A stretch of 64,000 nt of DNA from Peristeroidobacter agariperforans (GTDB taxonomy: Bacteria; Pseudomonadota; Gammaproteobacteria; Steroidobacterales; Steroidobacteraceae), in contig NZ_RYFW01000001.1 in assembly GCF_004138335.1 (NCBI RefSeq), forward strand, positions 2,356,001 through 2,420,000, given 5' to 3'. Below, one piece after another: positions 1 to 64,000 of the stretch (positions are counted from its first letter, which is position 1; each line of letters opens with the position of its first letter). The notes under the pieces were generated by a model. The model saw only the letters and a program-made list of their open reading frames with translations, did not search any database and was not told the DNA's origin. The position numbers and the translations under genes are program-made.

Positions 1-302
1 TTCTGGCAATAGGTGAATTGGTCACCGACCAGCTCCCCACGACACCGAGTCGCAAAGTTCCCGTGCAATTCGGGACGCGTATCCTGATGGGCGTCGTGAC
101 CGGGGGCGCGATCGGAGTGGCGGCGGGGTCGCTGTGGGTTGGATCGACCGTCGGTGCTATCGGTGCAATCATCGGAACACTCGGCGGCAGCGCTGCGAGA
201 GCCAAGATGGCGGCGGCGTTCGGGAAGGATCGGCCGGCGGCGTTGATTGAGGATGCGGTTGCGATTGCCGCAGCGGGGCTCATAGTGTTGGCTTTGCCAT
301 GA
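1..302 (+). CDS. DUF4126-like small membrane protein (5' end missing)
   Basis: The reading frame is open to the left edge (codons from base 3), so only the C-terminal ~100 residues are present and the start lies outside the window. The visible part begins LAIGELVTDQLPTTPSR and has two hydrophobic, Gly/Ala-rich stretches, a pattern I recall from DUF4126 inner-membrane proteins; the function of that family is unknown. Its TGA overlaps the ATG of the next gene by 4 bp, so the two are probably translationally coupled. The family call rests on remembered resemblance. Confidence 0.65.
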   Translation, partial: LAIGELVTDQLPTTPSRKVPVQFGTRILMGVVTGGAIGVAAGSLWVGSTVGAIGAIIGTLGGSAARAKMAAAFGKDRPAALIEDAVAIAAAGLIVLALP

Positions 303-1678
303 CACAGAACTTCGACGCCATCATCATCGGCGCGGGCCAGGCGGGGCCATTCCTGGCGGCGCGCTTGGCGCAGGCGGGCAAGAAGGTCGCGATCGTCGAA
401 CGCAAGCTGTTCGGCGGCACCTGTGTGAACACCGGCTGCATGCCGACCAAAACCATGGTCGCCAGCGCCTACGCAGCCCACATTGCGAGGCGAGCGGCGG
501 ATTACGGCGTGGAGACGAGCGCGTCCGTCAGCGTCGACATGAAACGCGTGCAAGCACGCGCCGCGAAGGTAACGCTCGACGCACGCTCGGGTTTGGAGAG
601 CTGGCTGAAATCCATGCCCGGCTGCACAGTGATCGAAGGCCAGGCGCGCTTCGAAGCCGCGAACACGGTTCGAGTCGGCGAGCAGGCCCTCACCGCCCCG
701 AATGTCTTCATCAATGTCGGCGGTCGCGCGAATGTGCCGGACATGCCGGGCGTGAACACCGTTGCGTTTCTCACCAACACCACGATGCTGCAGGTGGACT
801 TCGTCCCCAGGCATCTGGTGGTGGTCGGTGGGAGTTATATCGGTCTCGAGTTCGCGCAGATGTTCCGGCGCTTTGGCTCGAAAGTGACCGTCGTCGAGCA
901 AAGCGGGCGGCTGATCGGCCGCGAAGACGAAGATGTGTCGCTCGCGATTGCCGAGATCCTGAAAAACGAGGACATCGCAATCCGCACCCATGCCGAATGC
1001 ATCAGCCTCGCGCCACACGCCGAGGGTGTAGCAGTTCACGTGAGTTGCACGCAAGGCGCACCTACAGTCGTGGGTAGTCACGTGCTACTCGCCGTCGGTC
1101 GCCTGCCGAACACGCATGATCTTGGCCTCGACCGGGCGGGCGTCGCAGTCGATGCGCGCGGTTACATCAAGGTGGACGATCGTTTGCAGACCAACGTGCC
1201 GGGTGTGTTCGCGCTCGGCGATTGCAACGGTCGCGGCGCGTTTACGCACACGTCCTACAACGACTTCGAGATCGTTGCGGCGAATCTGCTCGACGGTGCG
1301 GACCGGCGTGTCAGCCAGCGGATTCCCGCTTACGCGCTATACATCGATCCACCGCTGGGCCGGGTCGGCATGACAGAAACGCAAGCGCGCGCGAGCGGCA
1401 AGAAGTTGCTGATCGGCACGCGGCCCATGAGCAAAGTGGGCCGCGCCGTCGAGAAGGGCGAAACGCAAGGCTTCATGAAACTCATCGCCGACGCCGACTC
1501 CAAGCGCATTCTGGGCGCATCGATCCTCGGCGTCGGCGGCGATGAAGCGATTCACGGCATCATCGATGTGATGAACGCAGATGTGCCGTACACGAAGCAG
1601 CAGTGGGCGGTGCCCATTCATCCGACCGTCTCGGAGTTGATTCCGACGGTGCTGGGAGATATGCAGCCGGTGAGATAA
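299..1678 (+). CDS. Mercuric-reductase-like FAD/NAD(P) disulfide oxidoreductase
   Basis: A 459-residue class I pyridine-nucleotide disulfide oxidoreductase, a cytoplasmic flavoprotein. The FAD-binding Rossmann motif GAGQAG is at residues 11-16, the redox-active pair Cys42/Cys47 lies in CVNTGC, a second NAD(P)-binding glycine motif (VVGGSYIGLEFA) is near 175-187, and the C-terminal HPTVSE holds the catalytic His-Glu expected at the dimer interface. There is no N-terminal metal-binding HMA domain and no C-terminal vicinal cysteine pair, so Hg(II) reduction is unlikely. The substrate is unknown. The start overlaps the DUF4126 stop. Confidence 0.9.
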   Translation: MTQNFDAIIIGAGQAGPFLAARLAQAGKKVAIVERKLFGGTCVNTGCMPTKTMVASAYAAHIARRAADYGVETSASVSVDMKRVQARAAKVTLDARSGLESWLKSMPGCTVIEGQARFEAANTVRVGEQALTAPNVFINVGGRANVPDMPGVNTVAFLTNTTMLQVDFVPRHLVVVGGSYIGLEFAQMFRRFGSKVTVVEQSGRLIGREDEDVSLAIAEILKNEDIAIRTHAECISLAPHAEGVAVHVSCTQGAPTVVGSHVLLAVGRLPNTHDLGLDRAGVAVDARGYIKVDDRLQTNVPGVFALGDCNGRGAFTHTSYNDFEIVAANLLDGADRRVSQRIPAYALYIDPPLGRVGMTETQARASGKKLLIGTRPMSKVGRAVEKGETQGFMKLIADADSKRILGASILGVGGDEAIHGIIDVMNADVPYTKQQWAVPIHPTVSELIPTVLGDMQPVR

Positions 1679-1794
1679 TCGGCGGTCCAGGGGAGGTGTG
1701 TCCGGCGCACCAACGGCGTCCTTGATGGCACGCCCGGGTCATTCGCGCCTGTGCTTCAATGGCTGCAGTGTTAAATGCCCGGAGCTGCACCCCG

Positions 1795-3156
1795 ATGCGA
1801 ACGTTGCGCCAATCCATGACGGCCCTGCTGCTGGCCGCTGTCACCGTCACTTCGGCGTCGGCCGTCGCCGATCCGCAGGACTCCCTGCAGCCGGTGGTCA
1901 ACGCGGGCGACAAGAAGCTTCAGTTCGATTGGCCCATGCTCAAGATCGGCACCGGCGAGTATGGAGAGGGCCCGACCGGCGTCACGGTGTTTCGTTTCGC
2001 GCGTCGCGTGTACGGAGCAGTCGATGTTCGCGGCGGCGGTCCCGGCACGGTGAACACCGACTATCTGCGTCTCGGCTATAACGCGCCCGAGGTGGACACG
2101 GTCGTGTTCTCAGGCGGCTCGTGGTATGGCCTCGAGTCCACGACCGCCGTGAACACGGCGCTGAAAGACGACGGCGAGCGCAGTGGCAACTGGGACAACA
2201 TCGGGTTGTCCGTGGGCGCGATCATTTATGACTTTGGCGACCGCCGGCTGAACGAGATCTATCCCGACAAGCGGCTGGCGCAAGCAGCGTTGCGAGCCGC
2301 GCAACCCGGTGTGTTTCCTTTAGGTGCTCAAGGCGCGGGGCGTTCGGCGCGCACCGGTCAGTTCTTCGGTTGCAACGTGCACTCCGGTCAGGGCGGTGCG
2401 TTCCGTCAGGTTGGTCCGGTGAAGATCGCCGCGTTCACGGTCGTCAACGCATTCGGGGTGGTGACGGATCGCGATGGCAAAGTAGTTGCGTGCAATCCCG
2501 GTGCGAACTGGCCGCAGCCGTTGCGTCCCACCGATCTGCTCGCCGGCATGCCAGACAGCCGCAAGCCCGGTTGGCAGCCTCCGAAAGAAGCCGCCCGCAA
2601 CACCACGGTCAGCCTGGTCGTCGTGAACCAGACCTTGGAGCCGGCATTGCTGCAGCGGATCGCTGTGCAGGTTCACACTTCGATGGCGCGCGGGCTGCAG
2701 CCGTTCGCGACCGAATACGACGGCGACGTGCTCTACGCGATCTCGACTGCGGAAGTTGATGACAAGACCCCGGGTGCGCTCACGTCCGTGGATCTGGGCG
2801 TCATTGCCAGCGAAGTGATGTGGGATGCCATCCTTGCGTCGGTTCCCGAACAGCCCAAGGCCTTCCAGCCGAACAAGCGCTTCAAAGTCGCGGCCGCCGA
2901 TCTGGAGAAGTACGCCGGCGAGTACAAGTTCAGCGACATCGTCAGCGTGAAAGTCTCCACCGAGGGCGGCAAGCTGGTGGCGCAAGCAAGCGGTGCTCGC
3001 GATGCGTTCGCCATCAAGAAGGCAGCGGCCGTGGAATTGCAGCCGGTCGCACAGGGTGACTTCACGGTGCCGGGCCGATATCCGCTCAATGTGCGTTTTG
3101 CTGACGGCAAATTGATCTTGAATCCTGGCCATTGGGAGCAGATCGGGGTCAGGTGA
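1795..3156 (+). CDS. Exported P1-family (DmpA-like) Ntn peptidase with C-terminal DUF3471-like domain
   Basis: A 453-residue protein with a signal peptide (residues 1-25, cleaved near AVA|DP). The body has P1/DmpA family hallmarks: GPTGVTVFRF, GAVDVRGGGPGT and AAFTVVNAFG. After them comes NTTVSLVVVN, which aligns with the DmpA self-cleavage site and makes Thr271 the likely N-terminal nucleophile after autoproteolysis. Family members are aminopeptidases, amidases or beta-peptidases. From about residue 372 there is an added segment beginning AAADLEKYAGEY, like the DUF3471 beta-barrel found on beta-lactamase-like hydrolases. I chose the ATG at 1795 because it directly precedes the signal peptide; an upstream in-frame ATG at 1759 adds a poor leader. 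The neighbouring serine hydrolase suggests joint amide or peptide degradation. Confidence 0.85.
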   Translation: MRTLRQSMTALLLAAVTVTSASAVADPQDSLQPVVNAGDKKLQFDWPMLKIGTGEYGEGPTGVTVFRFARRVYGAVDVRGGGPGTVNTDYLRLGYNAPEVDTVVFSGGSWYGLESTTAVNTALKDDGERSGNWDNIGLSVGAIIYDFGDRRLNEIYPDKRLAQAALRAAQPGVFPLGAQGAGRSARTGQFFGCNVHSGQGGAFRQVGPVKIAAFTVVNAFGVVTDRDGKVVACNPGANWPQPLRPTDLLAGMPDSRKPGWQPPKEAARNTTVSLVVVNQTLEPALLQRIAVQVHTSMARGLQPFATEYDGDVLYAISTAEVDDKTPGALTSVDLGVIASEVMWDAILASVPEQPKAFQPNKRFKVAAADLEKYAGEYKFSDIVSVKVSTEGGKLVAQASGARDAFAIKKAAAVELQPVAQGDFTVPGRYPLNVRFADGKLILNPGHWEQIGVR

Positions 3157-3163
3157 TCCTGAC

Positions 3164-3188
3164 TCACCAGGGCGTCCGCTCCTGGTGA
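3164..3188 (+). terminator. Stem-loop after the P1 peptidase gene
   Basis: A perfect 8-bp inverted repeat (TCACCAGG / CCTGGTGA) with a 9-nt loop begins 8 bp after the stop codon. No T-run follows, so it could be a weak terminator or a 3'-end stabilising hairpin. Confidence 0.4.
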
Positions 3189-3245
3189 TCGCAGCTCACC
3201 GACGCCGTCAGCATTGGCAACTGTGCGCCTCGGTGGGCTGGCGAT

Positions 3246-3267
3246 ATAACAGCAACACCGCTGTTAT
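3246..3267. promoter_or_regulatory. 8-bp inverted repeat upstream of the serine hydrolase gene
   Basis: ATAACAGC and GCTGTTAT are perfect inverted arms separated by 6 bp, ending 15 bp before the TTG start. This is the size and place of a dimeric-repressor operator, but no protein can be named. It could also form a hairpin in the 5' leader. Confidence 0.3.
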
Positions 3268-3282
3268 CCAGGAATTTTCACC

Positions 3283-4455
3283 TTGCATCGCGACGCCGAA
3301 GTCCGCAGCCGACGTGCGGATGAACCTCAGGCCGCCGCCAGCCAGGCCCGCGATGCCTACGCGGGCAAGCTGCTCCCCGACGCCCAACTGCGCTTGTTTC
3401 GCGATACGCAGTGGGAGTTCGCGACGCGCACGATCGCCCGAGGCGGTCCTGTTCACGAGCTGCCGCGCGCCGACATTCAATTGCAGGATCTGGTCGTGCG
3501 CTCCAGGGGCGTGGAGTACGACCTGCCCGACTATCTCTCGCGCAATCGCGTTGCCGGCCTGCTGCTGATGAAGCGCGGCCGCATCGCGCTCGAGCACTAT
3601 GATCTGGGCACCGATGCCAGCACGCGCTGGATCTCGATGTCGATGGCGAAGTCGGTGAGCACTACGCTCATCGGCGCGGCGATCCAAGACAAGCTCATTG
3701 GCGGTGTCGATGAGCAGCTCACGCGCTATCTCCCCGAGCTTCGTGGCACGAGTTACGACGGCGTGTCGATTCGTCATCTGTTGCAGATGACCTCGGGTGT
3801 GCACTGGGATGACACGCACACCGATCCGAGCTCCGAACGTCGTCGCATGCTCGAGCTGCAGATCGCTCAGCAGCCGGGCGCGATCATGAAGTTTCTCGCC
3901 AGCCAGCCGCGGGTGTCCGCGCCAGGCTCCGTGTGGAATTACAGCACCGGCGAAACTCACGTCGTCGGCGCACTGGTGCGCGCAGCCACTGGCATCTGGT
4001 GCGCGGACTACTTGTCTCAGAAGATCTGGTCCAAAGTCGGCATGGAACAGGACGCCACGTGGTGGCTCGAAGCGCCGGGCGGACTGGAAGTGGCCGGTAG
4101 CGGCATCAACGCGACGCTGCGGGACTACGCGCGCTTCGGCTTGTTCATGGCCAACGGCGGCGTCATCGGCAACGAGCGCGTGCTGCCGGACAACTGGATC
4201 GTCGAAGCCACTCAGCCGCGCCAGGTCGGTAATGCGCGCGTCGATTACGGTTATATGTGGTGGCCCGTCGCACGACCGAATGGCTCGTTCGCCGACGGCG
4301 CATTCAGTGCTCGCGGCATCTTCGGTCAATACATCTACATCAATCCGCGCGAGCAGGTGATCGTCGCGGTACTGAGCTCGCGCTCCAAACCGAAGGGCGC
4401 CGAGGCGATTCCGGACAACGATTTCTTCAACAGCGCGGTCGACGCGTTGACGTAG
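3283..4455 (+). CDS. Class C beta-lactamase-like serine hydrolase
   Basis: A 390-residue serine beta-lactamase-like hydrolase. Ser120-Met-Ala-Lys123 is the SxxK active-site motif and YSTGE near residue 226 supplies the catalytic tyrosine. GGVIGNERVLP and a late GIFGQYIYINP segment are typical of the 6-aminohexanoate-dimer hydrolase/esterase branch of this family. There is no clear signal peptide, so it is probably cytoplasmic unless the start is wrong. The start is a TTG with AGGA 9 bp upstream. The substrate is unknown; the adjacent P1 peptidase, TonB receptor and aminotransferase suggest an amide, ester or small peptide. Confidence 0.85.
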   Translation: MHRDAEVRSRRADEPQAAASQARDAYAGKLLPDAQLRLFRDTQWEFATRTIARGGPVHELPRADIQLQDLVVRSRGVEYDLPDYLSRNRVAGLLLMKRGRIALEHYDLGTDASTRWISMSMAKSVSTTLIGAAIQDKLIGGVDEQLTRYLPELRGTSYDGVSIRHLLQMTSGVHWDDTHTDPSSERRRMLELQIAQQPGAIMKFLASQPRVSAPGSVWNYSTGETHVVGALVRAATGIWCADYLSQKIWSKVGMEQDATWWLEAPGGLEVAGSGINATLRDYARFGLFMANGGVIGNERVLPDNWIVEATQPRQVGNARVDYGYMWWPVARPNGSFADGAFSARGIFGQYIYINPREQVIVAVLSSRSKPKGAEAIPDNDFFNSAVDALT

Positions 4456-4514
4456 CGAACCAGACACATAAACACAACGGCTTGACCCTGGGGATCAAAG
4501 TTTTGGGAGGCAAC

Positions 4515-6593
4515 ATGGCGACGCGACTCAAGTACATCACGGCACTGGCGGTGGTTGGCGCAACCACCTCGGTCAGCACAATGGCGCAGGAACTGGTGGT
4601 CGAAGAGGTGATCGTGACCGCGCAGAAGCGCGAGCAGCGGCTGGTCGACGTGCCGGTGGCGATCACCGCGCTCGGCGGTGAGGAGATTGCGCAGAAGGGT
4701 TTGACCAATATCCAAGACATCGCGTTCGCGGTGCCCGGCATGGCGCTGCGCGAAGACGGCCCTGGCAGCTATCAGATCTTCATGCGCGGCCTGAGCAACC
4801 AATACGGCACGGATGCGCTAGTCGGTGTGTATCTCGACGAAGCGCCGCTCTCGCTCAGCGGTTTCGACCAGCTCGATGCGCGTCCGGTCGATCTCGAGCG
4901 CGTCGAAGTGCTGAAGGGCCCGCAAGGCACGCTGTACGGCCAGGGCTCGGTGGCCGGCGCGATCCGCTACATCACCAAGTCGCCGGAGCTCGATCAATGG
5001 GGCGGCTCCATCGCGGCCCAGGAAAGTTTCATCAGCGGCGGCGACTCGCGTGAAGTCATCACCGGCGTGTTGAACGCGCCGCTGGTTACCGACAAATTCG
5101 GCATTCGCATCGCGGCCCACGCCGAAGAAGGCGGCGGCTGGCAGGATCAGCCGGAAGCCGGCATCGAGGACGGCAACAATCAGGACCTGCGCATCGTGCG
5201 CACCAAGGCGCTGTGGAAGCCCACCGATGCGCTGTCGGTGCAGGGCATGATCATGATCCATCGCAACGAGAGCGAGCTGGGGCTCGGCTATGAGCAGCCG
5301 GATCGCACCGTCACTGTCGCCGTCGATCGTGCGCGTCGCCTGGTGCCGAAGAAGTTCGAGTACGACCTGTACAACCTCGATGTGAAGTACGACTTCGGTC
5401 CGGCCGAATTGCTCAGTTCCACCACGTACATCGATCACGATCACCAGTACCCGGCCTCGTATATCGGCGGTCCGGAGACGGTGTACGGCGGTGCGCTGGA
5501 AGGCACCGACGATCGCCACACTCGCGCGCACCAGTTCACGCAGGAACTCCGCCTGAGCTCCGCTGGCGAGAATTTCTTCAACTACACCTTCGGCGGCTTC
5601 TACCGCTCGATGAGCAACTCGCTGACCGCGTACTACGACACGCTGTTCGCGGGCGACTACTTCGGCGGCCTGGAGTACTACGATCGCGACACGTACGAGT
5701 CGTATGCGCTGTTCGGCGATATTTCCTTCCGCTTCGGGCGCTGGGAGCTCGGCACCGGCGTGCGCTACTTCCAGGACGATCAGAAGTCGTGGGATGGCCT
5801 CACCGAAGAAACGGATTCGTTCGATTCGGTCGATCCGCGCGCGTTCGCGTCTGTGAAGGTCACCGAAGACATCAACATCTACGCCAGCGTCGGCAGCGGC
5901 TTCCGCAGCGGCGGCTTCAACCGCGGCCCAGCCGACAATTTCGAGCCCGAGACCTTGATCAGCTACGAGCTGGGCAGCAAGGGCATCGTGGGCGGCGGCG
6001 TGTTCGCGTACGAAGCGGCCGTGTTCTACAGCGACTACAAGGACATGTTGCGCCGTGGCCTGGTGTTCAACGCGGACACCGGCACCACCGATCAGATCAC
6101 CAGCAACATCGGCAAGGCCGAAGTGAAGGGTGTCGAAGTCGGTTTGACGTTCCGTCCGATCGAGCGGCTGACGTTGAACACGACGGCGACTTATCTGGAC
6201 AGCGAGATCACCGAGGTGAAGGCGCTCGGCGCCACCAACCTGCCGGGCGATCCGGTCGACTACGTGCCGGAGTTCAGCTACACGCTGGGCGCGAACTACG
6301 ACTTCGACTGGAGCGCGACCATGCCGGGCTTCTTCCGGGTCGACTACAGCTACCGCGACAAGGTCAGCTACATCGACCTGAGCAGCTTCCCGCTGGAAAA
6401 CACGCCGCAGTTCTCCGATGACATCGCGCTGCTCGCGGCGCGCCTGGGCATGAAGATCGGTCAGGCGAGCGTCGAGGTGTTCGGCACCAACCTGACCAAC
6501 GAGAACAAGTGGATCGATCCGTATCACGCGTGGACCAACGCCAATCGCACGCGGCCGCGTGAGGTGGGCGTGAAGGTCGGGTATCAGTTCTGA
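4515..6593 (+). CDS. TonB-dependent outer membrane receptor
   Basis: A 692-residue outer membrane receptor. A signal peptide (about 1-24, ending STMAQ) is followed by a TonB-box-like EEVIVTAQKR, a plug domain (MRGLSNQYGTDALVGVYLDE, then VEVLKGPQGTLYGQGSVAGAIRYITK) and a beta-barrel ending in Phe. The VTAQKRE start and GPQGTLYG motif fit the FecA/CirA-like group that is expanded in oligotrophic Proteobacteria. The ATG at 4515 has a strong GGGAGG 4 bp upstream; the frame stays open further left but that extension overlaps the hydrolase gene. The ligand is unknown; the flanking hydrolases and aminotransferase suggest a nitrogenous compound. Confidence 0.93.
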   Translation: MATRLKYITALAVVGATTSVSTMAQELVVEEVIVTAQKREQRLVDVPVAITALGGEEIAQKGLTNIQDIAFAVPGMALREDGPGSYQIFMRGLSNQYGTDALVGVYLDEAPLSLSGFDQLDARPVDLERVEVLKGPQGTLYGQGSVAGAIRYITKSPELDQWGGSIAAQESFISGGDSREVITGVLNAPLVTDKFGIRIAAHAEEGGGWQDQPEAGIEDGNNQDLRIVRTKALWKPTDALSVQGMIMIHRNESELGLGYEQPDRTVTVAVDRARRLVPKKFEYDLYNLDVKYDFGPAELLSSTTYIDHDHQYPASYIGGPETVYGGALEGTDDRHTRAHQFTQELRLSSAGENFFNYTFGGFYRSMSNSLTAYYDTLFAGDYFGGLEYYDRDTYESYALFGDISFRFGRWELGTGVRYFQDDQKSWDGLTEETDSFDSVDPRAFASVKVTEDINIYASVGSGFRSGGFNRGPADNFEPETLISYELGSKGIVGGGVFAYEAAVFYSDYKDMLRRGLVFNADTGTTDQITSNIGKAEVKGVEVGLTFRPIERLTLNTTATYLDSEITEVKALGATNLPGDPVDYVPEFSYTLGANYDFDWSATMPGFFRVDYSYRDKVSYIDLSSFPLENTPQFSDDIALLAARLGMKIGQASVEVFGTNLTNENKWIDPYHAWTNANRTRPREVGVKVGYQF

Positions 6594-6600
6594 TCATTGG

Positions 6601-6625
6601 CTGCCCGGGCCTGCGGCCCGGGCAG
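6601..6625 (+). terminator. Strong GC stem-loop between receptor and aminotransferase genes
   Basis: A perfect 10-bp stem (CTGCCCGGGC / GCCCGGGCAG) with a 5-nt loop starts 7 bp after the receptor stop. There is no T-run, and the next gene starts 20 bp later on the same strand. It may lower read-through or stabilise the receptor mRNA rather than end transcription completely. Confidence 0.45.
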
Positions 6626-6644
6626 CGGCAATCGTGGAGAGGCA

Positions 6645-8018
6645 ATGGCGCAGACGTTTCGCAGCACTCAGGATTATCGGGCGTTGGACGTGGCTCACCA
6701 CGTCCATCCCTTCACCGATCAGAAGGCGCTGGCCGGCAAGGGCGTACGGGTCATCACTCGCGCCGAAGGCGCGTACGTGTGGGACAGCGACGGCAACAAG
6801 ATCCTCGACGGCATGGCGGGCCTGTGGTGCGTCAACGTCGGTTACGGCCGCAAGGAACTGGTGGATGCGGCGACTCAGCAGCTGCAGACGCTGCCGTACT
6901 ACAACAGCTTCTTCCAAACGTCGACGCCCTCGCAGATCGAGTTGGGCAAGGTGCTGGCGGAGGTGACTCCGCCGGGCTTGAAGCATTTCTTCTATACGAA
7001 CTCGGGCTCGGAGGCGAACGACACCGTCATTCGTCTCGCGCGTCACTACTGGCGCGTGAAGGGCAAGCCGACCAAGCGCACGTTCATCGCGCGTAACCTC
7101 GGTTATCACGGCAGCACGCTTGCGGCCGTGAGCCTCGGCGGAATGTCGCACATGCACGCGCTCGATGGACAGTTGTTGCCCGAGTTCGCTCACATCGCTC
7201 ATCCGCACTACTACACGCAGGGTGCGGGGCTGAGCCTGGAAGAGTATGGGGTGAAGGCGGCGCGTCTGCTCGAAGAAAAAATCCTCGAGCTGGGCGCCGA
7301 CAATGTCGCGGCTTTCATCGGTGAGCCGGTGCAGGGCGCCGGTGGCGTGTATGAGCCGCCGCCGGGTTACTGGGCCGAGATTCAGCGGATCTGCCGCAAA
7401 TACGATGTGCTCGTGGTTGCCGATGAAGTCATCTGTGGCTTCGGACGCACCGGGCAGTGGTTCGGCTCGCAGACCTATGGCATCGATCCGGATCTGATGC
7501 CGATGGCGAAGGGCCTGTCGTCGGGGTATCTGCCGATCGCGGGTGTCGCGATTCACGATCGCATCTGGAAGGAAATCAACGAAGGCGGCGCGCTGGCGCA
7601 CGGCTATACGTACTCGGGTCATCCCGCGTCGTGCGCCGTTGCGATCGCGAACATTCAGTTGATGCGTTCGGAAGGCCTGGTCGAGCGCGTACGCGAAGAG
7701 ATTGCGCCGTATTTCCGCAAGTGCCTGCAGGAGCTGGCGGCCTCGCACCCCATCGTCGGGGAGATTCGTGGCGTCGGTCTGATCGCGGCCATTCAGCTGG
7801 TGAAGAACAAGCAGGCTCGTGAAATCTTCACGACGCAGGACGATGCGGCGAATTTCTGCCGCGACGTGGCTGCGAACAATGGCCTGATCATGCGAGCGGT
7901 GTATCAGTCGATGGTGCTGAGCCCGCCGCTGATCATCAGCAAAGCTCAGGTCGATGAGTTGACGGAGAAGGCGCGCAAGGCGCTCGACGAAACCGCAAAG
8001 AAGTTTGGGTTAGGGTAA
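6645..8018 (+). CDS. Class III PLP-dependent aminotransferase (omega-transaminase type)
   Basis: A 457-residue fold-type I class III aminotransferase. It has the NSGSEANDT phosphate-binding motif (119-127), Asp260 in VVADEV contacting the PLP ring nitrogen, and Lys289 in MAKGLSSGYLPI as the Schiff-base lysine. MAGLWCVNVGYGRKEL near the N terminus is typical of beta-alanine/omega-amino acid:pyruvate or putrescine-type transaminases. The likely reaction moves an amino group from an omega-amino acid or amine to pyruvate or a similar acceptor. The ATG at 6645 follows GGAGAGGC. The exact donor cannot be read from sequence. Confidence 0.92.
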   Translation: MAQTFRSTQDYRALDVAHHVHPFTDQKALAGKGVRVITRAEGAYVWDSDGNKILDGMAGLWCVNVGYGRKELVDAATQQLQTLPYYNSFFQTSTPSQIELGKVLAEVTPPGLKHFFYTNSGSEANDTVIRLARHYWRVKGKPTKRTFIARNLGYHGSTLAAVSLGGMSHMHALDGQLLPEFAHIAHPHYYTQGAGLSLEEYGVKAARLLEEKILELGADNVAAFIGEPVQGAGGVYEPPPGYWAEIQRICRKYDVLVVADEVICGFGRTGQWFGSQTYGIDPDLMPMAKGLSSGYLPIAGVAIHDRIWKEINEGGALAHGYTYSGHPASCAVAIANIQLMRSEGLVERVREEIAPYFRKCLQELAASHPIVGEIRGVGLIAAIQLVKNKQAREIFTTQDDAANFCRDVAANNGLIMRAVYQSMVLSPPLIISKAQVDELTEKARKALDETAKKFGLG

Positions 8019-8028
8019 CGTTGCTTTT

Positions 8029-8056
8029 GGGCGCGGCTCACGCCGCGCCCGCTTTT
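8029..8056 (+). terminator. Rho-independent terminator of the aminotransferase gene
   Basis: A perfect 9-bp GC stem (GGGCGCGGC / GCCGCGCCC) with TCAC loop is followed by GCTTTTAAG on the plus strand. The right half overlaps the last codons of the convergent LysR gene. Confidence 0.7.
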
Positions 8057-9027
8057 AAGTGTGGATGCTGTTTCTTGAGGGTGGCGATCATCCACTGCCG
8101 GAACTTGCGGATCACCGGCGAATCCCAGCGCTTCTCGCGCGCGATAAAGTAATAAATGCCCACGGCCAGCGGCTGGAACGCCGGCTTGCCCTCGCCGACA
8201 TCGACCAGGCGGCCGCTGGCCAGGTCATCAGCCACGATCACATAGTTGGTCAGTGAGATGCCGCGGCCGTGTCGTGCCGCGTCCAATGTGAGATGGCCTT
8301 GCCACAGGCGCGTGCCGCTGAGCTCCACATCCTCATGGATGCCGTGAAAGCTGAGCCAGTTGCGCCAGCGGTTGAAGTTCTCCTCGTGCAACAGCTGATG
8401 GGTCAGCAGGTCGCGCGGCTCGTTGATCGGCGCCGAGCGGGCCAGGTATTCACGATTGGCGACGGCGAGCACCGGTGTATGGACGATCTCGGCGCTGCGC
8501 AGCTCGGCGGCGAGCTCGATGCGGTCCGCATAAGGCGCAACCAGGCGGATCTCGACGTCGGTGTGGTGGGCGAGCACGTCGGGCAGTCGATCGAGCGGGC
8601 GGACTTCGATATCGATGCCGGGATTGGCCTTTTCGAACTCGCCGAGCCGGCTCGACAGCCAGTGCAGCGCGAAGCCGGGCATGCAGCGGATGTGCAGGCG
8701 ATGATCGTCGCCGCGTTTCATCAGATCGACGGTCGCACCGGCGATCAAGTCGATGGCGGTGGCGATTTGCTTGTGATATCGAATGCCGTCCTCGGTCAGC
8801 ACTGCGCCGCCGGGAGTGCGTTGAATCAGCTTGGTGCCGGTCCAATCTTCGATGGCGCGCAGGTGCCGGCTCACCACGGCATGGTCGCGGCACAAATATT
8901 GGGCGGCTTTACGGACACCGCCGAGGCGCGCCACGGCGTCGAATGCTCGCAGTGCTTCGAAAGGGGGCAGCGCCTTGCGCGACGGCAGCGAGGCCGCCGG
9001 CTGGTGTGCGATTTTTTCCTCGCTCAT
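8038..9027 (-). CDS. LysR-family transcriptional regulator (GcvA-like)
   Basis: A 329-residue LysR regulator. The N-terminal winged helix-turn-helix (PPFEALRAFDAVARLGG, then KAAQYLCRDHAVVSRHLRAIED) is followed by LTEDGIRYH and a periplasmic-binding-like effector domain (HIRCMPGFALHWLSSRLGEF), a layout typical of the GcvA branch. It converges on the aminotransferase gene and diverges from the POT transporter gene; the shared 180-bp upstream interval would place either the transporter or itself under its control (inference). Confidence 0.9.
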   Translation of the reverse strand: MSEEKIAHQPAASLPSRKALPPFEALRAFDAVARLGGVRKAAQYLCRDHAVVSRHLRAIEDWTGTKLIQRTPGGAVLTEDGIRYHKQIATAIDLIAGATVDLMKRGDDHRLHIRCMPGFALHWLSSRLGEFEKANPGIDIEVRPLDRLPDVLAHHTDVEIRLVAPYADRIELAAELRSAEIVHTPVLAVANREYLARSAPINEPRDLLTHQLLHEENFNRWRNWLSFHGIHEDVELSGTRLWQGHLTLDAARHGRGISLTNYVIVADDLASGRLVDVGEGKPAFQPLAVGIYYFIAREKRWDSPVIRKFRQWMIATLKKQHPHLKAGAA

Positions 9028-9207
9028 CGTCTATAAACTCGGCGCCTCCTCCCCAGGGGATGGAAGCGTTCTTCAAATCGTGTCCCGAATCAACCTCGAT
9101 TGTGTCACGGCCGGTGCGAAAACGGCACCAAGGCGATTGGCTTTGGCACTCCTAACCCGGGTGGCGACGCTGACAACATCGGTCAATTCTGCGAGTAAGG
9201 GGTGCCG

Positions 9208-10608
9208 TTGAATACCATCGCCGAGGCCTCATCGCCGGTCGCAGCACCGGCGGCCAGTGCCGAATTCTTCGGCCATCCGCGCGGTCTGGCATACATCGCC
9301 TTCACCGAGGCCTGGGAGCGATTTTCCTTTTACGGCATGCAGGCGCTGCTGGTGCTGTACATGTCGGGATATCTGCTGCAGCCCGGAGTGGTCGAGCAGG
9401 TGGCCGGTTTCGCCGGCCTGCGCGCCGCCATCGAGGCGGTGTTCGGCACGTTGTCCACACAAGCGCTCGCGGCCCAGATCTTCGGGCTGTATATCGGCCT
9501 GGTTTATTTCGTGCCCATTTTCGGTGGTCTGCTCGGCGACCACGTCATGGGAAGACGTCGGGCGGTGCTGCTCGGCGCAGCGGCCATGGCGATCGGGCAC
9601 TTCCTGATGGCGTTCGAAGCAGCCTTCCTGCCGGCGCTGGCCGCCTTGATCGTCGGCTCCGGTTTGCTCAAAGGTAATCTTGCCGCTCAGGTCGGCGCGC
9701 TCTACAGCAAAGACGATCGTCGCCGCGACAGCGCATATACCGCTTACTGCACTGCTATCAACGTAGGCGCGTTCATCGCGCCGCTGGTGTGCGGCACCTT
9801 GGGTGAGTTCTACGGCTGGCACTACGGATTTGGCGCCGCCGGCATCGGCATGTTGATCGGAATCGTCATTTATCTGGCCGGTGCGAAATATTTGCCGGCT
9901 GATCGACCGCGTGACGCTCCAGTTCACGATCGCCCGCGCATGCAGCCCGGTGATCTGCGCAAAGTCCTGGTGATACTGCTGTTGCTCGCGATCACTGCAC
10001 TGTTCTGGACGGTGCAGACCCAGGTCTGGAATACCTATCCGGTGTGGCTGCGCGACCACGTCGATCGCTCGTTGCCGTTCGGCTGGATGCTGCCCGTCAC
10101 CTGGTTCCAGGCGCTCGATTCATTGACGGTGCTGCTGTTCGCGCCGCTGGTGATGTTCCTGTGGCGTCGCCAGGCGCAGCGGGGCGCCGAGCCGAGCGAT
10201 CTGGGAAAGATCGCGCTCGGCTGCGCTTTCTTCGCCATCGCGTGTCTGTTGTTGAGCGTTGGACAATGGCTGGCGGGCGCCGGCCGGGTGCCGGTGGGCT
10301 GGCCCATCCTGTTCCATTTCGTTTGCGCCGCTTCCTATTTGTATGTGGCGCCGATTGCACTCGCGCTCGTCTCGCGCGCAGCACCCCCTGCCGTGAACGC
10401 CATGATGGTCGGCTCCTATTACCTCGGCCTGTTCGTCGGCGGCATCGCCAGCGGCTGGCTGGCGCGCTTCTATGAGCCGCTCGGCCCGATGATGTTCTGG
10501 ATGCTTCATGTGCTGGTCGCGGTCGCAGGTTCGCTCAGCATCCTGGTGCTGCGGCGAATGTTTGTCCGCGTGCTCGAGCTGGAAGGCCCTAAAACGGCAA
10601 CGGCTTGA
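9208..10608 (+). CDS. POT/PTR-family proton-coupled oligopeptide transporter
   Basis: A 466-residue inner-membrane transporter of the major facilitator superfamily with about 12-14 hydrophobic segments. The N-terminal EAWERFSFYGMQALLVLYM is the ExxERFxYY-type motif of POT carriers, which import di- and tripeptides with protons. FGLYIGLVYFVPIFGGLLGD is the second POT signature. I favour the TTG at 9208 because AAGGGG lies 5 bp upstream; a GTG at 9202 would sit directly on that motif. Its product suits the exported peptidase and aminotransferase nearby. The 3' end overlaps the opposing gene by 20 bp. Confidence 0.92.
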   Translation: MNTIAEASSPVAAPAASAEFFGHPRGLAYIAFTEAWERFSFYGMQALLVLYMSGYLLQPGVVEQVAGFAGLRAAIEAVFGTLSTQALAAQIFGLYIGLVYFVPIFGGLLGDHVMGRRRAVLLGAAAMAIGHFLMAFEAAFLPALAALIVGSGLLKGNLAAQVGALYSKDDRRRDSAYTAYCTAINVGAFIAPLVCGTLGEFYGWHYGFGAAGIGMLIGIVIYLAGAKYLPADRPRDAPVHDRPRMQPGDLRKVLVILLLLAITALFWTVQTQVWNTYPVWLRDHVDRSLPFGWMLPVTWFQALDSLTVLLFAPLVMFLWRRQAQRGAEPSDLGKIALGCAFFAIACLLLSVGQWLAGAGRVPVGWPILFHFVCAASYLYVAPIALALVSRAAPPAVNAMMVGSYYLGLFVGGIASGWLARFYEPLGPMMFWMLHVLVAVAGSLSILVLRRMFVRVLELEGPKTATA

Positions 10609-11017
10609 GATCGGGGTCGATCCACGCGCGTCGCGCCATCACGGAGAACAACACGGGTTTCGACCAGTATTCGAGCAGCCAGTCGGAGCGTCCGTAACGG
10701 CTCGCGAGCAGCCCGTTCAGCACTTCGTGGAGCGCCTTTTCCGGTCTTTTTTCCAGCCAATCGCGCGCGGCTCGCAGCGAGGCCAGAGTGATGGTCTCGT
10801 GATAGCCGCTCGAATCGGTGTTCTCCACGCCGGTCGCGAGGTTGTACGCGCGAATCAATTTAGGCATCTCGGCTTCGGCGTTCATGCCGGGCCGTCGCAA
10901 AACCCAAAGAGCCGCGGCGAAGTGGGCCGCGTGCGTCCACTCCGGTTTCGGCAAAGTCCGGTCGATGACGCCGAGCGCAATGCGCTCGATTTCGCTGTCG
11001 CTGATGTAATGAATCAT
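10589..11017 (-). CDS. Conserved hypothetical protein, 142 aa
   Basis: A soluble, mixed alpha-helical protein of 142 residues with no signal peptide or membrane segment. Conserved-looking blocks include LPKPEWTHAAHFAAALWVLRR, NLATGVENTDSSGYHET and SRYGRSDWLLEYWSKPVLFS; I have seen similar proteins only as hypotheticals. The His and Trp/Tyr-rich WTHAAHF block could be a ligand or metal site, but that is a guess. The ATG at 11017 has AGGAG 8 bp upstream, so I reject the in-frame extension to 11152. A good promoter and a long structured leader lie upstream. Its tail overlaps the transporter gene by 20 bp. Confidence 0.75.
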   Translation of the reverse strand: MIHYISDSEIERIALGVIDRTLPKPEWTHAAHFAAALWVLRRPGMNAEAEMPKLIRAYNLATGVENTDSSGYHETITLASLRAARDWLEKRPEKALHEVLNGLLASRYGRSDWLLEYWSKPVLFSVMARRAWIDPDLKPLPF

Positions 11018-11196
11018 GGTCAAGCTCCTGACAGGGTGGCCAGCGAAGCTCGACGAAGCCCCGCCGGATGGCGGGGTTGCGGATGTTTGTTGGAGTTTGG
11101 GCTTAGAACCGGCCCGAGGAAATCCGAACGCACGCACGCGCAACCGCCGCAATGAAGCGCGGTTGTTGCTGTTTGCGTGTGCTGATTCGGATCATG
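11018..11196 (-). promoter_or_regulatory. Long structured 5' leader of the 142-aa hypothetical gene
   Basis: This 180-bp stretch between predicted promoter and start codon holds two hairpins: CAACCGC/GCGGTTG (11141-11165, 11-nt loop) and a perfect 7-bp GC stem CCCCGCC/GGCGGGG with GGAT loop (11059-11076), 42 bp before the ATG. A 30-codon ORF (minus strand, 11195 down to 11103) opens almost at the predicted transcript start. The arrangement resembles an attenuator leader, but no amino-acid run or known riboswitch core is visible. Confidence 0.35.
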
Positions 11197-11202
11197 GCCG
11201 CG

Positions 11203-11232
11203 ACTATAAAGCGCCGCGGCGGGGGCGGTCAA
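11203..11232 (-). promoter_or_regulatory. Sigma-70-type promoter for the 142-aa gene
   Basis: On the minus strand, TTGACC (11227-11232) and TATAGT (11203-11208) are separated by 18 bp, a near-consensus housekeeping promoter. Predicted transcription starts near 11196. Confidence 0.55.
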
Positions 11233-11321
11233 ACCGTTGGGAATTATTAAGGGTTTGTAATCATTCGGCGGCCAGCGAGGCAAAACCCGCTGGCCCCGAA
11301 TGTTTCAACCCAAATTCCGGA

Positions 11322-11555
11322 TTAGCGGCGGGCTTTCTTCTTCGACGAGCGCAGCGACAAGCCGAGCTTGTGGATGCGCTGGCGGACGGCCGCCTCGGTG
11401 CGCTTCAGCTTGCTCGCGATCGCACGGGCCGGAGTCTGTTCCTTGATCAGCGCCTTCATTTCGCGGTCATTCTGACTCGTCCAACGAACGCGGGAAGTTG
11501 CCTTGGAGCTCTTCTTCTTAGCGGGAGTCTTCGAACGTTTTGCTTTAGTTGCCAT
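11322..11555 (-). CDS. Small basic protein with HTH/SANT-like segment
   Basis: A 77-residue, strongly basic protein. The N terminus is Lys/Ser/Thr-rich (TKAKRSKTPAKKKSSK), like a histone tail. The core RWTSQNDREMKALIKEQTP is followed by ARAIASKLKRTEAAVRQRIH, which looks like a three-helix Myb/SANT or sigma-region-4-like DNA-binding fold. The C terminus is basic again. I expect a nucleoid-associated or regulatory DNA-binding role, inferred from composition and helix pattern only. The ATG is preceded by GAGGACTAACC. Its upstream DNA contains a 9-bp inverted repeat (11599-11625). Confidence 0.75.
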   Translation of the reverse strand: MATKAKRSKTPAKKKSSKATSRVRWTSQNDREMKALIKEQTPARAIASKLKRTEAAVRQRIHKLGLSLRSSKKKARR

Positions 11556-12296
11556 GGTTAGTCCTCTGGGTAACGCCGCTTGAATCCGCGGCCGCCGCGA
11601 CGAGTTCCGCGGTCGTGAACTCGTCTGATTCGTCGAGTCGATACACTCAGCATCGGCTTGACTTTGGTGGCCGCTTATGAAACTTCGGTCCGTTCTCGAA
11701 TGCGCGGGGATGTGATGGGAAGATTCGAAATGACCATGTTTGGAACGGAATGGCGCTATCGTACCAAATAAACACTACGTGTTTGTATATAACGGTGACG
11801 GTTGGTGACAAAACGTATCATTCGCTCACCGGCTACTACCGAAATATTCCCTGCAGGGCAAGCATCTAAACGAATTTATATCGACTGGAATTGAGCGTTG
11901 AACCGGTAAAAACGCAAAAGGAATGTCGACGCCCGCGCCAAAACAGATGTTTCGCGGGTGTTTCATGCGCTGACCGCGCTCGTTCAGCGTCTCGCCTGCG
12001 CCCCGCCGCGCGCCCCGAATCTCGGAAATCACAAACTCGCTACGAGGTAATCCCGAGGGGGCGGGTGCGATCCGCTCACAGCAGCCGCGTCCAGCGGCCG
12101 GCAGCGAATTGGTGCACAGCGTGCGATTGGAATATGCGTATGCGGGGCAGCCCAGCGGGCGGATTCCGCGATTTCACTGTCGGCGGATCGTGGGCACTGT
12201 TGTTTGCTCGGCGCCCGTCCAATCCAGGCGGAACCTTCTTGTCGCCGCGCGATTAAAAATCGGCATCTTGATGAGATTTCAACCGGAGAGAGGGCA
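11556..12296. other. 741-bp non-coding divergent interval
   Basis: I find no convincing gene here on either strand. It holds a 9-bp inverted repeat with 9-nt spacer (GACGAGTTC / GAACTCGTC, 11599-11625) close to the basic-protein gene, an AT-rich stretch (11755-11900) unusual for this GC-rich window, and within that a 15-bp interrupted palindrome AAACAC-TAC-GTGTTT (11770-11784). The right end carries the probable promoter of the stress cassette. The AT-rich part is a candidate protein-binding or promoter region. Confidence 0.5.
12230..12256 (+). promoter_or_regulatory. Possible ECF-type promoter of the envelope/stress cassette
   Basis: GGAACC at 12230-12235 matches the -35 box of many ECF/RpoE-type promoters; GATTAA follows after 15 bp and lies 40 bp before the first ATG. 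The -10 match is weak, so this is tentative. Confidence 0.3.
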
Positions 12297-12782
12297 ATGA
12301 CCGAATCCACCGACAGTACAAGCACTTCAGAAGCGCGCGGCCGTGCTGCCGACTTGAAACAGCGCTTGCGCGATGACGGCAAGCAGAGGATCGAGAGCGG
12401 CAAGCGCGCCGCCGCGGATCAGATCGCGGATATCGCCGACGCCATCGATGCGGCCTGCTCAAAGCTGGATCAGTCCCAGCCGACGATTGCGAGCTATGCA
12501 TCGAAGCTCTCGGGCAACGTCAGTGGCCTCGCGGCGCATTTGCGCGAGGACAGCATCGAAGATTTGTACTACCAGGTGCGGCAGCTGGCGGTCCGGCATC
12601 CCGGAATGTTCCTGCTCGGCAGCGCCGCGCTCGGTGTCGCGATCGTGCGCTTCATGAAGGCCTCCGAGCGCAACCTGGACGCTTTATATGAAGAGGATCT
12701 GGGTGAGGCAGGCGAAGAACAAAGTGCCGCGTTCTATCGAGCGTCGGCCACGCCCGACACCTATGGAAGCAGGGGAGTTTGA
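12297..12782 (+). CDS. Helical membrane-anchored protein of the stress cassette
   Basis: A 161-residue protein. The N-terminal half is charged and probably helical (DLKQRLRDDGKQRIESGKRA, then a segment with regularly spaced Ala and Asp), like DUF883 or apolipoprotein-like helices. A single membrane helix (MFLLGSAALGVAIVRFM) lies near residues 110-126 and an acidic tail follows. The ATG at 12297 follows GGAGAGAGGG. It heads a run of five co-directional genes separated by 3 bp, -4 bp, 6 bp and -4 bp. The exact function is unknown; the context suggests membrane stress or remodelling. Confidence 0.8.
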   Translation: MTESTDSTSTSEARGRAADLKQRLRDDGKQRIESGKRAAADQIADIADAIDAACSKLDQSQPTIASYASKLSGNVSGLAAHLREDSIEDLYYQVRQLAVRHPGMFLLGSAALGVAIVRFMKASERNLDALYEEDLGEAGEEQSAAFYRASATPDTYGSRGV

Positions 12783-12785
12783 GTC

Positions 12786-13190
12786 ATGGCGTCCTCCCCG
12801 ATACCCAGTGGCCCCACGGATGCGTCCATGACGGGGCTGCTCAGTCGTTTGATGGATGAAGCTCTGGCGCTCGCCAGAAACGAAATTGCGCTGGCCAAAG
12901 CCGAAGCTCGCACAGCGTTGCGCGATGTAAAACTGAGCGTCGCGCCGTTCGCGATCGCGGCCGGCGTGCTGCTGGCAGGCGTGCTCACGCTGGTTGCAAC
13001 CGTCATCCTCGCGCTCGCTGAAGTGATGCGCCCGTGGTTGGCGGCGATGCTGGTCAGCATCGTATTGCTGGTCGCCGGGTTCGTGCTGCTGAATGCGGGC
13101 AAGCGCAAGTGGTCACATCTGGGCGAGCAGTTCGATCGCACTCAAGAATCGCTGCAAAAAGATGCGACCGTGGTCGCGCGGAGGACATGA
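12786..13190 (+). CDS. Phage-holin-superfamily (Phage_holin_3_6-like) membrane protein
   Basis: A 134-residue protein matching the pattern of the chromosomal holin-3-6/DUF1469 family. An amphipathic helix (LLSRLMDEALALARNEIALA) is followed by two adjacent membrane helices (FAIAAGVLLAGVLTLVATVI and WLAAMLVSIVLLVAGFVLL) and a basic cytoplasmic tail. Despite the name, these proteins are ordinary bacterial genes next to DUF883/DUF3618 genes, and I see no phage genes around. Its TGA overlaps the next ATG (ATGA), implying coupled translation. Confidence 0.88.
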   Translation: MASSPIPSGPTDASMTGLLSRLMDEALALARNEIALAKAEARTALRDVKLSVAPFAIAAGVLLAGVLTLVATVILALAEVMRPWLAAMLVSIVLLVAGFVLLNAGKRKWSHLGEQFDRTQESLQKDATVVARRT

Positions 13191-13954
13191 TGAACGGCAC
13201 AACTGACAAGCGTAGCGCCGCCGATCTGGAGCAGCGCGGCGAGCAGATCCGGGCAAATCTGGATCAAACGCTCGATGAGATCCAGCGCAAGTTTTCCTCG
13301 GGCGAGTTGCTCGATCGCTCGGTGGAGTTCATTCGAGACTCGGGCTCGGAGCTGATGCGGGAGGCTGCGGACACCGTGCGGCGAAACCCGGTGCCGGTGG
13401 TGCTCACGGCGGCCGGGCTGATCTGGCTGGTGGCTTCGGTGGCGAAGTCGCGCTCCGACGACGAGGATTACGAGGATTATATGAGTCGCGAGCGCGAATG
13501 GCGGCGCGATGAGGAGCGCTGGGACAGATCAGCTCGTGGCCGCGTGAGGAATGCGGCTGACCAGGTTCGCAGCAGGGCGCGTCGGGTGCAGGGGCAGGTC
13601 TCGGACCGGTTGTCGGGTTCGATGCAAACCGTACAAGTCCGCTCGCGCGAAGTGCGCTCACGCCTGGACGATCTGGTTCAGGAACAGCCGATTGCACTCG
13701 GTGCGCTCGCGCTGGCGGCCGGCGCATTGATCGGCGCTGCGCTGCCCATGACGGAATATGAGAACAGATGGGTCGGGCCCGTACACGACCGCACCGTAGC
13801 CCGCGCCAAAGAAGCCGGCCGACGCGAGTACGACAATCTGCGCGAGGCGGTTGCATCGTCCTTGGAACGTCGCGGCGGCAACGGCGCGCGACGTTTCGGA
13901 AGCGACAATGTTGCGGGAACCGACGACGGTTCGCAGCGTCCCGTTCAGGGTTAG
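13187..13954 (+). CDS. DUF3618-containing membrane protein
   Basis: A 255-residue protein. The N-terminal part (DLEQRGEQIRANLDQTLDEI, then QRKFSSGELLD) is the usual DUF3618 start. A membrane helix (VPVVLTAAGLIWLVASVA) is near residue 70, a long Arg/Asp/Glu-rich linker follows, and a second hydrophobic segment (LGALALAAGALIGAALP) is near 190. The start is the first ATG of ATGATG and overlaps the holin-like gene. It probably forms an envelope complex with its two upstream partners (inference from constant gene association). Confidence 0.85.
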   Translation: MMNGTTDKRSAADLEQRGEQIRANLDQTLDEIQRKFSSGELLDRSVEFIRDSGSELMREAADTVRRNPVPVVLTAAGLIWLVASVAKSRSDDEDYEDYMSREREWRRDEERWDRSARGRVRNAADQVRSRARRVQGQVSDRLSGSMQTVQVRSREVRSRLDDLVQEQPIALGALALAAGALIGAALPMTEYENRWVGPVHDRTVARAKEAGRREYDNLREAVASSLERRGGNGARRFGSDNVAGTDDGSQRPVQG

Positions 13955-13960
13955 CGAGGC

Positions 13961-14863
13961 ATGGCCATGGCTGCATCAATGACTCGCGAGCCAGTCCTCG
14001 ATCGTTCGCTCGGCTGGTTCAGCGTCGGGCTGGGCATGGCAGAGCTGCTGGCACCGAAAGCGATGGGGCGCATGATCGGTGTGGGCGAACAAAGCACTGT
14101 GTTACGAATGTGTGGCGTGCGCGAGATCGTGAGCGGCGTCGGTTTGCTGTCGGGTCGTGCGCCGGCGACGTTTGCGATGTCGCGCGTCGTCGGCGATGTG
14201 ATGGATCTCGCGTTGCTCGGCGCATCGCTGCGCTCGCCGGATTCGAATCCCTCGCGCGTGGCGGCGACGGCAACGGCAGTTGCCGGCGTTACTGCGCTCG
14301 ATCTGTACGCGAGCAAAGTGGAACTGCAATCTTCCATGGCCGAGGCGCAACAGGACGTTCCGGTGCACGCCAGTCTGATGATCAATAGTCCGCCGGATCA
14401 GGTGTATGCATTCTGGCGCAAGCTGGAAAACCTGCCGCGCTTCATGTCCCACCTGGAATCCGTGGCGGAAGTGGCCCAGCAACGATCGGAATGGACGGCT
14501 CGCCTGCCTGGCGGCGTGCAACTGCGCTGGCAGTCGGAGATCGTCGAGGATCAGCCGGGAAGGCTGATGTCATGGCGCACCGTCGCCGGCTCGGAAATAA
14601 ATCACGTCGGCAGCGTGCGCTTCGAGCCCGGGCCGGGCGGCCAGGGGACGCAGGTTAAAGTGGAAATCTATTACGGCATGCCGGGCGGGCCCGCCGCTGC
14701 GAAAGCCGCGCAACTGGTGGCGATGGCGCCGGAGTCCCTGGTCACCGAAGACCTGCGGCGCTTGAAACAATTGATCGAGACCGGCGAGATCGCGACGACC
14801 CAGGGCCAGCCGGCCGGAAAGCGCAGCATGATCGGTCGCATGTTCGGCAAGGAGGAGTCATGA
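13961..14863 (+). CDS. SRPBCC/cyclase-dehydrase protein with N-terminal membrane region
   Basis: A 300-residue protein. The first ~120 residues hold hydrophobic segments ([39 protein letters not shown]). From about residue 133 ([31 protein letters not shown]) it is a START-like SRPBCC domain, a helix-grip fold that binds hydrophobic ligands. A membrane-tethered lipid or ketone-binding role is likely; catalysis is not certain. Its last codons overlap the alcohol dehydrogenase ATG by 4 bp. Confidence 0.85.
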
Positions 14864-16032
14864 GAGCAGTCTGTTGGCAAGGCGTGCACAAGGTCGGCAT
14901 CGAGGAAGTGCCGGACGCGCGTGTGATCAATCCACGCGATGCTGTTATCAAGGTGCGCAAAGCGGCCATTTGCGGCTCGGACCTCCATCTCTACGACGGC
15001 TACGTACCCGGCATGATGCGCGGTGACATTCTCGGCCACGAGTTCATGGGTGAAGTGGTCGAGACCGGGTCCGGCGTGCCGAATCTTTCGCGCGGCGATC
15101 GCGTCGTGGTGCCGTTTCCGATTTCTTGCGGCAATTGTTTCTTTTGCGAGCAGGAAATGTACTCGCTGTGCGAGAACTCCAATCCGAATGCGCGGCTCGC
15201 GGAAAAATTCTGGGGCCATTCGCCTTGCGGCATCTTTGGTTACTCGCATTTGCTGGGCGGCTATGCAGGCGGGCAGGCCGAGTATGTGCGCGTGCCGTTC
15301 GCGGATGTCGGGCCGATGAAGGTCCCGGATGCGATGAGCGATGAGCAAGCGCTGTTTCTCGGCGACATCCTGCCCACCGGCTACATGGCCGCGGAGAACT
15401 GCAACATCCGGGAAGGTGACACGGTGGCTGTCTGGGGCTGTGGGCCAGTCGGCCTGTTCGCAATCATGAGCGCCAAGCTGTTGGGCGCGTCCCGGGTCAT
15501 CGCTATCGATCGATTCCCTGAGCGGCTGAGTCTCGCGCACCGAGCAGGCGCAGAGATCCTCAACTACGAGGAAATGGACACGCTGGAAACATTACGGGAA
15601 TGGACGGGCGGCCGCGGGCCGGATGCGTGCATCGATGCCGTGGGCATGGAGGCGCACATGCACGGTGTCCAGCACGCGTACGACAAGGTGAAGCAGGCGT
15701 TGCGATTGGAAACCGAGCGGCCGGGCGTCGTGCGCGAGGCGATTCAAGCCTGTCGCAACGGCGGTACGGTCTCGGTTCCGGGCGTGTACGGCGGATTGGC
15801 GGACAAGATTCCACTCGGCGCCGTCGTGAACAAGGCGCTGACGATCAAGTCCGGCCAGACTCACGTGCAGCGGTACATGAAACCGCTGATGGCTCGCATC
15901 GAGAACGGCGAGATCGATCCGACCATGATCATCACTCACCGTATCGGCATCGATGATGTGCCGGATGCATACCAGATGTTCCGCGACAAGGAAGACGACT
16001 GCATCAAGGTCGTGGTGAACATGGCCTCGTGA
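14860..16032 (+). CDS. Zinc-dependent alcohol dehydrogenase (formaldehyde dehydrogenase-like)
   Basis: A 390-residue medium-chain dehydrogenase. Catalytic zinc ligands are visible in [11 protein letters not shown] (Cys) and GHEFMGEV (His-Glu), and the structural zinc cluster in [15 protein letters not shown]. The cofactor motif [20 protein letters not shown] is followed by [11 protein letters not shown], whose Asp favours NAD. The extended insert and length resemble glutathione-independent formaldehyde dehydrogenases. It is the last gene of the stress cassette, so detoxification of aldehydes released by membrane damage is plausible (inference). Confidence 0.9.
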
Positions 16033-16058
16033 CGAGGCGCGGCGCGGCAGTCTGCTTA

Positions 16059-16925
16059 TCAAAGAAGAGGCTTGCCGCCCGTCACGGCGACGGTCGCTCC
16101 CGAGACGTAACTGCTTTCATCGCTCGCGAGCATCACATACACCGGCGCCAACTCGCACGGTTGTGCCGGTCGCTTCATCGGATATTGCGATCCAAACTCG
16201 CTGACCTTCTGCGGGTCCATCGACGCCGGGATCAGGGGCGTCCAGACCGGCCCCGGTGCGACGGTGTTCGCTCGAATGCCTTTCTCGGCTAGCAACTGCG
16301 CTAGTCCAGCGGTGAAATTCTGAATCGCTCCCTTGGTCGTTGCGTAGGCGAGCAGGCTGGGATTGGGAACATCGGCGTTGATCGATGCTGTGTTGATGAT
16401 GCTGGCGCCTTCCTTCATGTGCGGCATGGCGGCCTTGGTGATGTAGAACATGGCCGAAAGGTTGGTGGCCATCGTCTTGTCCCATTCCTCGTCGGGAATT
16501 TTTTCCAACGCGTCGAATGTCATCTGGTGCGCGGCGTTGTTCACCAGGATATCGATGCGGCCGAACGCTTCGACCGATTTCTTCACCAGCGTACGGCAAT
16601 GCTCGGCTTGCGCGATATCGCCCGGTATCAGCACGCACTTGCGCCCGGCCGCTTCGACCAGGCGCTGCGTCTGCTTCGCATCTTCATGCTCGTTGAGATA
16701 ACTGACGGCGACATCGGCGCCTTCGCGCGCAAATGCGAGGGCGACTGCACGGCCGATGCCCGAATCGGCGCCGGTAATCAGCGCCTTCTTGTCCGTCAGC
16801 CGATTCGCACCCTTGTAGCTGTCCTCGCCGTAGTCCGGCTCGGGCTTCATCGCCTTGCTCGAGCCGGGCAGGGACTGGGATTGTTTGGGGAAGGGCGGTT
16901 TAGGGAACTCTTTCCGTGGACTCAT
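16059..16925 (-). CDS. SDR-family oxidoreductase (general-stress type, YhdF-like)
   Basis: A 288-residue short-chain dehydrogenase with a Pro/Lys-rich N-terminal extension (FPKPPFPKQSQSLPGSSKAM) typical of the YhdF/YhxC-like stress group. It has the nucleotide motif GADSGIGR, NNAA, the catalytic Ser in NTASIN and the YATTK Tyr/Lys pair. The ATG at 16925 was chosen because this extension begins there. It converges on the alcohol dehydrogenase gene across 26 bp, consistent with a shared detoxification role. Confidence 0.9.
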   Translation of the reverse strand: MSPRKEFPKPPFPKQSQSLPGSSKAMKPEPDYGEDSYKGANRLTDKKALITGADSGIGRAVALAFAREGADVAVSYLNEHEDAKQTQRLVEAAGRKCVLIPGDIAQAEHCRTLVKKSVEAFGRIDILVNNAAHQMTFDALEKIPDEEWDKTMATNLSAMFYITKAAMPHMKEGASIINTASINADVPNPSLLAYATTKGAIQNFTAGLAQLLAEKGIRANTVAPGPVWTPLIPASMDPQKVSEFGSQYPMKRPAQPCELAPVYVMLASDESSYVSGATVAVTGGKPLL

Positions 16926-16994
16926 GGCGCAGCTCGCAAAACAGCTCTCGATGAGTCCGAACAAGAAAGCAATGGAACGTAAAGTTCCGTCAGG

Positions 16995-17453
16995 TCACAG
17001 GCCCTCGGGCCAGCGCGTCGTGCTGGCCAGCGGGCGACCGGTTTCGAGCAGAGTTTTCAAACTGGCGAGCAGGCCCGGCCAGCCGTTCGAGACGGCGTCG
17101 ATGGTCTTGGAGTCCTGCACGTCGCTCTCGTGAATGACCGTGAGTTTCACTTCGTCGCCATGCTGCTCCAGTTCATAGGTCAAGCGTGTCGGTCCTTCCG
17201 CTTTCAGTTCAGGGACGAACTGGTTGTGCCAGTGAAGCACCAGTTTGCGCGGGCGGTCGATTTCGAGCACTTTGCCGCTGTCGCCGACGCGACCATCGGG
17301 GATCATGAGTTTCCAGGAAGCGCCCTGGGTCCAGTCGCAGTCCTGCCAGGTTTCGACCCAGTACTGACGCGTGAACTCCGGCTGGGTGAGCGCATCCCAC
17401 AGCTTCTCGGCGGTGGTGCGGATATAGGTGACATAGACGAACTTGCTACTCAT
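16995..17453 (-). CDS. AHSA1/SRPBCC family protein
   Basis: A 152-residue START-like protein of the activator-of-Hsp90 homologue 1 group (VYVTYIRTTAEKLWDALTQP, RQYWVETWQDCDWTQGASW, then GPTRLTYELEQHGDEVKLTV). These small proteins bind hydrophobic ligands; most have no known substrate. It overlaps the upstream ArsR gene by 8 bp, the standard ArsR-AHSA1 two-gene operon, so the regulator probably controls this gene. Confidence 0.88.
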   Translation of the reverse strand: MSSKFVYVTYIRTTAEKLWDALTQPEFTRQYWVETWQDCDWTQGASWKLMIPDGRVGDSGKVLEIDRPRKLVLHWHNQFVPELKAEGPTRLTYELEQHGDEVKLTVIHESDVQDSKTIDAVSNGWPGLLASLKTLLETGRPLASTTRWPEGL

Positions 17454-17769
17454 CGTCGTCTCCTTCCAATCGTTTCTTCAGATCGGCGAGCGCGCGCAGG
17501 CGGCCGCGCTCGTACTTGCGGATCCAGCGCTCGGCGATCTCGTGAATAGGCACGGGATTGAGGTAGTGCAGCTTCTCGCGGCCCTGCCATTGCACGACCA
17601 CGAGATTGGCCTGCTCCAGGATCACCAGGTGCTTGGTCACGGCCTGACGACTCATGTCCAGGCCTTCGCACAGCTGCGCGAGGGTTTGGCCGTTTTGTTC
17701 GTACAGGCGATCGAGCAGCGCGCGCCGGCTGCTGTCCGCCAATGCGCGAAACGCAGCGTCCAGATCCAT
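17446..17769 (-). CDS. ArsR-family transcriptional repressor
   Basis: A 107-residue winged-helix regulator: FRALADSSRRALLDRLYEQN, then LAQLCEGLDMSRQAVTKHLVILEQANLV as recognition helix, then a beta-wing with WQGREKLHYLNP. It lacks the CxC metal-binding motif of ArsR/SmtB sensors, so it is probably of the metal-independent subgroup found with AHSA1 proteins. The ATG at 17769 starts MDLDAAF; another in-frame ATG lies 15 bp upstream. It is translated first and overlaps the AHSA1 gene. Confidence 0.88.
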   Translation of the reverse strand: MDLDAAFRALADSSRRALLDRLYEQNGQTLAQLCEGLDMSRQAVTKHLVILEQANLVVVQWQGREKLHYLNPVPIHEIAERWIRKYERGRLRALADLKKRLEGDDDE

Positions 17770-17813
17770 GGCATCATTATGCAACCATGAGGTTGCATGT
17801 CAAGACAGGTGTT

Positions 17814-18848
17814 TCAGGCGCTCTCGGTGGCGATGAGCAGTACGACGCTGTCGTCAGCGAGTTGATGTTGCGAGCGCAGTTCGCGACGTGCAGCGACTTG
17901 CAGCAAACCGGCGAGGCCCGTCGCACCGGACTCGGTGGTTTCAGGCCCGCCGGCGCTGCGTAATTCCGCTGCGGCCACACGCAGCTGAACATCCGAAACC
18001 AAAACGGAGGCGACCGAATGACGCTGCAGGATTCGTAATGCCGGAGCCGAGGCCATGCCACACGCGAGCATCGAGGCCGAAGTGTGCAGATCGCCTTCAA
18101 TGAGCGTCGGTTCGCCCGCCTGCAGTGCGCGAGCGACGCACGGCGCGGCGTCGGGTTCGACGATGAGAAACTTGGTCGGCGCGCGGAGCAACGATTGCAG
18201 GCCATCGGCCATGGCGGCAGCGAGACCGCCGACCCCGGCTTGCACGAACAAGTGTGTCGGTCGTGCGCGCGACCGATCGTTGAACTGCTCGATGAGCTCG
18301 TCCGCCAGCATGCCGTAACCCGCCATCACATCGTTGACGATGGGCGAGTCCGCAGCGCTGGAAGTATCGGAGATCAGCAAACCCTCGCCTCTTGCCGCCG
18401 CCGCTTCAGCGGCGGCTACTGCGTCGTCGTAAGTGCCTTCGATGCGTACGATCTCGGCGCCCAACGCTGCGATTCGCGCGGCGCGCAGGGGGCTGACCTC
18501 TCTTGGCAAAAAGACCATCGCCTGGGTCCCGGCCTTGTTTGCGCCTGCCGCGACGGCCAGCCCATGATTGCCTTCGCTGGCGCAAATCAATCGAGGCAGC
18601 TTTCGTGCGGTCTCGGTGCTCTCGGAGAAGAGATTTCGTGCATCAGTGACGCCGCTCGCTGCCGCCAGCGCGCGGACGCCGGCGATCATTCCGCCGAGTG
18701 ACTTGAAACTGCCGAGCGGCCGTTCGCCCTCGACTTTGACGTATACGCGGCCGACGCCGGCCAGCCGGGCGAGTGACGGTAACTCGAGTAATGAGGTGGG
18801 TTGGGCGTCCGGCCAGAGCAGCGCCCAGAGCTTCTTCAGTTCTTGCAT
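17814..18848 (-). CDS. PLP-dependent ammonia-lyase-like enzyme (diaminopropionate ammonia-lyase family)
   Basis: A 344-residue fold-type II PLP enzyme. The Schiff-base lysine is in GSFKSLGGMI, ASEGNHGLAVAAGA matches the SxGNHG substrate/phosphate loop, and GVGGLAAAMADG is the phosphate-binding glycine loop. Overall form and the VKVEGERPLGSFKSLGG motif resemble diaminopropionate ammonia-lyase and threonine-dehydratase-like enzymes, which remove ammonia from hydroxy- or diamino acids. It is shorter than typical DpaL (about 400 residues), so the substrate is open. A Lrp regulator gene lies just upstream on the same strand. Confidence 0.82.
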   Translation of the reverse strand: MQELKKLWALLWPDAQPTSLLELPSLARLAGVGRVYVKVEGERPLGSFKSLGGMIAGVRALAAASGVTDARNLFSESTETARKLPRLICASEGNHGLAVAAGANKAGTQAMVFLPREVSPLRAARIAALGAEIVRIEGTYDDAVAAAEAAAARGEGLLISDTSSAADSPIVNDVMAGYGMLADELIEQFNDRSRARPTHLFVQAGVGGLAAAMADGLQSLLRAPTKFLIVEPDAAPCVARALQAGEPTLIEGDLHTSASMLACGMASAPALRILQRHSVASVLVSDVQLRVAAAELRSAGGPETTESGATGLAGLLQVAARRELRSQHQLADDSVVLLIATESA

Positions 18849-18915
18849 GCAACAAGTATGGCCGCGCAACGCGCCGGTTGGCCGCAATAGAAGCGGTGGC
18901 TTTGCTGTTGAACCG

Positions 18916-19389
18916 CTATGTGTCGTCCAGCGGCACCGGAATCGTCAGCCCCTGCTTGAGCAGATTCAGCACCACATTGGTGGTGAAGCGCCGCACGTTC
19001 GGATTTTCCTGGACCAGCTGCGACATCATTGCATCGAATGCCTCGGTGTCGCGCGCGGTGACGATGATCACGAAGTCGGTCTCGCCGGTGACATAAAAGG
19101 CTTGCTGAACCTCGGCGCGCTTGGTCAGCCATTCGCGCAGCTGGGCCAGCAGTTCCGGCCGCTCCCGCTCGATCTCCAGGGACACGACAAAGAACGTGGG
19201 CCGCCCGATAGCGCGCGGATCGACGATCGCCGCGTCGCGAGCAATGACGCCTTGCTCGCGCAGCCGCTTCAGCCGCCGCTGAATTGCGGAAGGCGACAGG
19301 CCGACGTGCTCCGCCAATTGCTCGGCAGTTTGCGCGGAGTCCGCCTGGACGAGGTTCAGAAGCTGACGGTCGAAACGATCCAGATCCAT
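18916..19389 (-). CDS. Lrp/AsnC-family transcriptional regulator
   Basis: A 157-residue Lrp/AsnC protein. The N-terminal helix-turn-helix (LDRFDRQLLNLVQADSAQ; LSPSAIQRRLKRLREQGVI) precedes an RAM ligand-binding domain (FVVSLEIERERPELLAQL; VQQAFYVTGETDFVIIVTA). These octameric regulators respond to amino acids. The gene is followed 67 bp later on the same strand by the PLP ammonia-lyase, its probable target (inference). Confidence 0.92.
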   Translation of the reverse strand: MDLDRFDRQLLNLVQADSAQTAEQLAEHVGLSPSAIQRRLKRLREQGVIARDAAIVDPRAIGRPTFFVVSLEIERERPELLAQLREWLTKRAEVQQAFYVTGETDFVIIVTARDTEAFDAMMSQLVQENPNVRRFTTNVVLNLLKQGLTIPVPLDDT

Positions 19390-19523
19390 GATGGGTGTTA
19401 ACAGGCCCTGGCCCTGGCAATGACGAGCGGAAAAACTGCATCGAGCCTGGTGGAATCGCGGCCGATGCGCGCCGCCGCACTTTTAACATCGTAGCCCACG
19501 TCACAACCGCGGTGAACCAGTCA

Positions 19524-20150
19524 ATGAACCGGACTTTGAAATTGTTGTATCAGACTCACTCTCCCTATGCCCGCAAGGCGCTGGTGTTCGCGCACGAAGC
19601 GGGTCTGGCCGAGCGGATCGAAGTCATTCACCACGAAACCAGTCCGCTGCGGCGGAATGAAACGGTGTTCGCCGCCAATCCGCTCGGCAAGGTGCCGGTG
19701 CTGGTGCGAGAGAGCCTGCCTGCGCTATTCGATTCGGACGTGATCTGCGCCTATCTCGACACGCTCCATACCGGCCGGAAGTTGATTCCGACCGAAGGCG
19801 AGGCGCGCTGGCGGGCCTTGCAAGTGCAGGCCGTTGCGCAGGGGCTGGCCGATGCCGGCATCGCGATTCGCTGGGAAACCCAGCGCCGGCCGAAGGAGCT
19901 GCGTTATCCCGCGTTGCGCGATGGCTACGTGGAAAAATTGCTGGCGAGTTACGACTGGCTGGAGCGGGAGCTCGACACCGACGGCGCCGTCGACATCGGT
20001 CACATCGCACTCGCCACGGCCTTGAGCTGGCTGGAATTTCGGGAACTGCCGACGTTCCGGCGCCGGCCGCGTCTGGCGTCCTGGTTCGAGCGGTTCAGCG
20101 AGCGCGAGTCCATGGTCGCAACGCCGCTCTGGGGTCAGACGCACGACTGA
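19524..20150 (+). CDS. Glutathione S-transferase family protein
   Basis: A 208-residue GST. The N-terminal thioredoxin-like domain starts LKLLYQTHSPYARKALVFAH, with Ser in place of the Cys of glutaredoxins, and contains LGKVPVLVRES and FDSDVICAYLD, the cis-Pro and glutathione gamma-Glu binding motifs. An all-helical C-terminal domain follows. I chose the ATG at 19524 since the domain begins 3 residues later. The substrate is unknown. It diverges from the Lrp gene. Confidence 0.88.
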   Translation: MNRTLKLLYQTHSPYARKALVFAHEAGLAERIEVIHHETSPLRRNETVFAANPLGKVPVLVRESLPALFDSDVICAYLDTLHTGRKLIPTEGEARWRALQVQAVAQGLADAGIAIRWETQRRPKELRYPALRDGYVEKLLASYDWLERELDTDGAVDIGHIALATALSWLEFRELPTFRRRPRLASWFERFSERESMVATPLWGQTHD

Positions 20151-20285
20151 CCGTCCGAAAAAAAATTGGCCGGCGCTGTCGGAACTGCCCGATGTGGCTC
20201 GTCCTTGGCTCAATACGGTGGAACAGGAGAGGCGCCTGGGGCAGGCTTGGGCGTCCATCCTTGTCCTGTTTCCAAGGAGACTCAG

Positions 20286-21014
20286 ATGGCCCAGGCACAG
20301 ACGAAGACATCGACTCAGCCCTTGGTCCCGGCCGCGGAGCTGGCGGCAAGGAACAAGATCAGCTTTCCGAACGAGAGCGCCGAATATCGTCGGGCCCGCA
20401 CTGATTTGCTCGCTGCGGAAATCGAACTGCGACGTCACATCGAGCGCGTCGCCGAGCTGCGTCGCGCACTGCCGCCGGGCGGCGAAGTGAAAAAGAAGTA
20501 CCAGTTTCAGGGCGAGCGCGGCCCGGTCACGTTCGCCGAGCTGTTTGGCGACAAGCAGACGCTGGTGGTCTACAGCTACATGTATGGTCCAGAGCGCGCA
20601 CGGCCCTGTCCGATGTGTACGTCGTTGCTCAGCGCCTGGGATGGCGAAGCACAGGACATCGAGCAGAACGTCGCACTCGCGGTCATTGCGCAGTCGCCGA
20701 TCGAGCGGCTGACGGCGTTCAAGAAGGAGCGCGGCTGGCGCAATCTCAAGCTCTACTCGGACACGAGCCGCGAATACAGCGTGGACTATCTCGCGAACAC
20801 GCCCGAGTTCGCCGACACCGCCGCGATCAACGTGTTCACGAAGCGCGATGGCGTCATTCGGCACTTCTGGGCGGGCGAGATGGGCTTCGAACAGGCCGAT
20901 CCCGGCCAGGATCCGCGCGGCGCGCCCGACCTCATGCCGCTTTGGACCGTGCTCGACATGACGCCGGAAGGCCGCAAGTCCGACTGGTACCCCAGCCTCG
21001 AGTACCCGAGATGA
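20286..21014 (+). CDS. DUF899 thioredoxin-like protein
   Basis: A 242-residue protein of the DUF899 family, which has a thioredoxin-like fold. It shows the typical long N-terminal helix (AEYRRARTDLLAAEIELRRH) and FAELFGDKQTLVVYSYMYG followed by CPMCTSLLSAWDG, in which CPMC is the thioredoxin-like CxxC. WAGEMGF and the C-terminal PLWTVLDMTPEGR are further family blocks. The redox partner is unknown. The ATG follows AAGGAGACTCAG. Confidence 0.9.
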   Translation: MAQAQTKTSTQPLVPAAELAARNKISFPNESAEYRRARTDLLAAEIELRRHIERVAELRRALPPGGEVKKKYQFQGERGPVTFAELFGDKQTLVVYSYMYGPERARPCPMCTSLLSAWDGEAQDIEQNVALAVIAQSPIERLTAFKKERGWRNLKLYSDTSREYSVDYLANTPEFADTAAINVFTKRDGVIRHFWAGEMGFEQADPGQDPRGAPDLMPLWTVLDMTPEGRKSDWYPSLEYPR

Positions 21015-21038
21015 GTCGAGGAGCTAACAACTCCTAAC

Positions 21039-21057
21039 GAGCCATCACGGGCTTTTT
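21039..21057 (+). terminator. Short terminator after the DUF899 gene
   Basis: AGCC/GGCT form a 4-bp stem with a 6-nt loop followed by four further T, 25 bp after the stop. A second small inverted repeat (AGGAG/CTCCT, 21019-21035) precedes it. The stem is short, so efficiency is uncertain. Confidence 0.45.
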
Positions 21058-21110
21058 GTGCCCGGCCACCGCAGCATCGTCGCCATGACTTCCCAACGTA
21101 AGGAGTGGCG

Positions 21111-21665
21111 ATGAAGCGGAACAACAGGTTGATGGCGGCAGGTGTAGCGATAGGATTGGTCGCGCTGACAACGGCGGCGCTCGCCAGTCAGGATCGCTAC
21201 AGCCTGAAGGTGCCGGGCGGCCTGTCATTCTCGGAGTTCAAGGGGTACGAGAAGTGGCAGGTGATTTCGCTCAGTCACAACGGTGACAAGCTCGCGGCGA
21301 TTCTCGGTAATCCCGCGATGATCCGGGCCTTCGAGGCCGGCATCCCCGGCAATGGCAAGCCGTTTCCCGACGGCGCCAAGATGGCGAAGATCCATTGGAT
21401 CGCCTCGAAGACGTCGTATCCCAACGCGCCGCTGGTTGCCGGTGCGCTCCATGATGTCGACTTCATGCTCAAGGACAAGCAGCGCTTCGCCGACTCCGGC
21501 GGCTGGGGCTATGCCGCGTTCCAGTTCGAGGAGGCGACGAACGCGTTCCGGCCCAGCAACACCTCGGATCGCCCGCCGCAGGGAAACGATGCCAAGTGCG
21601 GCTTCGCCTGTCACACGATCGTGAAGAATCGCGACTACGTCTTCACCGAATTTCCCAAGCGCTAA
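21111..21665 (+). CDS. Periplasmic cytochrome P460 family protein
   Basis: A 184-residue exported protein with a signal peptide (1-26, ending LALAS-like TAALAS). The body (GGLSFSEFKGYEKWQVISLS; NPAMIRAFEAGIPGNGKPFP; AAFQFEEA) has cytochrome P460 family form. The haem site reads C-G-F-A-C-H, three residues between the cysteines (CxxxCH) instead of the usual two. Cytochrome P460 proteins oxidise hydroxylamine or detoxify nitric oxide; this protein's reaction is not established. AAGGAG lies 5 bp before the ATG at 21111. Confidence 0.85.
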   Translation: MKRNNRLMAAGVAIGLVALTTAALASQDRYSLKVPGGLSFSEFKGYEKWQVISLSHNGDKLAAILGNPAMIRAFEAGIPGNGKPFPDGAKMAKIHWIASKTSYPNAPLVAGALHDVDFMLKDKQRFADSGGWGYAAFQFEEATNAFRPSNTSDRPPQGNDAKCGFACHTIVKNRDYVFTEFPKR

Positions 21666-21680
21666 CCGACGGTGATCTCC

Positions 21681-22523
21681 ATGCAACAACGATGGCTCAT
21701 TACTGGCAGCTCTCGCGGCTTGGGGCGTGCATTGTCCGAAGCCGTGCTCGACGCTGGCCATCTCTTGGTGGCGACTGCGCGCGATCGTTCTTCATTGAGC
21801 GATCTCGTGGAGCGTCATGGCGAGGCGGTGCGGACGGCGGCTCTCGACGTCTCCGACCCGGCCGCTGCGGAGGCTGCAGTTCAACTCGCCGTCGACAGCT
21901 TCGGCAGACTCGACGTGCTCGTGAACAATGCGGGCTACGGCAACGTGAATTCGATCGAAGACACGGAGCTTGCGGATTTTCGCCGGCAGATCGAAACGAA
22001 TTTGTTCGGCACGATCATCGTCACAAAGGCGGCGATCCCCGTGATGCGCCAACAGCGCGCCGGCCACATCATCCAGTTTTCCTCGGTAGGCGGCCGCATC
22101 GGCGCGCCAGGCCGTGCACCGTATTCAGCGGCCAAGTGGGGCGTGGAAGGCTTCTCGGAAGTCCTCGCGAGGGAGATGGCGCTGATCGGCGTCAAGGTCA
22201 CGGTCATCGAGCCGGGCGGTTTTCGCACCGACTTTGCGGGATCGTCGACCGTGCTTCAGGCCGGGCGCGCTGAATATGACGCAGTCGTCGGCGCGGCCGC
22301 CAGGGCGCAGCGCGAGTACGACGGTCGTCAGCCAGGCGATCCGCAGCGCGCCGCGCAAGTCATCCTCCAAATCGCTGCTATGGATGCGCCGCCTTTCAGA
22401 CTGCCGCTGGGGAGCGATGCTGTGAACGTGATCGAACAGGCGGATCGCGCGAAGCTGGCTGACCTGCAGCGCTGGCGCGAATTGAGTGTGTCGACTGACT
22501 TTCCGCGAGCGACACAGGAATAA
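21681..22523 (+). CDS. SDR-family oxidoreductase
   Basis: A 280-residue classical short-chain dehydrogenase: WLITGSSRGLGRALSEAV is the TGxxxGxG cofactor loop, LDVSD carries an Asp, VNNAGYG is the NNAG motif, catalytic Ser is in QFSSVGG and Tyr/Lys in YSAAK. FRTDFAGSS after PGG is typical of the DltE-like/ketoacyl-type SDRs of unknown substrate. An ATG at 21681 and an upstream GTG at 21672 are both possible starts; the ATG puts the motif at the normal distance from the N terminus. Confidence 0.88.
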   Translation: MQQRWLITGSSRGLGRALSEAVLDAGHLLVATARDRSSLSDLVERHGEAVRTAALDVSDPAAAEAAVQLAVDSFGRLDVLVNNAGYGNVNSIEDTELADFRRQIETNLFGTIIVTKAAIPVMRQQRAGHIIQFSSVGGRIGAPGRAPYSAAKWGVEGFSEVLAREMALIGVKVTVIEPGGFRTDFAGSSTVLQAGRAEYDAVVGAAARAQREYDGRQPGDPQRAAQVILQIAAMDAPPFRLPLGSDAVNVIEQADRAKLADLQRWRELSVSTDFPRATQE

Positions 22524-22629
22524 CGGGAGCGGGGAGGTGCGCCAACGCGGCGTCGGCCGTCTGATATATTAAGCGCGGGGGCTGATATACGAAATCGAAT
22601 CCAGGCCGCGCGGAGGACAGGTTGACCGC

Positions 22630-23763
22630 ATGATTCTCGCTTCCTATAAAGATTTCCATCGGGCGGCTCGCGGCCGCTTGCCCCGCTTCCTGTTCGATTA
22701 CATCGATGGCGGCGCTTATGACGAGCGCACCATGAACAAGAACGTCAGCGACCTCACCGAGATCGCGCTTCGGCAACGGGTGCTGCGCGATGTTTCCAAC
22801 ATCGACCTGAGCACGACGCTGTTCGGCCGCAAATTGTCGATGCCCGTGGCGCTCGGTCCGGTCGGCATCTCGGGCATGTCCGCCCGGCGCGGCGAGGTGC
22901 AAGCCGCTCGAGCGGCTTGCAATGCTGGCATTCCGTTTACGCTCTCGACCGTCTCCATCTGCTCCATCGAAGAAGTCGCGAAGAATTGTCCGGCGCCGAT
23001 CTGGTATCAGCTGTATGTGATCAAAGATCGTGGATTCATGCGGGAGATGCTGTCGCGCGCGAAAGCAGTGGGCGCTCAGGCGTTGGTGTTCACCGTCGAC
23101 ATGCCGGTGCCCGGCGCTCGTTATCGCGATGCTCACTCGGGCATGTCGGGGCGTTACGCGCCGCTGCGTCGAGTGCTTCAAGCCATGGGGCGGCCCGGTT
23201 GGTCCTGGGATGTCGGTTTGCACGGCCGTCCGCATTCGCTGGGCAATCTCAAATCGGTGCTCGGAGCCAAGAGCGGGCTCGGCGATTACATGGGCTGGCT
23301 CGGCGCGAACTTCGATCCCTCGATTCGCTGGACCGATCTGGATTGGTTGCGACAGGCTTGGGACGGGCCGCTCATCCTCAAAGGCATTCTGGATCCCGAA
23401 GATGCAATCGCGGCCGCGCAAATCGGCGCCGACGGCATCGTCGTTTCCAATCATGGCGGCCGTCAGCTCGATGGCGTGCTGTCATCGGCTCGCGCGTTGC
23501 CGGCCATTGCCGACGCAGTGAAAGGCAAGCTGACGATTCTCGCGGACTCCGGCGTCCGATCCGGCCTCGATGTAGTACGCCTGATGGCGTTGGGCGCCGA
23601 AGGTGTAATGCTGGGTCGTGCCTGGGTGTTCGCGCTCGCGGCGAACGGCGGCGCCGGCGTCAGTCAGTTGCTGGACATTTTCGCGAAGGAAATGCGAGTG
23701 GCGATGGCGTTGACCAGCGTGTGCAACGTGGGCGAGATCGATCGCTCGATTCTCGCGTCATGA
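22630..23763 (+). CDS. lldD: FMN-dependent alpha-hydroxyacid dehydrogenase/oxidase (LldD-like)
   Basis: A 377-residue FMN-dependent (S)-2-hydroxyacid dehydrogenase. N-terminal [24 protein letters not shown], catalytic and FMN-binding blocks ([25 protein letters not shown]), the active-site [10 protein letters not shown] containing the catalytic His and Arg, and [20 protein letters not shown] are all present. It oxidises L-lactate or a related acid such as glycolate or mandelate to the 2-oxoacid. An 18-bp gap separates it from the next gene. In this operon (hydroxyacid reductase, glycerate kinase) glycolate is as likely as lactate, so the symbol is tentative. Confidence 0.85.
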
Positions 23764-23781
23764 TCCACAAGGAAGATTCTC

Positions 23782-24753
23782 ATGTTCCGTCCGAGTCTGC
23801 TGATAACCCGTCGGTTGCCTGCGTCGGTGCTGGAGCGTCTGCGCGCCAGCTATGAAGTGACCGTAAATCCCGACGATCGTCCGCTCGGACGGGAAGCGTT
23901 GTTGATGGCCCTGCGCAGCTTCGATGCGCTCTCGCCGACGATCACGGACAAGCTCGATGCCGCGCTATTGCTCAATTCCGGATTGAGGACGCGCATCATC
24001 GCCAACTTCGGCGCGGGCTACGAACACGTCGATCTCGAAGCGGCGAAGACCGCGAATCTGGTCGTGACCAACACGCCCGATGCACTGACCGACGCGACTG
24101 CAGAGCTCACGATCCTGCTGATCCTGATGGCGTCTCGTCGCGCCGGCGAGGGCGAGCGTCTGCTTCGTGAAGGCAAGTGGACGGGCTGGGCGCCGACTCA
24201 ACTGCTCGGCACCGATGTGAAAGGCAAGACCTTGGGTCTGGTGGGCTTCGGTCGCATCGCCAAAGAAGCTGCCCGTCGCGCTCGAGCGGCGCTGGGAATG
24301 CGCATCGCGTATCACTCGCGCAGTCGGGCCAGCGCTGAGGACGAGCGCGCGCTCGGCGCTGAACATCACGCAACGCTGGACACTTTGCTAGCGGCATCGG
24401 ACGTGATCTCGTTGCACTGTCCGGGCGGTGCGGCCACGCGTCACCTGATCAACGCGAACACACTGGCCCGGATGAAATCGACCGCCATCCTGATCAACAC
24501 GGCGCGTGGCAGTGTGGTCGATGAGGAGGCGCTGGCGAACGCGCTAGCGCAACGGCAGATCGCGGCTGCGGGGCTGGATGTCTACGAGCGCGAACCGTCG
24601 GTGTCGCCGGCGCTGCGGGAGCTGGAAAACGTCGTGCTCTTGCCGCATCTGGGCAGCGCAACGCTGGAAGCGCGTACTGCCATGGGCATGCAGATGGCGG
24701 ACAATCTGGACAGCTTTTTCGCCGGCCGAACGCCACCGAACCGTGTCGCCTGA
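23782..24753 (+). CDS. D-2-hydroxyacid dehydrogenase (glyoxylate/hydroxypyruvate reductase type)
   Basis: A 323-residue D-isomer-specific 2-hydroxyacid dehydrogenase. The NAD(P)-binding motif is GLVGFGRIAKEAARRA. The catalytic Arg is in NTARGSVVDEEAL, Glu in DVYEREP and His in LPHLGSATLEAR. NFGAGYEHVDLEAA is common in glyoxylate/hydroxypyruvate reductases (GyaR-like). It would reduce hydroxypyruvate to D-glycerate or glyoxylate to glycolate. Its 3' end overlaps the glycerate kinase start by 11 bp, strengthening the D-glycerate assignment. Confidence 0.9.
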   Translation: MFRPSLLITRRLPASVLERLRASYEVTVNPDDRPLGREALLMALRSFDALSPTITDKLDAALLLNSGLRTRIIANFGAGYEHVDLEAAKTANLVVTNTPDALTDATAELTILLILMASRRAGEGERLLREGKWTGWAPTQLLGTDVKGKTLGLVGFGRIAKEAARRARAALGMRIAYHSRSRASAEDERALGAEHHATLDTLLAASDVISLHCPGGAATRHLINANTLARMKSTAILINTARGSVVDEEALANALAQRQIAAAGLDVYEREPSVSPALRELENVVLLPHLGSATLEARTAMGMQMADNLDSFFAGRTPPNRVA

Positions 24754-25561
24754 ATCGCAATCTGCCGCTGACATCATCGAGCACGCCATCCGCGCGAAGC
24801 TGGCGTCTGCGCGCTCGCGCCATCCCCTCGTGGTCGGTGTGTGCGGCAGTCAGGGCAGCGGCAAGAGCACCGTCTGCAAGACACTCACGACGCGCTTCAC
24901 TCAGGCGGGTCTGACGGTCGCCAATCTTTCCCTCGACGATTTGTATTTGCCGCTCGCCGAGCGAGTGACGCTCGCGAAGTACGTGCATCCGCTGCTTCGT
25001 ACGCGTGGCGTGCCCGGGACGCACGACACGAAACTCGGCGTCCAAACGTTGAGTGCGCTCGGCCACGGCGGGCAAGTGCCGCTGCCTCGCTTCGACAAGT
25101 CGATCGACGATCGTCGGCCGAAGGCGCAGTGGGATTCGGTCCAAGCGCCGGTGCAGTTGGTGCTGTTCGAGGGCTGGTGCGTCGGCGCGCGGCCGCAGAC
25201 ACTCGGGCCCCTGGATCAGCCGGTGAATGCGCTCGAAGCGAATGAAGATGTCGATGGCCGCTGGCGGCGCTATGTGAACGATGCGCTCGGCGGCGAATAT
25301 CAGCGCCTGTTCGGCAAGATCGATTTCCTGGTGCTGCTCGCGGCGCCGTCGTTCGACGTGGTTTTGAAGTGGCGCACTCAGCAGGAGCACGAGCTGCGCG
25401 ATCAATCCGGCAACAAATCAGGCGTCATGAGCGATGCGGCGCTGGTGCGTTTCATTCAGCACTACGAGCGGCTCACGCGTCACATCTTGATCGAAATGCC
25501 CGGGCGCGCCGATCTGGTGATTCGCCTGTCGCCCGAGCGCGCGGTGCTCGGCCGGCCCTAA
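24743..25561 (+). CDS. D-glycerate 3-kinase (plant-type GLYK family)
   Basis: A 272-residue P-loop kinase. The Walker A GSQGSGKST is at about residues 33-41, LSLDDLYL follows as the phosphoryl-acceptor Asp region, and HPLLRTRGVPGTHD, PRFDKSIDDR and LFEGWCVGAR are family blocks of plant/yeast-type glycerate kinase, related to uridine kinase folds. It phosphorylates D-glycerate to 3-phosphoglycerate for entry to glycolysis. The start is GTG, overlapping the upstream gene. Its TAA shares bases with the TAG of the opposing glycosidase gene (4-bp convergent overlap). Confidence 0.88.
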   Translation: MSPESQSAADIIEHAIRAKLASARSRHPLVVGVCGSQGSGKSTVCKTLTTRFTQAGLTVANLSLDDLYLPLAERVTLAKYVHPLLRTRGVPGTHDTKLGVQTLSALGHGGQVPLPRFDKSIDDRRPKAQWDSVQAPVQLVLFEGWCVGARPQTLGPLDQPVNALEANEDVDGRWRRYVNDALGGEYQRLFGKIDFLVLLAAPSFDVVLKWRTQQEHELRDQSGNKSGVMSDAALVRFIQHYERLTRHILIEMPGRADLVIRLSPERAVLGRP

Positions 25562-28500
25562 GGCAGCGGCCGCAAGCCCTCGGCTCGCACCCGCCAGCCT
25601 TGCTTCGGGAAGCCGGGCAGGTAAGTGAGATCGCCATCCCAGCCCGCCGCCATCAATCCAACAGCGAGCAGCAAGCCACCGTTGGACGGGAAGTAGGTTT
25701 CCGCGAGCCGGCGATAACCCGCATCTGCGTTAGCGTTGCTAGCCGCTGTCGGCACGAGATCCGCTGCGTGCTCATTCAGATGCACGCGCGGCGTCATGCC
25801 GCTGACACCGAACTGGAAATTTCTCGAGCTGGACAGCAGGAAGTCGACGGCCTTGTCCGGCTCGTGCAGGCGCGCTGCAGTCATGGCGAGCAGCGGAAAG
25901 TCCCATCCCCACGTCTGTCGCAGATCCCAATGCGATTCCACCGCACGCAGCGTGCGACGCATGGTTTCCCGGTCGACGCTCGAGCCCGGCAGCAAACCCA
26001 GCGCGCCGAGGAAGGATGGATGATCGCGATTCCAGCATTCGTCGGCCGTGTTGCCGTTGGAGCACTTGGGGCTGCGCGCCTGCTCCCACTGTTGAGGAAA
26101 CGACTCGACCGCCAGGTACAAACCGTCCCGCTGCGGCAGCGGCGAGAGCTTCTGTAGCACACGATCCCATTCGGGCTTGCGCGCAAGCTTCAATCGTTCG
26201 CGCCAGCTTTGCGCCGTCGCCAGTCCGAAGCGGAAATATTCCAACTCGAACGTTGGATTGAACGTCGTGAGCGGCGGGAACACTTCCTGCGCGGGGATGA
26301 GCGGCGGACCGAGGACATAGCGATCGGTCTTCTCGTCATGGTGAGCAAAGGATGCGAGCAGATCGGCGGTCTCGAACACCAGCTCCTGATACTGCGCCAG
26401 GGTAACAGGGTTGGGCCGGTCGCGATAAATCAGCTCCGCGAGAAAGATCGGATGCGGCTGCTGCCACATCAGGAAGGGCGTGATGGTGCTCGGGCTTTCG
26501 CGCCCTTCAGGTCCAACCATCTTCGGCCACCACGCGCCGCTCAGGCCATGCGAAGCCGCGCGCGCCTTCGCTTGCAGCAAGTGTTGCTGATACCAGGGCA
26601 TGCTGCGTTCGAGCAGCTCCGTCCGACCCCACTGTGCGAAGTGCGCGGCATGCCAGGGGTGCATTTCCATGTGGAACTTGCCGTTCCAACTGTTGGAGAA
26701 CAAGCCCTCTTCCTGTGGCGGCAAGGCGCCAGCGCCGTTCAGCGCCATCAGATATTGAGAGAGCACCACGCGCCGCTCGAGCTCTTTCGCGCGCGGATCC
26801 GTGCTGCCGGAGAAATCGATCACGCCGCCATTGTTCCAAAAAGAATTCCAGTGCGTGACTACAGAGTCGTGTGTTTCCGACGCCGACGGCAGCGGTTGCT
26901 GATGCCGCTCGGGCGAGAACAGCACGCTGAAGCGGAAGACGCCGTCATTAGCCTTGGGGCGAACGCGCATCGAATGCGGGCCGATGGGTTCGAAGCTCGC
27001 ATCCTCATCGCTCGCGGCCGTGACGAAGTAACGGGTGTCGTCAAGGCGACGTTGCAGGGAGATCTGGCGTGCGCTCTTGCCGAGCACTTCCGTCGTGTGA
27101 CGCTCCGGATGCTCCCAATCCGCCGGATTCGGATTGAGCTGAGCGGCGACGCCCGGAAACTTCAGATCGACGCCGAGCCGTGCAGGCTCGATCGTCGGCG
27201 CTTTGATGCTCACATGGAGCATGTCGAGGCGCGGATGAACGCTCGTCTCGATATCGACCGGCTGGCCTTCGAACTCGAAGTGACTGCGCAGCGTACCGCT
27301 CCACAGGTCGAGCGTCTGTCGAGTCGCCTTCAGATCGGAGAACTGCGCGGGCTTGCCGTTCTTCGATAGCAAGTGCAGCGACACACGCCCCAGCGAGAAG
27401 CGATGCGGGTTCTCGCGCAGCCACTGAATCTCCGGACGCTTTGCTTCTGACCAATCGCGCAGCCACGGGTATTGCTGTGGCTGCCCGCGAACGTCGATGG
27501 TCGTGAGGCTGTCCTCATACTTGAACTGCTTGGGATTGGGAAAGCTGTGCCACGCCCACTGCGCCTGCGTCAGCAGCGGCGTCAGCGACGAATATTGTTC
27601 CTGGAAGGTTTGCAGTCCGGTGATGTCGGCAGTGAACGCGACGTTTCCATTGCCGACCATGAACGGCGAGGAAGGGTCGATGCTCGTCAGCGTGGGATGG
27701 TTTCGGGTCACCAGTGCTTGCCGATCGATGCTCGTGTCCTCGACGTGCACCCAGTCGAAGTCCGCGATGCCGCCGCCGGTCGGATTGGATGTGAACGTAA
27801 ATAGCGCGGGCCGTGCGCCTTTCCACCAGCTGAACATCAGCTTCGCGCGCGTGCCGAACGGTTTGAACGTCTTGCCCTCGTCAGTACTGTAGGAGTAGCG
27901 GGCGAACTCATCATCGACGTTCACCCGCAAGACCAGCGAATCGGCCGCAACGACATCGCCGAGCGTGTCCGTACCGGCGTAGGAGAACGTGAGATGGCGC
28001 TTGCCTGACTGCTGCGTCAATCCGATCCAGCTCGGGCGCTTGCCAAACATGGCGAGCCCGGCCTTCTGCCCGTCGCGCATCTCGCTCGCCAGAATTCGCG
28101 TCGTGACCTGCGACGAGCGACCGTGCAGTACCTGAGTCAGAGTGTTTCGGGCGCTGACGAAGTTCTGCGCTGGCATCGCCTTCAGTCGCAGATGGCCGCG
28201 ACGCTCGCTCAAACTCCAGTTTGCGTCCGTCGGGTTGTGATTCCACTCCCACTGCACGCCGAGCTTCGCGTCCGAAAACTCATCGGACGTTTGAATCTGC
28301 ACCGGCTCGAATTTACTGCCGACGTCGGGCACGCGATGTGACAGCACGGGCTGTCCGTTCGGCGCGCCTGGCAACAACTCGCCCATCACTGGCCAGCCAT
28401 CCTCCCAACGCACCGGCTGCATGTGAACGATGCGCCCATACGCACCCGTGCTGTTGAAGTGCAAGAACCAGCCTTCGCCCGACGGTGTTTCGACATAGCC

Positions 28501-29343
28501 GCCCTGATGAGGCGCCTGCACGTGTGTCGTTCCTTTGGAGAGCACAGTGCGGATCTCATACGGGCCGTAGATGTTCCTGGATCGAAGCACCGCCTGCGGT
28601 CCTTCGCCGACGCCACCGTAGGGCGCGAAGATATAGTAGTAGCCATCGCGCTTGAGCAGCTTCGGGCCTTCGAGAATCGGCAATCGCACTTTGTCTTCGA
28701 CGATCACCTTGCCGGCGTCGAGCGCCTTGGCGCCGTCGGCGCTCATCCGGCGCAGGATCAATGGACCAGCGCCGACGCGCGAATGAACCAGATAGGCGTT
28801 GCCATCGTCGTCCCACAGCGGGCACGGATCTTCGAGATTGGGCTCGTCGATGACTTTGACGGGTGCGCTCCACGGTCCTTCGGCACGCGCGGCGCTAGCC
28901 ATGAACACGCCTTCGGTGGGCGTTGCGAAGTACACGTAGAAGCGCCCCTCGTGAAAACGGATGGACGGCGCCCAGACGCCGGCGGCGTAGCGGTGGCCCA
29001 TCCTGGTGTTGAAAGGAATGCGCTCGGTGGTGTCGTCGAACTCCACCGGACCGGGCAGGTCGTAGTTGGGATGGAAATCCAGCCGCGGCAGCACGTGACC
29101 GAGCAGCGTCCAGTGCACCAGGTCCTTGGATTTCAGCACCGGCACGCCCGGCGAGAAATGAAATGTCGACGCCACCATGTAGTAGCTGTCGTCGACTCGG
29201 ATGACATCCGGATCCGAGTAGTCCGAGTGCAGGATGGGATTGCGATACGAGGTGGCCGCATCGGCGAGTGCGGCGCTCGTCGGATCGACGAGCGTCGCGG
29301 CCAGAAGGAAAGCGCTGCTCAGAGCGAGGGCAACCGACTTCAT
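25558..29343 (-). CDS. Exported two-module glycoside hydrolase: GH43 plus six-hairpin domain
   Basis: A 1261-residue secreted enzyme with signal peptide (1-28). Residues ~33-340 are a five-bladed GH43 catalytic domain (beta-xylosidase/arabinofuranosidase type): Asp44 in SDPDVIR is the likely base, Asp172 in EDPCP the modulator and Glu225 in LEGPK the acid. Residues ~350-540 form a beta-sandwich (DEFSDAKLGVQWEWNHNPTD) seen after many GH43 domains. From ~555 (PFMVGNGNVAFTADITGLQTF) to the end is a second, apparently complete (alpha/alpha)6 six-hairpin glycosidase-like module, with NSWNGKFHMEMHPWHAAH at ~884-900 as probable active site. Each half is normally a separate protein. The substrate is probably a xylose- or arabinose-containing glycan (inference). 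The start at 29343 was chosen for the signal peptide. Confidence 0.88.
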   Translation of the reverse strand: MKSVALALSSAFLLAATLVDPTSAALADAATSYRNPILHSDYSDPDVIRVDDSYYMVASTFHFSPGVPVLKSKDLVHWTLLGHVLPRLDFHPNYDLPGPVEFDDTTERIPFNTRMGHRYAAGVWAPSIRFHEGRFYVYFATPTEGVFMASAARAEGPWSAPVKVIDEPNLEDPCPLWDDDGNAYLVHSRVGAGPLILRRMSADGAKALDAGKVIVEDKVRLPILEGPKLLKRDGYYYIFAPYGGVGEGPQAVLRSRNIYGPYEIRTVLSKGTTHVQAPHQGGYVETPSGEGWFLHFNSTGAYGRIVHMQPVRWEDGWPVMGELLPGAPNGQPVLSHRVPDVGSKFEPVQIQTSDEFSDAKLGVQWEWNHNPTDANWSLSERRGHLRLKAMPAQNFVSARNTLTQVLHGRSSQVTTRILASEMRDGQKAGLAMFGKRPSWIGLTQQSGKRHLTFSYAGTDTLGDVVAADSLVLRVNVDDEFARYSYSTDEGKTFKPFGTRAKLMFSWWKGARPALFTFTSNPTGGGIADFDWVHVEDTSIDRQALVTRNHPTLTSIDPSSPFMVGNGNVAFTADITGLQTFQEQYSSLTPLLTQAQWAWHSFPNPKQFKYEDSLTTIDVRGQPQQYPWLRDWSEAKRPEIQWLRENPHRFSLGRVSLHLLSKNGKPAQFSDLKATRQTLDLWSGTLRSHFEFEGQPVDIETSVHPRLDMLHVSIKAPTIEPARLGVDLKFPGVAAQLNPNPADWEHPERHTTEVLGKSARQISLQRRLDDTRYFVTAASDEDASFEPIGPHSMRVRPKANDGVFRFSVLFSPERHQQPLPSASETHDSVVTHWNSFWNNGGVIDFSGSTDPRAKELERRVVLSQYLMALNGAGALPPQEEGLFSNSWNGKFHMEMHPWHAAHFAQWGRTELLERSMPWYQQHLLQAKARAASHGLSGAWWPKMVGPEGRESPSTITPFLMWQQPHPIFLAELIYRDRPNPVTLAQYQELVFETADLLASFAHHDEKTDRYVLGPPLIPAQEVFPPLTTFNPTFELEYFRFGLATAQSWRERLKLARKPEWDRVLQKLSPLPQRDGLYLAVESFPQQWEQARSPKCSNGNTADECWNRDHPSFLGALGLLPGSSVDRETMRRTLRAVESHWDLRQTWGWDFPLLAMTAARLHEPDKAVDFLLSSSRNFQFGVSGMTPRVHLNEHAADLVPTAASNANADAGYRRLAETYFPSNGGLLLAVGLMAAGWDGDLTYLPGFPKQGWRVRAEGLRPLP

Positions 29344-29408
29344 ATTTCCTGCAGATCCCTGTGGCGGCGTGACAGCATGGGGGGCACCGTCACGCCGCCA
29401 CCTTTCGA

Positions 29409-32400
29409 TCATAACGTGCGAACGCTCATACCGATGAACATGGTGCGGCCGTTGTAGTCGTAGGTCGCAGGCCACGTGTTGGCGCGGATCTGCGCACTGC
29501 CGACCACCGGCGGATCGTCGTCGGCGAGATTGTTCACGCCGCCGAAGAATTCCACCTGCTGGCCCCAGTCATAAGAGAAGGAGAAGTCCAGATAGTTCTG
29601 CGAGCCCAGGCGCGGATTCACCAGGTCGGCGTAGGCCGGCGCAGTCGTCCCCGCACGCGTCGGCAGCAGATAACGATCCACCGTCACAGCGTCGATGAAT
29701 CGATGCCGCAAGCTCAGGCTGAGCGGCCCAGTCGCCCAGGTGAAGCGAGTCACGCCCTTGTATTCGGGGATGGGCTCGCCGCAAGTGGTGCCATAGGAAC
29801 CGACGCAGCGGTTCTTCACGTTTGGGAACGCCTGCACTGGCGTCGAGGTGAACTCATTGGTCTTGGTCCACGCCGTGCTGATGTTCAACGTGCTGCCGTT
29901 GCCGAACAGGCCGAAACCGAAGTCGAAGCCGTAGCGAGCCGACAGATCGTAACCGGAGGTTGCCAGTCCGCCGGTGTTCGCCTGCCGGATCTCGGCGTAG
30001 TACGGCACGCTGATCTCGCCCGTCACCGGATTGCGATTGATGGCCTGGCAGAACTCGCTGTCGATGTCCTGAATGACGTTGAAGCACAGGTTCAACGTGT
30101 TGTTCAGGCCGCCGCCGAGTTGCGCGATCGCGCCATCCAGCGTGATGTCGAAGTAGTCCAACGTTACGGCCAGCTTCGGCAGAATCTGCGGCGTGACGAC
30201 GATGCCGAAGGTGCGAGTGTCGGACTCTTCTTCGCCCACCTCGGGATTGCCGCCAAACAATGCCGGGATGATCGTGTTCGGTTGCACGCCCGCCGTAAAC
30301 ACCGACGACGCCGGAACCCCGCTCGCGACACACAGCGCACGCACTTCATCCGTTCGACCGGAGGCGGGTTGTTTGTCGGAGCAAGGATCGGTTGCGGGCT
30401 CGACGCTCTGGCGCAGGCCGCCGTAGAGATCTGCAACGTTCGGTGCGCGAATCGCGCGCTGGAATTGCCCGCGGAAAGCAATGTCTTCGTTCAAGCGCCA
30501 GTCGAGACCGTAGAGATAGGTCCAGACCTTGCCCACACCCTCCAGATCGTAATCGGACATGCGGAACGCGCCGTTCGCCGTGAGATCGTCGATGAACGGC
30601 AAGCCGCCGAGCAGCGGGATGCGCAACTCGCCGAAGATTTCCCTGGCCGTCACATCGCCCTCGGTGGGCAGGCCAGGATTGAAGCCGACTACGTCGCCCG
30701 AGCGCAGGAACTCATCCGGCACGAACTGCGAGGATGCATACCGCCACTCTGCGCCGAGCGAGAAGGCCAGCGGACCGGCCGGCAGATCGATGATCTGGCC
30801 GGACAGCGTTGCGGCGGCGACCTGCAGCTGCGCTTCGGTTGAGTTGGTCGCGCCAATCGCGATCGCATCCACGGCAGCATCGGATATGTTCTGGCCGAAG
30901 ATGTTCAGCAGCGGGGCCGCGCCACCGCTCGAGAGCAACGCGCTCTGGAAGCGGCTGCGAGAAACGTTGCCCGACTGGCGGCTCGTCTCTTCGGTGCGCG
31001 CGAAGGTGTAATAGACATCGTAGGCGAGGTTGCTGAGGAAATTCTCCGAGACATCGCCGATGTCACCACGCACGCCCAATGCCATGCGCCACACATTGCG
31101 GTCGGACACGTTTTCACGCAGGCCGACCTCGACCAGGCGACGGCCGACGTTGATCACCGCGAAGCCATCGTTCGGATTGTTGACGCGCGAGCTCGAGCCA
31201 GTCGTCACTGTGGTCGGTCCGGTCTCGGCCAGATCCAACTGGCGCAGGACCTCGTTCATTCCATCGACATTTGCGAGATGCTGATTGTTGATGTTGAACA
31301 GGAACGGACCGCTGATGTTGGTCGGCGCCAGCTGCTGATCGACGCGGTTGTTGCTGAAGTGGAACTCCAGATAACCGGTCGCCTTGTCGGTGAAGTCGTA
31401 ATGACTGAACGCGTTCACCATCCAGCGTTCCTGCGGCACCTGCAGATAGTTGTCGGGGCCGAGGTTGAAGTCGTCCTGCGGTGTGAGGGCAGGGCGCACT
31501 GCTGAGCCTGTGTCGTTGAACGTGAAGCCGCGCGAGCCCATGCCGGTGAGGCCCGCCGCTTCCAGTGCGTCATTCAAACCGGCGGTCGACGTGGCGGAAT
31601 TGAAGAGCGGCACGCCGGTGAAGCGGCCGTTTGGAATATCGCCGCTGCCGCCCGCGATGAGTCCCGGCACGCCGCCCGCAGCACGACACGTCGAGCCCGA
31701 GGGCACAGCGACCGGAACGCCCGCATGATCGCGGCTCGCAGATGCCGGTGTCACGCAACCGTCGGACAGAGAGTCGTATGCCCATTCGCCGCGCTCGCCG
31801 CGAGTGATGGAGCCACGATTGAGATAGTTCACCGACACGACTGCGTTACCGCGGCCCTCGGCGAAGTTGCCGCCGACGGTGAGGTCGATGTTGTAAGTCG
31901 GCGTCGTGGTCGGGCTGTCGTAACTCGTTTGCGCCGTTGCTTCCACACCTTCGAAGTCATCGCGCATGATGAAGTTGACGACGCCGGTGATGGCGTCGGA
32001 GCCGTACACCGCGGAGGAGCCGCCAGTGACGACTTCGGTGCGTGCGATCAGCGCGGTCGGAATGGTGTTGAGGTCGGTGACCTGTTCCGGGCCGTAGATC
32101 GCGAAGCGTCGGCCGTTGACCAGCACCAGGTTGCGGGATGCGCCGAAGCCGCGAAGATTCACATCGGCGGTGCCGCCCGGCACCGTGTTTGCTGAGGCGC
32201 CACCGTTGGTGGACGCCACGAATTGAGGCGCGTCGCTCAGGATTTTTTCGACGTTCGGCGCGCCGGAGAGTTTTATTTCTTCCACACCGATGACGCTGAC
32301 CGGCGTCGAGGTGTCGATGCCCTCGCGCGCGATTCTCGAGCCTGTCACCAGTACCTCTTCCACTTCCGCACGCTGCGTGTCTTGCGCCAGTGCAGCTGTG

Positions 32401-32477
32401 CCCAAAGTGGAACCCGCGAATACCACACCGAAGCCGAGCGCAGCCGCTCGCCGGCGATGTTTCAATCTCCCGATCAT
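29409..32477 (-). CDS. Large TonB-dependent receptor of the carbohydrate locus
   Basis: A 1022-residue outer membrane receptor with a signal peptide (about 1-31, ending TAALA|QD). EEVLVTGSRI is TonB-box-like, the plug contains LRGFGASRNLVLVNGRRFA and VVTGGSSAVYGSDAITGVVNF, and the barrel ends RTMFIGMSVRTL with few aromatic residues. The VTGSRI form and >1000 residues are typical of receptors for oligosaccharides or large molecules in Xanthomonas/Caulobacter-type bacteria. AGGGGG lies 7 bp upstream of the ATG. It is 65 bp upstream of the glycosidase gene on the same strand, forming a likely uptake/degradation operon. Confidence 0.93.
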   Translation of the reverse strand: MIGRLKHRRRAAALGFGVVFAGSTLGTAALAQDTQRAEVEEVLVTGSRIAREGIDTSTPVSVIGVEEIKLSGAPNVEKILSDAPQFVASTNGGASANTVPGGTADVNLRGFGASRNLVLVNGRRFAIYGPEQVTDLNTIPTALIARTEVVTGGSSAVYGSDAITGVVNFIMRDDFEGVEATAQTSYDSPTTTPTYNIDLTVGGNFAEGRGNAVVSVNYLNRGSITRGERGEWAYDSLSDGCVTPASASRDHAGVPVAVPSGSTCRAAGGVPGLIAGGSGDIPNGRFTGVPLFNSATSTAGLNDALEAAGLTGMGSRGFTFNDTGSAVRPALTPQDDFNLGPDNYLQVPQERWMVNAFSHYDFTDKATGYLEFHFSNNRVDQQLAPTNISGPFLFNINNQHLANVDGMNEVLRQLDLAETGPTTVTTGSSSRVNNPNDGFAVINVGRRLVEVGLRENVSDRNVWRMALGVRGDIGDVSENFLSNLAYDVYYTFARTEETSRQSGNVSRSRFQSALLSSGGAAPLLNIFGQNISDAAVDAIAIGATNSTEAQLQVAAATLSGQIIDLPAGPLAFSLGAEWRYASSQFVPDEFLRSGDVVGFNPGLPTEGDVTAREIFGELRIPLLGGLPFIDDLTANGAFRMSDYDLEGVGKVWTYLYGLDWRLNEDIAFRGQFQRAIRAPNVADLYGGLRQSVEPATDPCSDKQPASGRTDEVRALCVASGVPASSVFTAGVQPNTIIPALFGGNPEVGEEESDTRTFGIVVTPQILPKLAVTLDYFDITLDGAIAQLGGGLNNTLNLCFNVIQDIDSEFCQAINRNPVTGEISVPYYAEIRQANTGGLATSGYDLSARYGFDFGFGLFGNGSTLNISTAWTKTNEFTSTPVQAFPNVKNRCVGSYGTTCGEPIPEYKGVTRFTWATGPLSLSLRHRFIDAVTVDRYLLPTRAGTTAPAYADLVNPRLGSQNYLDFSFSYDWGQQVEFFGGVNNLADDDPPVVGSAQIRANTWPATYDYNGRTMFIGMSVRTL

Positions 32478-32821
32478 TTCATAGCCCCCTATGAAGAATT
32501 TGTTGGTCGCCCGCGCCGACGGCGTGAGCGGTTTTGAATCGTTTTGATGATTGCTAGCCGGTGCCAGCCGTGTGTGTTCGTCCCCTTGCGAGTTACCGCT
32601 ATCATTGCTTGCCGTCGTGACCGGCAATGAGCGAGAATTATCATAGTTGATTGAAGTTGGCTAGAGGCCGGTCACAGCGCTCATGACTCCGTCCCGGTCG
32701 GCGACAATCGATTCAGGCGAATGCATTACGCAGACAAATATTTCTGCAAGAGTGCTCGCTGGAGTTCCGGCGCGGCGCGCGTGGACCGCGACAAAATACT
32801 TATTTTCCAGGGGTTTCATGC
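32478..32821. other. 344-bp divergent intergenic region of the carbohydrate locus
   Basis: The region between the receptor and oxidoreductase starts has no gene. It must hold both promoters. The most visible element is a perfect 9-bp inverted repeat, listed separately. An AT-rich core (about 32630-32660) lies between its arms. Confidence 0.6.
32617..32675. promoter_or_regulatory. Widely spaced 9-bp inverted repeat
   Basis: GTGACCGGC (32617-32625) and GCCGGTCAC (32667-32675) are perfect inverted arms 41 bp apart, about four helical turns, flanking AT-rich DNA between divergent promoters. This would suit two operator half-sites or a looping repressor; the regulator gene is not in the window. 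Confidence 0.4.
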
Positions 32822-34276
32822 ATGAATGACCAAGATCCTGTCGGCCTCGATCGACGCACCGTGCTCAAGTCGGCCGGCGCTGTGGCGCTCGGTTTGGCGA
32901 GCACCGCTTACGCCGCTGCGCCCAGAAAGCGTTTCGCCGTGGTCGGAGTGGGCTCGCGCTCACGCATGTATACGCACGCGATCACCGGTAAATTTCGTGA
33001 CTCCAACGAACTCGTAGGAGTGAGCGATAACAATGCGGGCCGGGCAGCCCTGGCGGTGAAGACGATTGCCGCGACCGGCGCGAGCAAGCCCAAGGCCTAC
33101 AGCGCGGCGGATTTCGATCGCATGATTCGCGAAACCAAGCCGCAGACCGTGATCGTCACGACCCCGGACGCGACTCACAACGATTACATCGTGCGTGCGT
33201 TGGATGCCGGGTGCGATGTGATCACCGAGAAGCCGATGACCACGACGCCCGAGAAGGCGCAGACCATTCTGGATGCCTGCAAACGCAACGGCCGGCACGT
33301 GCGTGTGACTTTCAATTACCGGTATTCCCCGCCGCGCACGCAGATCAAGGACATGCTGATGAGCGGCGAGATCGGCGAGGTTCTCTCGGTCGACTTCCAT
33401 TGGTTGTTGAACACCGTGCACGGTGCTGACTACTTCCGCCGCTGGCACAGCAATAAAGCCATTTCCGGTGGCCTGATGATTCACAAGGCGACGCATCATT
33501 TCGATCTGGTGAACTGGTGGCTCGGGGCGCAACCGGAATCGGTCGTCGCGGTTGGCAAGCGCGAGTTCTATACGCCCGAGATGGCCAAGCGCATGGGACT
33601 GAAAGGCCCGCATGAGCGCTGCCGGACCTGTCCCGAGAAGGCTGCCTGCACGTTCTATTTCGACCTCGCCGCCGATCCCGGGCTGAAGGCGCTGTACCTG
33701 GACAATGAGCAGCACGACGGCTATTTCCGTGACCAGTGCGTGTGGCGGCCTGAAATCAACATCGAAGACACGATGAACGTCGTGGTTCGCTACGACACAG
33801 GCACGACGCTGAGTTATTCGCTGAATGCGTTCAACTCCTGGGAGGGTTATCACATCGCGTTCAACGGCACGAAGGGCCGTATCGAGCATTCGATCGTCGA
33901 GCAGGCGGGCGTCGCCGGCGCCGACGAGACGCAGGGAAAGATCAAGGATGATGGCGTGACGACGCGGATCATTCCCTTGCGAGGCGCGCCGCGTGAGATC
34001 GAGCCTTGGACCGGAACGGGCGGTCACGGCGGCGGCGATGACGTGATGCTGACTGAGATATTCGGCGATGCGCCGGCCGATAAGTACAAGCGTGCATCGG
34101 ACGAGCGCGGCGGCGCTTACTCCATGCTCGTGGGCGCCGCAGCCAACCAATGTTTCAAGACGGGTCAGTCGGTGCGCATCGATCAGTTGGTGACGGGGCT
34201 GGCGCCGCCGGATCGTGCGCCGATGCCGAGCCGCACGGCATCGCTGCCGATGCCGATGAAAGTAAAGATGCCGTAG
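32822..34276 (+). CDS. Tat-exported Gfo/Idh/MocA-family oxidoreductase
   Basis: A 484-residue NAD(P)-dependent oxidoreductase with a twin-arginine signal (LDRRTVLKSAGAVALGLAS, cleaved after AYA). The Rossmann motif is VVGVGSRSRMY, EKPMTTTPEKA carries the catalytic Lys of this family, and a C-terminal alpha/beta domain follows with GLMIHKATHHFDLVNWW. CRTCPEKAAC is an unusual Cys cluster that may bind metal. Tat export fits a folded, cofactor-loaded periplasmic enzyme; several such proteins are glycosidases acting by NAD-dependent oxidation-elimination. Divergence from the glycan receptor supports sugar processing. CAGGGG precedes the ATG by 8 bp. Confidence 0.9.
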   Translation: MNDQDPVGLDRRTVLKSAGAVALGLASTAYAAAPRKRFAVVGVGSRSRMYTHAITGKFRDSNELVGVSDNNAGRAALAVKTIAATGASKPKAYSAADFDRMIRETKPQTVIVTTPDATHNDYIVRALDAGCDVITEKPMTTTPEKAQTILDACKRNGRHVRVTFNYRYSPPRTQIKDMLMSGEIGEVLSVDFHWLLNTVHGADYFRRWHSNKAISGGLMIHKATHHFDLVNWWLGAQPESVVAVGKREFYTPEMAKRMGLKGPHERCRTCPEKAACTFYFDLAADPGLKALYLDNEQHDGYFRDQCVWRPEINIEDTMNVVVRYDTGTTLSYSLNAFNSWEGYHIAFNGTKGRIEHSIVEQAGVAGADETQGKIKDDGVTTRIIPLRGAPREIEPWTGTGGHGGGDDVMLTEIFGDAPADKYKRASDERGGAYSMLVGAAANQCFKTGQSVRIDQLVTGLAPPDRAPMPSRTASLPMPMKVKMP

Positions 34277-34378
34277 CGAAAAGGGGCAGGGGGCGTTCGC
34301 GCTCAGGTGCGGGCGCTCTCTGCAGACACCGCTGGCGTTTTACGGCGCAGGCGCGGCCGGCTCGGTATCATGGCGTGC

Positions 34379-35239
34379 ATGACCGAATCGATTGAGAGAC
34401 GAACGCCGGGGCCGCTGCTGACGTTGAAGGTTCACGACCAGCTGCAGAAGGCGCGACGCGCGGGTGTTGCCGAGCTGTCGTGCTCGCTGGATCTGGATCG
34501 CACGACGACGACAGTGGCGCTCGACGACTCCGGCTGGACCTGGCAGGGGCAGCGCTATCCGTATCTGGAGAAGTGCAAGGAGCGCACGGTTTATTACTGG
34601 AGAGACGGCGAGTTCGCGCCGGTATCTCGCTACAGCTCATCGCTCATCAAGCTGGTGCCGACCGAGTGGGGCACGCCCACCTTCGAGATCGACGGCATCA
34701 AAATGCTAGTAAGTGAGCGACTGTCGCCCTATCAGGATGCGCAAGCGAAGGTTGCTTTGATCGAGCCTCGCGGCAAAGTGGTGCTCGATACCTGCGGCGG
34801 CTTGGGTTACTTCGCGGCCTGGTGTCTGGAAGGTGGCGCGGCGCGCATTGTGTCGTTCGAAAAGAATCCCGATGTCATCTGGCTGCGCAGTCTGAATCCC
34901 TGGTCGCCGCAAACGTGCGGCGCGCTCTCGCTGACTCAAGGCGATGTTTCGGAAAAGATCGCCGAGCTGCCGGACGCGTCGTTCGATGCCATCCTGCACG
35001 ACCCGCCGCGCTTTGGTATCGCCGGCGAGCTGTACTCACAATCGTTCTACGATCAGCTCGCGCGAGTGTTGAAACGTGGCGGGCGAATGTTTCATTACAC
35101 CGGCGCGCCGAACAAACTCACGACCGGCCGCGACGTGCCCACCGAAGTGGCCACTCGCCTGAAGCGCAGCGGTCTCAAAACCAAACTCCACGGCGATGGC
35201 GTGCTGGCGAGCAAAGCCGGGCGCGGATCCGGCCTGTAA
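34379..35239 (+). CDS. Class I SAM-dependent methyltransferase (COG2521-like)
   Basis: A 286-residue methyltransferase. Residues around 138-150 (VVLDTCGGLGYFAAWCLEGGA) form motif I of the SAM site, VSFEKNPDVIWL motif II, and FDAILHDPPRF a DPP-type post-motif. The C-terminal domain resembles spermidine-synthase-like methyltransferases, especially those I recall as predicted archaeal-type COG2521. The substrate is unknown. An ATG at 34370 in the same frame is an alternative start. A small CGGGG-CTA-CCCCG hairpin (35257-35269) follows the stop. Confidence 0.75.
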   Translation: MTESIERRTPGPLLTLKVHDQLQKARRAGVAELSCSLDLDRTTTTVALDDSGWTWQGQRYPYLEKCKERTVYYWRDGEFAPVSRYSSSLIKLVPTEWGTPTFEIDGIKMLVSERLSPYQDAQAKVALIEPRGKVVLDTCGGLGYFAAWCLEGGAARIVSFEKNPDVIWLRSLNPWSPQTCGALSLTQGDVSEKIAELPDASFDAILHDPPRFGIAGELYSQSFYDQLARVLKRGGRMFHYTGAPNKLTTGRDVPTEVATRLKRSGLKTKLHGDGVLASKAGRGSGL

Positions 35240-35344
35240 CGAAGGGGCCTACTTATCGGGGCTACCCCGTCGCGATTTCATGGGCATGGATCTCACTCGA
35301 AGGCGATGCGTTACCGAGACGCAATGTTTCGAAGGAGTGCAGTC

Positions 35345-35649
35345 ATGGCATCCGCTGAAGCTACCGTCGATCACGAGACCATCCGCGCCATTGGGTCGAG
35401 AAGCACGGCGGCTGTCCTGCCCATGTGAAAAGCACCGGCAGTAAGCAGGATCCGGGCATCTTGCGTATTGATTTTCCCGGCTTCTCCGGCCAGCAGTCGC
35501 TCGAGCGGATCTCCTCGGACGAATTCTTCGAATCGTTCGATGCCAACGAGCTGGCATTCCTGTACCAGGATGAGGGCCGGTCCCAATGGCCCGGTATCGA
35601 TAGTAACCGCGCTCATTCGCACGATTCAGCCAGCGCGCCGCTCGAATGA
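35345..35649 (+). pseudogene. Frameshifted small conserved protein
   Basis: A gene with an excellent ribosome binding site (GAAGGAG, 35331-35337, 7 bp before the ATG at 35345) reads MASAEATVDHETIRA and then stops in frame at 35426-35428. Shifting frame at about 35390-35392 continues smoothly with WVEKHGGCPAHVKSTGSKQ and GILRIDFPGFSG..SLERISSDEFFESF. That order (DHETIR, W-E--GG-PA-V--TGS, GILRIDFPG-SG) is how I remember an intact ~100-residue family of unknown function. A one-base loss or two-base gain would explain it. The last ~20 residues also look unlike the family. Inactive gene, sequencing error or programmed frameshift remain possible. Confidence 0.65.
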
Positions 35650-35716
35650 CGCGGCTGCGGTGGTCGATTCTGCACAACGGTGTCACACTCGCCGAAGGCT
35701 GGTGGGGGGTGATGAT

Positions 35717-36208
35717 ATGAGTGCAGATCGGGCGCTCCGCGATCCGCTGGACGACCTGTCACGCGAACAGGTCGAGGCCGCGTTGGCGACGTACCAAGGC
35801 CGGCCCGGGCCGCTACTGCAGGTGTTGCACGAGGTTCAGCATCGCCTCGGATATGTGCCACCTGCAGCCATTCCTCTCATCGCCGAAGTATTGAATCTGT
35901 CTCGGGCCGACGTACATGGCGTCGTTACTTTCTATCATCACTTCCGGCAAGCGCCGATTGGCCGGCACGTCATTCAGGTGTGCCAGGCGGAGGCTTGCCG
36001 CTCCATGCACTGTGAGAAGCTGACGGAACATGTGCAACGCAAGCTCGGCGTCGAGCTGCACGGCACGACTGCCGACGGCCGCTACACGCTCGAGCCTGTG
36101 TATTGCCTGGGGAACTGTGCCTGCAGTCCGGCCGTGATGATCGACGGCGAGCTGCACGGCCGTGTCACACCAGATTCATTCGACGCGCTGATCGCACCGT
36201 TGTCATGA
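35717..36208 (+). CDS. fdsG: NAD-dependent formate dehydrogenase gamma subunit
   Basis: A 163-residue NuoE-like [2Fe-2S] subunit of the soluble, NAD-linked molybdenum formate dehydrogenase. LLQVLHEVQHRLGYVPPAAI and VHGVVTFYHHFR are NuoE/FdsG motifs. The cluster cysteines are in CQAEACRSMHC and CLGNCACSP. It passes electrons between the FdsB and FdsA modules. The ATG at 35717 follows a G-rich stretch (GGTGGGGGG, 35701-35709). It opens the fds operon; its TGA overlaps the fdsB ATG. Confidence 0.95.
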   Translation: MSADRALRDPLDDLSREQVEAALATYQGRPGPLLQVLHEVQHRLGYVPPAAIPLIAEVLNLSRADVHGVVTFYHHFRQAPIGRHVIQVCQAEACRSMHCEKLTEHVQRKLGVELHGTTADGRYTLEPVYCLGNCACSPAVMIDGELHGRVTPDSFDALIAPLS

Positions 36209-37746
36209 ATATCAAAGTCTACGTTCCCCGAGATGCAACCGCGTTGTCGCTCGGCGCGGGCCGAGTAGCTGCCGCAATCGATCGCGAGGCTCAGCGCCGC
36301 GGACTGCGCGTCCAGCTGGTCCGCAATGGCTCGCGCGGTTTGTTCTGGCTGGAGCCGTTGATCGAAGTTGCTAGTGCCGAAGGCCGTCATGCATACGGTC
36401 CGGTAACCGTGCAAGATGTTTCGAGCCTGTTCGATGCAGGCTTTCTGGACGGCAAGCCGCATCGGCTGCACCTCGGGCTCACCGATGAGATCAAGGAGCT
36501 GAAGAGCCAGCAGCGGCTGACATTCGCACGCGTCGGTGTCATCGATCCAGTTTCCGTCGAGGACTACGTTGCGCACGGTGGTTATGCCGGGTTGAAGCGC
36601 GCGCTCGCTCTGTCGCCATCAGAAATCGTCGATGCCGTTACTCAGTCCGGCCTGCGTGGCCGCGGTGGCGCCGCGTTTCCGACCGGCATCAAGTGGAAGA
36701 CGGTGCTCGACCAGCCACCTCAGCAAAAATATGTGACCTGCAATGCCGATGAAGGCGACTCGGGCACCTTCGCCGATCGCATGCTGATGGAAGGCGATCC
36801 GCTCACGCTCATCGAAGGCATGACCATCGCGGGGATCGCAGTCGGCGCCACGCAGGGTTACATATATCTACGTGCCGAGTACCCGCATGCGCATCGGGCG
36901 TTGGACGAAGCGATCGCTTCCGCTCGCGCCGCCGGTTATCTGGGTGGCAATATTCTCGGCAGTGGCAAGCAGTTCGAGTTGGAGGTGCGGCTGGGCGCCG
37001 GCGCCTACATTTGCGGCGAAGAGACCTCGATGCTCGAAAGCCTCGAAGGCAAGCGCGGCGAGGTTCGTGTGCGGCCGCCGTTGCCGGCGATCAAAGGGCT
37101 GTTTGGCCGGCCGACCATCGTCAACAACGTGATATCGCTGGCCTCGGTGCCGGTCATCCTCGCGAAGGGCGCCGACTTCTACAAAGATTTCGGTACCGGC
37201 AAGTCGCGCGGCACGATTCCATTACAGCTCGCGGGCAACATCAAACATGGCGGTTTGTTCGAGCGGGCGTTCGGTCTCACGCTGCGTGAGCTGATTTATG
37301 ACTACGGCGTCGGCTCCGCCTCAGGGCGCGAGATTCGGGCCGTGCAAGTGGGTGGGCCGCTCGGCGCGTACATTCCAGCCTCGCAATTCGATACGGCGAT
37401 TGACTACGAAGCGCTGAGCGCCATCGGCGCGTTGCTCGGTCATGGCGGCGTCGTGGTGTTCGATGACACGGTCGATATGGCCGGCATGGCGCGTTATGCG
37501 ATGGAGTTCTGCGCGAAGGAATCGTGCGGCAAGTGCACGCCGTGCCGTATCGGCTCGACGCGAGGCGTGGAGTTGATGGATCGCGTGCTCGCCAACGTCG
37601 ATCGCGAACGCAATTTGCAGCTGGTCGAAGAGCTGTGCGACACCATGTTGCACGGCTCGCTGTGTGGCCTGGGCGGGATGACGCCATTCCCGGTGCAGAG
37701 CGCGCTCAAATATTTTCCCGAAGACTTTCGCAAGACTGTGCAGTAG
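36205..37746 (+). CDS. fdsB: NAD-dependent formate dehydrogenase beta subunit
   Basis: A 513-residue NuoF-like subunit that carries FMN, NAD and a [4Fe-4S] cluster. An N-terminal thioredoxin-like part (to ~110) is followed by LRGRGGAAFPTGIKWK (NADH-binding glycine loop), CNADEGDSGTFADR (FMN site) and GAGAYICGEETSMLESLEG. Near the C terminus ESCGKCTPCRIG plus a later Cys (SLCGLGG) bind the cluster. It hands electrons from formate to NAD+. The ATGA overlap with fdsG means coupled translation. Confidence 0.96.
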   Translation: MNIKVYVPRDATALSLGAGRVAAAIDREAQRRGLRVQLVRNGSRGLFWLEPLIEVASAEGRHAYGPVTVQDVSSLFDAGFLDGKPHRLHLGLTDEIKELKSQQRLTFARVGVIDPVSVEDYVAHGGYAGLKRALALSPSEIVDAVTQSGLRGRGGAAFPTGIKWKTVLDQPPQQKYVTCNADEGDSGTFADRMLMEGDPLTLIEGMTIAGIAVGATQGYIYLRAEYPHAHRALDEAIASARAAGYLGGNILGSGKQFELEVRLGAGAYICGEETSMLESLEGKRGEVRVRPPLPAIKGLFGRPTIVNNVISLASVPVILAKGADFYKDFGTGKSRGTIPLQLAGNIKHGGLFERAFGLTLRELIYDYGVGSASGREIRAVQVGGPLGAYIPASQFDTAIDYEALSAIGALLGHGGVVVFDDTVDMAGMARYAMEFCAKESCGKCTPCRIGSTRGVELMDRVLANVDRERNLQLVEELCDTMLHGSLCGLGGMTPFPVQSALKYFPEDFRKTVQ

Positions 37747-37760
37747 CCGGAGTTCAAGCC

Positions 37761-40643
37761 ATGCACGCACTCGATTACATAGATCCAGGCACACCGGCCG
37801 TGCCGCGCCCCGCCGATGGGGCGGTAAAACAAGTGACCGTCGAGATCGACGGCTTCACCGTGACCGTGCCCGATGGCACGTCCATCATGCGCGCGGCGTC
37901 GCTGCTCGGAAATCAAATTCCAAAACTGTGCGCGACGAGCTCGCTGAAAGCCTTCGGCTCGTGCCGCTTGTGCCTGGTCGAGATCGAAGGTCGCAAAGGT
38001 TATCCGGCATCGTGCACGACGACGGTGGCGGATGGCATGAAGATCCGCACCCAAAGCGAGAAGCTTGGCCAGCTGCGGAACAATGTGCTGGAGTTATACC
38101 TATCGGATCACCCGTCCGAGGCCGAGTGCCGTTCCAGCAATAACCGCTGCGAGCTGCACGAAATGGCCGCGGCGGCGGGCGTCACCGAATCGCGCTATGC
38201 ATTGCCGGCGGTCGATGGCGTGCCCGCGGGCTGCAATCATCAGCACTCGGAGAAGGACGACAGCAATCCTTACTTCGTCTTCAACCAGGACGCCTGCATC
38301 GTCTGCTCTCGCTGCGTGCGCGCCTGCGATGAGGTTCAAGGAACGTTCGCGCTGACCATCGAAGGCCGCGGGTTCGGATCCAAAGTCTCCGCAAGTCAGT
38401 CGGAGTCGTTCCTGGAGTCCGAATGCGTGTCCTGCGGCGCTTGTGTCGAAGCGTGCCCGACGACGGCGCTCACTGAAAAATCGGTGCTTGCACTCGGCAA
38501 AGCCGAGAGTGCGGTTGCAACGACGTGCGCGTACTGTGGTGTCGGCTGTACGTTCAAGGCCGAGATGAAGGGTGAGCAGGTCATTCGCATGGTGCCGTAT
38601 CGAGACGGTCATGCGAACCATGGCCACGCTTGCGTGAAGGGACGGTTCGCTTATGGTTACGCCACGCACGCGGATCGCATTACGAAGCCGATGATCCGTA
38701 GCAAGATCACCGATCCGTGGCGCGAAGTGAGCTGGGACGAAGCCATCAGCTACGCGGCGTCCGAGTTCAAACGCATCCAGGCGCAGTACGGCCCGGACTC
38801 CGTGGGCGGCATCACCTCCTCTCGCTGCACCAACGAGGAAACATTCCTGGTGCAGAAGCTGGTGCGTGCGGCGTTCGGCAACAACAACGTCGACACCTGC
38901 GCCCGTGTGTGCCACTCACCCACGGGCTACGGCCTGAAGAACACGTTGGGCGAATCGGCCGGCACGCAGGAGTTCGACTCAGTGATGTTCACCGACGTGA
39001 TCATGCTGATCGGCGCGAATCCCACCGAAGGTCACCCGGTATTTGCTTCGCAGATGAAGCGCCGGCTGCGGCAGGGTGCGAAGTTGATCATCATAGATCC
39101 CCGGCAAATCAAGCTCGTGCGCAGCCCGCACATCGAGGCGGACTATCACCTGCAGTTGAAGCCGGGCACGAACGTCGCGCTGATGAACTCGATTGCGCAC
39201 GTGATCGTGACCGAGGGCCTGGCTCACGGCGAGTACATCACCGATCGCTGCGAAGCCGAGTCCTGGGAGAAGTGGAAGGCGTTCGTCAGCGATCCGAAGA
39301 ATTCGCCAGAGGCGATGGAAGCCGTCACCGGCGTGCCTGCGATGGCAGTTCGCGGCGCCGCCCGGATGTATGGCTCTGCACCGAATGGCGCGATCTACTA
39401 CGGCCTGGGCGTCACCGAGCACAGCCAGGGAACGACGATGGTCATGGCCATCGCGAACCTTGCGATGGCGACCGGAAACCTCGGTCGCGTTGGTGTCGGT
39501 GTGAATCCGCTGCGCGGTCAGAACAATGTGCAGGGCTCGTGCGACATGGGCTCGTTCCCGCACGAGTTCAGCGGTTATCGGCATGTGTCCGATGACGCCG
39601 TGCGTGCGACGTTCGAAGCGCAGTGGGGAGTGCCGCTGCAGTCCGAGCCGGGGCTGCGCATTCCCAACATGTTCGAAGCGGCGCTCGATGGCAGCTTCCG
39701 CGCTGTTTACATTCAGGGCGAGGACATCGCGCAATCCGATCCGAATACGACGCATGTCACTTCGGCGCTGAGCGCGATGGAATGTGTCGTCGTGCAGGAT
39801 CTGTTCTTGAACGAGACCGCGAAGTTCGCGCACGTGTTCTTCCCCGGCTCGTCGTTCCTGGAGAAGAACGGCACGTTCACGAACGCGGAGCGGCGCATCG
39901 GGCGCGTGCGCAAGGTCATGCAGCCGCTCGGCGGCTATGAGGATTGGGAAGTTACGGTGCTGCTCTCGAAAGCGCTCGGCTATCCCATGGACTACACGCA
40001 TCCGTCGCAAATCATGGACGAGATCGCCCTGCTCACACCGACCTTTACCGGTGTGAACTACCAGAAGCTCGACAAGCTCGGCAGCATCCAGTGGCCGTGC
40101 AACGAGGCGGCGCCGGCCGGCACGCCGACGATGCACATCGGTCAGTTCGTGCGGGGCAAGGGCAAGTTCTGGGTGACGGACTACGTGCCGACCCGCGAGA
40201 AGTCGACGAGTCGCTTCCCGTTGCTGCTGACGACCGGGCGGATTCTCACTCAATACAATGTGGGTGCGCAGACACGGCGTACTCACAACGTCGTGTGGCA
40301 CGACGAAGATCGGTTGGAGATCCATCCGCACGATGCCGATGTGCGCGGCATTCTCGACGGGGATTGGGTGGGCATCGCCAGCCGGGCCGGCGAGACGGTG
40401 TTGCGTGCCGAGGTGACCGATCGCGTGCAGCCAGGCGTCGTCTATACGACGTTCCATTTCCCGGAGTCCGGCGCGAACGTCGTGACCACCGACAATTCCG
40501 ATTGGGCAACGAACTGTCCCGAGTACAAGGTGACGGCAGTGCAGGTCGTGAAGGTCAATCAGCCCTCGGAATGGCAGAAGCGCTATCGCGAGCTGACCGA
40601 GCGCAACACGCGCATTCGGCGGAGAGCTGGCGTGCATGCTTGA
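37761..40643 (+). CDS. fdsA: NAD-dependent formate dehydrogenase alpha (molybdenum catalytic) subunit
   Basis: A 960-residue catalytic subunit that oxidises formate to CO2. Residues ~25-90 hold a plant-type [2Fe-2S] site (Cys57, 68, 71, 85), then a His/Cys cluster region (to ~160), two ferredoxin-type [4Fe-4S] sites (CIVCSRCVRAC at 179-189; CVSCGACVEAC at 222-232) and the CAYCGVGC site (256-263, with Cys291). Cys384 in ARVCHSPTG is the expected molybdenum ligand, so it is the Cys not selenocysteine form. The molybdopterin-binding body follows and ends at ~945. The gene lies 14 bp after fdsB. Confidence 0.97.
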   Translation: MHALDYIDPGTPAVPRPADGAVKQVTVEIDGFTVTVPDGTSIMRAASLLGNQIPKLCATSSLKAFGSCRLCLVEIEGRKGYPASCTTTVADGMKIRTQSEKLGQLRNNVLELYLSDHPSEAECRSSNNRCELHEMAAAAGVTESRYALPAVDGVPAGCNHQHSEKDDSNPYFVFNQDACIVCSRCVRACDEVQGTFALTIEGRGFGSKVSASQSESFLESECVSCGACVEACPTTALTEKSVLALGKAESAVATTCAYCGVGCTFKAEMKGEQVIRMVPYRDGHANHGHACVKGRFAYGYATHADRITKPMIRSKITDPWREVSWDEAISYAASEFKRIQAQYGPDSVGGITSSRCTNEETFLVQKLVRAAFGNNNVDTCARVCHSPTGYGLKNTLGESAGTQEFDSVMFTDVIMLIGANPTEGHPVFASQMKRRLRQGAKLIIIDPRQIKLVRSPHIEADYHLQLKPGTNVALMNSIAHVIVTEGLAHGEYITDRCEAESWEKWKAFVSDPKNSPEAMEAVTGVPAMAVRGAARMYGSAPNGAIYYGLGVTEHSQGTTMVMAIANLAMATGNLGRVGVGVNPLRGQNNVQGSCDMGSFPHEFSGYRHVSDDAVRATFEAQWGVPLQSEPGLRIPNMFEAALDGSFRAVYIQGEDIAQSDPNTTHVTSALSAMECVVVQDLFLNETAKFAHVFFPGSSFLEKNGTFTNAERRIGRVRKVMQPLGGYEDWEVTVLLSKALGYPMDYTHPSQIMDEIALLTPTFTGVNYQKLDKLGSIQWPCNEAAPAGTPTMHIGQFVRGKGKFWVTDYVPTREKSTSRFPLLLTTGRILTQYNVGAQTRRTHNVVWHDEDRLEIHPHDADVRGILDGDWVGIASRAGETVLRAEVTDRVQPGVVYTTFHFPESGANVVTTDNSDWATNCPEYKVTAVQVVKVNQPSEWQKRYRELTERNTRIRRRAGVHA

Positions 40644-41466
40644 GCGCAGTTCCACGCCGGCGACGAGCTGTGAAGTCACGGTGCATCGCTGGCGCGATGG
40701 CGATGTCGAGCGCGTTGCCGATCACGTCGCCGAAGAATTGCCGGTCGCGCTGGTGTTCAACGGCGTCCCGCACGTGGTGATGCTTGCGACGCCGGCGAAC
40801 CTGGAAGATCTCGCGGTTGGATTTACGTTGAGCGAGAACATCGTCGATTCGCCCAAAGAGATCGTATCGGTCGAGGCGTCGACGCGAGATGACGGGACTT
40901 TGGAAGTGCGCATCGGCATCACCGCATCGAAGCTGTCCGAACTGCTGCGGCGACAACGGAATATGACCGGTCGCACCGGCTGTGGTCTGTGTGGTGCGCA
41001 AACGGTGGAAGACGCGATTCGCCAGCCGGCACCGGTGCAGGGCGGAGTGAAGGTGGATGCGCGATCGCTCCACGACGCCTTGCGGGATCTGCGAGATCGT
41101 CAGGAGATCAACTTGCGCACCGGCAGTGTTCACGCGGCTGCCTGGGTGCTGCCGGAGTCGGGCATCAAACTGGTGCGCGAAGATGTCGGCCGGCACAACG
41201 CGTTGGATAAAGTCATCGGTGCGGTGATCCGCGCGGGTGGTGACTTCAGCTATGGATACTTCGTGGTGACGAGCCGCGCGAGTTATGAAATGGTGCAGAA
41301 GGCCGTCACCGTCGGCGGCACGCTGCTCGCCGCTGTGTCAGCGCCTACGGCGTTTGCTATTCGCATGGCGGAGGCTGCAGGGCTGACATTGATTGGTTTC
41401 GCGCGTGAGCACCAACATGTGGTTTACGCCCATCCTTCGCGACTCCTATGCACATCGACTACTTAG
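40636..41466 (+). CDS. fdhD: Formate dehydrogenase accessory sulfurtransferase
   Basis: A 276-residue FdhD/FdsC protein. It transfers sulfur from a cysteine desulfurase to the molybdenum cofactor before insertion into FdsA. TGRTGCGLCGAQ contains the CxxC pair that carries persulfide. EELPVALVFNGVPHVVMLATP, LRTGSVHAAAW, REDVGRHNALDKVIG and SRASYEMVQKA are family blocks. The start overlaps fdsA by 8 bp and the end overlaps fdsD by 19 bp, so all are one translationally linked operon. Confidence 0.96.
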   Translation: MLERSSTPATSCEVTVHRWRDGDVERVADHVAEELPVALVFNGVPHVVMLATPANLEDLAVGFTLSENIVDSPKEIVSVEASTRDDGTLEVRIGITASKLSELLRRQRNMTGRTGCGLCGAQTVEDAIRQPAPVQGGVKVDARSLHDALRDLRDRQEINLRTGSVHAAAWVLPESGIKLVREDVGRHNALDKVIGAVIRAGGDFSYGYFVVTSRASYEMVQKAVTVGGTLLAAVSAPTAFAIRMAEAAGLTLIGFAREHQHVVYAHPSRLLCTSTT

Positions 41467-41681
41467 TTCGCATGGCCAATGACATCGGCGCCTTCTTCGC
41501 AAGCGAGCAGGACCAGGGCGTCGCGGCCGCGAGCATTCGCCAGCACATCCAGAAATTCTGGGATCCGCGAATGCGCTCGCGGATCATTGGCTACTACAAC
41601 GACACCGGCGGGATGGATCTCGAAGGGCCGGTTCGAACCGCCGTTCAGCAGCTCGCTGAGCAAACGGCGGCCAAGGCTTGA
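41448..41681 (+). CDS. fdsD: NAD-dependent formate dehydrogenase delta subunit
   Basis: A 77-residue FdsD protein. LVRMANDIGAFFASEQDQGV, IRQHIQKFWDPRMRSRI and LEGPVRTAVQQLA are the typical helical blocks. It is a small non-cofactor subunit associated with assembly or stability of the FdsABG complex. It closes the operon and faces the opposing nitrate-reductase-associated gene 4 bp away. Confidence 0.93.
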   Translation: MHIDYLVRMANDIGAFFASEQDQGVAAASIRQHIQKFWDPRMRSRIIGYYNDTGGMDLEGPVRTAVQQLAEQTAAKA

Positions 41682-41685
41682 GTTG

Positions 41686-42162
41686 CTACTGAATCAAGCC
41701 GAACTCACGCATCGCCGGCACGAAGTTCTCGTTGGTGTGACCGGGACGCGTCAGTTTGAAAATGGCGAAGCGCTGTAATGGACTCAGCTTCGCCCATTGC
41801 GCGGGCGTCGGCGGAGTCACGTCACGCTCGATCGAATAATCCACGACGCGCTGAGGCACGCTGCTCGTGTCATTCCATTGCGCGCCATTGTCTCTTTCGA
41901 GCAGCTGCGCCGGCTCGGCCGTTCTCCGCTCGATCACGTTCATGACATAGCGGCCGTAATCGTCGATCTCGCCCGCCGTCTCGCAGCTCTGCGCAACCAT
42001 CTGCTCACGCTCATCGAGTGCGAAACGATTCCACTGCTTCAACGACACCTTGACGCCGCACAAATCGAGCTTGCGCCGCACGGCCATGGGTATGCAGTAC
42101 AGCGCGCCGGCAAAATCCTTTTCGAACTGGAAGATTTGGGAGGAGGTGCTCATGGGGCTCAT
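41686..42162 (-). CDS. Nitrate-reductase-associated protein (NarM-like)
   Basis: A 158-residue soluble protein. FQFEKDFAGALYCIPMAVR, KLDLCGVKVSLKQWNRF and the later WAKLSPLQRFAIFKLTRPGH match the nitrate-reductase-associated family I recall (Nitr_red_assoc; cyanobacterial NarM is needed for nitrate reductase activity). No nitrate reductase gene is in the window, but FdsA is a relative in the molybdopterin oxidoreductase family, so a maturation role for the neighbouring formate dehydrogenase is possible (inference). ATGs at 42162 and 42153 are both plausible starts. Confidence 0.75.
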   Translation of the reverse strand: MSPMSTSSQIFQFEKDFAGALYCIPMAVRRKLDLCGVKVSLKQWNRFALDEREQMVAQSCETAGEIDDYGRYVMNVIERRTAEPAQLLERDNGAQWNDTSSVPQRVVDYSIERDVTPPTPAQWAKLSPLQRFAIFKLTRPGHTNENFVPAMREFGLIQ

Positions 42163-42201
42163 TCTACACCCGCGGGGGTAGATGGGAGGTCCCTGCGCTC
42201 A

Positions 42202-42474
42202 TTACCGGTTGCGATAGCGAGCGACCATCTCCGGCGTGACATCGGCGGGATAGCACAGCGGGCTATAACCCCCTTGCTTGCTGTAAGCGCTCCGCCGTCC
42301 GCACTGCCGGCCTGCCCGGTCTACGTTGTAAGGACAGGGGCAACTGCCCGGATACGCGGCGATGCTTTGCTGTATCAGGGCTTTTCGGATTTGCTCCTCG
42401 GCAAGGTCGGCGGCCGCTGCTGCCATGGACAGCATCAGATAGAGCACGCCTGCGATGAGTCCGATCCCACGCAT
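42202..42474 (-). CDS. Small secreted cysteine-containing hypothetical protein
   Basis: A 90-residue protein with a signal peptide (1-22, ending AAAAA|DL). The mature part (LIQQSIAAYPGSCPCPYNVD, RAGRQCGRRSAYSKQGGYSP, LCYPADV) has four cysteines, suited to two disulfides, and a conserved-looking CPCPYN core. I recall it only as a recurrent hypothetical, often in defence or mobile regions. No function can be assigned. It is on the same strand as the nitrate-reductase-associated gene. Confidence 0.65.
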   Translation of the reverse strand: MRGIGLIAGVLYLMLSMAAAAADLAEEQIRKALIQQSIAAYPGSCPCPYNVDRAGRQCGRRSAYSKQGGYSPLCYPADVTPEMVARYRNR

Positions 42475-42587
42475 GGCGAGAGGATGGCGGGCGGGGCGGC
42501 TCCTTGTATGAGAAGCAAGTCATATATTTACCATTGCTCCACAACTATGAAATTCTTCCGGTGGGAAGGGCGGGTCGCGAGGGATCC

Positions 42588-43370
42588 ATGGCGCAGATGT
42601 TTCGAGAGGAAGAATCCAAGGCTTTGAGCCTGACCAACTGCTTATACGCAGTCGCGGTCATTAGCATGATTGTCTCGTGTGTACCGATCTTTATGAGCGG
42701 CGTAGCCGCGCTGCAGATTGGCAACGTGGCGCTGTGTATATCTGCGGCATCGTTCGCGACTGCCTTTCTGACGTGGGTGGTGCCCAAGCTACGGGCGCTT
42801 TGGAAATACCCTGTGCGGAGGTATGCCATCGTCGCTTTGCACGCCACGATCCTCCTTGTTGCGGTGCCTATCTCTCGTCACTTCACGGCGGTCGCGATCG
42901 GCCTGCCGCCGCAAGACTTCGATATAGCGGTGGCTTTTGTTGCTCTGGAGCTATATCCCGCGCTGTGGGTTCTCACTTTGTCGCTGGGAGCAATGAGCCT
43001 GAGCGTCGGGCTATTGCTGGTTTCGATGATCATGTCGCTGCTTTCCTCATTTCCATGGATCGCCTCGGGGCGCGCGAACAATACGGACCAGCGCTCCCAT
43101 CGCTTGGGTTTCCGTGCGTGGTTACATGCGATGGGGGCGACACTGGTTGCTATTGGCGCAGCGATGCCATGGGACTGGCACGCCGATCTGCTTCTGTCAC
43201 ACCCCGATTTGATTCGCCGTGTGGCCTACCTTACGGACTATCAGCCAGCCGCGAGGTATCCAGGGGTGAATGCGCGCGCGCGTCTGCGTCTTCACGAGAA
43301 CGGCGTCGTCTCGTATGCGGAGCCGAATGGCTGGAATATCGATATTGTCGTCGGACAGATCAAACAATAG
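42588..43370 (+). CDS. Hypothetical polytopic membrane protein
   Basis: A 260-residue protein with about five hydrophobic segments: LYAVAVISMIVSCVPIFMSG, VALCISAASFATAFLTWVV, AIVALHATILLVAVPI, LWVLTLSLGAMSLSVGLLLV and LHAMGATLVAIGAAMPW. After the last one a ~65-residue soluble tail (ARLRLHENGVVSYAEPNGWN) follows. I do not recognise a family. GAGGGATCC precedes the ATG at 42588; an upstream in-frame ATG at 42504 adds residues without membrane character. Its less biased codon use and lower GC suggest possible later acquisition. Confidence 0.6.
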   Translation: MAQMFREEESKALSLTNCLYAVAVISMIVSCVPIFMSGVAALQIGNVALCISAASFATAFLTWVVPKLRALWKYPVRRYAIVALHATILLVAVPISRHFTAVAIGLPPQDFDIAVAFVALELYPALWVLTLSLGAMSLSVGLLLVSMIMSLLSSFPWIASGRANNTDQRSHRLGFRAWLHAMGATLVAIGAAMPWDWHADLLLSHPDLIRRVAYLTDYQPAARYPGVNARARLRLHENGVVSYAEPNGWNIDIVVGQIKQ

Positions 43371-43377
43371 CGCACAG

Positions 43378-43403
43378 GGGCGGCTGGAAATATCCAGCCG
43401 CCC
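43378..43403. terminator. Bidirectional stem-loop between convergent genes
   Basis: A perfect 10-bp stem (GGGCGGCTGG / CCAGCCGCCC) with a 6-nt loop lies 8 bp after one stop codon and 6 bp after the opposing one. No T-run on either side; the position between convergent genes is the main argument for a terminator. Confidence 0.55.
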
Positions 43404-43408
43404 ATGCT

Positions 43409-43981
43409 TCACGCGTTCAAGTGCACTCGCGAATTGCGCGGCACGCCGAGGAGCAGGAACTCCATCTGGTCGGCCAGAATCTTGCGATTGCTCAGAATGA
43501 ACGCCTCATATCGGTTCGGAACGTACGGCACATAGTGCAGTTTCATGCCCGCCGCCTCGGGCGTGCGATCCGCCTTGCGGTGATTGCACGCCTTGCAGGC
43601 AGCGACCAGGTTCGTCCACGAGTCCGCGCCACCCTTGGACCTCGGCACGATGTGCTCGAGATCGAGCTGGTCGGCGCGAAACCGCTGAGCGCAGTACGCG
43701 CAGGTGTATCGGTCGCGAGCGAGCAGCATGTCCTTGTTCAAGGTCGGCACCACATCGAAGTGCCGGACCATGAAGTCCCGGCCCTTGATCGCAATGATCG
43801 AGCTGGCGCGAATCATCGACTGCAGGCCCGTGACACGTTGCATGCCGCCGTGGAGCACGAACTCGTGCTGGCCGGCGGCCCACGCGATCATGTCGGTCGC
43901 GTAGTAATGCGCGGCCTGGCGAACGCTTACCCACCGGTGCGGAGCGCCGGCGATGTCAAGCGCGAGAATGTGCGGACTCAT
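43409..43981 (-). CDS. HNH endonuclease domain protein
   Basis: A 190-residue protein with a C-terminal HNH nuclease. Paired zinc cysteines are in CAYCAQRF and CKACNHRKAD; between them EHIVPRSKGG carries the first His and Pro, and SWTNLVAAC the Asn. The N-terminal ~95 residues (WVSVRQAAHYYATDMIAWA; GLQSMIRASSIIAIKGRDF) are a common companion in chromosomal HNH proteins of Proteobacteria. It is probably an ordinary cellular nuclease; no intron, intein or methyltransferase adjoins it. Confidence 0.85.
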   Translation of the reverse strand: MSPHILALDIAGAPHRWVSVRQAAHYYATDMIAWAAGQHEFVLHGGMQRVTGLQSMIRASSIIAIKGRDFMVRHFDVVPTLNKDMLLARDRYTCAYCAQRFRADQLDLEHIVPRSKGGADSWTNLVAACKACNHRKADRTPEAAGMKLHYVPYVPNRYEAFILSNRKILADQMEFLLLGVPRNSRVHLNA

Positions 43982-44349
43982 CGTTGCTCCTCCTGGTCCG
44001 GCGGTCGAAACAAATGCGCGAGTCGAGGGTTAGCCTCACGCTCGTGCGTACTTGAAACAAAAACCTCGCGGTCGAGGCACTTGGGAGGAGGTTGGCCGGC
44101 GCCGAGAGAGGTCTCGTGCGGCTTGGCTCCTGGTGTCCCGTCCGGCTAGCGCCTTCGGGGCAGGAGCCCTGAAGACGTTACTTGCTACCTGAATGCCATG
44201 GGCAGCCGAACACGCCGCGATTCAAAGCGCGTTGCGTGTTTTCGAGGGCTTTGCCGTGTCTCAGGTGCATGAATTCGGTGGTTGACGAAAGTTCAAACCG
44301 GCGGCGAGTCTAGCAATGGAATATTTCGATCACAACTGTTTTGTATCTG
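43982..44349. other. 368-bp non-coding interval with strong secondary structure
   Basis: No gene is evident. Hairpins: CGAGA-GAGG-TCTCG (44103-44116), a perfect 8-bp outer stem GGCTCCTG (44125-44132) / CAGGAGCC (44161-44168) with inner CCCG/CGGG pairing, and a minus-strand terminator (44055-44077). On the minus strand a transcript could start below the kinase stop and end at that terminator before the HNH gene. It may be a structured small RNA or a long kinase 3' UTR. I could not match it to 6S, SRP, tmRNA or RNase P RNA cores. Confidence 0.45.
44055..44077 (-). terminator. Rho-independent terminator on the minus strand
   Basis: On the minus strand CCTCG-ACCG-CGAGG is followed at once by TTTTTGTTTC. 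It lies 273 bp beyond the kinase stop and 74 bp upstream of the HNH start. Confidence 0.6.
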
Positions 44350-47025
44350 TCAGGACCGGCCCAAAGATTTACGTAATGTTTCATTTGCCCGGGCCAGGGT
44401 TGCGGTCGCGGCCGGATCTCGTTGTGCCTGTTGGGCATGGCCCAGCGCCAGCAGGGCATCGCCGATATCGGCACTGCCCGTCGGATCGCGAGCGACGCGT
44501 TCGGCCAGGGCCAGGGCCTCCCTGGCGGAAGCGACGGATTTGTCGATGTCGCCTAGTTGCAGATAAATCTTGCTGGCAGTGGTCAGCGCCGCGCTCGCGC
44601 CAGGGGAAAGATCCTGGCCGGGGGCATAGCTGAGCTTGCTCAGCGCTGCATCGATGAATTGCCGAGCGGAGTCGTAGTCGCCACGAGCCATGGCCAGCTC
44701 CGCGCGAGTGCGCAGCAGATCGCCGAGCCGGTCGCGATTGCCGGTCTCGTTCGCCATCCAGATCCGTTCCGCATCGGCGAGCTTTGCTTCGACCGTCTCG
44801 AATTGTTTGCTGCCCATCAGCGCCCGGGCCAGCTGATGCTGGGCGTTCGCTCTCAAGAATTCGCTGTCGAGCAGCTTGGCCTGCGAGCTGGCTTCCTCGA
44901 GCACCGTCAAGGCCTGGTCCCATCGGCCGAGCCGTTGCAGCGTCGTGCCAAAAGAAACCCCGTAAGCGATGGGGATGGGCTGCGCCCCTCGCAACGATCG
45001 GATGCGTTGGATCGCCTCTTCGCCGACCTTGCGGGCATTCTCGATCTCGCCGAGCCGATACAACAGCGAGGAGCGATTGATCATCAGTGTGGCCTTGGCC
45101 AGCGTGCCGCCACGGCCATTGCGATCGAGCGCGTCGCTCGTGAGTATGTTGAGCTCCAGGGCTTCTTTGTAGCGGGCGGTGTTGTAGTAGATGCCGCCCA
45201 AGTCGGTGAGCAGTCCGTTGTATCGCAGCCCGCGTGTGTCATCGGCGCGCTCCAGCAGCGCTATTCCTTCTTTCAAGCTCGCGATCGCGCCGGCGCGGTC
45301 GCGGTGCATGTGCGCGATGTCCGCTTCAGCCCGCAAGCAATCGACACGTGTGGTCACCGGTGTATGACCAAGCCGCTGCATCGCCTCGCGGGCGAGCTTC
45401 ATCCGGCGCTCGGCCTCCGAATAGTTGTTGGCATCCAGCTCTGTGACGACGGCTGCGCACTGCACGGCGGCGATAAGCTCGTCATCCTTGAGATCGCGAG
45501 CGATGTTTTCTGCCCGGTGCAGCACTTCGAGCTGCTTGTTGGTGTTGTGAAGGTCCATGTAGCGCCGGGCCATTTGCAGCAACATGCGCGCAACGAAGCG
45601 TGGATCGTCGCCGTATTGTTTGTTGAGCAGCTCCAGGCCGGTGTCGACCAGCTCGATGGGCGTGAGCGCACGCCCTTCGGGGCCGACGGATTCCAGCATC
45701 AGGCTCATGAATTCATTCGACGCCTCGGCGCGCTGGGCCTGATAGCGAGCTTCATCACGCTGGTGGGCAATTTCCTTCGCCTGGTAGGCCATCATGACGC
45801 CGAACACCGCCAGCGATACGAACAAACCGGAGATCAGTGCCAGCGCAAGACTGTGGCGCGCGGCGAACTTGCGCATTCGATACGCAACGGAGGGCGGCCC
45901 GGCCACAACTGGCTCATTCGCCAGGTGCCGGCGCACGTCTGCCGCAAGCTCCGCGGGCGAGCCGTAGCGATTGTTACGGTCCTTCTGCAACGCTCTGAGC
46001 ACGATCCAATCGAGATCGCCTCGCAGGCGCAACGACAATTGCCGAGTCGTAAGCTGGCGATATTCCGCGGCATTGGCGAGCGCCTGCGAGCTGGTCTTGA
46101 CTCGAGTGCTCGGCGCTCGCGGATCGAAGGTCAGCAGCTCGTGCACCAGCTGCGCGGGGGACGATTCGTGATTCGCGATCTTGAACGGCAGCGTGCCAGT
46201 CAGCAGCTCGTGGAGCACTACGCCGAGCGAATAAACATCCGAGCGCGTATCGACATCGAGCGGCGAGAGCTGCGCCTGCTCCGGACTCATATATTCCGGT
46301 GTGCCGATGAGATGCCCGATGCGGGTGTGAGCGCGGCTGGCCTGCGTTCCCGGCGTGACCGCCTTCGCAATGCCGAAGTCGATGACCTTCGGCATTGGCC
46401 GTCCATCCAGCTCGCTGACCAGCAAATTGCTCGGCTTCAAGTCACGGTGAATGACGCCTTTCTGATGCGCGTGCTGAACGGCATCGCAGATCTGCAGGAA
46501 CAATTGCAGGCGTGCATCGATACTGAGCCGGTGCTGGTCGCAGTAACGATTGAGCGGGATGCCGGCGACATATTCCATTGCGAAGTACGGCTGCCCCGAT
46601 TCCGTCGTGCCGGCATCGATGATGTGAGCGATGCTGGGATGGCTCATCAACGCCAGCGTCTGGCGCTCCACTTCGAAGCGGGCAATCACCTCGCGCGAGT
46701 CCATGCCGGGCTTGATGACTTTGAGCGCCACGCGGCGGACCACGGGCGTGACTTGTTCGGCGAGATAGACCTCTCCCATCGCGCCTTCGCCGACACGCTC
46801 CAGCAATTTGTAGGGGCCGATGCGCCGCTCGCCGCGCTCTGCTGGCGAATGGGCGCGTCGTTCCAGTGCGTTGTCTCGTTCAGCCGCGTCGTGGGCTTCT
46901 AACAAACGCGTGATGCGCTCGCGGCTCGCTTCATCGGGGCAGTGCTCGTGGAGCCATTGCGCCCTTGCAGTCTTGGGCAGATCGACGCAGGCCTCGAACA
47001 GCTCGCGCTCGCTTTGCAGACTCAT
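44350..47025 (-). CDS. Membrane Ser/Thr protein kinase with tetratricopeptide sensor region
   Basis: An 891-residue protein. Residues ~70-370 form a Hanks-type kinase: GEGAMGEV glycine loop (79-86), Lys102, HRDLKPSN (193-200) and DFGIAK (217-222) are intact, so it should be active. A membrane helix follows at ~392-413, and residues ~420-880 are helical TPR-like repeats (RMLLQMARRYMDLHNTN; LLTDLGGIYYNTARYKEAL; LLALGHAQQAQRD). The N-terminal kinase is cytoplasmic and the TPR part should be periplasmic. It lies 18 bp downstream of an ECF sigma gene, a pairing in which the kinase is thought to modify or respond with the sigma factor. Confidence 0.92.
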   Translation of the reverse strand: MSLQSERELFEACVDLPKTARAQWLHEHCPDEASRERITRLLEAHDAAERDNALERRAHSPAERGERRIGPYKLLERVGEGAMGEVYLAEQVTPVVRRVALKVIKPGMDSREVIARFEVERQTLALMSHPSIAHIIDAGTTESGQPYFAMEYVAGIPLNRYCDQHRLSIDARLQLFLQICDAVQHAHQKGVIHRDLKPSNLLVSELDGRPMPKVIDFGIAKAVTPGTQASRAHTRIGHLIGTPEYMSPEQAQLSPLDVDTRSDVYSLGVVLHELLTGTLPFKIANHESSPAQLVHELLTFDPRAPSTRVKTSSQALANAAEYRQLTTRQLSLRLRGDLDWIVLRALQKDRNNRYGSPAELAADVRRHLANEPVVAGPPSVAYRMRKFAARHSLALALISGLFVSLAVFGVMMAYQAKEIAHQRDEARYQAQRAEASNEFMSLMLESVGPEGRALTPIELVDTGLELLNKQYGDDPRFVARMLLQMARRYMDLHNTNKQLEVLHRAENIARDLKDDELIAAVQCAAVVTELDANNYSEAERRMKLAREAMQRLGHTPVTTRVDCLRAEADIAHMHRDRAGAIASLKEGIALLERADDTRGLRYNGLLTDLGGIYYNTARYKEALELNILTSDALDRNGRGGTLAKATLMINRSSLLYRLGEIENARKVGEEAIQRIRSLRGAQPIPIAYGVSFGTTLQRLGRWDQALTVLEEASSQAKLLDSEFLRANAQHQLARALMGSKQFETVEAKLADAERIWMANETGNRDRLGDLLRTRAELAMARGDYDSARQFIDAALSKLSYAPGQDLSPGASAALTTASKIYLQLGDIDKSVASAREALALAERVARDPTGSADIGDALLALGHAQQAQRDPAATATLARANETLRKSLGRS

Positions 47026-47043
47026 GCGATCTACCTGCAGGTA

Positions 47044-47604
47044 TCAGCGGTGTTGTTGGATGTGTTCGCACAGCCACGCGCGAGCAAAAGTCCAGTCGCG
47101 TTTGACCGTGGCGGGGGAAAGATCCAGCGCACGCGCCGTGTCCTCGATGCTCATGTTGGCAAAGAATCGTAGCGAGACCACTTCGGACAGGCGCGCATCT
47201 TCGCGGGCGAGTTGATCGAGTGCGTCGTTCACCGCCAGCACGTCCAGATCGTCTTCGGGGGCGCTCACATCTAAATCCGACAAGGTGACGCGCTCATGAC
47301 CGGCGCCCCGTCTCTCGGCGTACTTGCGGCGGGCGTGATCGACCAGGATCCGGCGCATGGCTTGCGCCGCCGCGCCGAAGAAGTGTCGACGGTTTTGCCA
47401 CTCGCCCGAGCCGGGATTGAGCCTGAGGTATACCTCGTTGACCAGCGCGGTCGGCTGCAGCGTATGGCCGGAGCGTTCCTTGCGCATGCTGGATTCTGCG
47501 AGCAGGCGCAGCTCGTCATAGACGGCCTGATAGAGCCGCTCCAGAGCGTCTTTGTCGCCGCCGCCGGCCGCATCGAGCAGGCGGGTCACATCACTGCCGG
47601 ACAT
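47044..47604 (-). CDS. ECF-family RNA polymerase sigma factor
   Basis: A 186-residue ECF sigma factor. Region 2 reads LERLYQAVYDELRLLAESSM with LQPTALVNEVYLRL, a block characteristic of the kinase-linked ECF group (TIGR02999-like). HFFGAAAQAMRRILVDHARRK follows, then region 4 (EVVSLRFFANMSIEDTARAL, DLSPATVKRDWTFARAWL). No anti-sigma gene is present; the kinase downstream probably takes that role. Divergent from the beta-propeller lipoprotein gene. Confidence 0.92.
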   Translation of the reverse strand: MSGSDVTRLLDAAGGGDKDALERLYQAVYDELRLLAESSMRKERSGHTLQPTALVNEVYLRLNPGSGEWQNRRHFFGAAAQAMRRILVDHARRKYAERRGAGHERVTLSDLDVSAPEDDLDVLAVNDALDQLAREDARLSEVVSLRFFANMSIEDTARALDLSPATVKRDWTFARAWLCEHIQQHR

Positions 47605-47736
47605 GTCGCGTCACTTTTCTTATTTCCCGTGAGCCAATCCGGCCGACCACTGCGCATGGGTCAACAGGAGCTGGAGCGAGCGCACTCGATTCCGGCCGAC
47701 ATCTTAGTACGACTCAAACTTCAGTGGAGAGCGACC

Positions 47737-49323
47737 ATGACTTTCGATACAAGTAGCTGCCCGCAGACTTTGTTACGTCGGGGCGGAGTGCTCGCGACGA
47801 CGATTGCAGCCTTGATGCTCGCCGCCTGCGGGGGCGGCGGTGGAGGTGGCAACGGCGGCGGTTCGGGCGGTACGGGCACCGGCGGTTCCGGCTCTGGCGG
47901 CTCGGGTGATACGGGCACGGGCGGCGGCACTCCCAGCCCGGGCGGCGGCGGCACCGGCTCCGACTCGGGCTCGCCGAACCCGGTCATCTATATCGCCGAC
48001 CAGGACTCGGACGACATCTGGGAATTATTCCTGGCGGATGCCAGCAACCCGACCGGCTCGACCAAGTTGAGTGCGCCGCTGGTTGCGGGCGGCAGCGTCG
48101 ATCGATATGCGACCACGCCGAACGGCCAGACTGCCATCTACGTTGCCGATGGTTCCGTTTCGGGCCGCTATGAACTGTATGCGGTGAACCTCGCGAGCCC
48201 GGGTGTGGCGACCCAGCTCAACGCGCCATTGCAGTCGGGCCGGGACGTGCTCGATTTCATCGTCAGCCCCGACGGCAGCAAGGTCGTGTATCGCGCCGAC
48301 GTGACGGACGAGATCTATGAGCTGTTCCTGGTGGATCTCGCCAATCCCGGGGTGGCGACCAAGGTGAATGCGCCGCTGGTCAGCGGCGGTTGGGTTCGCG
48401 ACAACTATCAGTTCAGCCCTGACGGCTCGCGAGTCGTGTATCGCGCGGATCAAAACACCGTGGACGTGTACGAACTGTTCATCGCCACCCTCTCGAACCC
48501 CGGTGTGGCGCAACGGGTGTCTCCCCAGATGGGCGCCGACCGTGATGTTTACGATGAGTTCGAGTTCAGCCCCGACGGTGCGCAGATCGGCTACGTCGCG
48601 GACCAGGACACGAACGACGTGCTGGAACTCTACACCGTCGCGGTGTCGAATCCCGGCGCGAGCTTGAAGTTGAACGGGGCAATGGTGTCGGGCGGCGATG
48701 TGTGCCGCTTCCAATTCGCGCCGGATTCGGCTCGGGTCGCTTACTGCGCGGATCAAACGACCGATGGCGTCGTGGAGTTGTACACGGTGGCGCTCGACGC
48801 ACCCGCCGTGTCGACCAAGGTCAATCCGCCGCTGGTCGCCGGCGGCCGTGTCACGACGATGTATGAGTTCGGACCGCAGAGTGACTTCATCGTGTACGTC
48901 GCCGAGCAGGACACCGCCGGTCGCCCGGAGTTGTATCGCGCGGAGCTTTCGATGCCTGGGATGGCCACCAGGCTGAGTGCATCGATGGTGTCGGGCGGCG
49001 GTGTAGTGGGTTTCGATCTGCGCCCGGACGGCGCGCGCATTTCATATAACGCCAACCAGGAAACGGCCGGTGTGTATGAGCTGTATGAAGTGGACTTCGC
49101 CAGCGCCGGTGTGGCGACGAAACTGAGTGCGCCGATGTCGGCGTCGGGCGTGATGTGGTTCGAATACACCCACGCCGGCGATCGCATGATCTATACGGCG
49201 GATCAGGCGAGCGCGGCGGCCGAACTGTATCGAGTGCAGATCGATGCCCCGACCATCGCGACCAAGATGAATGGTGCGCTGGTGACGGGCGGAGAAGTCT
49301 CCGATTTCATGATCGTGCCGTAA
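47737..49323 (+). CDS. Beta-propeller lipoprotein with nine TolB-like repeats
   Basis: A 528-residue lipoprotein. The signal ends with lipobox LAAC (Cys ~31), followed by a Gly/Ser/Thr linker of ~50 residues. Then come nine repeats of ~45-50 residues, each with a VIYIADQ-type strand, an ELF/ELY segment (WELFLAD, YELYAVN, YELFLVD and so on), NPGVATKLNAPLVSGG-like turns and SPDGS motifs, i.e. a WD40/TolB-like propeller. It probably binds a ligand or protein on the envelope surface. The divergent sigma/kinase pair may regulate or sense it. GTGGAGAGCGACC precedes the ATG. Confidence 0.82.
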   Translation: MTFDTSSCPQTLLRRGGVLATTIAALMLAACGGGGGGGNGGGSGGTGTGGSGSGGSGDTGTGGGTPSPGGGGTGSDSGSPNPVIYIADQDSDDIWELFLADASNPTGSTKLSAPLVAGGSVDRYATTPNGQTAIYVADGSVSGRYELYAVNLASPGVATQLNAPLQSGRDVLDFIVSPDGSKVVYRADVTDEIYELFLVDLANPGVATKVNAPLVSGGWVRDNYQFSPDGSRVVYRADQNTVDVYELFIATLSNPGVAQRVSPQMGADRDVYDEFEFSPDGAQIGYVADQDTNDVLELYTVAVSNPGASLKLNGAMVSGGDVCRFQFAPDSARVAYCADQTTDGVVELYTVALDAPAVSTKVNPPLVAGGRVTTMYEFGPQSDFIVYVAEQDTAGRPELYRAELSMPGMATRLSASMVSGGGVVGFDLRPDGARISYNANQETAGVYELYEVDFASAGVATKLSAPMSASGVMWFEYTHAGDRMIYTADQASAAAELYRVQIDAPTIATKMNGALVTGGEVSDFMIVP

Positions 49324-49329
49324 CCCTCG

Positions 49330-49357
49330 CAGGCGGCGTCGATGGCGGCGCCGCCTG
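49330..49357. terminator. Stem-loop between convergent lipoprotein and cyclase genes
   Basis: A 9-bp perfect stem (CAGGCGGCG / CGCCGCCTG) with a 10-nt loop fills the 37-bp gap between two convergent stops. It probably terminates both; no clear T-run. Confidence 0.5.
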
Positions 49358-49360
49358 TAT

Positions 49361-50716
49361 TCAAAGGGTCACGCAGCGATTGCGGCCTTCTTGTTTGGCC
49401 CGATACAGCGCTTTGTCGGCGCGGTCGAAGGCGCTGCCGGCGGTGTCGTCGGGAGACAGTGTCGTCATGCCGCTCGAAACGGTGATCGATACCGGGGTGC
49501 CGCGGAAGTGGAAGCCGATCTCGGCGATGGCCGCACGGATACGCTCGCTGAAGCGCAAGGCATCTTCGAGGTGCGTGCCGGGAAGGATCATCACGAACTC
49601 TTCGCCGCCGTAGCGGGCGATGAAGTCGGTCGAGCGGATCCGGCTGGCGAAGCAGTCGGCGACCACGCGCAACACGCGATCGCCGGCACGATGACCGTAG
49701 GTATCGTTGATGCGCTTGAAATGATCCACGTCCCACACGGCCAGGCAGGTCGCTTGTTTGAAACGACGCAGCCGGTGCAGTTCCTCATCGACACGCTTGT
49801 CGTAGGCCTGGCGATTCGGAATGCCGGTGAGCACATCGAGCGTCGAGGCGCGTTGCTCAGCCTGTAACTGGCTTTGCAGCCGCTTGGCTTCGGTTTCCAG
49901 CTCGACGATGCGGGAGCGCATCTGCTCGTTGCGAGCGCTGATGGCTGCGGCGAAGGTGGCTTCACGCTGCCGGAAGTTTTGCAGATGCCGGTCGATGGCA
50001 TCCATGCGACTGCGGACCTGCTGGCGGATCTGCTGCAGGTCCTTGGCGGTCTCGACGGTCTCGCCCATGGCTTGGATCTCGCCGACCAGCTGCGTGTTCA
50101 AGGTCTCGCTGCTGGCTTGCGACTGCGCCTGGTGCTGGTGTTGTTCGGCGACGAACTGGCCGATCTCATCCAGCTTGCCCACCATGTGACCGAGCAGCCC
50201 TTCGATTTCCTCTTTGGCGCGCTCGATGTGCTGGATGCGCTTGCCGACCATCTCGGTCAGGGAGGTGAGCACGTCGGGCAGTTGCTCGTTGGTCAGCGCG
50301 GCCGAGAGCGTTTGATCCAACGCATCAGCCTGCTCGATCAGCTCGGCGTCGCGCCGTAGCTCGAGGAGCAGGGCGCCGAGAATGGACCGCAGGCGCTCCT
50401 CGTTGGCGAGCCCACCATTCGATGAGTTTGTCGGGGATGGCGGCAGAGGATGATCGAGGGCCCCGATCGCGTCGGTGAGCGCGGGGGTGAGCTTTTCCAG
50501 TTCTTCCGCCGTGGTCTCGCGGCGGATGACCGCCTGCAGCTTGCGGAGCTGCTCATCCAGCGGTGGCGCCAGGCCGAGCGCGGCTGTGCAAAGGCGGCCG
50601 ACCAGCCGCTTGAGCGCCGTTTCCATGGCGCGAAACTGCAGCTGCTGCTCTTCCAGCCGGCCCAGGCTGTCGTAGTACTTAGTGCGCCAAGGGTCAGTAT
50701 CTGTGCCAGTCGTCAC
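49361..50716 (-). CDS. Diguanylate cyclase (DgcP-like)
   Basis: A 451-residue cytoplasmic protein. The N-terminal ~250 residues are helical (WRTKYYDSLGRLEEQQLQFR; LKRLVGRLCTAALGL) and resemble the N-terminal region I recall for DgcP of Pseudomonas. A coiled coil (ARNEQMRSRIVELETEAKRL) links to a C-terminal GGDEF domain: active-site RYGGEEF is intact, and RSTD five residues before it is a product-inhibition I-site. It should make cyclic di-GMP from two GTP. The nearby pilus operon is a plausible target of that signal (inference). Confidence 0.92.
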   Translation of the reverse strand: MTTGTDTDPWRTKYYDSLGRLEEQQLQFRAMETALKRLVGRLCTAALGLAPPLDEQLRKLQAVIRRETTAEELEKLTPALTDAIGALDHPLPPSPTNSSNGGLANEERLRSILGALLLELRRDAELIEQADALDQTLSAALTNEQLPDVLTSLTEMVGKRIQHIERAKEEIEGLLGHMVGKLDEIGQFVAEQHQHQAQSQASSETLNTQLVGEIQAMGETVETAKDLQQIRQQVRSRMDAIDRHLQNFRQREATFAAAISARNEQMRSRIVELETEAKRLQSQLQAEQRASTLDVLTGIPNRQAYDKRVDEELHRLRRFKQATCLAVWDVDHFKRINDTYGHRAGDRVLRVVADCFASRIRSTDFIARYGGEEFVMILPGTHLEDALRFSERIRAAIAEIGFHFRGTPVSITVSSGMTTLSPDDTAGSAFDRADKALYRAKQEGRNRCVTL

Positions 50717-50875
50717 AACACATCACACTCGAACTTCGGTTCGCCGCTGATTCTGTCTGCCGCCGGTTTCGGCCGCTGAGAAGCACGGCGTGATATGCAT
50801 TAATCGAAGCGGCGCGGCGAGTCTTGAGTGAAGTGGCTCGCAAAAGTGCAATGAAGACGCCGTTGGCTACGCGGT

Positions 50876-51568
50876 TCAGGGTTCCCCTGAGGTGGCGAAG
50901 ATGTGCTCCAGGTACGCCTTGAACAGCGTGGTCCTGCGCTCCGGCAGCGGCAGGCCGGTGGCCACTGCGCTTGCGATGCGATCGACGCGAAAGGTGCGAT
51001 AGTCCTGGCGCAATTCGCACCACGCGCCCAACGACGGCTGATGATAGAAGGCAATGACCAGCGGCCAAACCGTCCGCTCGCTGCGCGCGCCGTCCGGGCC
51101 CTGGTAGACGATCGACACCTTTTCTTCCTTGCGCAAGGCTTCGCGAATCAGCGGCAGGACGGCCAGCCGCGTGGGCTCGTTCGGCTGTGGGAAGGCATAT
51201 AAACCGATCGAGTCGATCTGGTCGCGCAGGTCGTCCGGGGTGGCCATCGCGATCTTGGCGATGGCATTGCTGGCCGCACGCGCCAGCCCGGCATCGGCCT
51301 GTTGCTCCACCCAGTAAGCGCCCAGCCTGAGCGCTTCGAGTTCGCTGGGGTCGAACATCAGCGGCGGCAGAAAGAATCCCGGGCGCAGCAGGTAGCCCGT
51401 GCCGGCCTCACCATCGATGGGTGCGCCCAGGCCGACCAGGGTCTGCACGTCCCGGTAGATGGTCCGCAGAGACACGTCCATTTCTTCGGCGAGCACCGCG
51501 GCGGTGACCGCCCGGCGGTGTCGGCGGAATACATCGATGAGGGCGAACAGGCGTTCAGTCTTATTCAT
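50876..51568 (-). CDS. YafY-type HTH/WYL transcriptional regulator
   Basis: A 230-residue regulator. The N-terminal HTH_11 winged helix (NKTERLFALIDVFRRHRRAV; LAEEMDVSLRTIYRDVQTL) is followed by a WYL-like domain (VSIVYQGPDGARSERTVWP, WCELRQDYRTFRVDRI). WYL regulators bind small ligands or nucleic acids. It is transcribed divergently from the GFA gene 92 bp away, the usual arrangement for a YafY regulator and its target. Confidence 0.88.
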   Translation of the reverse strand: MNKTERLFALIDVFRRHRRAVTAAVLAEEMDVSLRTIYRDVQTLVGLGAPIDGEAGTGYLLRPGFFLPPLMFDPSELEALRLGAYWVEQQADAGLARAASNAIAKIAMATPDDLRDQIDSIGLYAFPQPNEPTRLAVLPLIREALRKEEKVSIVYQGPDGARSERTVWPLVIAFYHQPSLGAWCELRQDYRTFRVDRIASAVATGLPLPERRTTLFKAYLEHIFATSGEP

Positions 51569-51660
51569 TGGCGGAACAGGAGGGCTGCTGACAGGATCTG
51601 ACAGCAGTGGCGACTACACTGCCGGCAAGCATAGCGTTTCACCTCACGGAGAGCCGACCC

Positions 51661-52065
51661 ATGTTGAAAACCTACCAGGGCAGCTGCCATTGCGGCGCCG
51701 TTCGCTACGAAGCGGACATCGACCTGAGCCAGGGCACCAGCCGGTGCAATTGCTCGATCTGCAAGAAGACGCGGTATTGGGGCACGGTGATCAAGCCCGA
51801 GGCCTTCCGGCTGCTGACCGACGAGGCACAGCTCGGCGATTACCAGTTCGGCTCCAAGCAGGGGCACCAGCTGTTTTGCAAGAGTTGCGGGCTGCGTTCG
51901 TTCAGTCGCGGCGATGTGCCCGAGATCGGCGGCGCCTTCGTGTCCATCAACATCGCGTGTCTCGATGGCGTCTCGGATGAAGAATTGGCCGCGCTGCCGA
52001 TCAAATATCAGAACGGTCGCGACTACGACTGGTTTCACGAGCCGAAGGTCACGAGCTATCTGTAG
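51661..52065 (+). CDS. GFA (glutathione-dependent formaldehyde-activating) family protein
   Basis: A 134-residue zinc protein. Cysteines in GSCHCGAVRYE, CNCSICKKTRYWG and FCKSCGLRSF form two zinc sites with the typical GFA spacing. True Gfa condenses formaldehyde with glutathione, but most short members have unknown substrates. ATG at 51661 was chosen since the CHCG motif starts 9 residues later. Divergent from the YafY regulator. Confidence 0.9.
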   Translation: MLKTYQGSCHCGAVRYEADIDLSQGTSRCNCSICKKTRYWGTVIKPEAFRLLTDEAQLGDYQFGSKQGHQLFCKSCGLRSFSRGDVPEIGGAFVSINIACLDGVSDEELAALPIKYQNGRDYDWFHEPKVTSYL

Positions 52066-52115
52066 GTCGGCTCCGACAGTGCACAAACTGCTCGTTACCT
52101 AATTACATACATTTC

Positions 52116-52146
52116 GCCGTCGCTGCGACTCATGCGCAGCGACGGC
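52116..52146 (+). terminator. 12-bp perfect stem-loop after the GFA gene
   Basis: GCCGTCGCTGCG / CGCAGCGACGGC are perfect arms with a 7-nt loop, 51 bp after the stop. There is no T-run, but the stem is the longest simple hairpin in the window. Confidence 0.5.
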
Positions 52147-52243
52147 ATAGTCATTCCCTCAAGCAGCGCTCAGCGCATCGCTCGTACAGCGATTGCGCTT
52201 CCCTTACGCGTAATACGGTCCTGCCTGCGGCAATTTGCATGTG

Positions 52244-52285
52244 GGCACTTGCGATGCAATTCGCGAATTGCAGATAGCAAGTGCC
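52244..52285. promoter_or_regulatory. Nested palindrome upstream of the minor pilin operon
   Basis: An 18-bp perfect palindrome (TGCAATTCGCGAATTGCA, 52255-52272) sits inside a second 9-bp inverted repeat (GGCACTTGC, 52244-52252 / GCAAGTGCC, 52277-52285). It ends 27 bp before the fimT start, on the DNA where the promoter should be. It suits a tandem dimer operator; as RNA it could form a long hairpin in the leader. Confidence 0.5.
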
Positions 52286-52312
52286 TATCCTTTGCGTATT
52301 GTTGCCTGATCA

Positions 52313-52879
52313 ATGCGGCTGCTCGCGATGCTCACGACCGTTCCAATCAACCGCGCCAACCGACCCGTGTCGGGATTTACCATGATCGAGCTGCTGGTGA
52401 CCGTGGCCGTCGCCAGTATCACGCTCGCCTTGGCGGTGCCGAGCTTCACTCAGATGACCGTCAATAGCCGGTTGACGACGCAATCGAACGAAGTGGTCGC
52501 CGCGCTCAATCTCGCCCGCTCCGAGGCGATCAAGCGCAACGTCCGCGTGTCCTTCTGTCGTGTCGAATCGGAACAGGCGGAGGATTGCGAGCTCGCGACG
52601 GGGCCCTGGACGCATTGGATCGTCACGACCGGCGCCGGCGGCAATGTAATTCGCCGCGGCGTGGTGAACACGTTCTCGGGCGGCATCAGCGTGCGCTCCA
52701 CGTTGACTGAAGATCTGGTCACGTTCCGGCCGGAAGGCCTGGCTTACAGCGGCAATGCTCTCGTTGCCGATCGTCGCATCACTATCTGCGCACCGCGCAA
52801 TGGCAGCGGCAGGCAAGTGACGTTGGGGCGCGGCAGCCGCCTGTCCACGGAATCGATTGACGAGGACTGTGGGGCATGA
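52313..52879 (+). CDS. fimT: Type IV minor pseudopilin FimT/GspH-like
   Basis: A 188-residue prepilin-like protein. The leader ends VSG|FTMIELLVTVAVASITLALA, with Gly-1, Phe+1 and Glu+5 as expected for prepilin peptidase PilD. The N-terminal helix and LARSEAIKRN match GspH/FimT. It primes pilus assembly or binds DNA in some species. The ATG at 52313 gives a 22-residue leader, slightly long; 52328 is an alternative. The stop overlaps pilV by 4 bp. Confidence 0.88.
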   Translation: MRLLAMLTTVPINRANRPVSGFTMIELLVTVAVASITLALAVPSFTQMTVNSRLTTQSNEVVAALNLARSEAIKRNVRVSFCRVESEQAEDCELATGPWTHWIVTTGAGGNVIRRGVVNTFSGGISVRSTLTEDLVTFRPEGLAYSGNALVADRRITICAPRNGSGRQVTLGRGSRLSTESIDEDCGA

Positions 52880-53346
52880 GGAGCGGACCTCGCGCGCAGG
52901 CAGGCGTCGGATTGATCGAAGTGCTGGTGTCGCTGCTGGTGCTCTCGATCGGCATGCTCGGCCTTGCCGGGCTGCAGATGTACAGTCTGCGAAACAATCA
53001 AGGCGCGATGGAGCGAAGCATGGCCGTGGTGGAAACACATTCCATCGTGGATGCAATGCGCGCCGATCGAGCCGCAGCGCTCGCCGGCGACTTCGACTTC
53101 GACTCCGCAAAGGCGCAGGACCTCACCGGCGAGACCTTCGCCGAACGCGCCCTGGAAACTTGGCATACCAATCTGCTCAACACCTTGGGCCCGGGCGCGA
53201 ACGGTGTCGTCGCGTGCACGAGCACCGGCGCGAACTCCGGGGTGTGCACGATCACGGTCCGCTGGTCCGATGAGCGTTCGGTCGGCAGCACGACGGAACG
53301 CAAGACGGCTCGGCAACAGGAAGTGACGACCGAGGTGCAGTTGTGA
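52876..53346 (+). CDS. pilV: Type IV pilus minor pilin PilV
   Basis: A 156-residue minor pilin. Leader RSGPRAQAG|VGLIEVLVSLLVLSIGMLG has Gly-1 and Glu+5; GLAGLQMYSLRNNQ and VDAMRADR follow as in PilV. It joins the initiation/tip complex at the inner membrane. It overlaps both neighbours by 4 bp (ATGA type), so translation is coupled through the operon. Confidence 0.92.
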   Translation: MRSGPRAQAGVGLIEVLVSLLVLSIGMLGLAGLQMYSLRNNQGAMERSMAVVETHSIVDAMRADRAAALAGDFDFDSAKAQDLTGETFAERALETWHTNLLNTLGPGANGVVACTSTGANSGVCTITVRWSDERSVGSTTERKTARQQEVTTEVQL

Positions 53347-54341
53347 GCGAGCGCGGCTTCACGCTGGTCGAGTTGATGATCTCGATGGTGCTTGGGCTGG
53401 TCATCATCGGCGGCGCGATGGGTGTCATTCTCGCGAACCGACAGAGTTACCGAGCCAACGAGGGCTTGTCGCAAATTCAGGAAAGCGCACGCACCGCGTT
53501 TGAACTGCTGGCGCGCGACGTGCGCCAGGCGGGCGTCACTGGCTGCGATAGTAGTGGGCGGGTTGCGAATGTTCTGCAATCGCCCTCGGGCGAGCTGTGG
53601 TGGCAGGACTGGTTTGGCATTCGCGGCTTCGAGGGCGCGCAGGACGACGGTGCCGTCGAGTTCGGCGCCGGCGCGCCGCCAAACAATCGCATCGAGGGCA
53701 CGGACTCCATCCAATTGCAGGGTATCGAAGGCACTGGCTTGACAGTCGTCAAGCACGAGGCCACTTCGGCAAACTTCAAGATCAATGTGCAGAGCACCGC
53801 GATCGCCAAGGATGACATCGTGATGGTGTGTGACTTCGACCACGCGGCGATTTTCAAGATCACCAATTACAACAGCGCCAACGTGACCGTGGGGCACGGG
53901 GCCGAGAACAGCGGCGACCCGCGCAACTGCTCCAAAGGTCTGGGTTATCCGGTCGACTGCGCCAGCAAAGACGCCAATGGCAACGTCTACAGCTACGGGC
54001 CGAATTCGCAGCTGTCGCGCCTGAAGGCGGTGGACTGGTACATCGGCGACAACCAGCGTCCCGCCGAAGGCGGCCGATCGTTGTTCCGGCGTTCGCTGAG
54101 CGGCGCCGCCGAAGAAATCGTCGCAGGCGTCACCGACATGCAGATCTCCTACCGCGAGGCGGGCGAGACCGAATTCGGCCCGGCCACGGCGGTCGGTGTC
54201 TGGACCAACGTCAACGCCGTGATGATCACGCTCACGTTGCACAGCGCCGATCCGCGCCTGTCGACCGATGCCAGCGAGAACAACGGGCGATTCGAGCGCA
54301 CCTTCACCAATGTCATTACTTTGAGGAACCGCGTGCCATGA
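53343..54341 (+). CDS. pilW: Type IV pilus minor pilin PilW
   Basis: A 332-residue protein. The leader SERG|FTLVELMISMVLGLVIIGGA has Gly-1 and Glu+5. LSQIQESARTAFELLARDVRQAG is the PilW signature, and the C-terminal GVTDMQISYREAG, VNAVMITLTLHS and RTFTNVITLRN are also PilW-like. Part of the minor pilin tip complex with PilV, PilX and PilY1. The start is a GTG-type codon overlapping the pilV stop. Confidence 0.93.
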   Translation: MSERGFTLVELMISMVLGLVIIGGAMGVILANRQSYRANEGLSQIQESARTAFELLARDVRQAGVTGCDSSGRVANVLQSPSGELWWQDWFGIRGFEGAQDDGAVEFGAGAPPNNRIEGTDSIQLQGIEGTGLTVVKHEATSANFKINVQSTAIAKDDIVMVCDFDHAAIFKITNYNSANVTVGHGAENSGDPRNCSKGLGYPVDCASKDANGNVYSYGPNSQLSRLKAVDWYIGDNQRPAEGGRSLFRRSLSGAAEEIVAGVTDMQISYREAGETEFGPATAVGVWTNVNAVMITLTLHSADPRLSTDASENNGRFERTFTNVITLRNRVP

Positions 54342-54898
54342 GGACTGCGCGGCGTGATCAACAGGGTGTGGCGCTGATCGTCTCGCTGGTTCTGCTCGTG
54401 GTGGCGACGCTCATCGGACTCGCTGCCGTGCGGGGCACCAGTCTGCAGGAGCACATGAGCGCCAATATGTATGATCGCTCGCTCGCGTTTCAGCGCGCCG
54501 AATCGGCGTTGCGTGCAGCCGAAGTCGCGATCCTGGCCAATGGCCGCATCGACGCTCTGGGAGGTGTCGATTGCCGGGCCGTGACCGGTGTGACTTGCCC
54601 GGTGATCCCCGATAACACCTTTACCGGCACCAGCGCGAACTGGGTCGCTGTCGACCGGGATCACGCTGTGAACAGCGGCAAGACGCCGGGCACGCCGGAA
54701 TATTTCATCCAGTTCATGGGCACGGGCCCCGCCCAGAGCAGTTTCGATCTGGAAGCGAATGCCGACTCTGCCGCGTACGGCGCGACTACGTATCAAGGCG
54801 TCGCCTACTATCGAATCACCGCGCGCAGCAGCGCTCCCGCCGACGCCGCCGACCGATCCATTGTCGTGCTGCAATCCACCGTCAAGCGTGCGTATTGA
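54338..54898 (+). CDS. pilX: Type IV pilus minor pilin PilX
   Basis: A 186-residue protein. RRDQQGVALIVSLVLLVVAT is the PilX leader with hydrophobic helix, lacking Glu+5 as usual for PilX/GspK-like tips. RGTSLQEHMSANMYDRSLAFQRAESALRAAE is strongly characteristic. It overlaps pilW by 4 bp, and pilY1 begins 22 bp later. Confidence 0.92.
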   Translation: MRTARRDQQGVALIVSLVLLVVATLIGLAAVRGTSLQEHMSANMYDRSLAFQRAESALRAAEVAILANGRIDALGGVDCRAVTGVTCPVIPDNTFTGTSANWVAVDRDHAVNSGKTPGTPEYFIQFMGTGPAQSSFDLEANADSAAYGATTYQGVAYYRITARSSAPADAADRSIVVLQSTVKRAY

Positions 54899-54920
54899 CG
54901 TGGCGCAAATCGAGGTCGTC

Positions 54921-57900
54921 ATGCCGGTGTTGGTGAAACTTCGCTACGCGTTGGCGGGTACGCTTCTGACCGTTCTCGCCGGCGCCGCGAGCGGTCAAAC
55001 GGCGAGCAACACGGTCGCGCAGTCACCGCTCACCGTCGCAGGCAATGTTCCCGGCAATCTGCTGCTGGTGCCATCGGTCGAGTACCCGACGCTCGACAGC
55101 ATGGCGAATCTCGGCAACTACGACGTAGCGCGTGCCTACACCGGCTACTTCGATCCAGCCAAATGTTACAAGTATTCATACAGCACGACTGAAACGAATC
55201 GATATTTCTATCCGGTTGGCAAGACCACGACCCGTACCTGTAGCAGCAGCTTGCAGCAGTGGAGCGGCAACTATCTGAACTGGGCGACGACCCAGACCAT
55301 CGATCCGTTTCGCAAGGCGCTGACCGGCGGTCATCGAGTGAAGGACGAGGCCGGCGTGACCTGGTTGGAAAAGGCGCGCTACGACGGCAATGGCGCCAAC
55401 AGTTTGTTTCCGAATCGGCGCATCCCGGCGAGCGGCAGCGGTTCCAGCCTGGTGAGTGGCGCAACCCCGGCCAACTGGAGCGATTTCACCTATCGCATCT
55501 GGACCCTCGGCAACCGCATGCGCTTCACCCGATCGGGCAATCTCAATTCGGATCCCGTCGTTGCCTACGATCCATCGACGCACACGTCCCTCGACGGCTC
55601 TAAGGTTTATGAAGTCAGCGTCCGCGTGAAGGTGTGCGACTCGAACATCGGCGTCGAGAGCAACTGCGTGCAGTACTCTTCGGGCTGGAAGCCCGAAGGC
55701 CTGATCCAGAAATATTCCAGCCGGATCCGCTACAGCGTGTTCGGCTACCTCAACGACAGCAGCATCCTGCGCGATGGCGGCGTGTTGCGCGCCCGCCAGA
55801 AATTCGTGGGCGAATACAAGCTGGATCCCGCCAGCAATCTGCTGGTCGCGAACGGCAACCGCGAGTGGGATCCGAGCACCGGCATCCTGGTGCAGAACCC
55901 GGATGCAGCGGATGCTGCCGCGACGGCGGGCGTGGTCGGCCAGGCTATCAACTACAGCGGCGTGATCAACTACATCAACCGATTCGGCCAGATGACCACG
56001 CAGGATCACAAGAGCTACGACCCGGTGAGCGAGCTCTATTACGCGGCTATTCGTTATCTGAAAGGCCAGGGAAACGTGTCCGAATACAGCGCGCTGAGCG
56101 GCACTTCCTCGCAGCGCTTCAACCATGCGGACGGCTTCCCCGTGATCACCGACTGGGACGATCCCATGCAGTACAGCTGCCAGAACAACGCGCTGCTCGG
56201 CATCGGCGATGTGAACACCCACCGCGACAAGAATCTGCCGGGCAGCAATACCACGACCGACGAGCCGACCCGCCCGGGCGCCGTTTCTTCCGACAAGTCC
56301 GTGAACGTACTGACGGCGACGCAGAAGGTGGCGCAGCTCGAAGGCATCACGATCCCGACGCCTTTTACCGGTCGCGAGAACTCCGCGTTCATCGCCGGCC
56401 TCGCTTACGACTCGCACACCCGGGATTTGCGGCCGGATCTGGACGACAAGCAGACGGTCTCGACCTATTGGGTGGACGTGCGCGAGGCCCAGGTGCTCGA
56501 GCCCAGAGCACGCAATCAATACTGGCTCGCGGCCAAGTATGGCGGCTTCAACGTGCCGGAGGACTACGAGCCGTACCAGCAGACCAAGGCGCTCGACACC
56601 ACGTTGTGGAGCAGTGGCGAAACGCTCTCGACCGGCGACCTGCGGCCCGAAAATTTCTATGTCGCGAGCGAAGCGGACAAGATGGTCGAAAGCCTGACGC
56701 GTGCCTTCGCAAAGATCGCCGCCGAAACACAGGGCGCGGGAACTGCGTTGTCTTCGACCTCGAGTCAGCTGCAAACCGATACGCAACTCTTCCAGGCGGT
56801 GTTCTACAACGGCACGTGGCGTGGCGATCTGCGTGCGTACGAGCTGGATGACAAAGGCAGGGTCTCGAGCAGCCCGCTGTGGTCTGCCGGTGTGAAACTG
56901 ACCGCGCGCGATTGGACGACGCGGCGGATCTATGTCCACAACCCACAAGGCAACAACGCAGACGCGAAGTACGCTGCCTTCAACTGGGACAACCTGGGAT
57001 CCACCCAGAGGACTGCGCTGGGATCGGCGGACGTGGTGGATTACTTGCTAGGCGATCGTAGCAAGGAGGAATCGCAGGCAAATGGCGCCTTGCGAACGCG
57101 TACCGGCTTGCTCGGCGACATCGTCAATTCCAGCCCGGTCTACGTGGCTGCACCGAATGCGGCGTTGTATGAGCGCGCTTCGTTCACCGGCGCGTCATCC
57201 TACGCGAAGTTTGCGCAGGACGTAGCCGATCGAACTCCCGTCATCTATGTGGGCGCGAACGACGGCATGTTGCACGGGTTCGACGCCGGCGCCGTCGAGG
57301 CCGAGCAGGGCCAGGAGACCTATGCCTTCGTGCCCAACAGCGCGATCGTCAATGGCCTGGGCTCATACAGCGATCCCGCCTACGAGCATCGCTATTTCGT
57401 CGACGGCGAAATGGTCGTGACCGATGTCTACGACAAGGGCTGGAAAACCATTCTGGTCGGCACTATGGGGCGCGGCGGTCCAGGAGTGTTCGCGCTGGAT
57501 GTCACCGATCCGGACAGCGTGAAATTCCTGTGGGAGAAGAGCGGCGCCGACATTCCATCTTTGGGCAAGAACATCGGCCGTCCCGTCATTGCTCAAGTCG
57601 CCGACGGCGAATGGCGCGTGATCCTGGGCAACGGGCACGCCACGTCGGCAGGTTCGGCGCAGCTCATCATGATCGATGCGATAACCGGTGCTGTGACGAC
57701 AGCCGACACTGGTGCGACCGGCGGCAATGCACTCAGCGCGGTGCTGGCCCGGGACGTTGATGGCGACCGCATTTCCGATGTCGCGTACGCGGGCGATCTG
57801 AAGGGCAATCTCTGGAAGTTCACCGGCCTCGCCAGCAAGCCGAGCGCAACCAAGATGTTCCAGGCGCGCGATCCGAGCGGCAATGCTCAGCCGATCACCG

Positions 57901-58589
57901 CCGCTCCGATCGCTGGTCGGGATCCGTCGACCGGCGCGGTCTGGGTATTCTTCGGCACCGGACGTTACTTGAATGCCGCCGATCTGAACGACCGGCAGGT
58001 GCAGTCCTGGTACGGCATCAAGGACAACAATGCCAGCACCGCGACGCGCAGCGACCTGGTGCAAAGAAACATCATCGCCGAGTCGAAACGCGACGACTTG
58101 ACGCTGCGAGCCGTCGAGGACGGCTCGGTCGGCGATCTGGCCGGCAAGCGCGGTTGGTACATGGATCTGGTTTCGCCAGGGCGCGCGCCGCGAGGCGAGC
58201 GCGTCATCGTGCCAAATCAGTTCGTGGGCACGGCGTTGCTCGCAACCACGCGCATTCCCGAAGCGGCCGACATCTGCAAGCCGACCGGTACCGGCTTCAT
58301 CATGGCGATCGATCCATTCACCGGCGCGCGTCTGCCTGACACCTTCTTCGACGTGAGCCGCGACGGCAAATACACCGAGGTGGACCACATGCCGGTGGAG
58401 TCCGGCTCGAACAGTTCGCAGGTCCTCGTGGTCTCCGGTGTCGCAATCGGCAACGCCATCGCTGGCCAGACGACGATTGTCGGCAGCGAGATCGACTTTC
58501 AAACCACCGGCGGCGTCATGGATCAGCTGGGATTCCAGGTGCCCGCCACCGCCGCCGGCCGGATGAGCTGGCGCGAGATCGTGAACTGA
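54921..58589 (+). CDS. pilY1: Type IV pilus tip adhesin PilY1
   Basis: A 1222-residue exported protein with a signal peptide (1-27, ending GAASG). The N-terminal half is variable with adhesin character; the C-terminal half (from ~700) is a PilY1 beta-propeller: GDIVNSSPVYVAAPN, VIYVGANDGMLHGFDA, VGTMGRGGPGVFALDVT and WVFFGTGRYL. DVDGDRISD is a DxDxDxxxD calcium loop like the one controlling pilus extension in Pseudomonas PilY1. There is no von Willebrand A domain evident at the N terminus. ATG at 54921 has GAGG 5 bp upstream. Confidence 0.94.
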   Translation: MPVLVKLRYALAGTLLTVLAGAASGQTASNTVAQSPLTVAGNVPGNLLLVPSVEYPTLDSMANLGNYDVARAYTGYFDPAKCYKYSYSTTETNRYFYPVGKTTTRTCSSSLQQWSGNYLNWATTQTIDPFRKALTGGHRVKDEAGVTWLEKARYDGNGANSLFPNRRIPASGSGSSLVSGATPANWSDFTYRIWTLGNRMRFTRSGNLNSDPVVAYDPSTHTSLDGSKVYEVSVRVKVCDSNIGVESNCVQYSSGWKPEGLIQKYSSRIRYSVFGYLNDSSILRDGGVLRARQKFVGEYKLDPASNLLVANGNREWDPSTGILVQNPDAADAAATAGVVGQAINYSGVINYINRFGQMTTQDHKSYDPVSELYYAAIRYLKGQGNVSEYSALSGTSSQRFNHADGFPVITDWDDPMQYSCQNNALLGIGDVNTHRDKNLPGSNTTTDEPTRPGAVSSDKSVNVLTATQKVAQLEGITIPTPFTGRENSAFIAGLAYDSHTRDLRPDLDDKQTVSTYWVDVREAQVLEPRARNQYWLAAKYGGFNVPEDYEPYQQTKALDTTLWSSGETLSTGDLRPENFYVASEADKMVESLTRAFAKIAAETQGAGTALSSTSSQLQTDTQLFQAVFYNGTWRGDLRAYELDDKGRVSSSPLWSAGVKLTARDWTTRRIYVHNPQGNNADAKYAAFNWDNLGSTQRTALGSADVVDYLLGDRSKEESQANGALRTRTGLLGDIVNSSPVYVAAPNAALYERASFTGASSYAKFAQDVADRTPVIYVGANDGMLHGFDAGAVEAEQGQETYAFVPNSAIVNGLGSYSDPAYEHRYFVDGEMVVTDVYDKGWKTILVGTMGRGGPGVFALDVTDPDSVKFLWEKSGADIPSLGKNIGRPVIAQVADGEWRVILGNGHATSAGSAQLIMIDAITGAVTTADTGATGGNALSAVLARDVDGDRISDVAYAGDLKGNLWKFTGLASKPSATKMFQARDPSGNAQPITAAPIAGRDPSTGAVWVFFGTGRYLNAADLNDRQVQSWYGIKDNNASTATRSDLVQRNIIAESKRDDLTLRAVEDGSVGDLAGKRGWYMDLVSPGRAPRGERVIVPNQFVGTALLATTRIPEAADICKPTGTGFIMAIDPFTGARLPDTFFDVSRDGKYTEVDHMPVESGSNSSQVLVVSGVAIGNAIAGQTTIVGSEIDFQTTGGVMDQLGFQVPATAAGRMSWREIVN

Positions 58590-58606
58590 GCTTGCAGGCA
58601 ATGACT

Positions 58607-59026
58607 ATGAGATATGAACCGATGGGCCGACGCGCGACCGGCATGACGTTGATCGAGCTGATGGTCGTCATGGCGATCGTCGCCATCCTCACCGCGATCG
58701 CGTATCCGTCGTATCGGTCGCACGTCGCGAAGACCCACCGCAAGGCCGCCGCGGCGTGCCTGTCGCAGTATGCGAACTTCATGGAGCGCTACTACACGAC
58801 GAATCTCAGCTATGAAGGCGCGAAGCCCGATCTCGCCTGCCGCACGGAGAGCGACTTGAATCGCTTTTATACGTTTCCTGAGCCGGAGATCGGCGAGAAT
58901 TCGCGCTCGTACACCGTCAGCGCCATTCCCACCGACGCCCAAAAAGACACCGATCCCAGTCACTGCGGCGAGCTGAGCCTGGATCAGAGGGGCGGCCGCG
59001 AGCCCAAGGACGACGCGTGCTGGTAA
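58607..59026 (+). CDS. pilE: Type IV pilus minor pilin PilE
   Basis: A 139-residue minor pilin. RRATG|MTLIELMVVMAIVAILTAIA has Gly-1, Met+1 and Glu+5, then YPSYRSHVAKTHRKAAAACL and FMERYYTTNLSYEG, as in PilE at the end of fimU/pilVWXY1E clusters. The ATG at 58607 has AGG 8 bp upstream; 58601 is an alternative. It closes the operon. Confidence 0.9.
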   Translation: MRYEPMGRRATGMTLIELMVVMAIVAILTAIAYPSYRSHVAKTHRKAAAACLSQYANFMERYYTTNLSYEGAKPDLACRTESDLNRFYTFPEPEIGENSRSYTVSAIPTDAQKDTDPSHCGELSLDQRGGREPKDDACW

Positions 59027-59036
59027 GGCGAGGCCC

Positions 59037-59057
59037 GGTCACCGATCGCCGGTGACC
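59037..59057. terminator. Stem-loop between pilE and the opposing hydrolase
   Basis: GGTCACCG / CGGTGACC form a perfect 8-bp stem with a 5-nt loop, beginning 11 bp after the pilE stop and overlapping the last codons of the convergent hydrolase. No T-run. Confidence 0.4.
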
Positions 59058-60049
59058 AGCTCCCACACTGCGGCAGCGAACTCTTTCGGCGCCTCTTCCG
59101 GCAGGTTGTGACCTGCGCCTGCGATGATGCGATGTGAGCGCGGCCCGGTAAATTTCTTCGCCGAGGCCGTGCCGTCGGTCGCCGGCACCACACCGTCCGC
59201 TGCGCCATCGAGCGTGATCGTCGGCACACCGATCGCTGGCAGCGCTGCCAAGCGCTGCTCAACGGCCTCGTACTGCGCGTATCCCGGCGCAAGACCGAGT
59301 CGATGCCGATAGGAATGAATCACCACATCGACATAGTCCGGATTGTCGAAAGCCGCGGCGTGTCGGGCCAGGATGGCTTCATCGAAGCGCCAGTTCGGCG
59401 AGTTGCGGGTCCACAGGGTTTTCGCGATCTCGCGACGATGGGCGGTCAGACCGGCGCGGCCGCGCTCGGTTTGAAAGTAGTACTGGTACCACAGCCCCGA
59501 CTCGATGGCCGGTGACAACGGCTTGTCGGCATTTGCGATGTCTTGAATGAGATAGCTATTCACGGACACGAGGCCACTGCAACGCTCTGGCCACAGCGCG
59601 GCTGCGACGCAGGCCGCGCGTCCACCCCAGTCGTAACCCGCAAGCACGGCGCGCTCGATCTTCAGTGCATCCATCAGGTCGACCACGTCAACGCCGATGG
59701 CAGCTTGCTGACCGGCGCGCGGCGTTGTGCTGTCGAGAAAGCGCGTTGAGCCATGTCCGCGCAGATAAGGAACAATCACTCGAGCGCCGCGTGCTGCGAG
59801 CATCGGCGCGACATCGACGTAGCTGTCGATGGAGTAGGGAAACCCGTGCAGCAACAGGACGGCCGGGCCGTTGCTCGGCCCGGTCTCGGAGTAACCAACG
59901 CTCAGCATACCCGCCTTGATCTGCTTGTTTGCAACCAGGGGCGGATTGGCGGCGTGCGCAGTTGTCATGAGTGCGATCTTCGATGTGAGGACCGCGGCTG
60001 CAGTCGTCGCGAGAAAGCCGCGGCGGGTGTGTGAGAACGGGTGACTCAT
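59039..60049 (-). CDS. Tat-exported alpha/beta hydrolase with Asp nucleophile
   Basis: A 336-residue alpha/beta hydrolase. The N-terminal TRRGFLATTAAAVLTSKIAL is a twin-arginine signal. LLLHGFPYSIDSYVDVAPML contains the oxyanion-hole HG; the nucleophile elbow reads GYDWGG, Asp in place of Ser, as in epoxide hydrolases and haloalkane dehalogenases. A C-terminal GAGHNLPEE gives the catalytic His. Epoxide hydrolysis is therefore more likely than ester cleavage; the substrate is unknown. It lies 8 bp downstream of a second hydrolase, probably co-transcribed. Confidence 0.88.
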   Translation of the reverse strand: MSHPFSHTRRGFLATTAAAVLTSKIALMTTAHAANPPLVANKQIKAGMLSVGYSETGPSNGPAVLLLHGFPYSIDSYVDVAPMLAARGARVIVPYLRGHGSTRFLDSTTPRAGQQAAIGVDVVDLMDALKIERAVLAGYDWGGRAACVAAALWPERCSGLVSVNSYLIQDIANADKPLSPAIESGLWYQYYFQTERGRAGLTAHRREIAKTLWTRNSPNWRFDEAILARHAAAFDNPDYVDVVIHSYRHRLGLAPGYAQYEAVEQRLAALPAIGVPTITLDGAADGVVPATDGTASAKKFTGPRSHRIIAGAGHNLPEEAPKEFAAAVWELVTGDR

Positions 60050-60057
60050 GTCGCAGG

Positions 60058-60816
60058 TCAGTGATTGGTCGCAGCGGCGATGATGACGTCCGCGACTTCC
60101 TTGGGATGGGAAACCATCGGCACGTGACTGCTCGGCAGTGTCGTCACCTTCGCATGAATCTTCTGCGCGGTCTTGGACTCGTATGCCGGCTGGATCATGT
60201 GATCCTTGCTCGCCACGATGTACCAGCTCGGCCTGGTTTCCCAGGCAGCCGCCGTGATCTTCTCATCGAAGCTCGCACCACGAATCGGACCTTGAGTGAT
60301 CGCGATCAGGTTGGCTTCTGCTGGCGTTACGTCCTGCGCGAAGTCGCTCGCGACCGCTTCGGCCGGCAGCGAGAGGAATCCCGCCGGGTCGGCTACGAGC
60401 TTGGCGATGCCCGGCGGAGTTTCGTAATTCTTGCCTTGATCGGCGCTCGATTCGCCCTTGGACGGCGCAAACGCGGCGACATACACCAGCGCTTTCACCT
60501 TGTCGTGGTTGCCCGCCTCGGTGATCACGGTGCCACCCCAGGAATGGCCGACCAGCACCACGTTGCCCGAAGCGTTGTCGATGGCGCGGCGAGCGGCGGC
60601 GACGTCGTCCGCCAGCGAGGTCAACGGATTCTGCACCGAAATCACTTTCAGGCCGCGAGCCTGCAGCTTCGGAATGATCTTGTTCCAGCTCGAGCCATCG
60701 GCAAACGCGCCGTGCACCAGCACGACCGTAGTGTCGGCGGCGCTCGCCGAAGCGAACGGCACATGGGCGAGAAATGCGGCCGCGGCCAGGAAACGAAGTA
60801 ACGGACGACGAATCAT
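60058..60816 (-). CDS. Exported alpha/beta hydrolase (EstC-like)
   Basis: A 252-residue alpha/beta hydrolase with a signal peptide (1-27, ending ASASA|AD). LVHGAFADGSSWNKIIPKL is the oxyanion-hole region, GHSWGGTV the Ser nucleophile elbow, SKDHMIQP gives an acid residue and SSHVPMVSHP the His. This short form resembles EstC/salicylate-esterase-like (plant methylesterase-type) enzymes. It is the first gene of a two-hydrolase operon. Confidence 0.88.
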   Translation of the reverse strand: MIRRPLLRFLAAAAFLAHVPFASASAADTTVVLVHGAFADGSSWNKIIPKLQARGLKVISVQNPLTSLADDVAAARRAIDNASGNVVLVGHSWGGTVITEAGNHDKVKALVYVAAFAPSKGESSADQGKNYETPPGIAKLVADPAGFLSLPAEAVASDFAQDVTPAEANLIAITQGPIRGASFDEKITAAAWETRPSWYIVASKDHMIQPAYESKTAQKIHAKVTTLPSSHVPMVSHPKEVADVIIAAATNH

Positions 60817-60950
60817 ATGCGCTCCTCTATGAAAATCAGCGGGCGCTCATTGCAGCGGCGGTGTGTATCCGGCGTGTGTGGTTGGCCCGCGGCTGCGTGT
60901 TGCTTCGTTTCCACGGCGGCCGCGGATACGTTCGGATACAATCGCCGTCC

Positions 60951-61928
60951 ATGAAAACAGTCGCCTCCGACTCCGGCCGCACGAAGTCCTGGCGTGCCGC
61001 GTTGGTCGATCGTCAAGACGAGCTGTGGCAACGAGTACGCGAGCATGGCGAGCAGCGCCGCCAGCACCTTTCCGAGCGGGCCACCGGAGTGTTGGCCGAT
61101 GCCGTTCAGTGGCTCGCCGAGCTGCCGGAGCACTCTATCCACGCGGTGGTGACCGATCCACCCTACGGCATCGTCGAATTCGAGGAGAAGGATCATCGCA
61201 AGCTGCGAGCAGGTCGCGGCGGCGTGTGGCGCATCCCTCCGTCTTTCGATGGCGCGAAGCGCAGCCCCCTGCCGCGCTTCACAGTGCTCTCGCAGGAAGA
61301 AGTCAGCGCGCTATATAACTTCTTCGGGGCGCTGGCTTACGGATTGAATCGTGCGCTCGTGCCTGGCGGACACGTGTTCCTCGCGTCCAATCCTTTGCTG
61401 TCCACGATGACGTTTCATGCCTTCCAACGTGCCGGTTTTGAAAAGCGCGGCGAAGTCATCCGGCTCGTGCAGACTTTACGTGGTGGCGACCGCCCCAAAG
61501 GCGCGGAAAAAGAATTCTCCGACGTGTCGATGATGGCCCGCTCGTGCTGGGAGCCGTGGGGCGTGTTCAGAAAACCGTTCGAAGGCACCGCGGCGGATAA
61601 CTTGCGCAAGTGGGGCACCGGGGGTTTGCGTCGAATCTCAGGCGAAGAACCCTTCAAGGACGTCATCACCTGTTCGCCGACGCGCGGCGCCGAGCGCGAG
61701 ATTGCTCCTCATCCATCGCTCAAGCCGCAACGTTTCCTGCGCCAGGTCGTGCGTGCGGCACTGCCTCTGGGGCTCGGCATCGTTTATGACCCATTCGCCG
61801 GCAGCACCTCGACACTCGCCGCGGCCGATCATCTGGGTTACCTCTCCATTGGCACGGAACGCGATGTGACATACTTCGCGATGGGCTGCAAAGCATTCCC
61901 GCAATTGAAGGCGCTGACGCTCGGCTGA
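60951..61928 (+). CDS. Orphan site-specific DNA methyltransferase (beta order)
   Basis: A 325-residue amino-DNA methyltransferase. TDPPYGI at 68-74 is catalytic motif IV; the SAM-binding motif I (YDPFAGSTSTLAAA) lies later, near residue 280, so the order is the permuted beta class of N6-adenine or N4-cytosine enzymes. HPSLKPQRFLRQVVRAALP before motif I is motif X. No restriction enzyme or specificity subunit is beside it, so it is probably an orphan regulator-type enzyme. TACAAT at 60937-60942 is a good -10 box only 8 bp before the ATG, so its mRNA may be nearly leaderless. Confidence 0.85.
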   Translation: MKTVASDSGRTKSWRAALVDRQDELWQRVREHGEQRRQHLSERATGVLADAVQWLAELPEHSIHAVVTDPPYGIVEFEEKDHRKLRAGRGGVWRIPPSFDGAKRSPLPRFTVLSQEEVSALYNFFGALAYGLNRALVPGGHVFLASNPLLSTMTFHAFQRAGFEKRGEVIRLVQTLRGGDRPKGAEKEFSDVSMMARSCWEPWGVFRKPFEGTAADNLRKWGTGGLRRISGEEPFKDVITCSPTRGAEREIAPHPSLKPQRFLRQVVRAALPLGLGIVYDPFAGSTSTLAAADHLGYLSIGTERDVTYFAMGCKAFPQLKALTLG

Positions 61929-62004
61929 CGACACGCGCGCCGAAAATCATCCTCGAAATCGTCCCTTCCGACGAAGCCGGTCCCGGACCGCGTCGTTAGA
62001 TTCA

Positions 62005-62039
62005 CCCTGTACAGAACTCATTCGCTGGGCCGTACAGGG
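62005..62039 (+). promoter_or_regulatory. Inverted repeat covering the ribosome binding site of the oxygenase gene
   Basis: CCCTGTAC (62005-62012) and GTACAGGG (62032-62039) are perfect inverted arms 19 bp apart. The right arm includes most of the AGGGGG ribosome binding site (62036-62041) of the ATG at 62046. As DNA it suits an operator; as RNA it would hide the ribosome binding site. Confidence 0.5.
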
Positions 62040-62045
62040 GGAATC

Positions 62046-64000
62046 ATGAGACGCCTAAGACTAGGGAGGGCGTGGGCCGTGCTCGCGGCTGCGCCCATAT
62101 TGTTGATCGCTCAGGGAGCAAACGGGCAGGCCTTGCCGTTGCTCGATCAGGCATCGATTCGCTCGCCGTTGATGGCGGGCTGTAATGGCAAGCCGGACAA
62201 TACGCCGCTGCCGGTGGATCCGCGCTCGCTGGTGACAGCGGCCGTGAATACCAATCCGAACGCGGCGATTCAGTTCAACGCTCCTTTCGTCGATCTACAC
62301 AATCCACCGCCGCCGTTCCTGAATCGTCTGCCGCCACGGCCGAGGACGTGCGGGGAGTTTCGCGCGAGCGCCACTCGCGGACGGATCAATCTCGAGGAGC
62401 GTCAGTTCTTCCTGCCGATGGCGCTGGCGGTCAGCTATCACTTCATCTACCAGCAATGGGGTTATCTGGTGCGTCCGCCAGATTTCGAAGAGCAGGTGGC
62501 CAAGCGTTATGGTTTGTATCCTGCGCCGTTCCGCAATCCCTATCCGCTGCCGGGCGAGGATCCGAACCAGACCAATGGCGGCAGCGGCCAACTGCCATTG
62601 GGCCTGATTCAAGGCAAGGACGACAACGGCAAGTGGACGGGCCTGATCGGCGCGTCCTGCTCGGCATGTCACGACTCTCGCCTGGGCACCGCAAGCGAAG
62701 CGCCGTTCAAGTGGGGTCTGCCCAACAGTGCGAACGATGCCGGATTGCTGGCATCGGATCTGTTCCGGACCACCCCGATCACATCGCTGGGTAATTTGTT
62801 ACCTATTCCCTGGAGCAATGGTCGCGGCAGCTCGGATGCGATCGGTCTGATCTCGCTGCTGCCCGCACTGTTCGACATGGAAACCCTGACGTTCGCGCCA
62901 AGCCCGCTCGAGTATGTCGCCGACAGTCCGCATGGAGGCATGACCAAGGCGCCGGCCTGGTGGGCGAGAGCGTTCAAGACACGCCAGTTCTGGGATGGCT
63001 CGTTGTCATCGGACAACGTGCACTCGGAGATGGCGTTCGGTGTCGCGAATCTGTTCCGCGATGCCACCATGCGCCGTAACCTCGAAGATGAGTTCGAGGA
63101 CATCAACAATTTCCTGATCTCGCTGTCGCCGGCGACCTATCCAAAAACAATCAACACGGCGCTGGCGGAGCAGGGCGCGGTGATCTATCACGAGCGCGAT
63201 CTGTGGGCGGGTACCGTGAATGGGGCCATTCCCAAGCCACCTGGCAACGGATCGTGCGCGAGCTGTCATGGCGTCTATTCGCCGCGGCATGCAGCAGACC
63301 CCAACTATCTGCCCGATCCTCGTTTGAAGGGCGTCGCCGCCGTGGTGACACCGATCGAAACGATCCGCACCGATCCGCAGCGTATGAAGCTGATGGCGGA
63401 CGAGCGCAGCCGCCGGGCTTGGAACAGCAGTTGGTGGGCGTACAACAGTCTCAGCCCGGACTTCACTGGCTACCCATCGGATAGCATCGTCGAGAGCGAG
63501 CTGCGTCGCGTGCCACGCGCCATCTATAACAATGGTGGGCCGATCTATTCGCCGCTCGGACCCAATATCTGGGAGGAGCCGATCGGCTACATCGCACCGC
63601 CGCTGTATGGTGCCTGGGCGACGGCTCCGTACTTCCACAACGGCAGCGTGCCGAATTTGTGGGGCGTGCTGAAACCGGCGGATCGTCCGAAGGTGTGGAA
63701 GCGTCCGTACACTGCGCCTGGCGTGTTCGGCAAGAACGCCGGCTACGATTACAGCTTCGCGTCCTACGATTGGCAGAAGCTGGGTTGGAAGTACACGTCG
63801 GTGAATTGCAGCAACAACATCTTCACCTCGCCGTTCCTGCCTTGCACGGCCGGCATGGCGACCATCGATATCATCTATTCGATGTGGGACAACGTGGCGG
63901 CTCAGTATCTGAACCTGGCGTACCAGGTCCCGCCGCCGGTCACGGATCAGCAGATCAAGTCGCGCATGGTCTATAACAGCTACCTGTACGGCAACGGCAA
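62046..64000 (+). CDS. roxA: RoxA-type dihaem rubber oxygenase (3' end cut by window)
   Basis: An open frame of 651 codons running off the right edge with no stop. A signal peptide (about 1-28, ending ANG|QA) precedes two c-haem sites: CSACH at 205-209 and CASCH at 404-408, spacing 199. RoxA of Steroidobacter cummioxidans 35Y, as I recall, has the same two motifs at 191 and 390. With a constant +14 offset, RoxA haem-pocket residues Ala251, Ile252, Leu254, Ile255, Phe301, Trp302, Ala316 and Phe317 all match (Ala265, Ile266, Leu268, Ile269, Phe315, Trp316, Ala330, Phe331). APYFHNGSVPNLWGVL is the MauG/peroxidase-family block. RoxA cleaves poly-cis-isoprene outside the cell. About 40 residues, including the expected distal His, lie beyond the edge. 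RoxB cannot be fully excluded. Confidence 0.82.
   Translation, partial: MRRLRLGRAWAVLAAAPILLIAQGANGQALPLLDQASIRSPLMAGCNGKPDNTPLPVDPRSLVTAAVNTNPNAAIQFNAPFVDLHNPPPPFLNRLPPRPRTCGEFRASATRGRINLEERQFFLPMALAVSYHFIYQQWGYLVRPPDFEEQVAKRYGLYPAPFRNPYPLPGEDPNQTNGGSGQLPLGLIQGKDDNGKWTGLIGASCSACHDSRLGTASEAPFKWGLPNSANDAGLLASDLFRTTPITSLGNLLPIPWSNGRGSSDAIGLISLLPALFDMETLTFAPSPLEYVADSPHGGMTKAPAWWARAFKTRQFWDGSLSSDNVHSEMAFGVANLFRDATMRRNLEDEFEDINNFLISLSPATYPKTINTALAEQGAVIYHERDLWAGTVNGAIPKPPGNGSCASCHGVYSPRHAADPNYLPDPRLKGVAAVVTPIETIRTDPQRMKLMADERSRRAWNSSWWAYNSLSPDFTGYPSDSIVESELRRVPRAIYNNGGPIYSPLGPNIWEEPIGYIAPPLYGAWATAPYFHNGSVPNLWGVLKPADRPKVWKRPYTAPGVFGKNAGYDYSFASYDWQKLGWKYTSVNCSNNIFTSPFLPCTAGMATIDIIYSMWDNVAAQYLNLAYQVPPPVTDQQIKSRMVYNSYLYGNG

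What the first reader, a model, noticed from the sequence alone, without database searches (positions are those of the whole stretch)
62046..64000. RoxA-type rubber oxygenase at the window edge
Two CxxCH motifs with the exact RoxA sequences (CSACH, CASCH) and exact 199-residue spacing are seen. Eight haem-pocket positions I recall from RoxA mutational work match with a single constant offset. Rubber oxygenases of this type are rare and taxonomically narrow. The gene starts just after an orphan methyltransferase, with no latex-clearing-protein gene in view.
Basis: partly seen in the sequence, partly recalled or inferred. Interest (0 to 1): 0.85.

Follow-up and report, generated by a model that had tools for sequence, protein, structure and literature searches.

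The report
Rubber-cutting enzyme RoxA, complete and genuine
The gene at the window's edge is a complete copy of RoxA, a known enzyme that cuts natural rubber, in what is probably an agar-eating soil bacterium, and its surroundings point to candidate genes for poorly known later steps of rubber breakdown.

Summary
Confirmed: the ORF at 62046 is a RoxA. The genome extends it to 676 residues, stop 76 bases past the edge. It is 90% identical to crystallised RoxA of strain 35Y, passes NCBIfam's RoxA cut-off, groups with RoxA at full support and keeps 12 of 12 residues checked. By exact genome size the organism is probably Steroidobacter agariperforans KA5-B. New member of a known kind.

Close homologues of four of these genes occur in 3 of 3 rox-carrying and 0 of 11 rox-less genomes of the genus; the carriers are not one clade. 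At least two of four beta-oxidation families lie by 12 of 17 RoxA genes, against 1 of 18 RoxB genes. These are testable candidates for the aldehyde-oxidation and later steps. Activity is inferred, not shown.

The parts
62046..64000 (+). roxA coding sequence, first 651 of 676 codons; the rest lies past the window edge (stop ends at G000:C9:2420076)
62046..62129 (+). N-terminal positively charged/hydrophobic stretch, presumed Sec signal (MRRLRLGRAWAVLAAAPILLIAQGANGQ); no signal predictor was run
   Evidence: sequence; the 4b2n chain begins inside this stretch
62658..62672 (+). haem-1 motif CSACH, residues 205-209 (RoxA35Y H195), active-site haem
62991..63038 (+). haem-1 pocket: W316 (W302 in 35Y) to F331 (F317 in 35Y)
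63255..63269 (+). haem-2 motif CASCH, residues 404-408 (RoxA35Y H394)
63627..63653 (+). MauG motif PYFHNGSVP, residues 528-536

Best explanation
The gene encodes RoxA, a secreted dihaem c-type dioxygenase. By homology with RoxA35Y, dioxygen bound at the N-terminal haem (His209 proximal, Phe331 stabilising the oxygen) attacks double bonds of poly(cis-1,4-isoprene) in exo fashion and releases the C15 product ODTD; the bis-His C-terminal haem is less important. Shown here: identity, completeness, conserved catalytic residues, purifying selection, and a RoxB partner in the same genome. Inferred: secretion, haem loading, activity and product. Further inference: RoxB makes new chain ends; an OxiAB-like molybdenum oxidase encoded directly upstream of roxB turns the aldehyde into the acid; and the ligase, LCAD-like acyl-CoA dehydrogenase, hydratase, FadB-like and thiolase genes beside roxA degrade the acid by beta-oxidation.
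For: Only PDB match at E<=0.001 is 4b2n, 1428 bits; 595 of 660 aligned residues identical; NCBIfam RoxA 1277 bits against cut-off 1000; RoxA clade 100/100; 12 of 12 key residues; dN/dS 0.07 against the S. agaridevorans roxA, one pair; RoxB paralogue 1072 bits against cut-off 900. Context: acyl-CoA dehydrogenase >=83%, kinase >=75%, OxiL >=82% and MpaB-like >=77% identity only in the 3 rox-carrying genomes of 14 in the genus, which are not one clade on RpoB (AU p 5e-41); at least two of four beta-oxidation families in 12 of 17 RoxA loci against 1 of 18 RoxB loci.
Against: No activity, expression or secretion data. No report that this species clears latex was found: 3 papers hold its name and 'rubber'; one mentions rubber only in its reference list, one only as stoppers, and the 35Y paper does not say so in the parts read. 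The downstream genes are assigned by neighbourhood only. Most downstream enzymes of myxobacterial RoxA loci are distant from these (about 30-47% identity). Five of 17 RoxA loci have fewer than two of the four families in the DNA held (one is cut by a contig end). TonB receptors are not more frequent by RoxA than by RoxB (4 of 17, 4 of 18), and the OxiL pair is by 3 of 18 RoxB genes, all Steroidobacteraceae.
Confidence: 0.9

Rival explanations
1. A RoxC-type or other Rox-like protein without rubber oxygenase activity, acting for example on unsaturated lipids.
For: RoxCs share the fold and motifs, and two tested RoxCs showed no rubber cleavage (unpublished data cited in PMC10837239, section read). 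NCBIfam RoxC also aligns (625 bits).
Against: It is below the RoxC cut-off (900) and above the RoxA cut-off; it keeps W302 and F317 equivalents, which the RoxCs tabulated lack; its first Cys is residue 46, so there is no lipobox-like Cys after the leader; it groups with RoxA35Y at 100/100.
Confidence: 0.03
2. An ordinary dihaem cytochrome c peroxidase or MauG.
For: Weak CCP_MauG (E 7.5e-4, below gathering score) and a sub-threshold NCBIfam peroxidase hit (114 against 150).
Against: Full-length 90% identity to RoxA35Y; 676 residues; all RoxA residues checked. PMC6311187 (section 8) states that RoxA35Y has no peroxidase activity.
Confidence: 0.01
3. A genuine RoxA gene, but one not used for rubber in this organism: its natural substrate is another polyisoprenoid in plant or soil matter, and the neighbouring beta-oxidation genes serve general fatty acids.
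For: The species (if KA5-B) was described as an agar degrader needing partner bacteria (PMC7966939, passages); no rubber growth test was found. Several neighbours are generic beta-oxidation families.
Against: Close homologues of the acyl-CoA dehydrogenase, kinase, OxiL and MpaB-like genes are absent from the 11 rox-less congeners, so they track rox and do not look like housekeeping genes.
Confidence: 0.15

Closest known systems
RoxA of Steroidobacter cummioxidans 35Y (PDB 4b2n)
   Same: Full length, 90% identity, both haem motifs, the Phe/Trp pocket, distal His, MauG motif; congeneric organism with a RoxB partner
   Different: About 10% of residues differ; activity not measured; the genes around roxA in 35Y could not be compared because its genome did not turn up in the collections searched
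RoxB (35Y, NS21) family, NCBIfam NF050034
   Same: Same family at large; the paralogue on contig C11 is a RoxB (CHACH, Val at the Trp302 position)
   Different: The window gene is 40% identical to that RoxB in the alignment and carries the RoxA residues
OxiAB of Streptomyces sp. K30 (literature)
   Same: Heterodimeric molybdenum hydroxylase with a putative Tat signal on one subunit (OxiB), proposed to oxidise oligoisoprene aldehydes (PMC9782182 passages; that it is encoded beside lcp is recalled)
   Different: Here the pair is beside roxB in a Gram-negative; homology to K30 OxiAB was not tested; best PDB match is 8gy3, large subunit of an aldehyde dehydrogenase (its organism, Gluconobacter, is recalled)
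Lcp / MpaB / Nro1 superfamily (PF09995)
   Same: The roxB-locus protein P0003 matches PF09995 (E 2.5e-48) and has an R-xxx-T pair (R78, T82) followed by conserved His residues
   Different: 305 residues, no visible leader, no PDB sequence match at E 1e-3; conserved His stand 5 and 26 after T82, none 30 after as in LcpK30; not a demonstrated Lcp

Membership tests
RoxA rubber oxygenase | Scores above the curated NCBIfam RoxA model cut-off over full length | tested here: met
   1276.8 bits, cut-off 1000, residues 8-676
RoxA rubber oxygenase | Haem motifs CSxCH and CASCH | tested here: met
   CSACH 205-209, CASCH 404-408
RoxA rubber oxygenase | F317 and W302 equivalents and hydrophobic pocket | tested here: met
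   F331, W316 and six other pocket positions identical to 4b2n; all 17 RoxA proteins tabulated have both F and W
RoxA rubber oxygenase | Bis-His C-terminal haem (H394/H641) and MauG motif | tested here: met
   H408, H655, PYFHNGSVP
RoxA rubber oxygenase | Groups with characterised RoxA in a tree | tested here: met
   18-row clade with 4b2n, support 100/100, 54-row tree
RoxA rubber oxygenase | Secreted, Sec signal | tested here: inconclusive
   Leader-like N-terminus seen; no predictor run
RoxA rubber oxygenase | Cleaves polyisoprene to ODTD; oxygen bound to haem as isolated | not testable with these tools
   needs purified protein
RoxB | CHACH motif, Val at the W302 position, above RoxB cut-off | tested here: not met
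   CSACH, Trp; 503 bits against 900; met instead by the C11 paralogue
RoxC | Lipoprotein Cys, loss of F317/W302, above RoxC cut-off | tested here: not met
   F and W kept; 625 bits against 900; first Cys is residue 46
Dihaem cytochrome c peroxidase / MauG | Above curated peroxidase cut-off | tested here: not met
   113.9 bits against 150; CCP_MauG 20.6 against 25.6
Latex clearing protein (for P0003 beside roxB) | DUF2236/PF09995 domain | tested here: met
   165.6 bits, cut-off 23
Latex clearing protein (for P0003 beside roxB) | Export signal, and R164/T168/H198 with LcpK30 spacing | tested here: not met
   no leader visible by eye; R78/T82 spacing fits, conserved His at +5 and +26 after T82 and none at +30 (LcpK30 residues from PMC6311187 passages)

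The most novel reading that the evidence does not exclude
The two rox loci together form a dedicated rubber-use system: RoxB works with a Tat-exported molybdenum aldehyde oxidase (OxiLS), a TonB receptor for oligoisoprenoid uptake and an intracellular b-haem MpaB/Lcp-superfamily oxygenase that cuts imported oligoisoprenoids, while the roxA-linked LCAD-like dehydrogenase, thiolases and ACAD11-like kinase finish the methyl-branched, keto-ended acid. This would supply the missing aldehyde step and an unsuspected intracellular cutter in Gram-negative rubber degraders.
Probability: 0.3. Interest if true: 0.65.

Novelty: new member of a known kind. Interest (0 to 1): 0.45.

Why it matters
It adds a near neighbour of the best-studied RoxA, probably in a cultured type strain, and predicts rubber use in species for which no such report was found. 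More usefully, the linked genes are concrete candidates for steps the literature calls open in Gram-negatives: the paper on 35Y says the enzyme oxidising the ODTD aldehyde remains unknown (PMC5979037, section read), and PMC9782182 says such genes in Gram-negative bacteria have not been characterised (passages, partly cut).

Tried and rejected
Structure prediction of RoxA from a 21-row alignment gave mean pLDDT 39 and was not used; no fold search was run.

Plasmid-borne roxA: tblastn against 72,556 plasmids gave only 6 weak hits, five annotated as dihaem peroxidase and one as c-type cytochrome, 25-26% identity.

Levulinyl-CoA idea for the kinase beside roxA: complete beta-oxidation of ODTD acid should leave a 4-oxopentanoyl-CoA end (my own derivation). 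The kinase's best PDB match is 9o56, an 'aminoglycoside phosphotransferase', and the next is ACAD11, over its N-terminal part, which PMC11342911 describes as a kinase acting on 4-hydroxyacyl-CoAs (passages). But the cluster's acyl-CoA dehydrogenase is closest to LCAD, ACAD11 is not among the 60 of 117 PDB hits shown, and the genome has no PF19802 member (that PF19802 is LvaB is recalled). Kept only as a weak lead.

OxiLS as a universal partner: rejected. OxiL lies in the Rox loci of only the 3 Steroidobacteraceae among 47 loci; 5 of 19 other Rox genomes searched, all myxobacterial, have a 48-49% homologue outside the Rox loci examined.

Not enriched by RoxA against RoxB, of 19 families counted: TonB receptor, AraC, LuxR, SDR, MpaB-like, OxiL, OxiS, the two kinase families, SCP2-type thiolase and FMN oxidoreductase (p 0.1 or more). 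No correction for 19 tests or for kinship was made.

Two rpoB trees read wrong frames and were discarded; one search is the valid one. The first gene caller chose antisense frames in GC-rich DNA and was replaced. In one search the reference row was by mistake P0001 joined to P0002 because the file holds both; residues were read also from the row of the window's RoxA alone, and identity was recomputed. For the same reason the Rox rows were gathered with both proteins as queries. In one search I set the oxiS start three bases off its ATG, so the gap printed there between oxiS and oxiL is wrong; one search shows the ATG at L005:9891, touching the oxiL stop.

Full report
OBSERVATION. The frame at 62046 runs off the window end. 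The window is G000:C9:2356001-2420000 of a 7,651,871-base genome in 17 contigs. The gene ends 76 bases past the edge and codes for 676 residues.

IDENTITY. phmmer against the PDB finds one sequence at E<=0.001, 4b2n (RoxA of strain 35Y), 1428 bits over residues 16-676; BLAST gives 595 of 660 identical. NCBIfam: RoxA 1277 bits (cut-off 1000), RoxC 625 (900), RoxB 503 (900), dihaem peroxidase 114 (150). In a 54-row maximum-likelihood tree of Rox proteins (rows of 450 residues or fewer dropped; loci L041 and L044 not entered) the protein falls in an 18-row RoxA clade with 4b2n, support 100/100, next to S. agaridevorans (97%), then 35Y, then Povalibacter uvarum (80%). The tree programme warned of long branches, mainly outside this clade. 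All 12 residues checked, taken from PMC10837239 (sections read), are identical to 35Y at offset +14. CSxCH with W302 and F317 equivalents is shared by all 17 RoxA proteins tabulated; the RoxB clade has Val at W302. Between this roxA and that of S. agaridevorans dS is 0.207, dN 0.015, ratio 0.07 (my own Nei-Gojobori script), which fits purifying selection.

DISTRIBUTION. One scan of the 84,980-species genome collection, limited to two peptide patterns, returned 41 Rox loci, 14 of them RoxA-type (61% or more) in Steroidobacter, Povalibacter, Microbulbifer, Parahaliea, Burkholderia, Minicystis, Corallococcus, Hyalangium and two MAGs named only to class or family. Searching the genomes of 19 of those loci added RoxA in the genomes of Nannocystis exedens and Myxococcus dinghuensis. 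In the window's own family full-length RoxA occurs in 3 of 217 genomes, each also with RoxB: the window genome, G168 and G180; the other 11 genomes with a match have short pieces only. Strain 35Y itself did not appear in the collections searched.

THE ROXB LOCUS. The genome's only other full-length Rox gene is on contig C11: RoxB 1072 bits against 900. Same strand, directly upstream, lie a [2Fe-2S] subunit (49 bases away) and, touching it, a molybdopterin subunit. The latter has a Tat-like TTRRRFLQ stretch near its start (no predictor run) and matches over residues 70-731 of 734 the large subunit of an aldehyde dehydrogenase, 8gy3. Outward from it follow a TonB-dependent receptor (+), a LuxR-type regulator (-), a PF09995 MpaB/Lcp-family protein (+, P0003) and an AMP-ligase (+). 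The same families are found by roxB in S. agaridevorans and Povalibacter, in partly different order. A Polyangia MAG (Myxococcota; L025) carries beside its RoxB an MpaB-like protein of 62% identity to Povalibacter's and 59% to the window genome's, and in the same locus a kinase 61% identical to the one beside roxA here. Another MpaB-family protein, Nro1 of Gordonia, was reported to act on nitrile rubber, with a spectrum suggesting b-haem (PMC12724181, abstract and passages).

THE ROXA LOCUS. Beyond the window edge roxA is followed by kinase, enoyl-CoA hydratase and a thiolase-like gene (minus strand), then an FMN oxidoreductase-type gene, FadB-like, acyl-CoA dehydrogenase, AMP-ligase and a CoA-ligase of the acetate/succinate type (plus strand), then a thiolase (minus strand). 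In Povalibacter roxA sits inside the same cluster at another position. In Microbulbifer the nearest homologues of the dehydrogenase (76-80%) and ligase (60-61%) lie upstream of roxA. In Corallococcus, Hyalangium and Myxococcus dinghuensis an aldehyde dehydrogenase (Pfam tested for one), FadB-like, thiolase, two dehydrogenases and a ligase lie beside roxA. Counting acyl-CoA dehydrogenase, AMP-ligase, FadB-like and thiolase in the DNA held, 12 of 17 RoxA loci have at least two families, against 1 of 18 RoxB loci (Fisher p 8e-5; the 12 and 1 were counted by me from the list). The DNA held is mostly 8-10 kb a side; contig ends cut some loci, and the window's own locus has 2 kb upstream and 14 kb downstream, where three of the four families lie within 10 kb. 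Dehydrogenase alone is 14 of 17 against 1 of 18, but two of the 14 are distant homologues (26-29%) some 7-10 kb away. Loci are related to each other and 19 families were tried, so p is indicative only. The dehydrogenase tree puts six copies, from the three Steroidobacteraceae and three Microbulbifer RoxA loci, together at 100/100, apart from the best copy of each of the 11 rox-less congeners; a second M. mangrovi copy and all myxobacterial copies fall elsewhere. This looks like repeated recruitment, not one inherited cluster.

CO-OCCURRENCE. Among 14 genomes of the genus, best identities in the three rox carriers against the best hits elsewhere are: dehydrogenase 100/98/83 against 56 or less (whose list of weaker matches was cut); kinase 100/96/75 against 32 or less; OxiL 100/94/82 against 35 or less over full length, with short pieces up to 43; MpaB-like 100/93/77 against no match at E<=0.001. 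An RpoB tree of 13 of the 14 (G178 lacked rpoB) places Povalibacter with rox-less G179, and the other two in a group with rox-less G170, G171 and G174; holding the three together is rejected (AU p 5e-41), and the fewest changes of rox state on that tree are 3. The genes therefore come and go with rox in at least two lineages, or were moved together.

READING. RoxA identity is as secure as sequence can make it; activity is inferred. The linked genes are proposed as the downstream pathway: oxidation of the aldehyde by OxiLS, activation by ligase, beta-oxidation by the cluster. Steps shown: presence, linkage, co-occurrence. Steps inferred: substrates, order, cell compartment.

LITERATURE. In PMC10837239 (sections 4 and 8, passages), PMC6311187 (sections 7 and 8, passages) and PMC5979037 (section 18 parts 1-2 of 3, passages) I saw no description of these linked clusters; passage searches there for aldehyde, molybdenum, TonB, operon and neighbour terms gave hits, none about such linkage. 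Library searches were made; of most papers listed I saw the listing only. Supplements and subscription papers were not available, so prior description cannot be excluded.

Noticed in passing
L050:1399-2313 (G000:C11:537665-538579): Leaderless PF09995 MpaB/Lcp-superfamily protein in the roxB locus; in 14 genomes of the genus found only in the three rox carriers, and a 59-62% identical copy stands beside RoxB in a Polyangia MAG.
   Followed up: partly
L005:9427-12095 (C11): Molybdenum aldehyde-oxidase pair with Tat-like leader directly upstream of roxB; homologues of 82% or more only in rox carriers of the genus.
   Followed up: partly
L008, L011, L013, L015, L019, L021, L040, L134: A zinc-type alcohol dehydrogenase plus GXWXG/DUF4334 protein pair recurs by roxA in 8 of 17 RoxA loci, in both gene orders (Pfam of one pair); function unknown.
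   Followed up: no
window 54759-59026: PilY1 beta-propeller protein (PF05567) followed by a type IV minor pilin of the ComP family (PF16732).
   Followed up: no
window 60774-61928: Lone N6/N4 DNA methylase gene 117 bases upstream of roxA; conserved there in S. agaridevorans, not matched in the Povalibacter roxA locus held, so probably not part of the rubber system.
   Followed up: partly
window 59039-60816: Two alpha/beta hydrolases side by side, minus strand, with leader-like N-termini by eye.
   Followed up: no
G000:C9:451837-451947 (L049, L075): A further, distant protein matching only the MauG-motif segment of RoxA (49% over 37 residues) in a 756-codon open frame.
   Followed up: no
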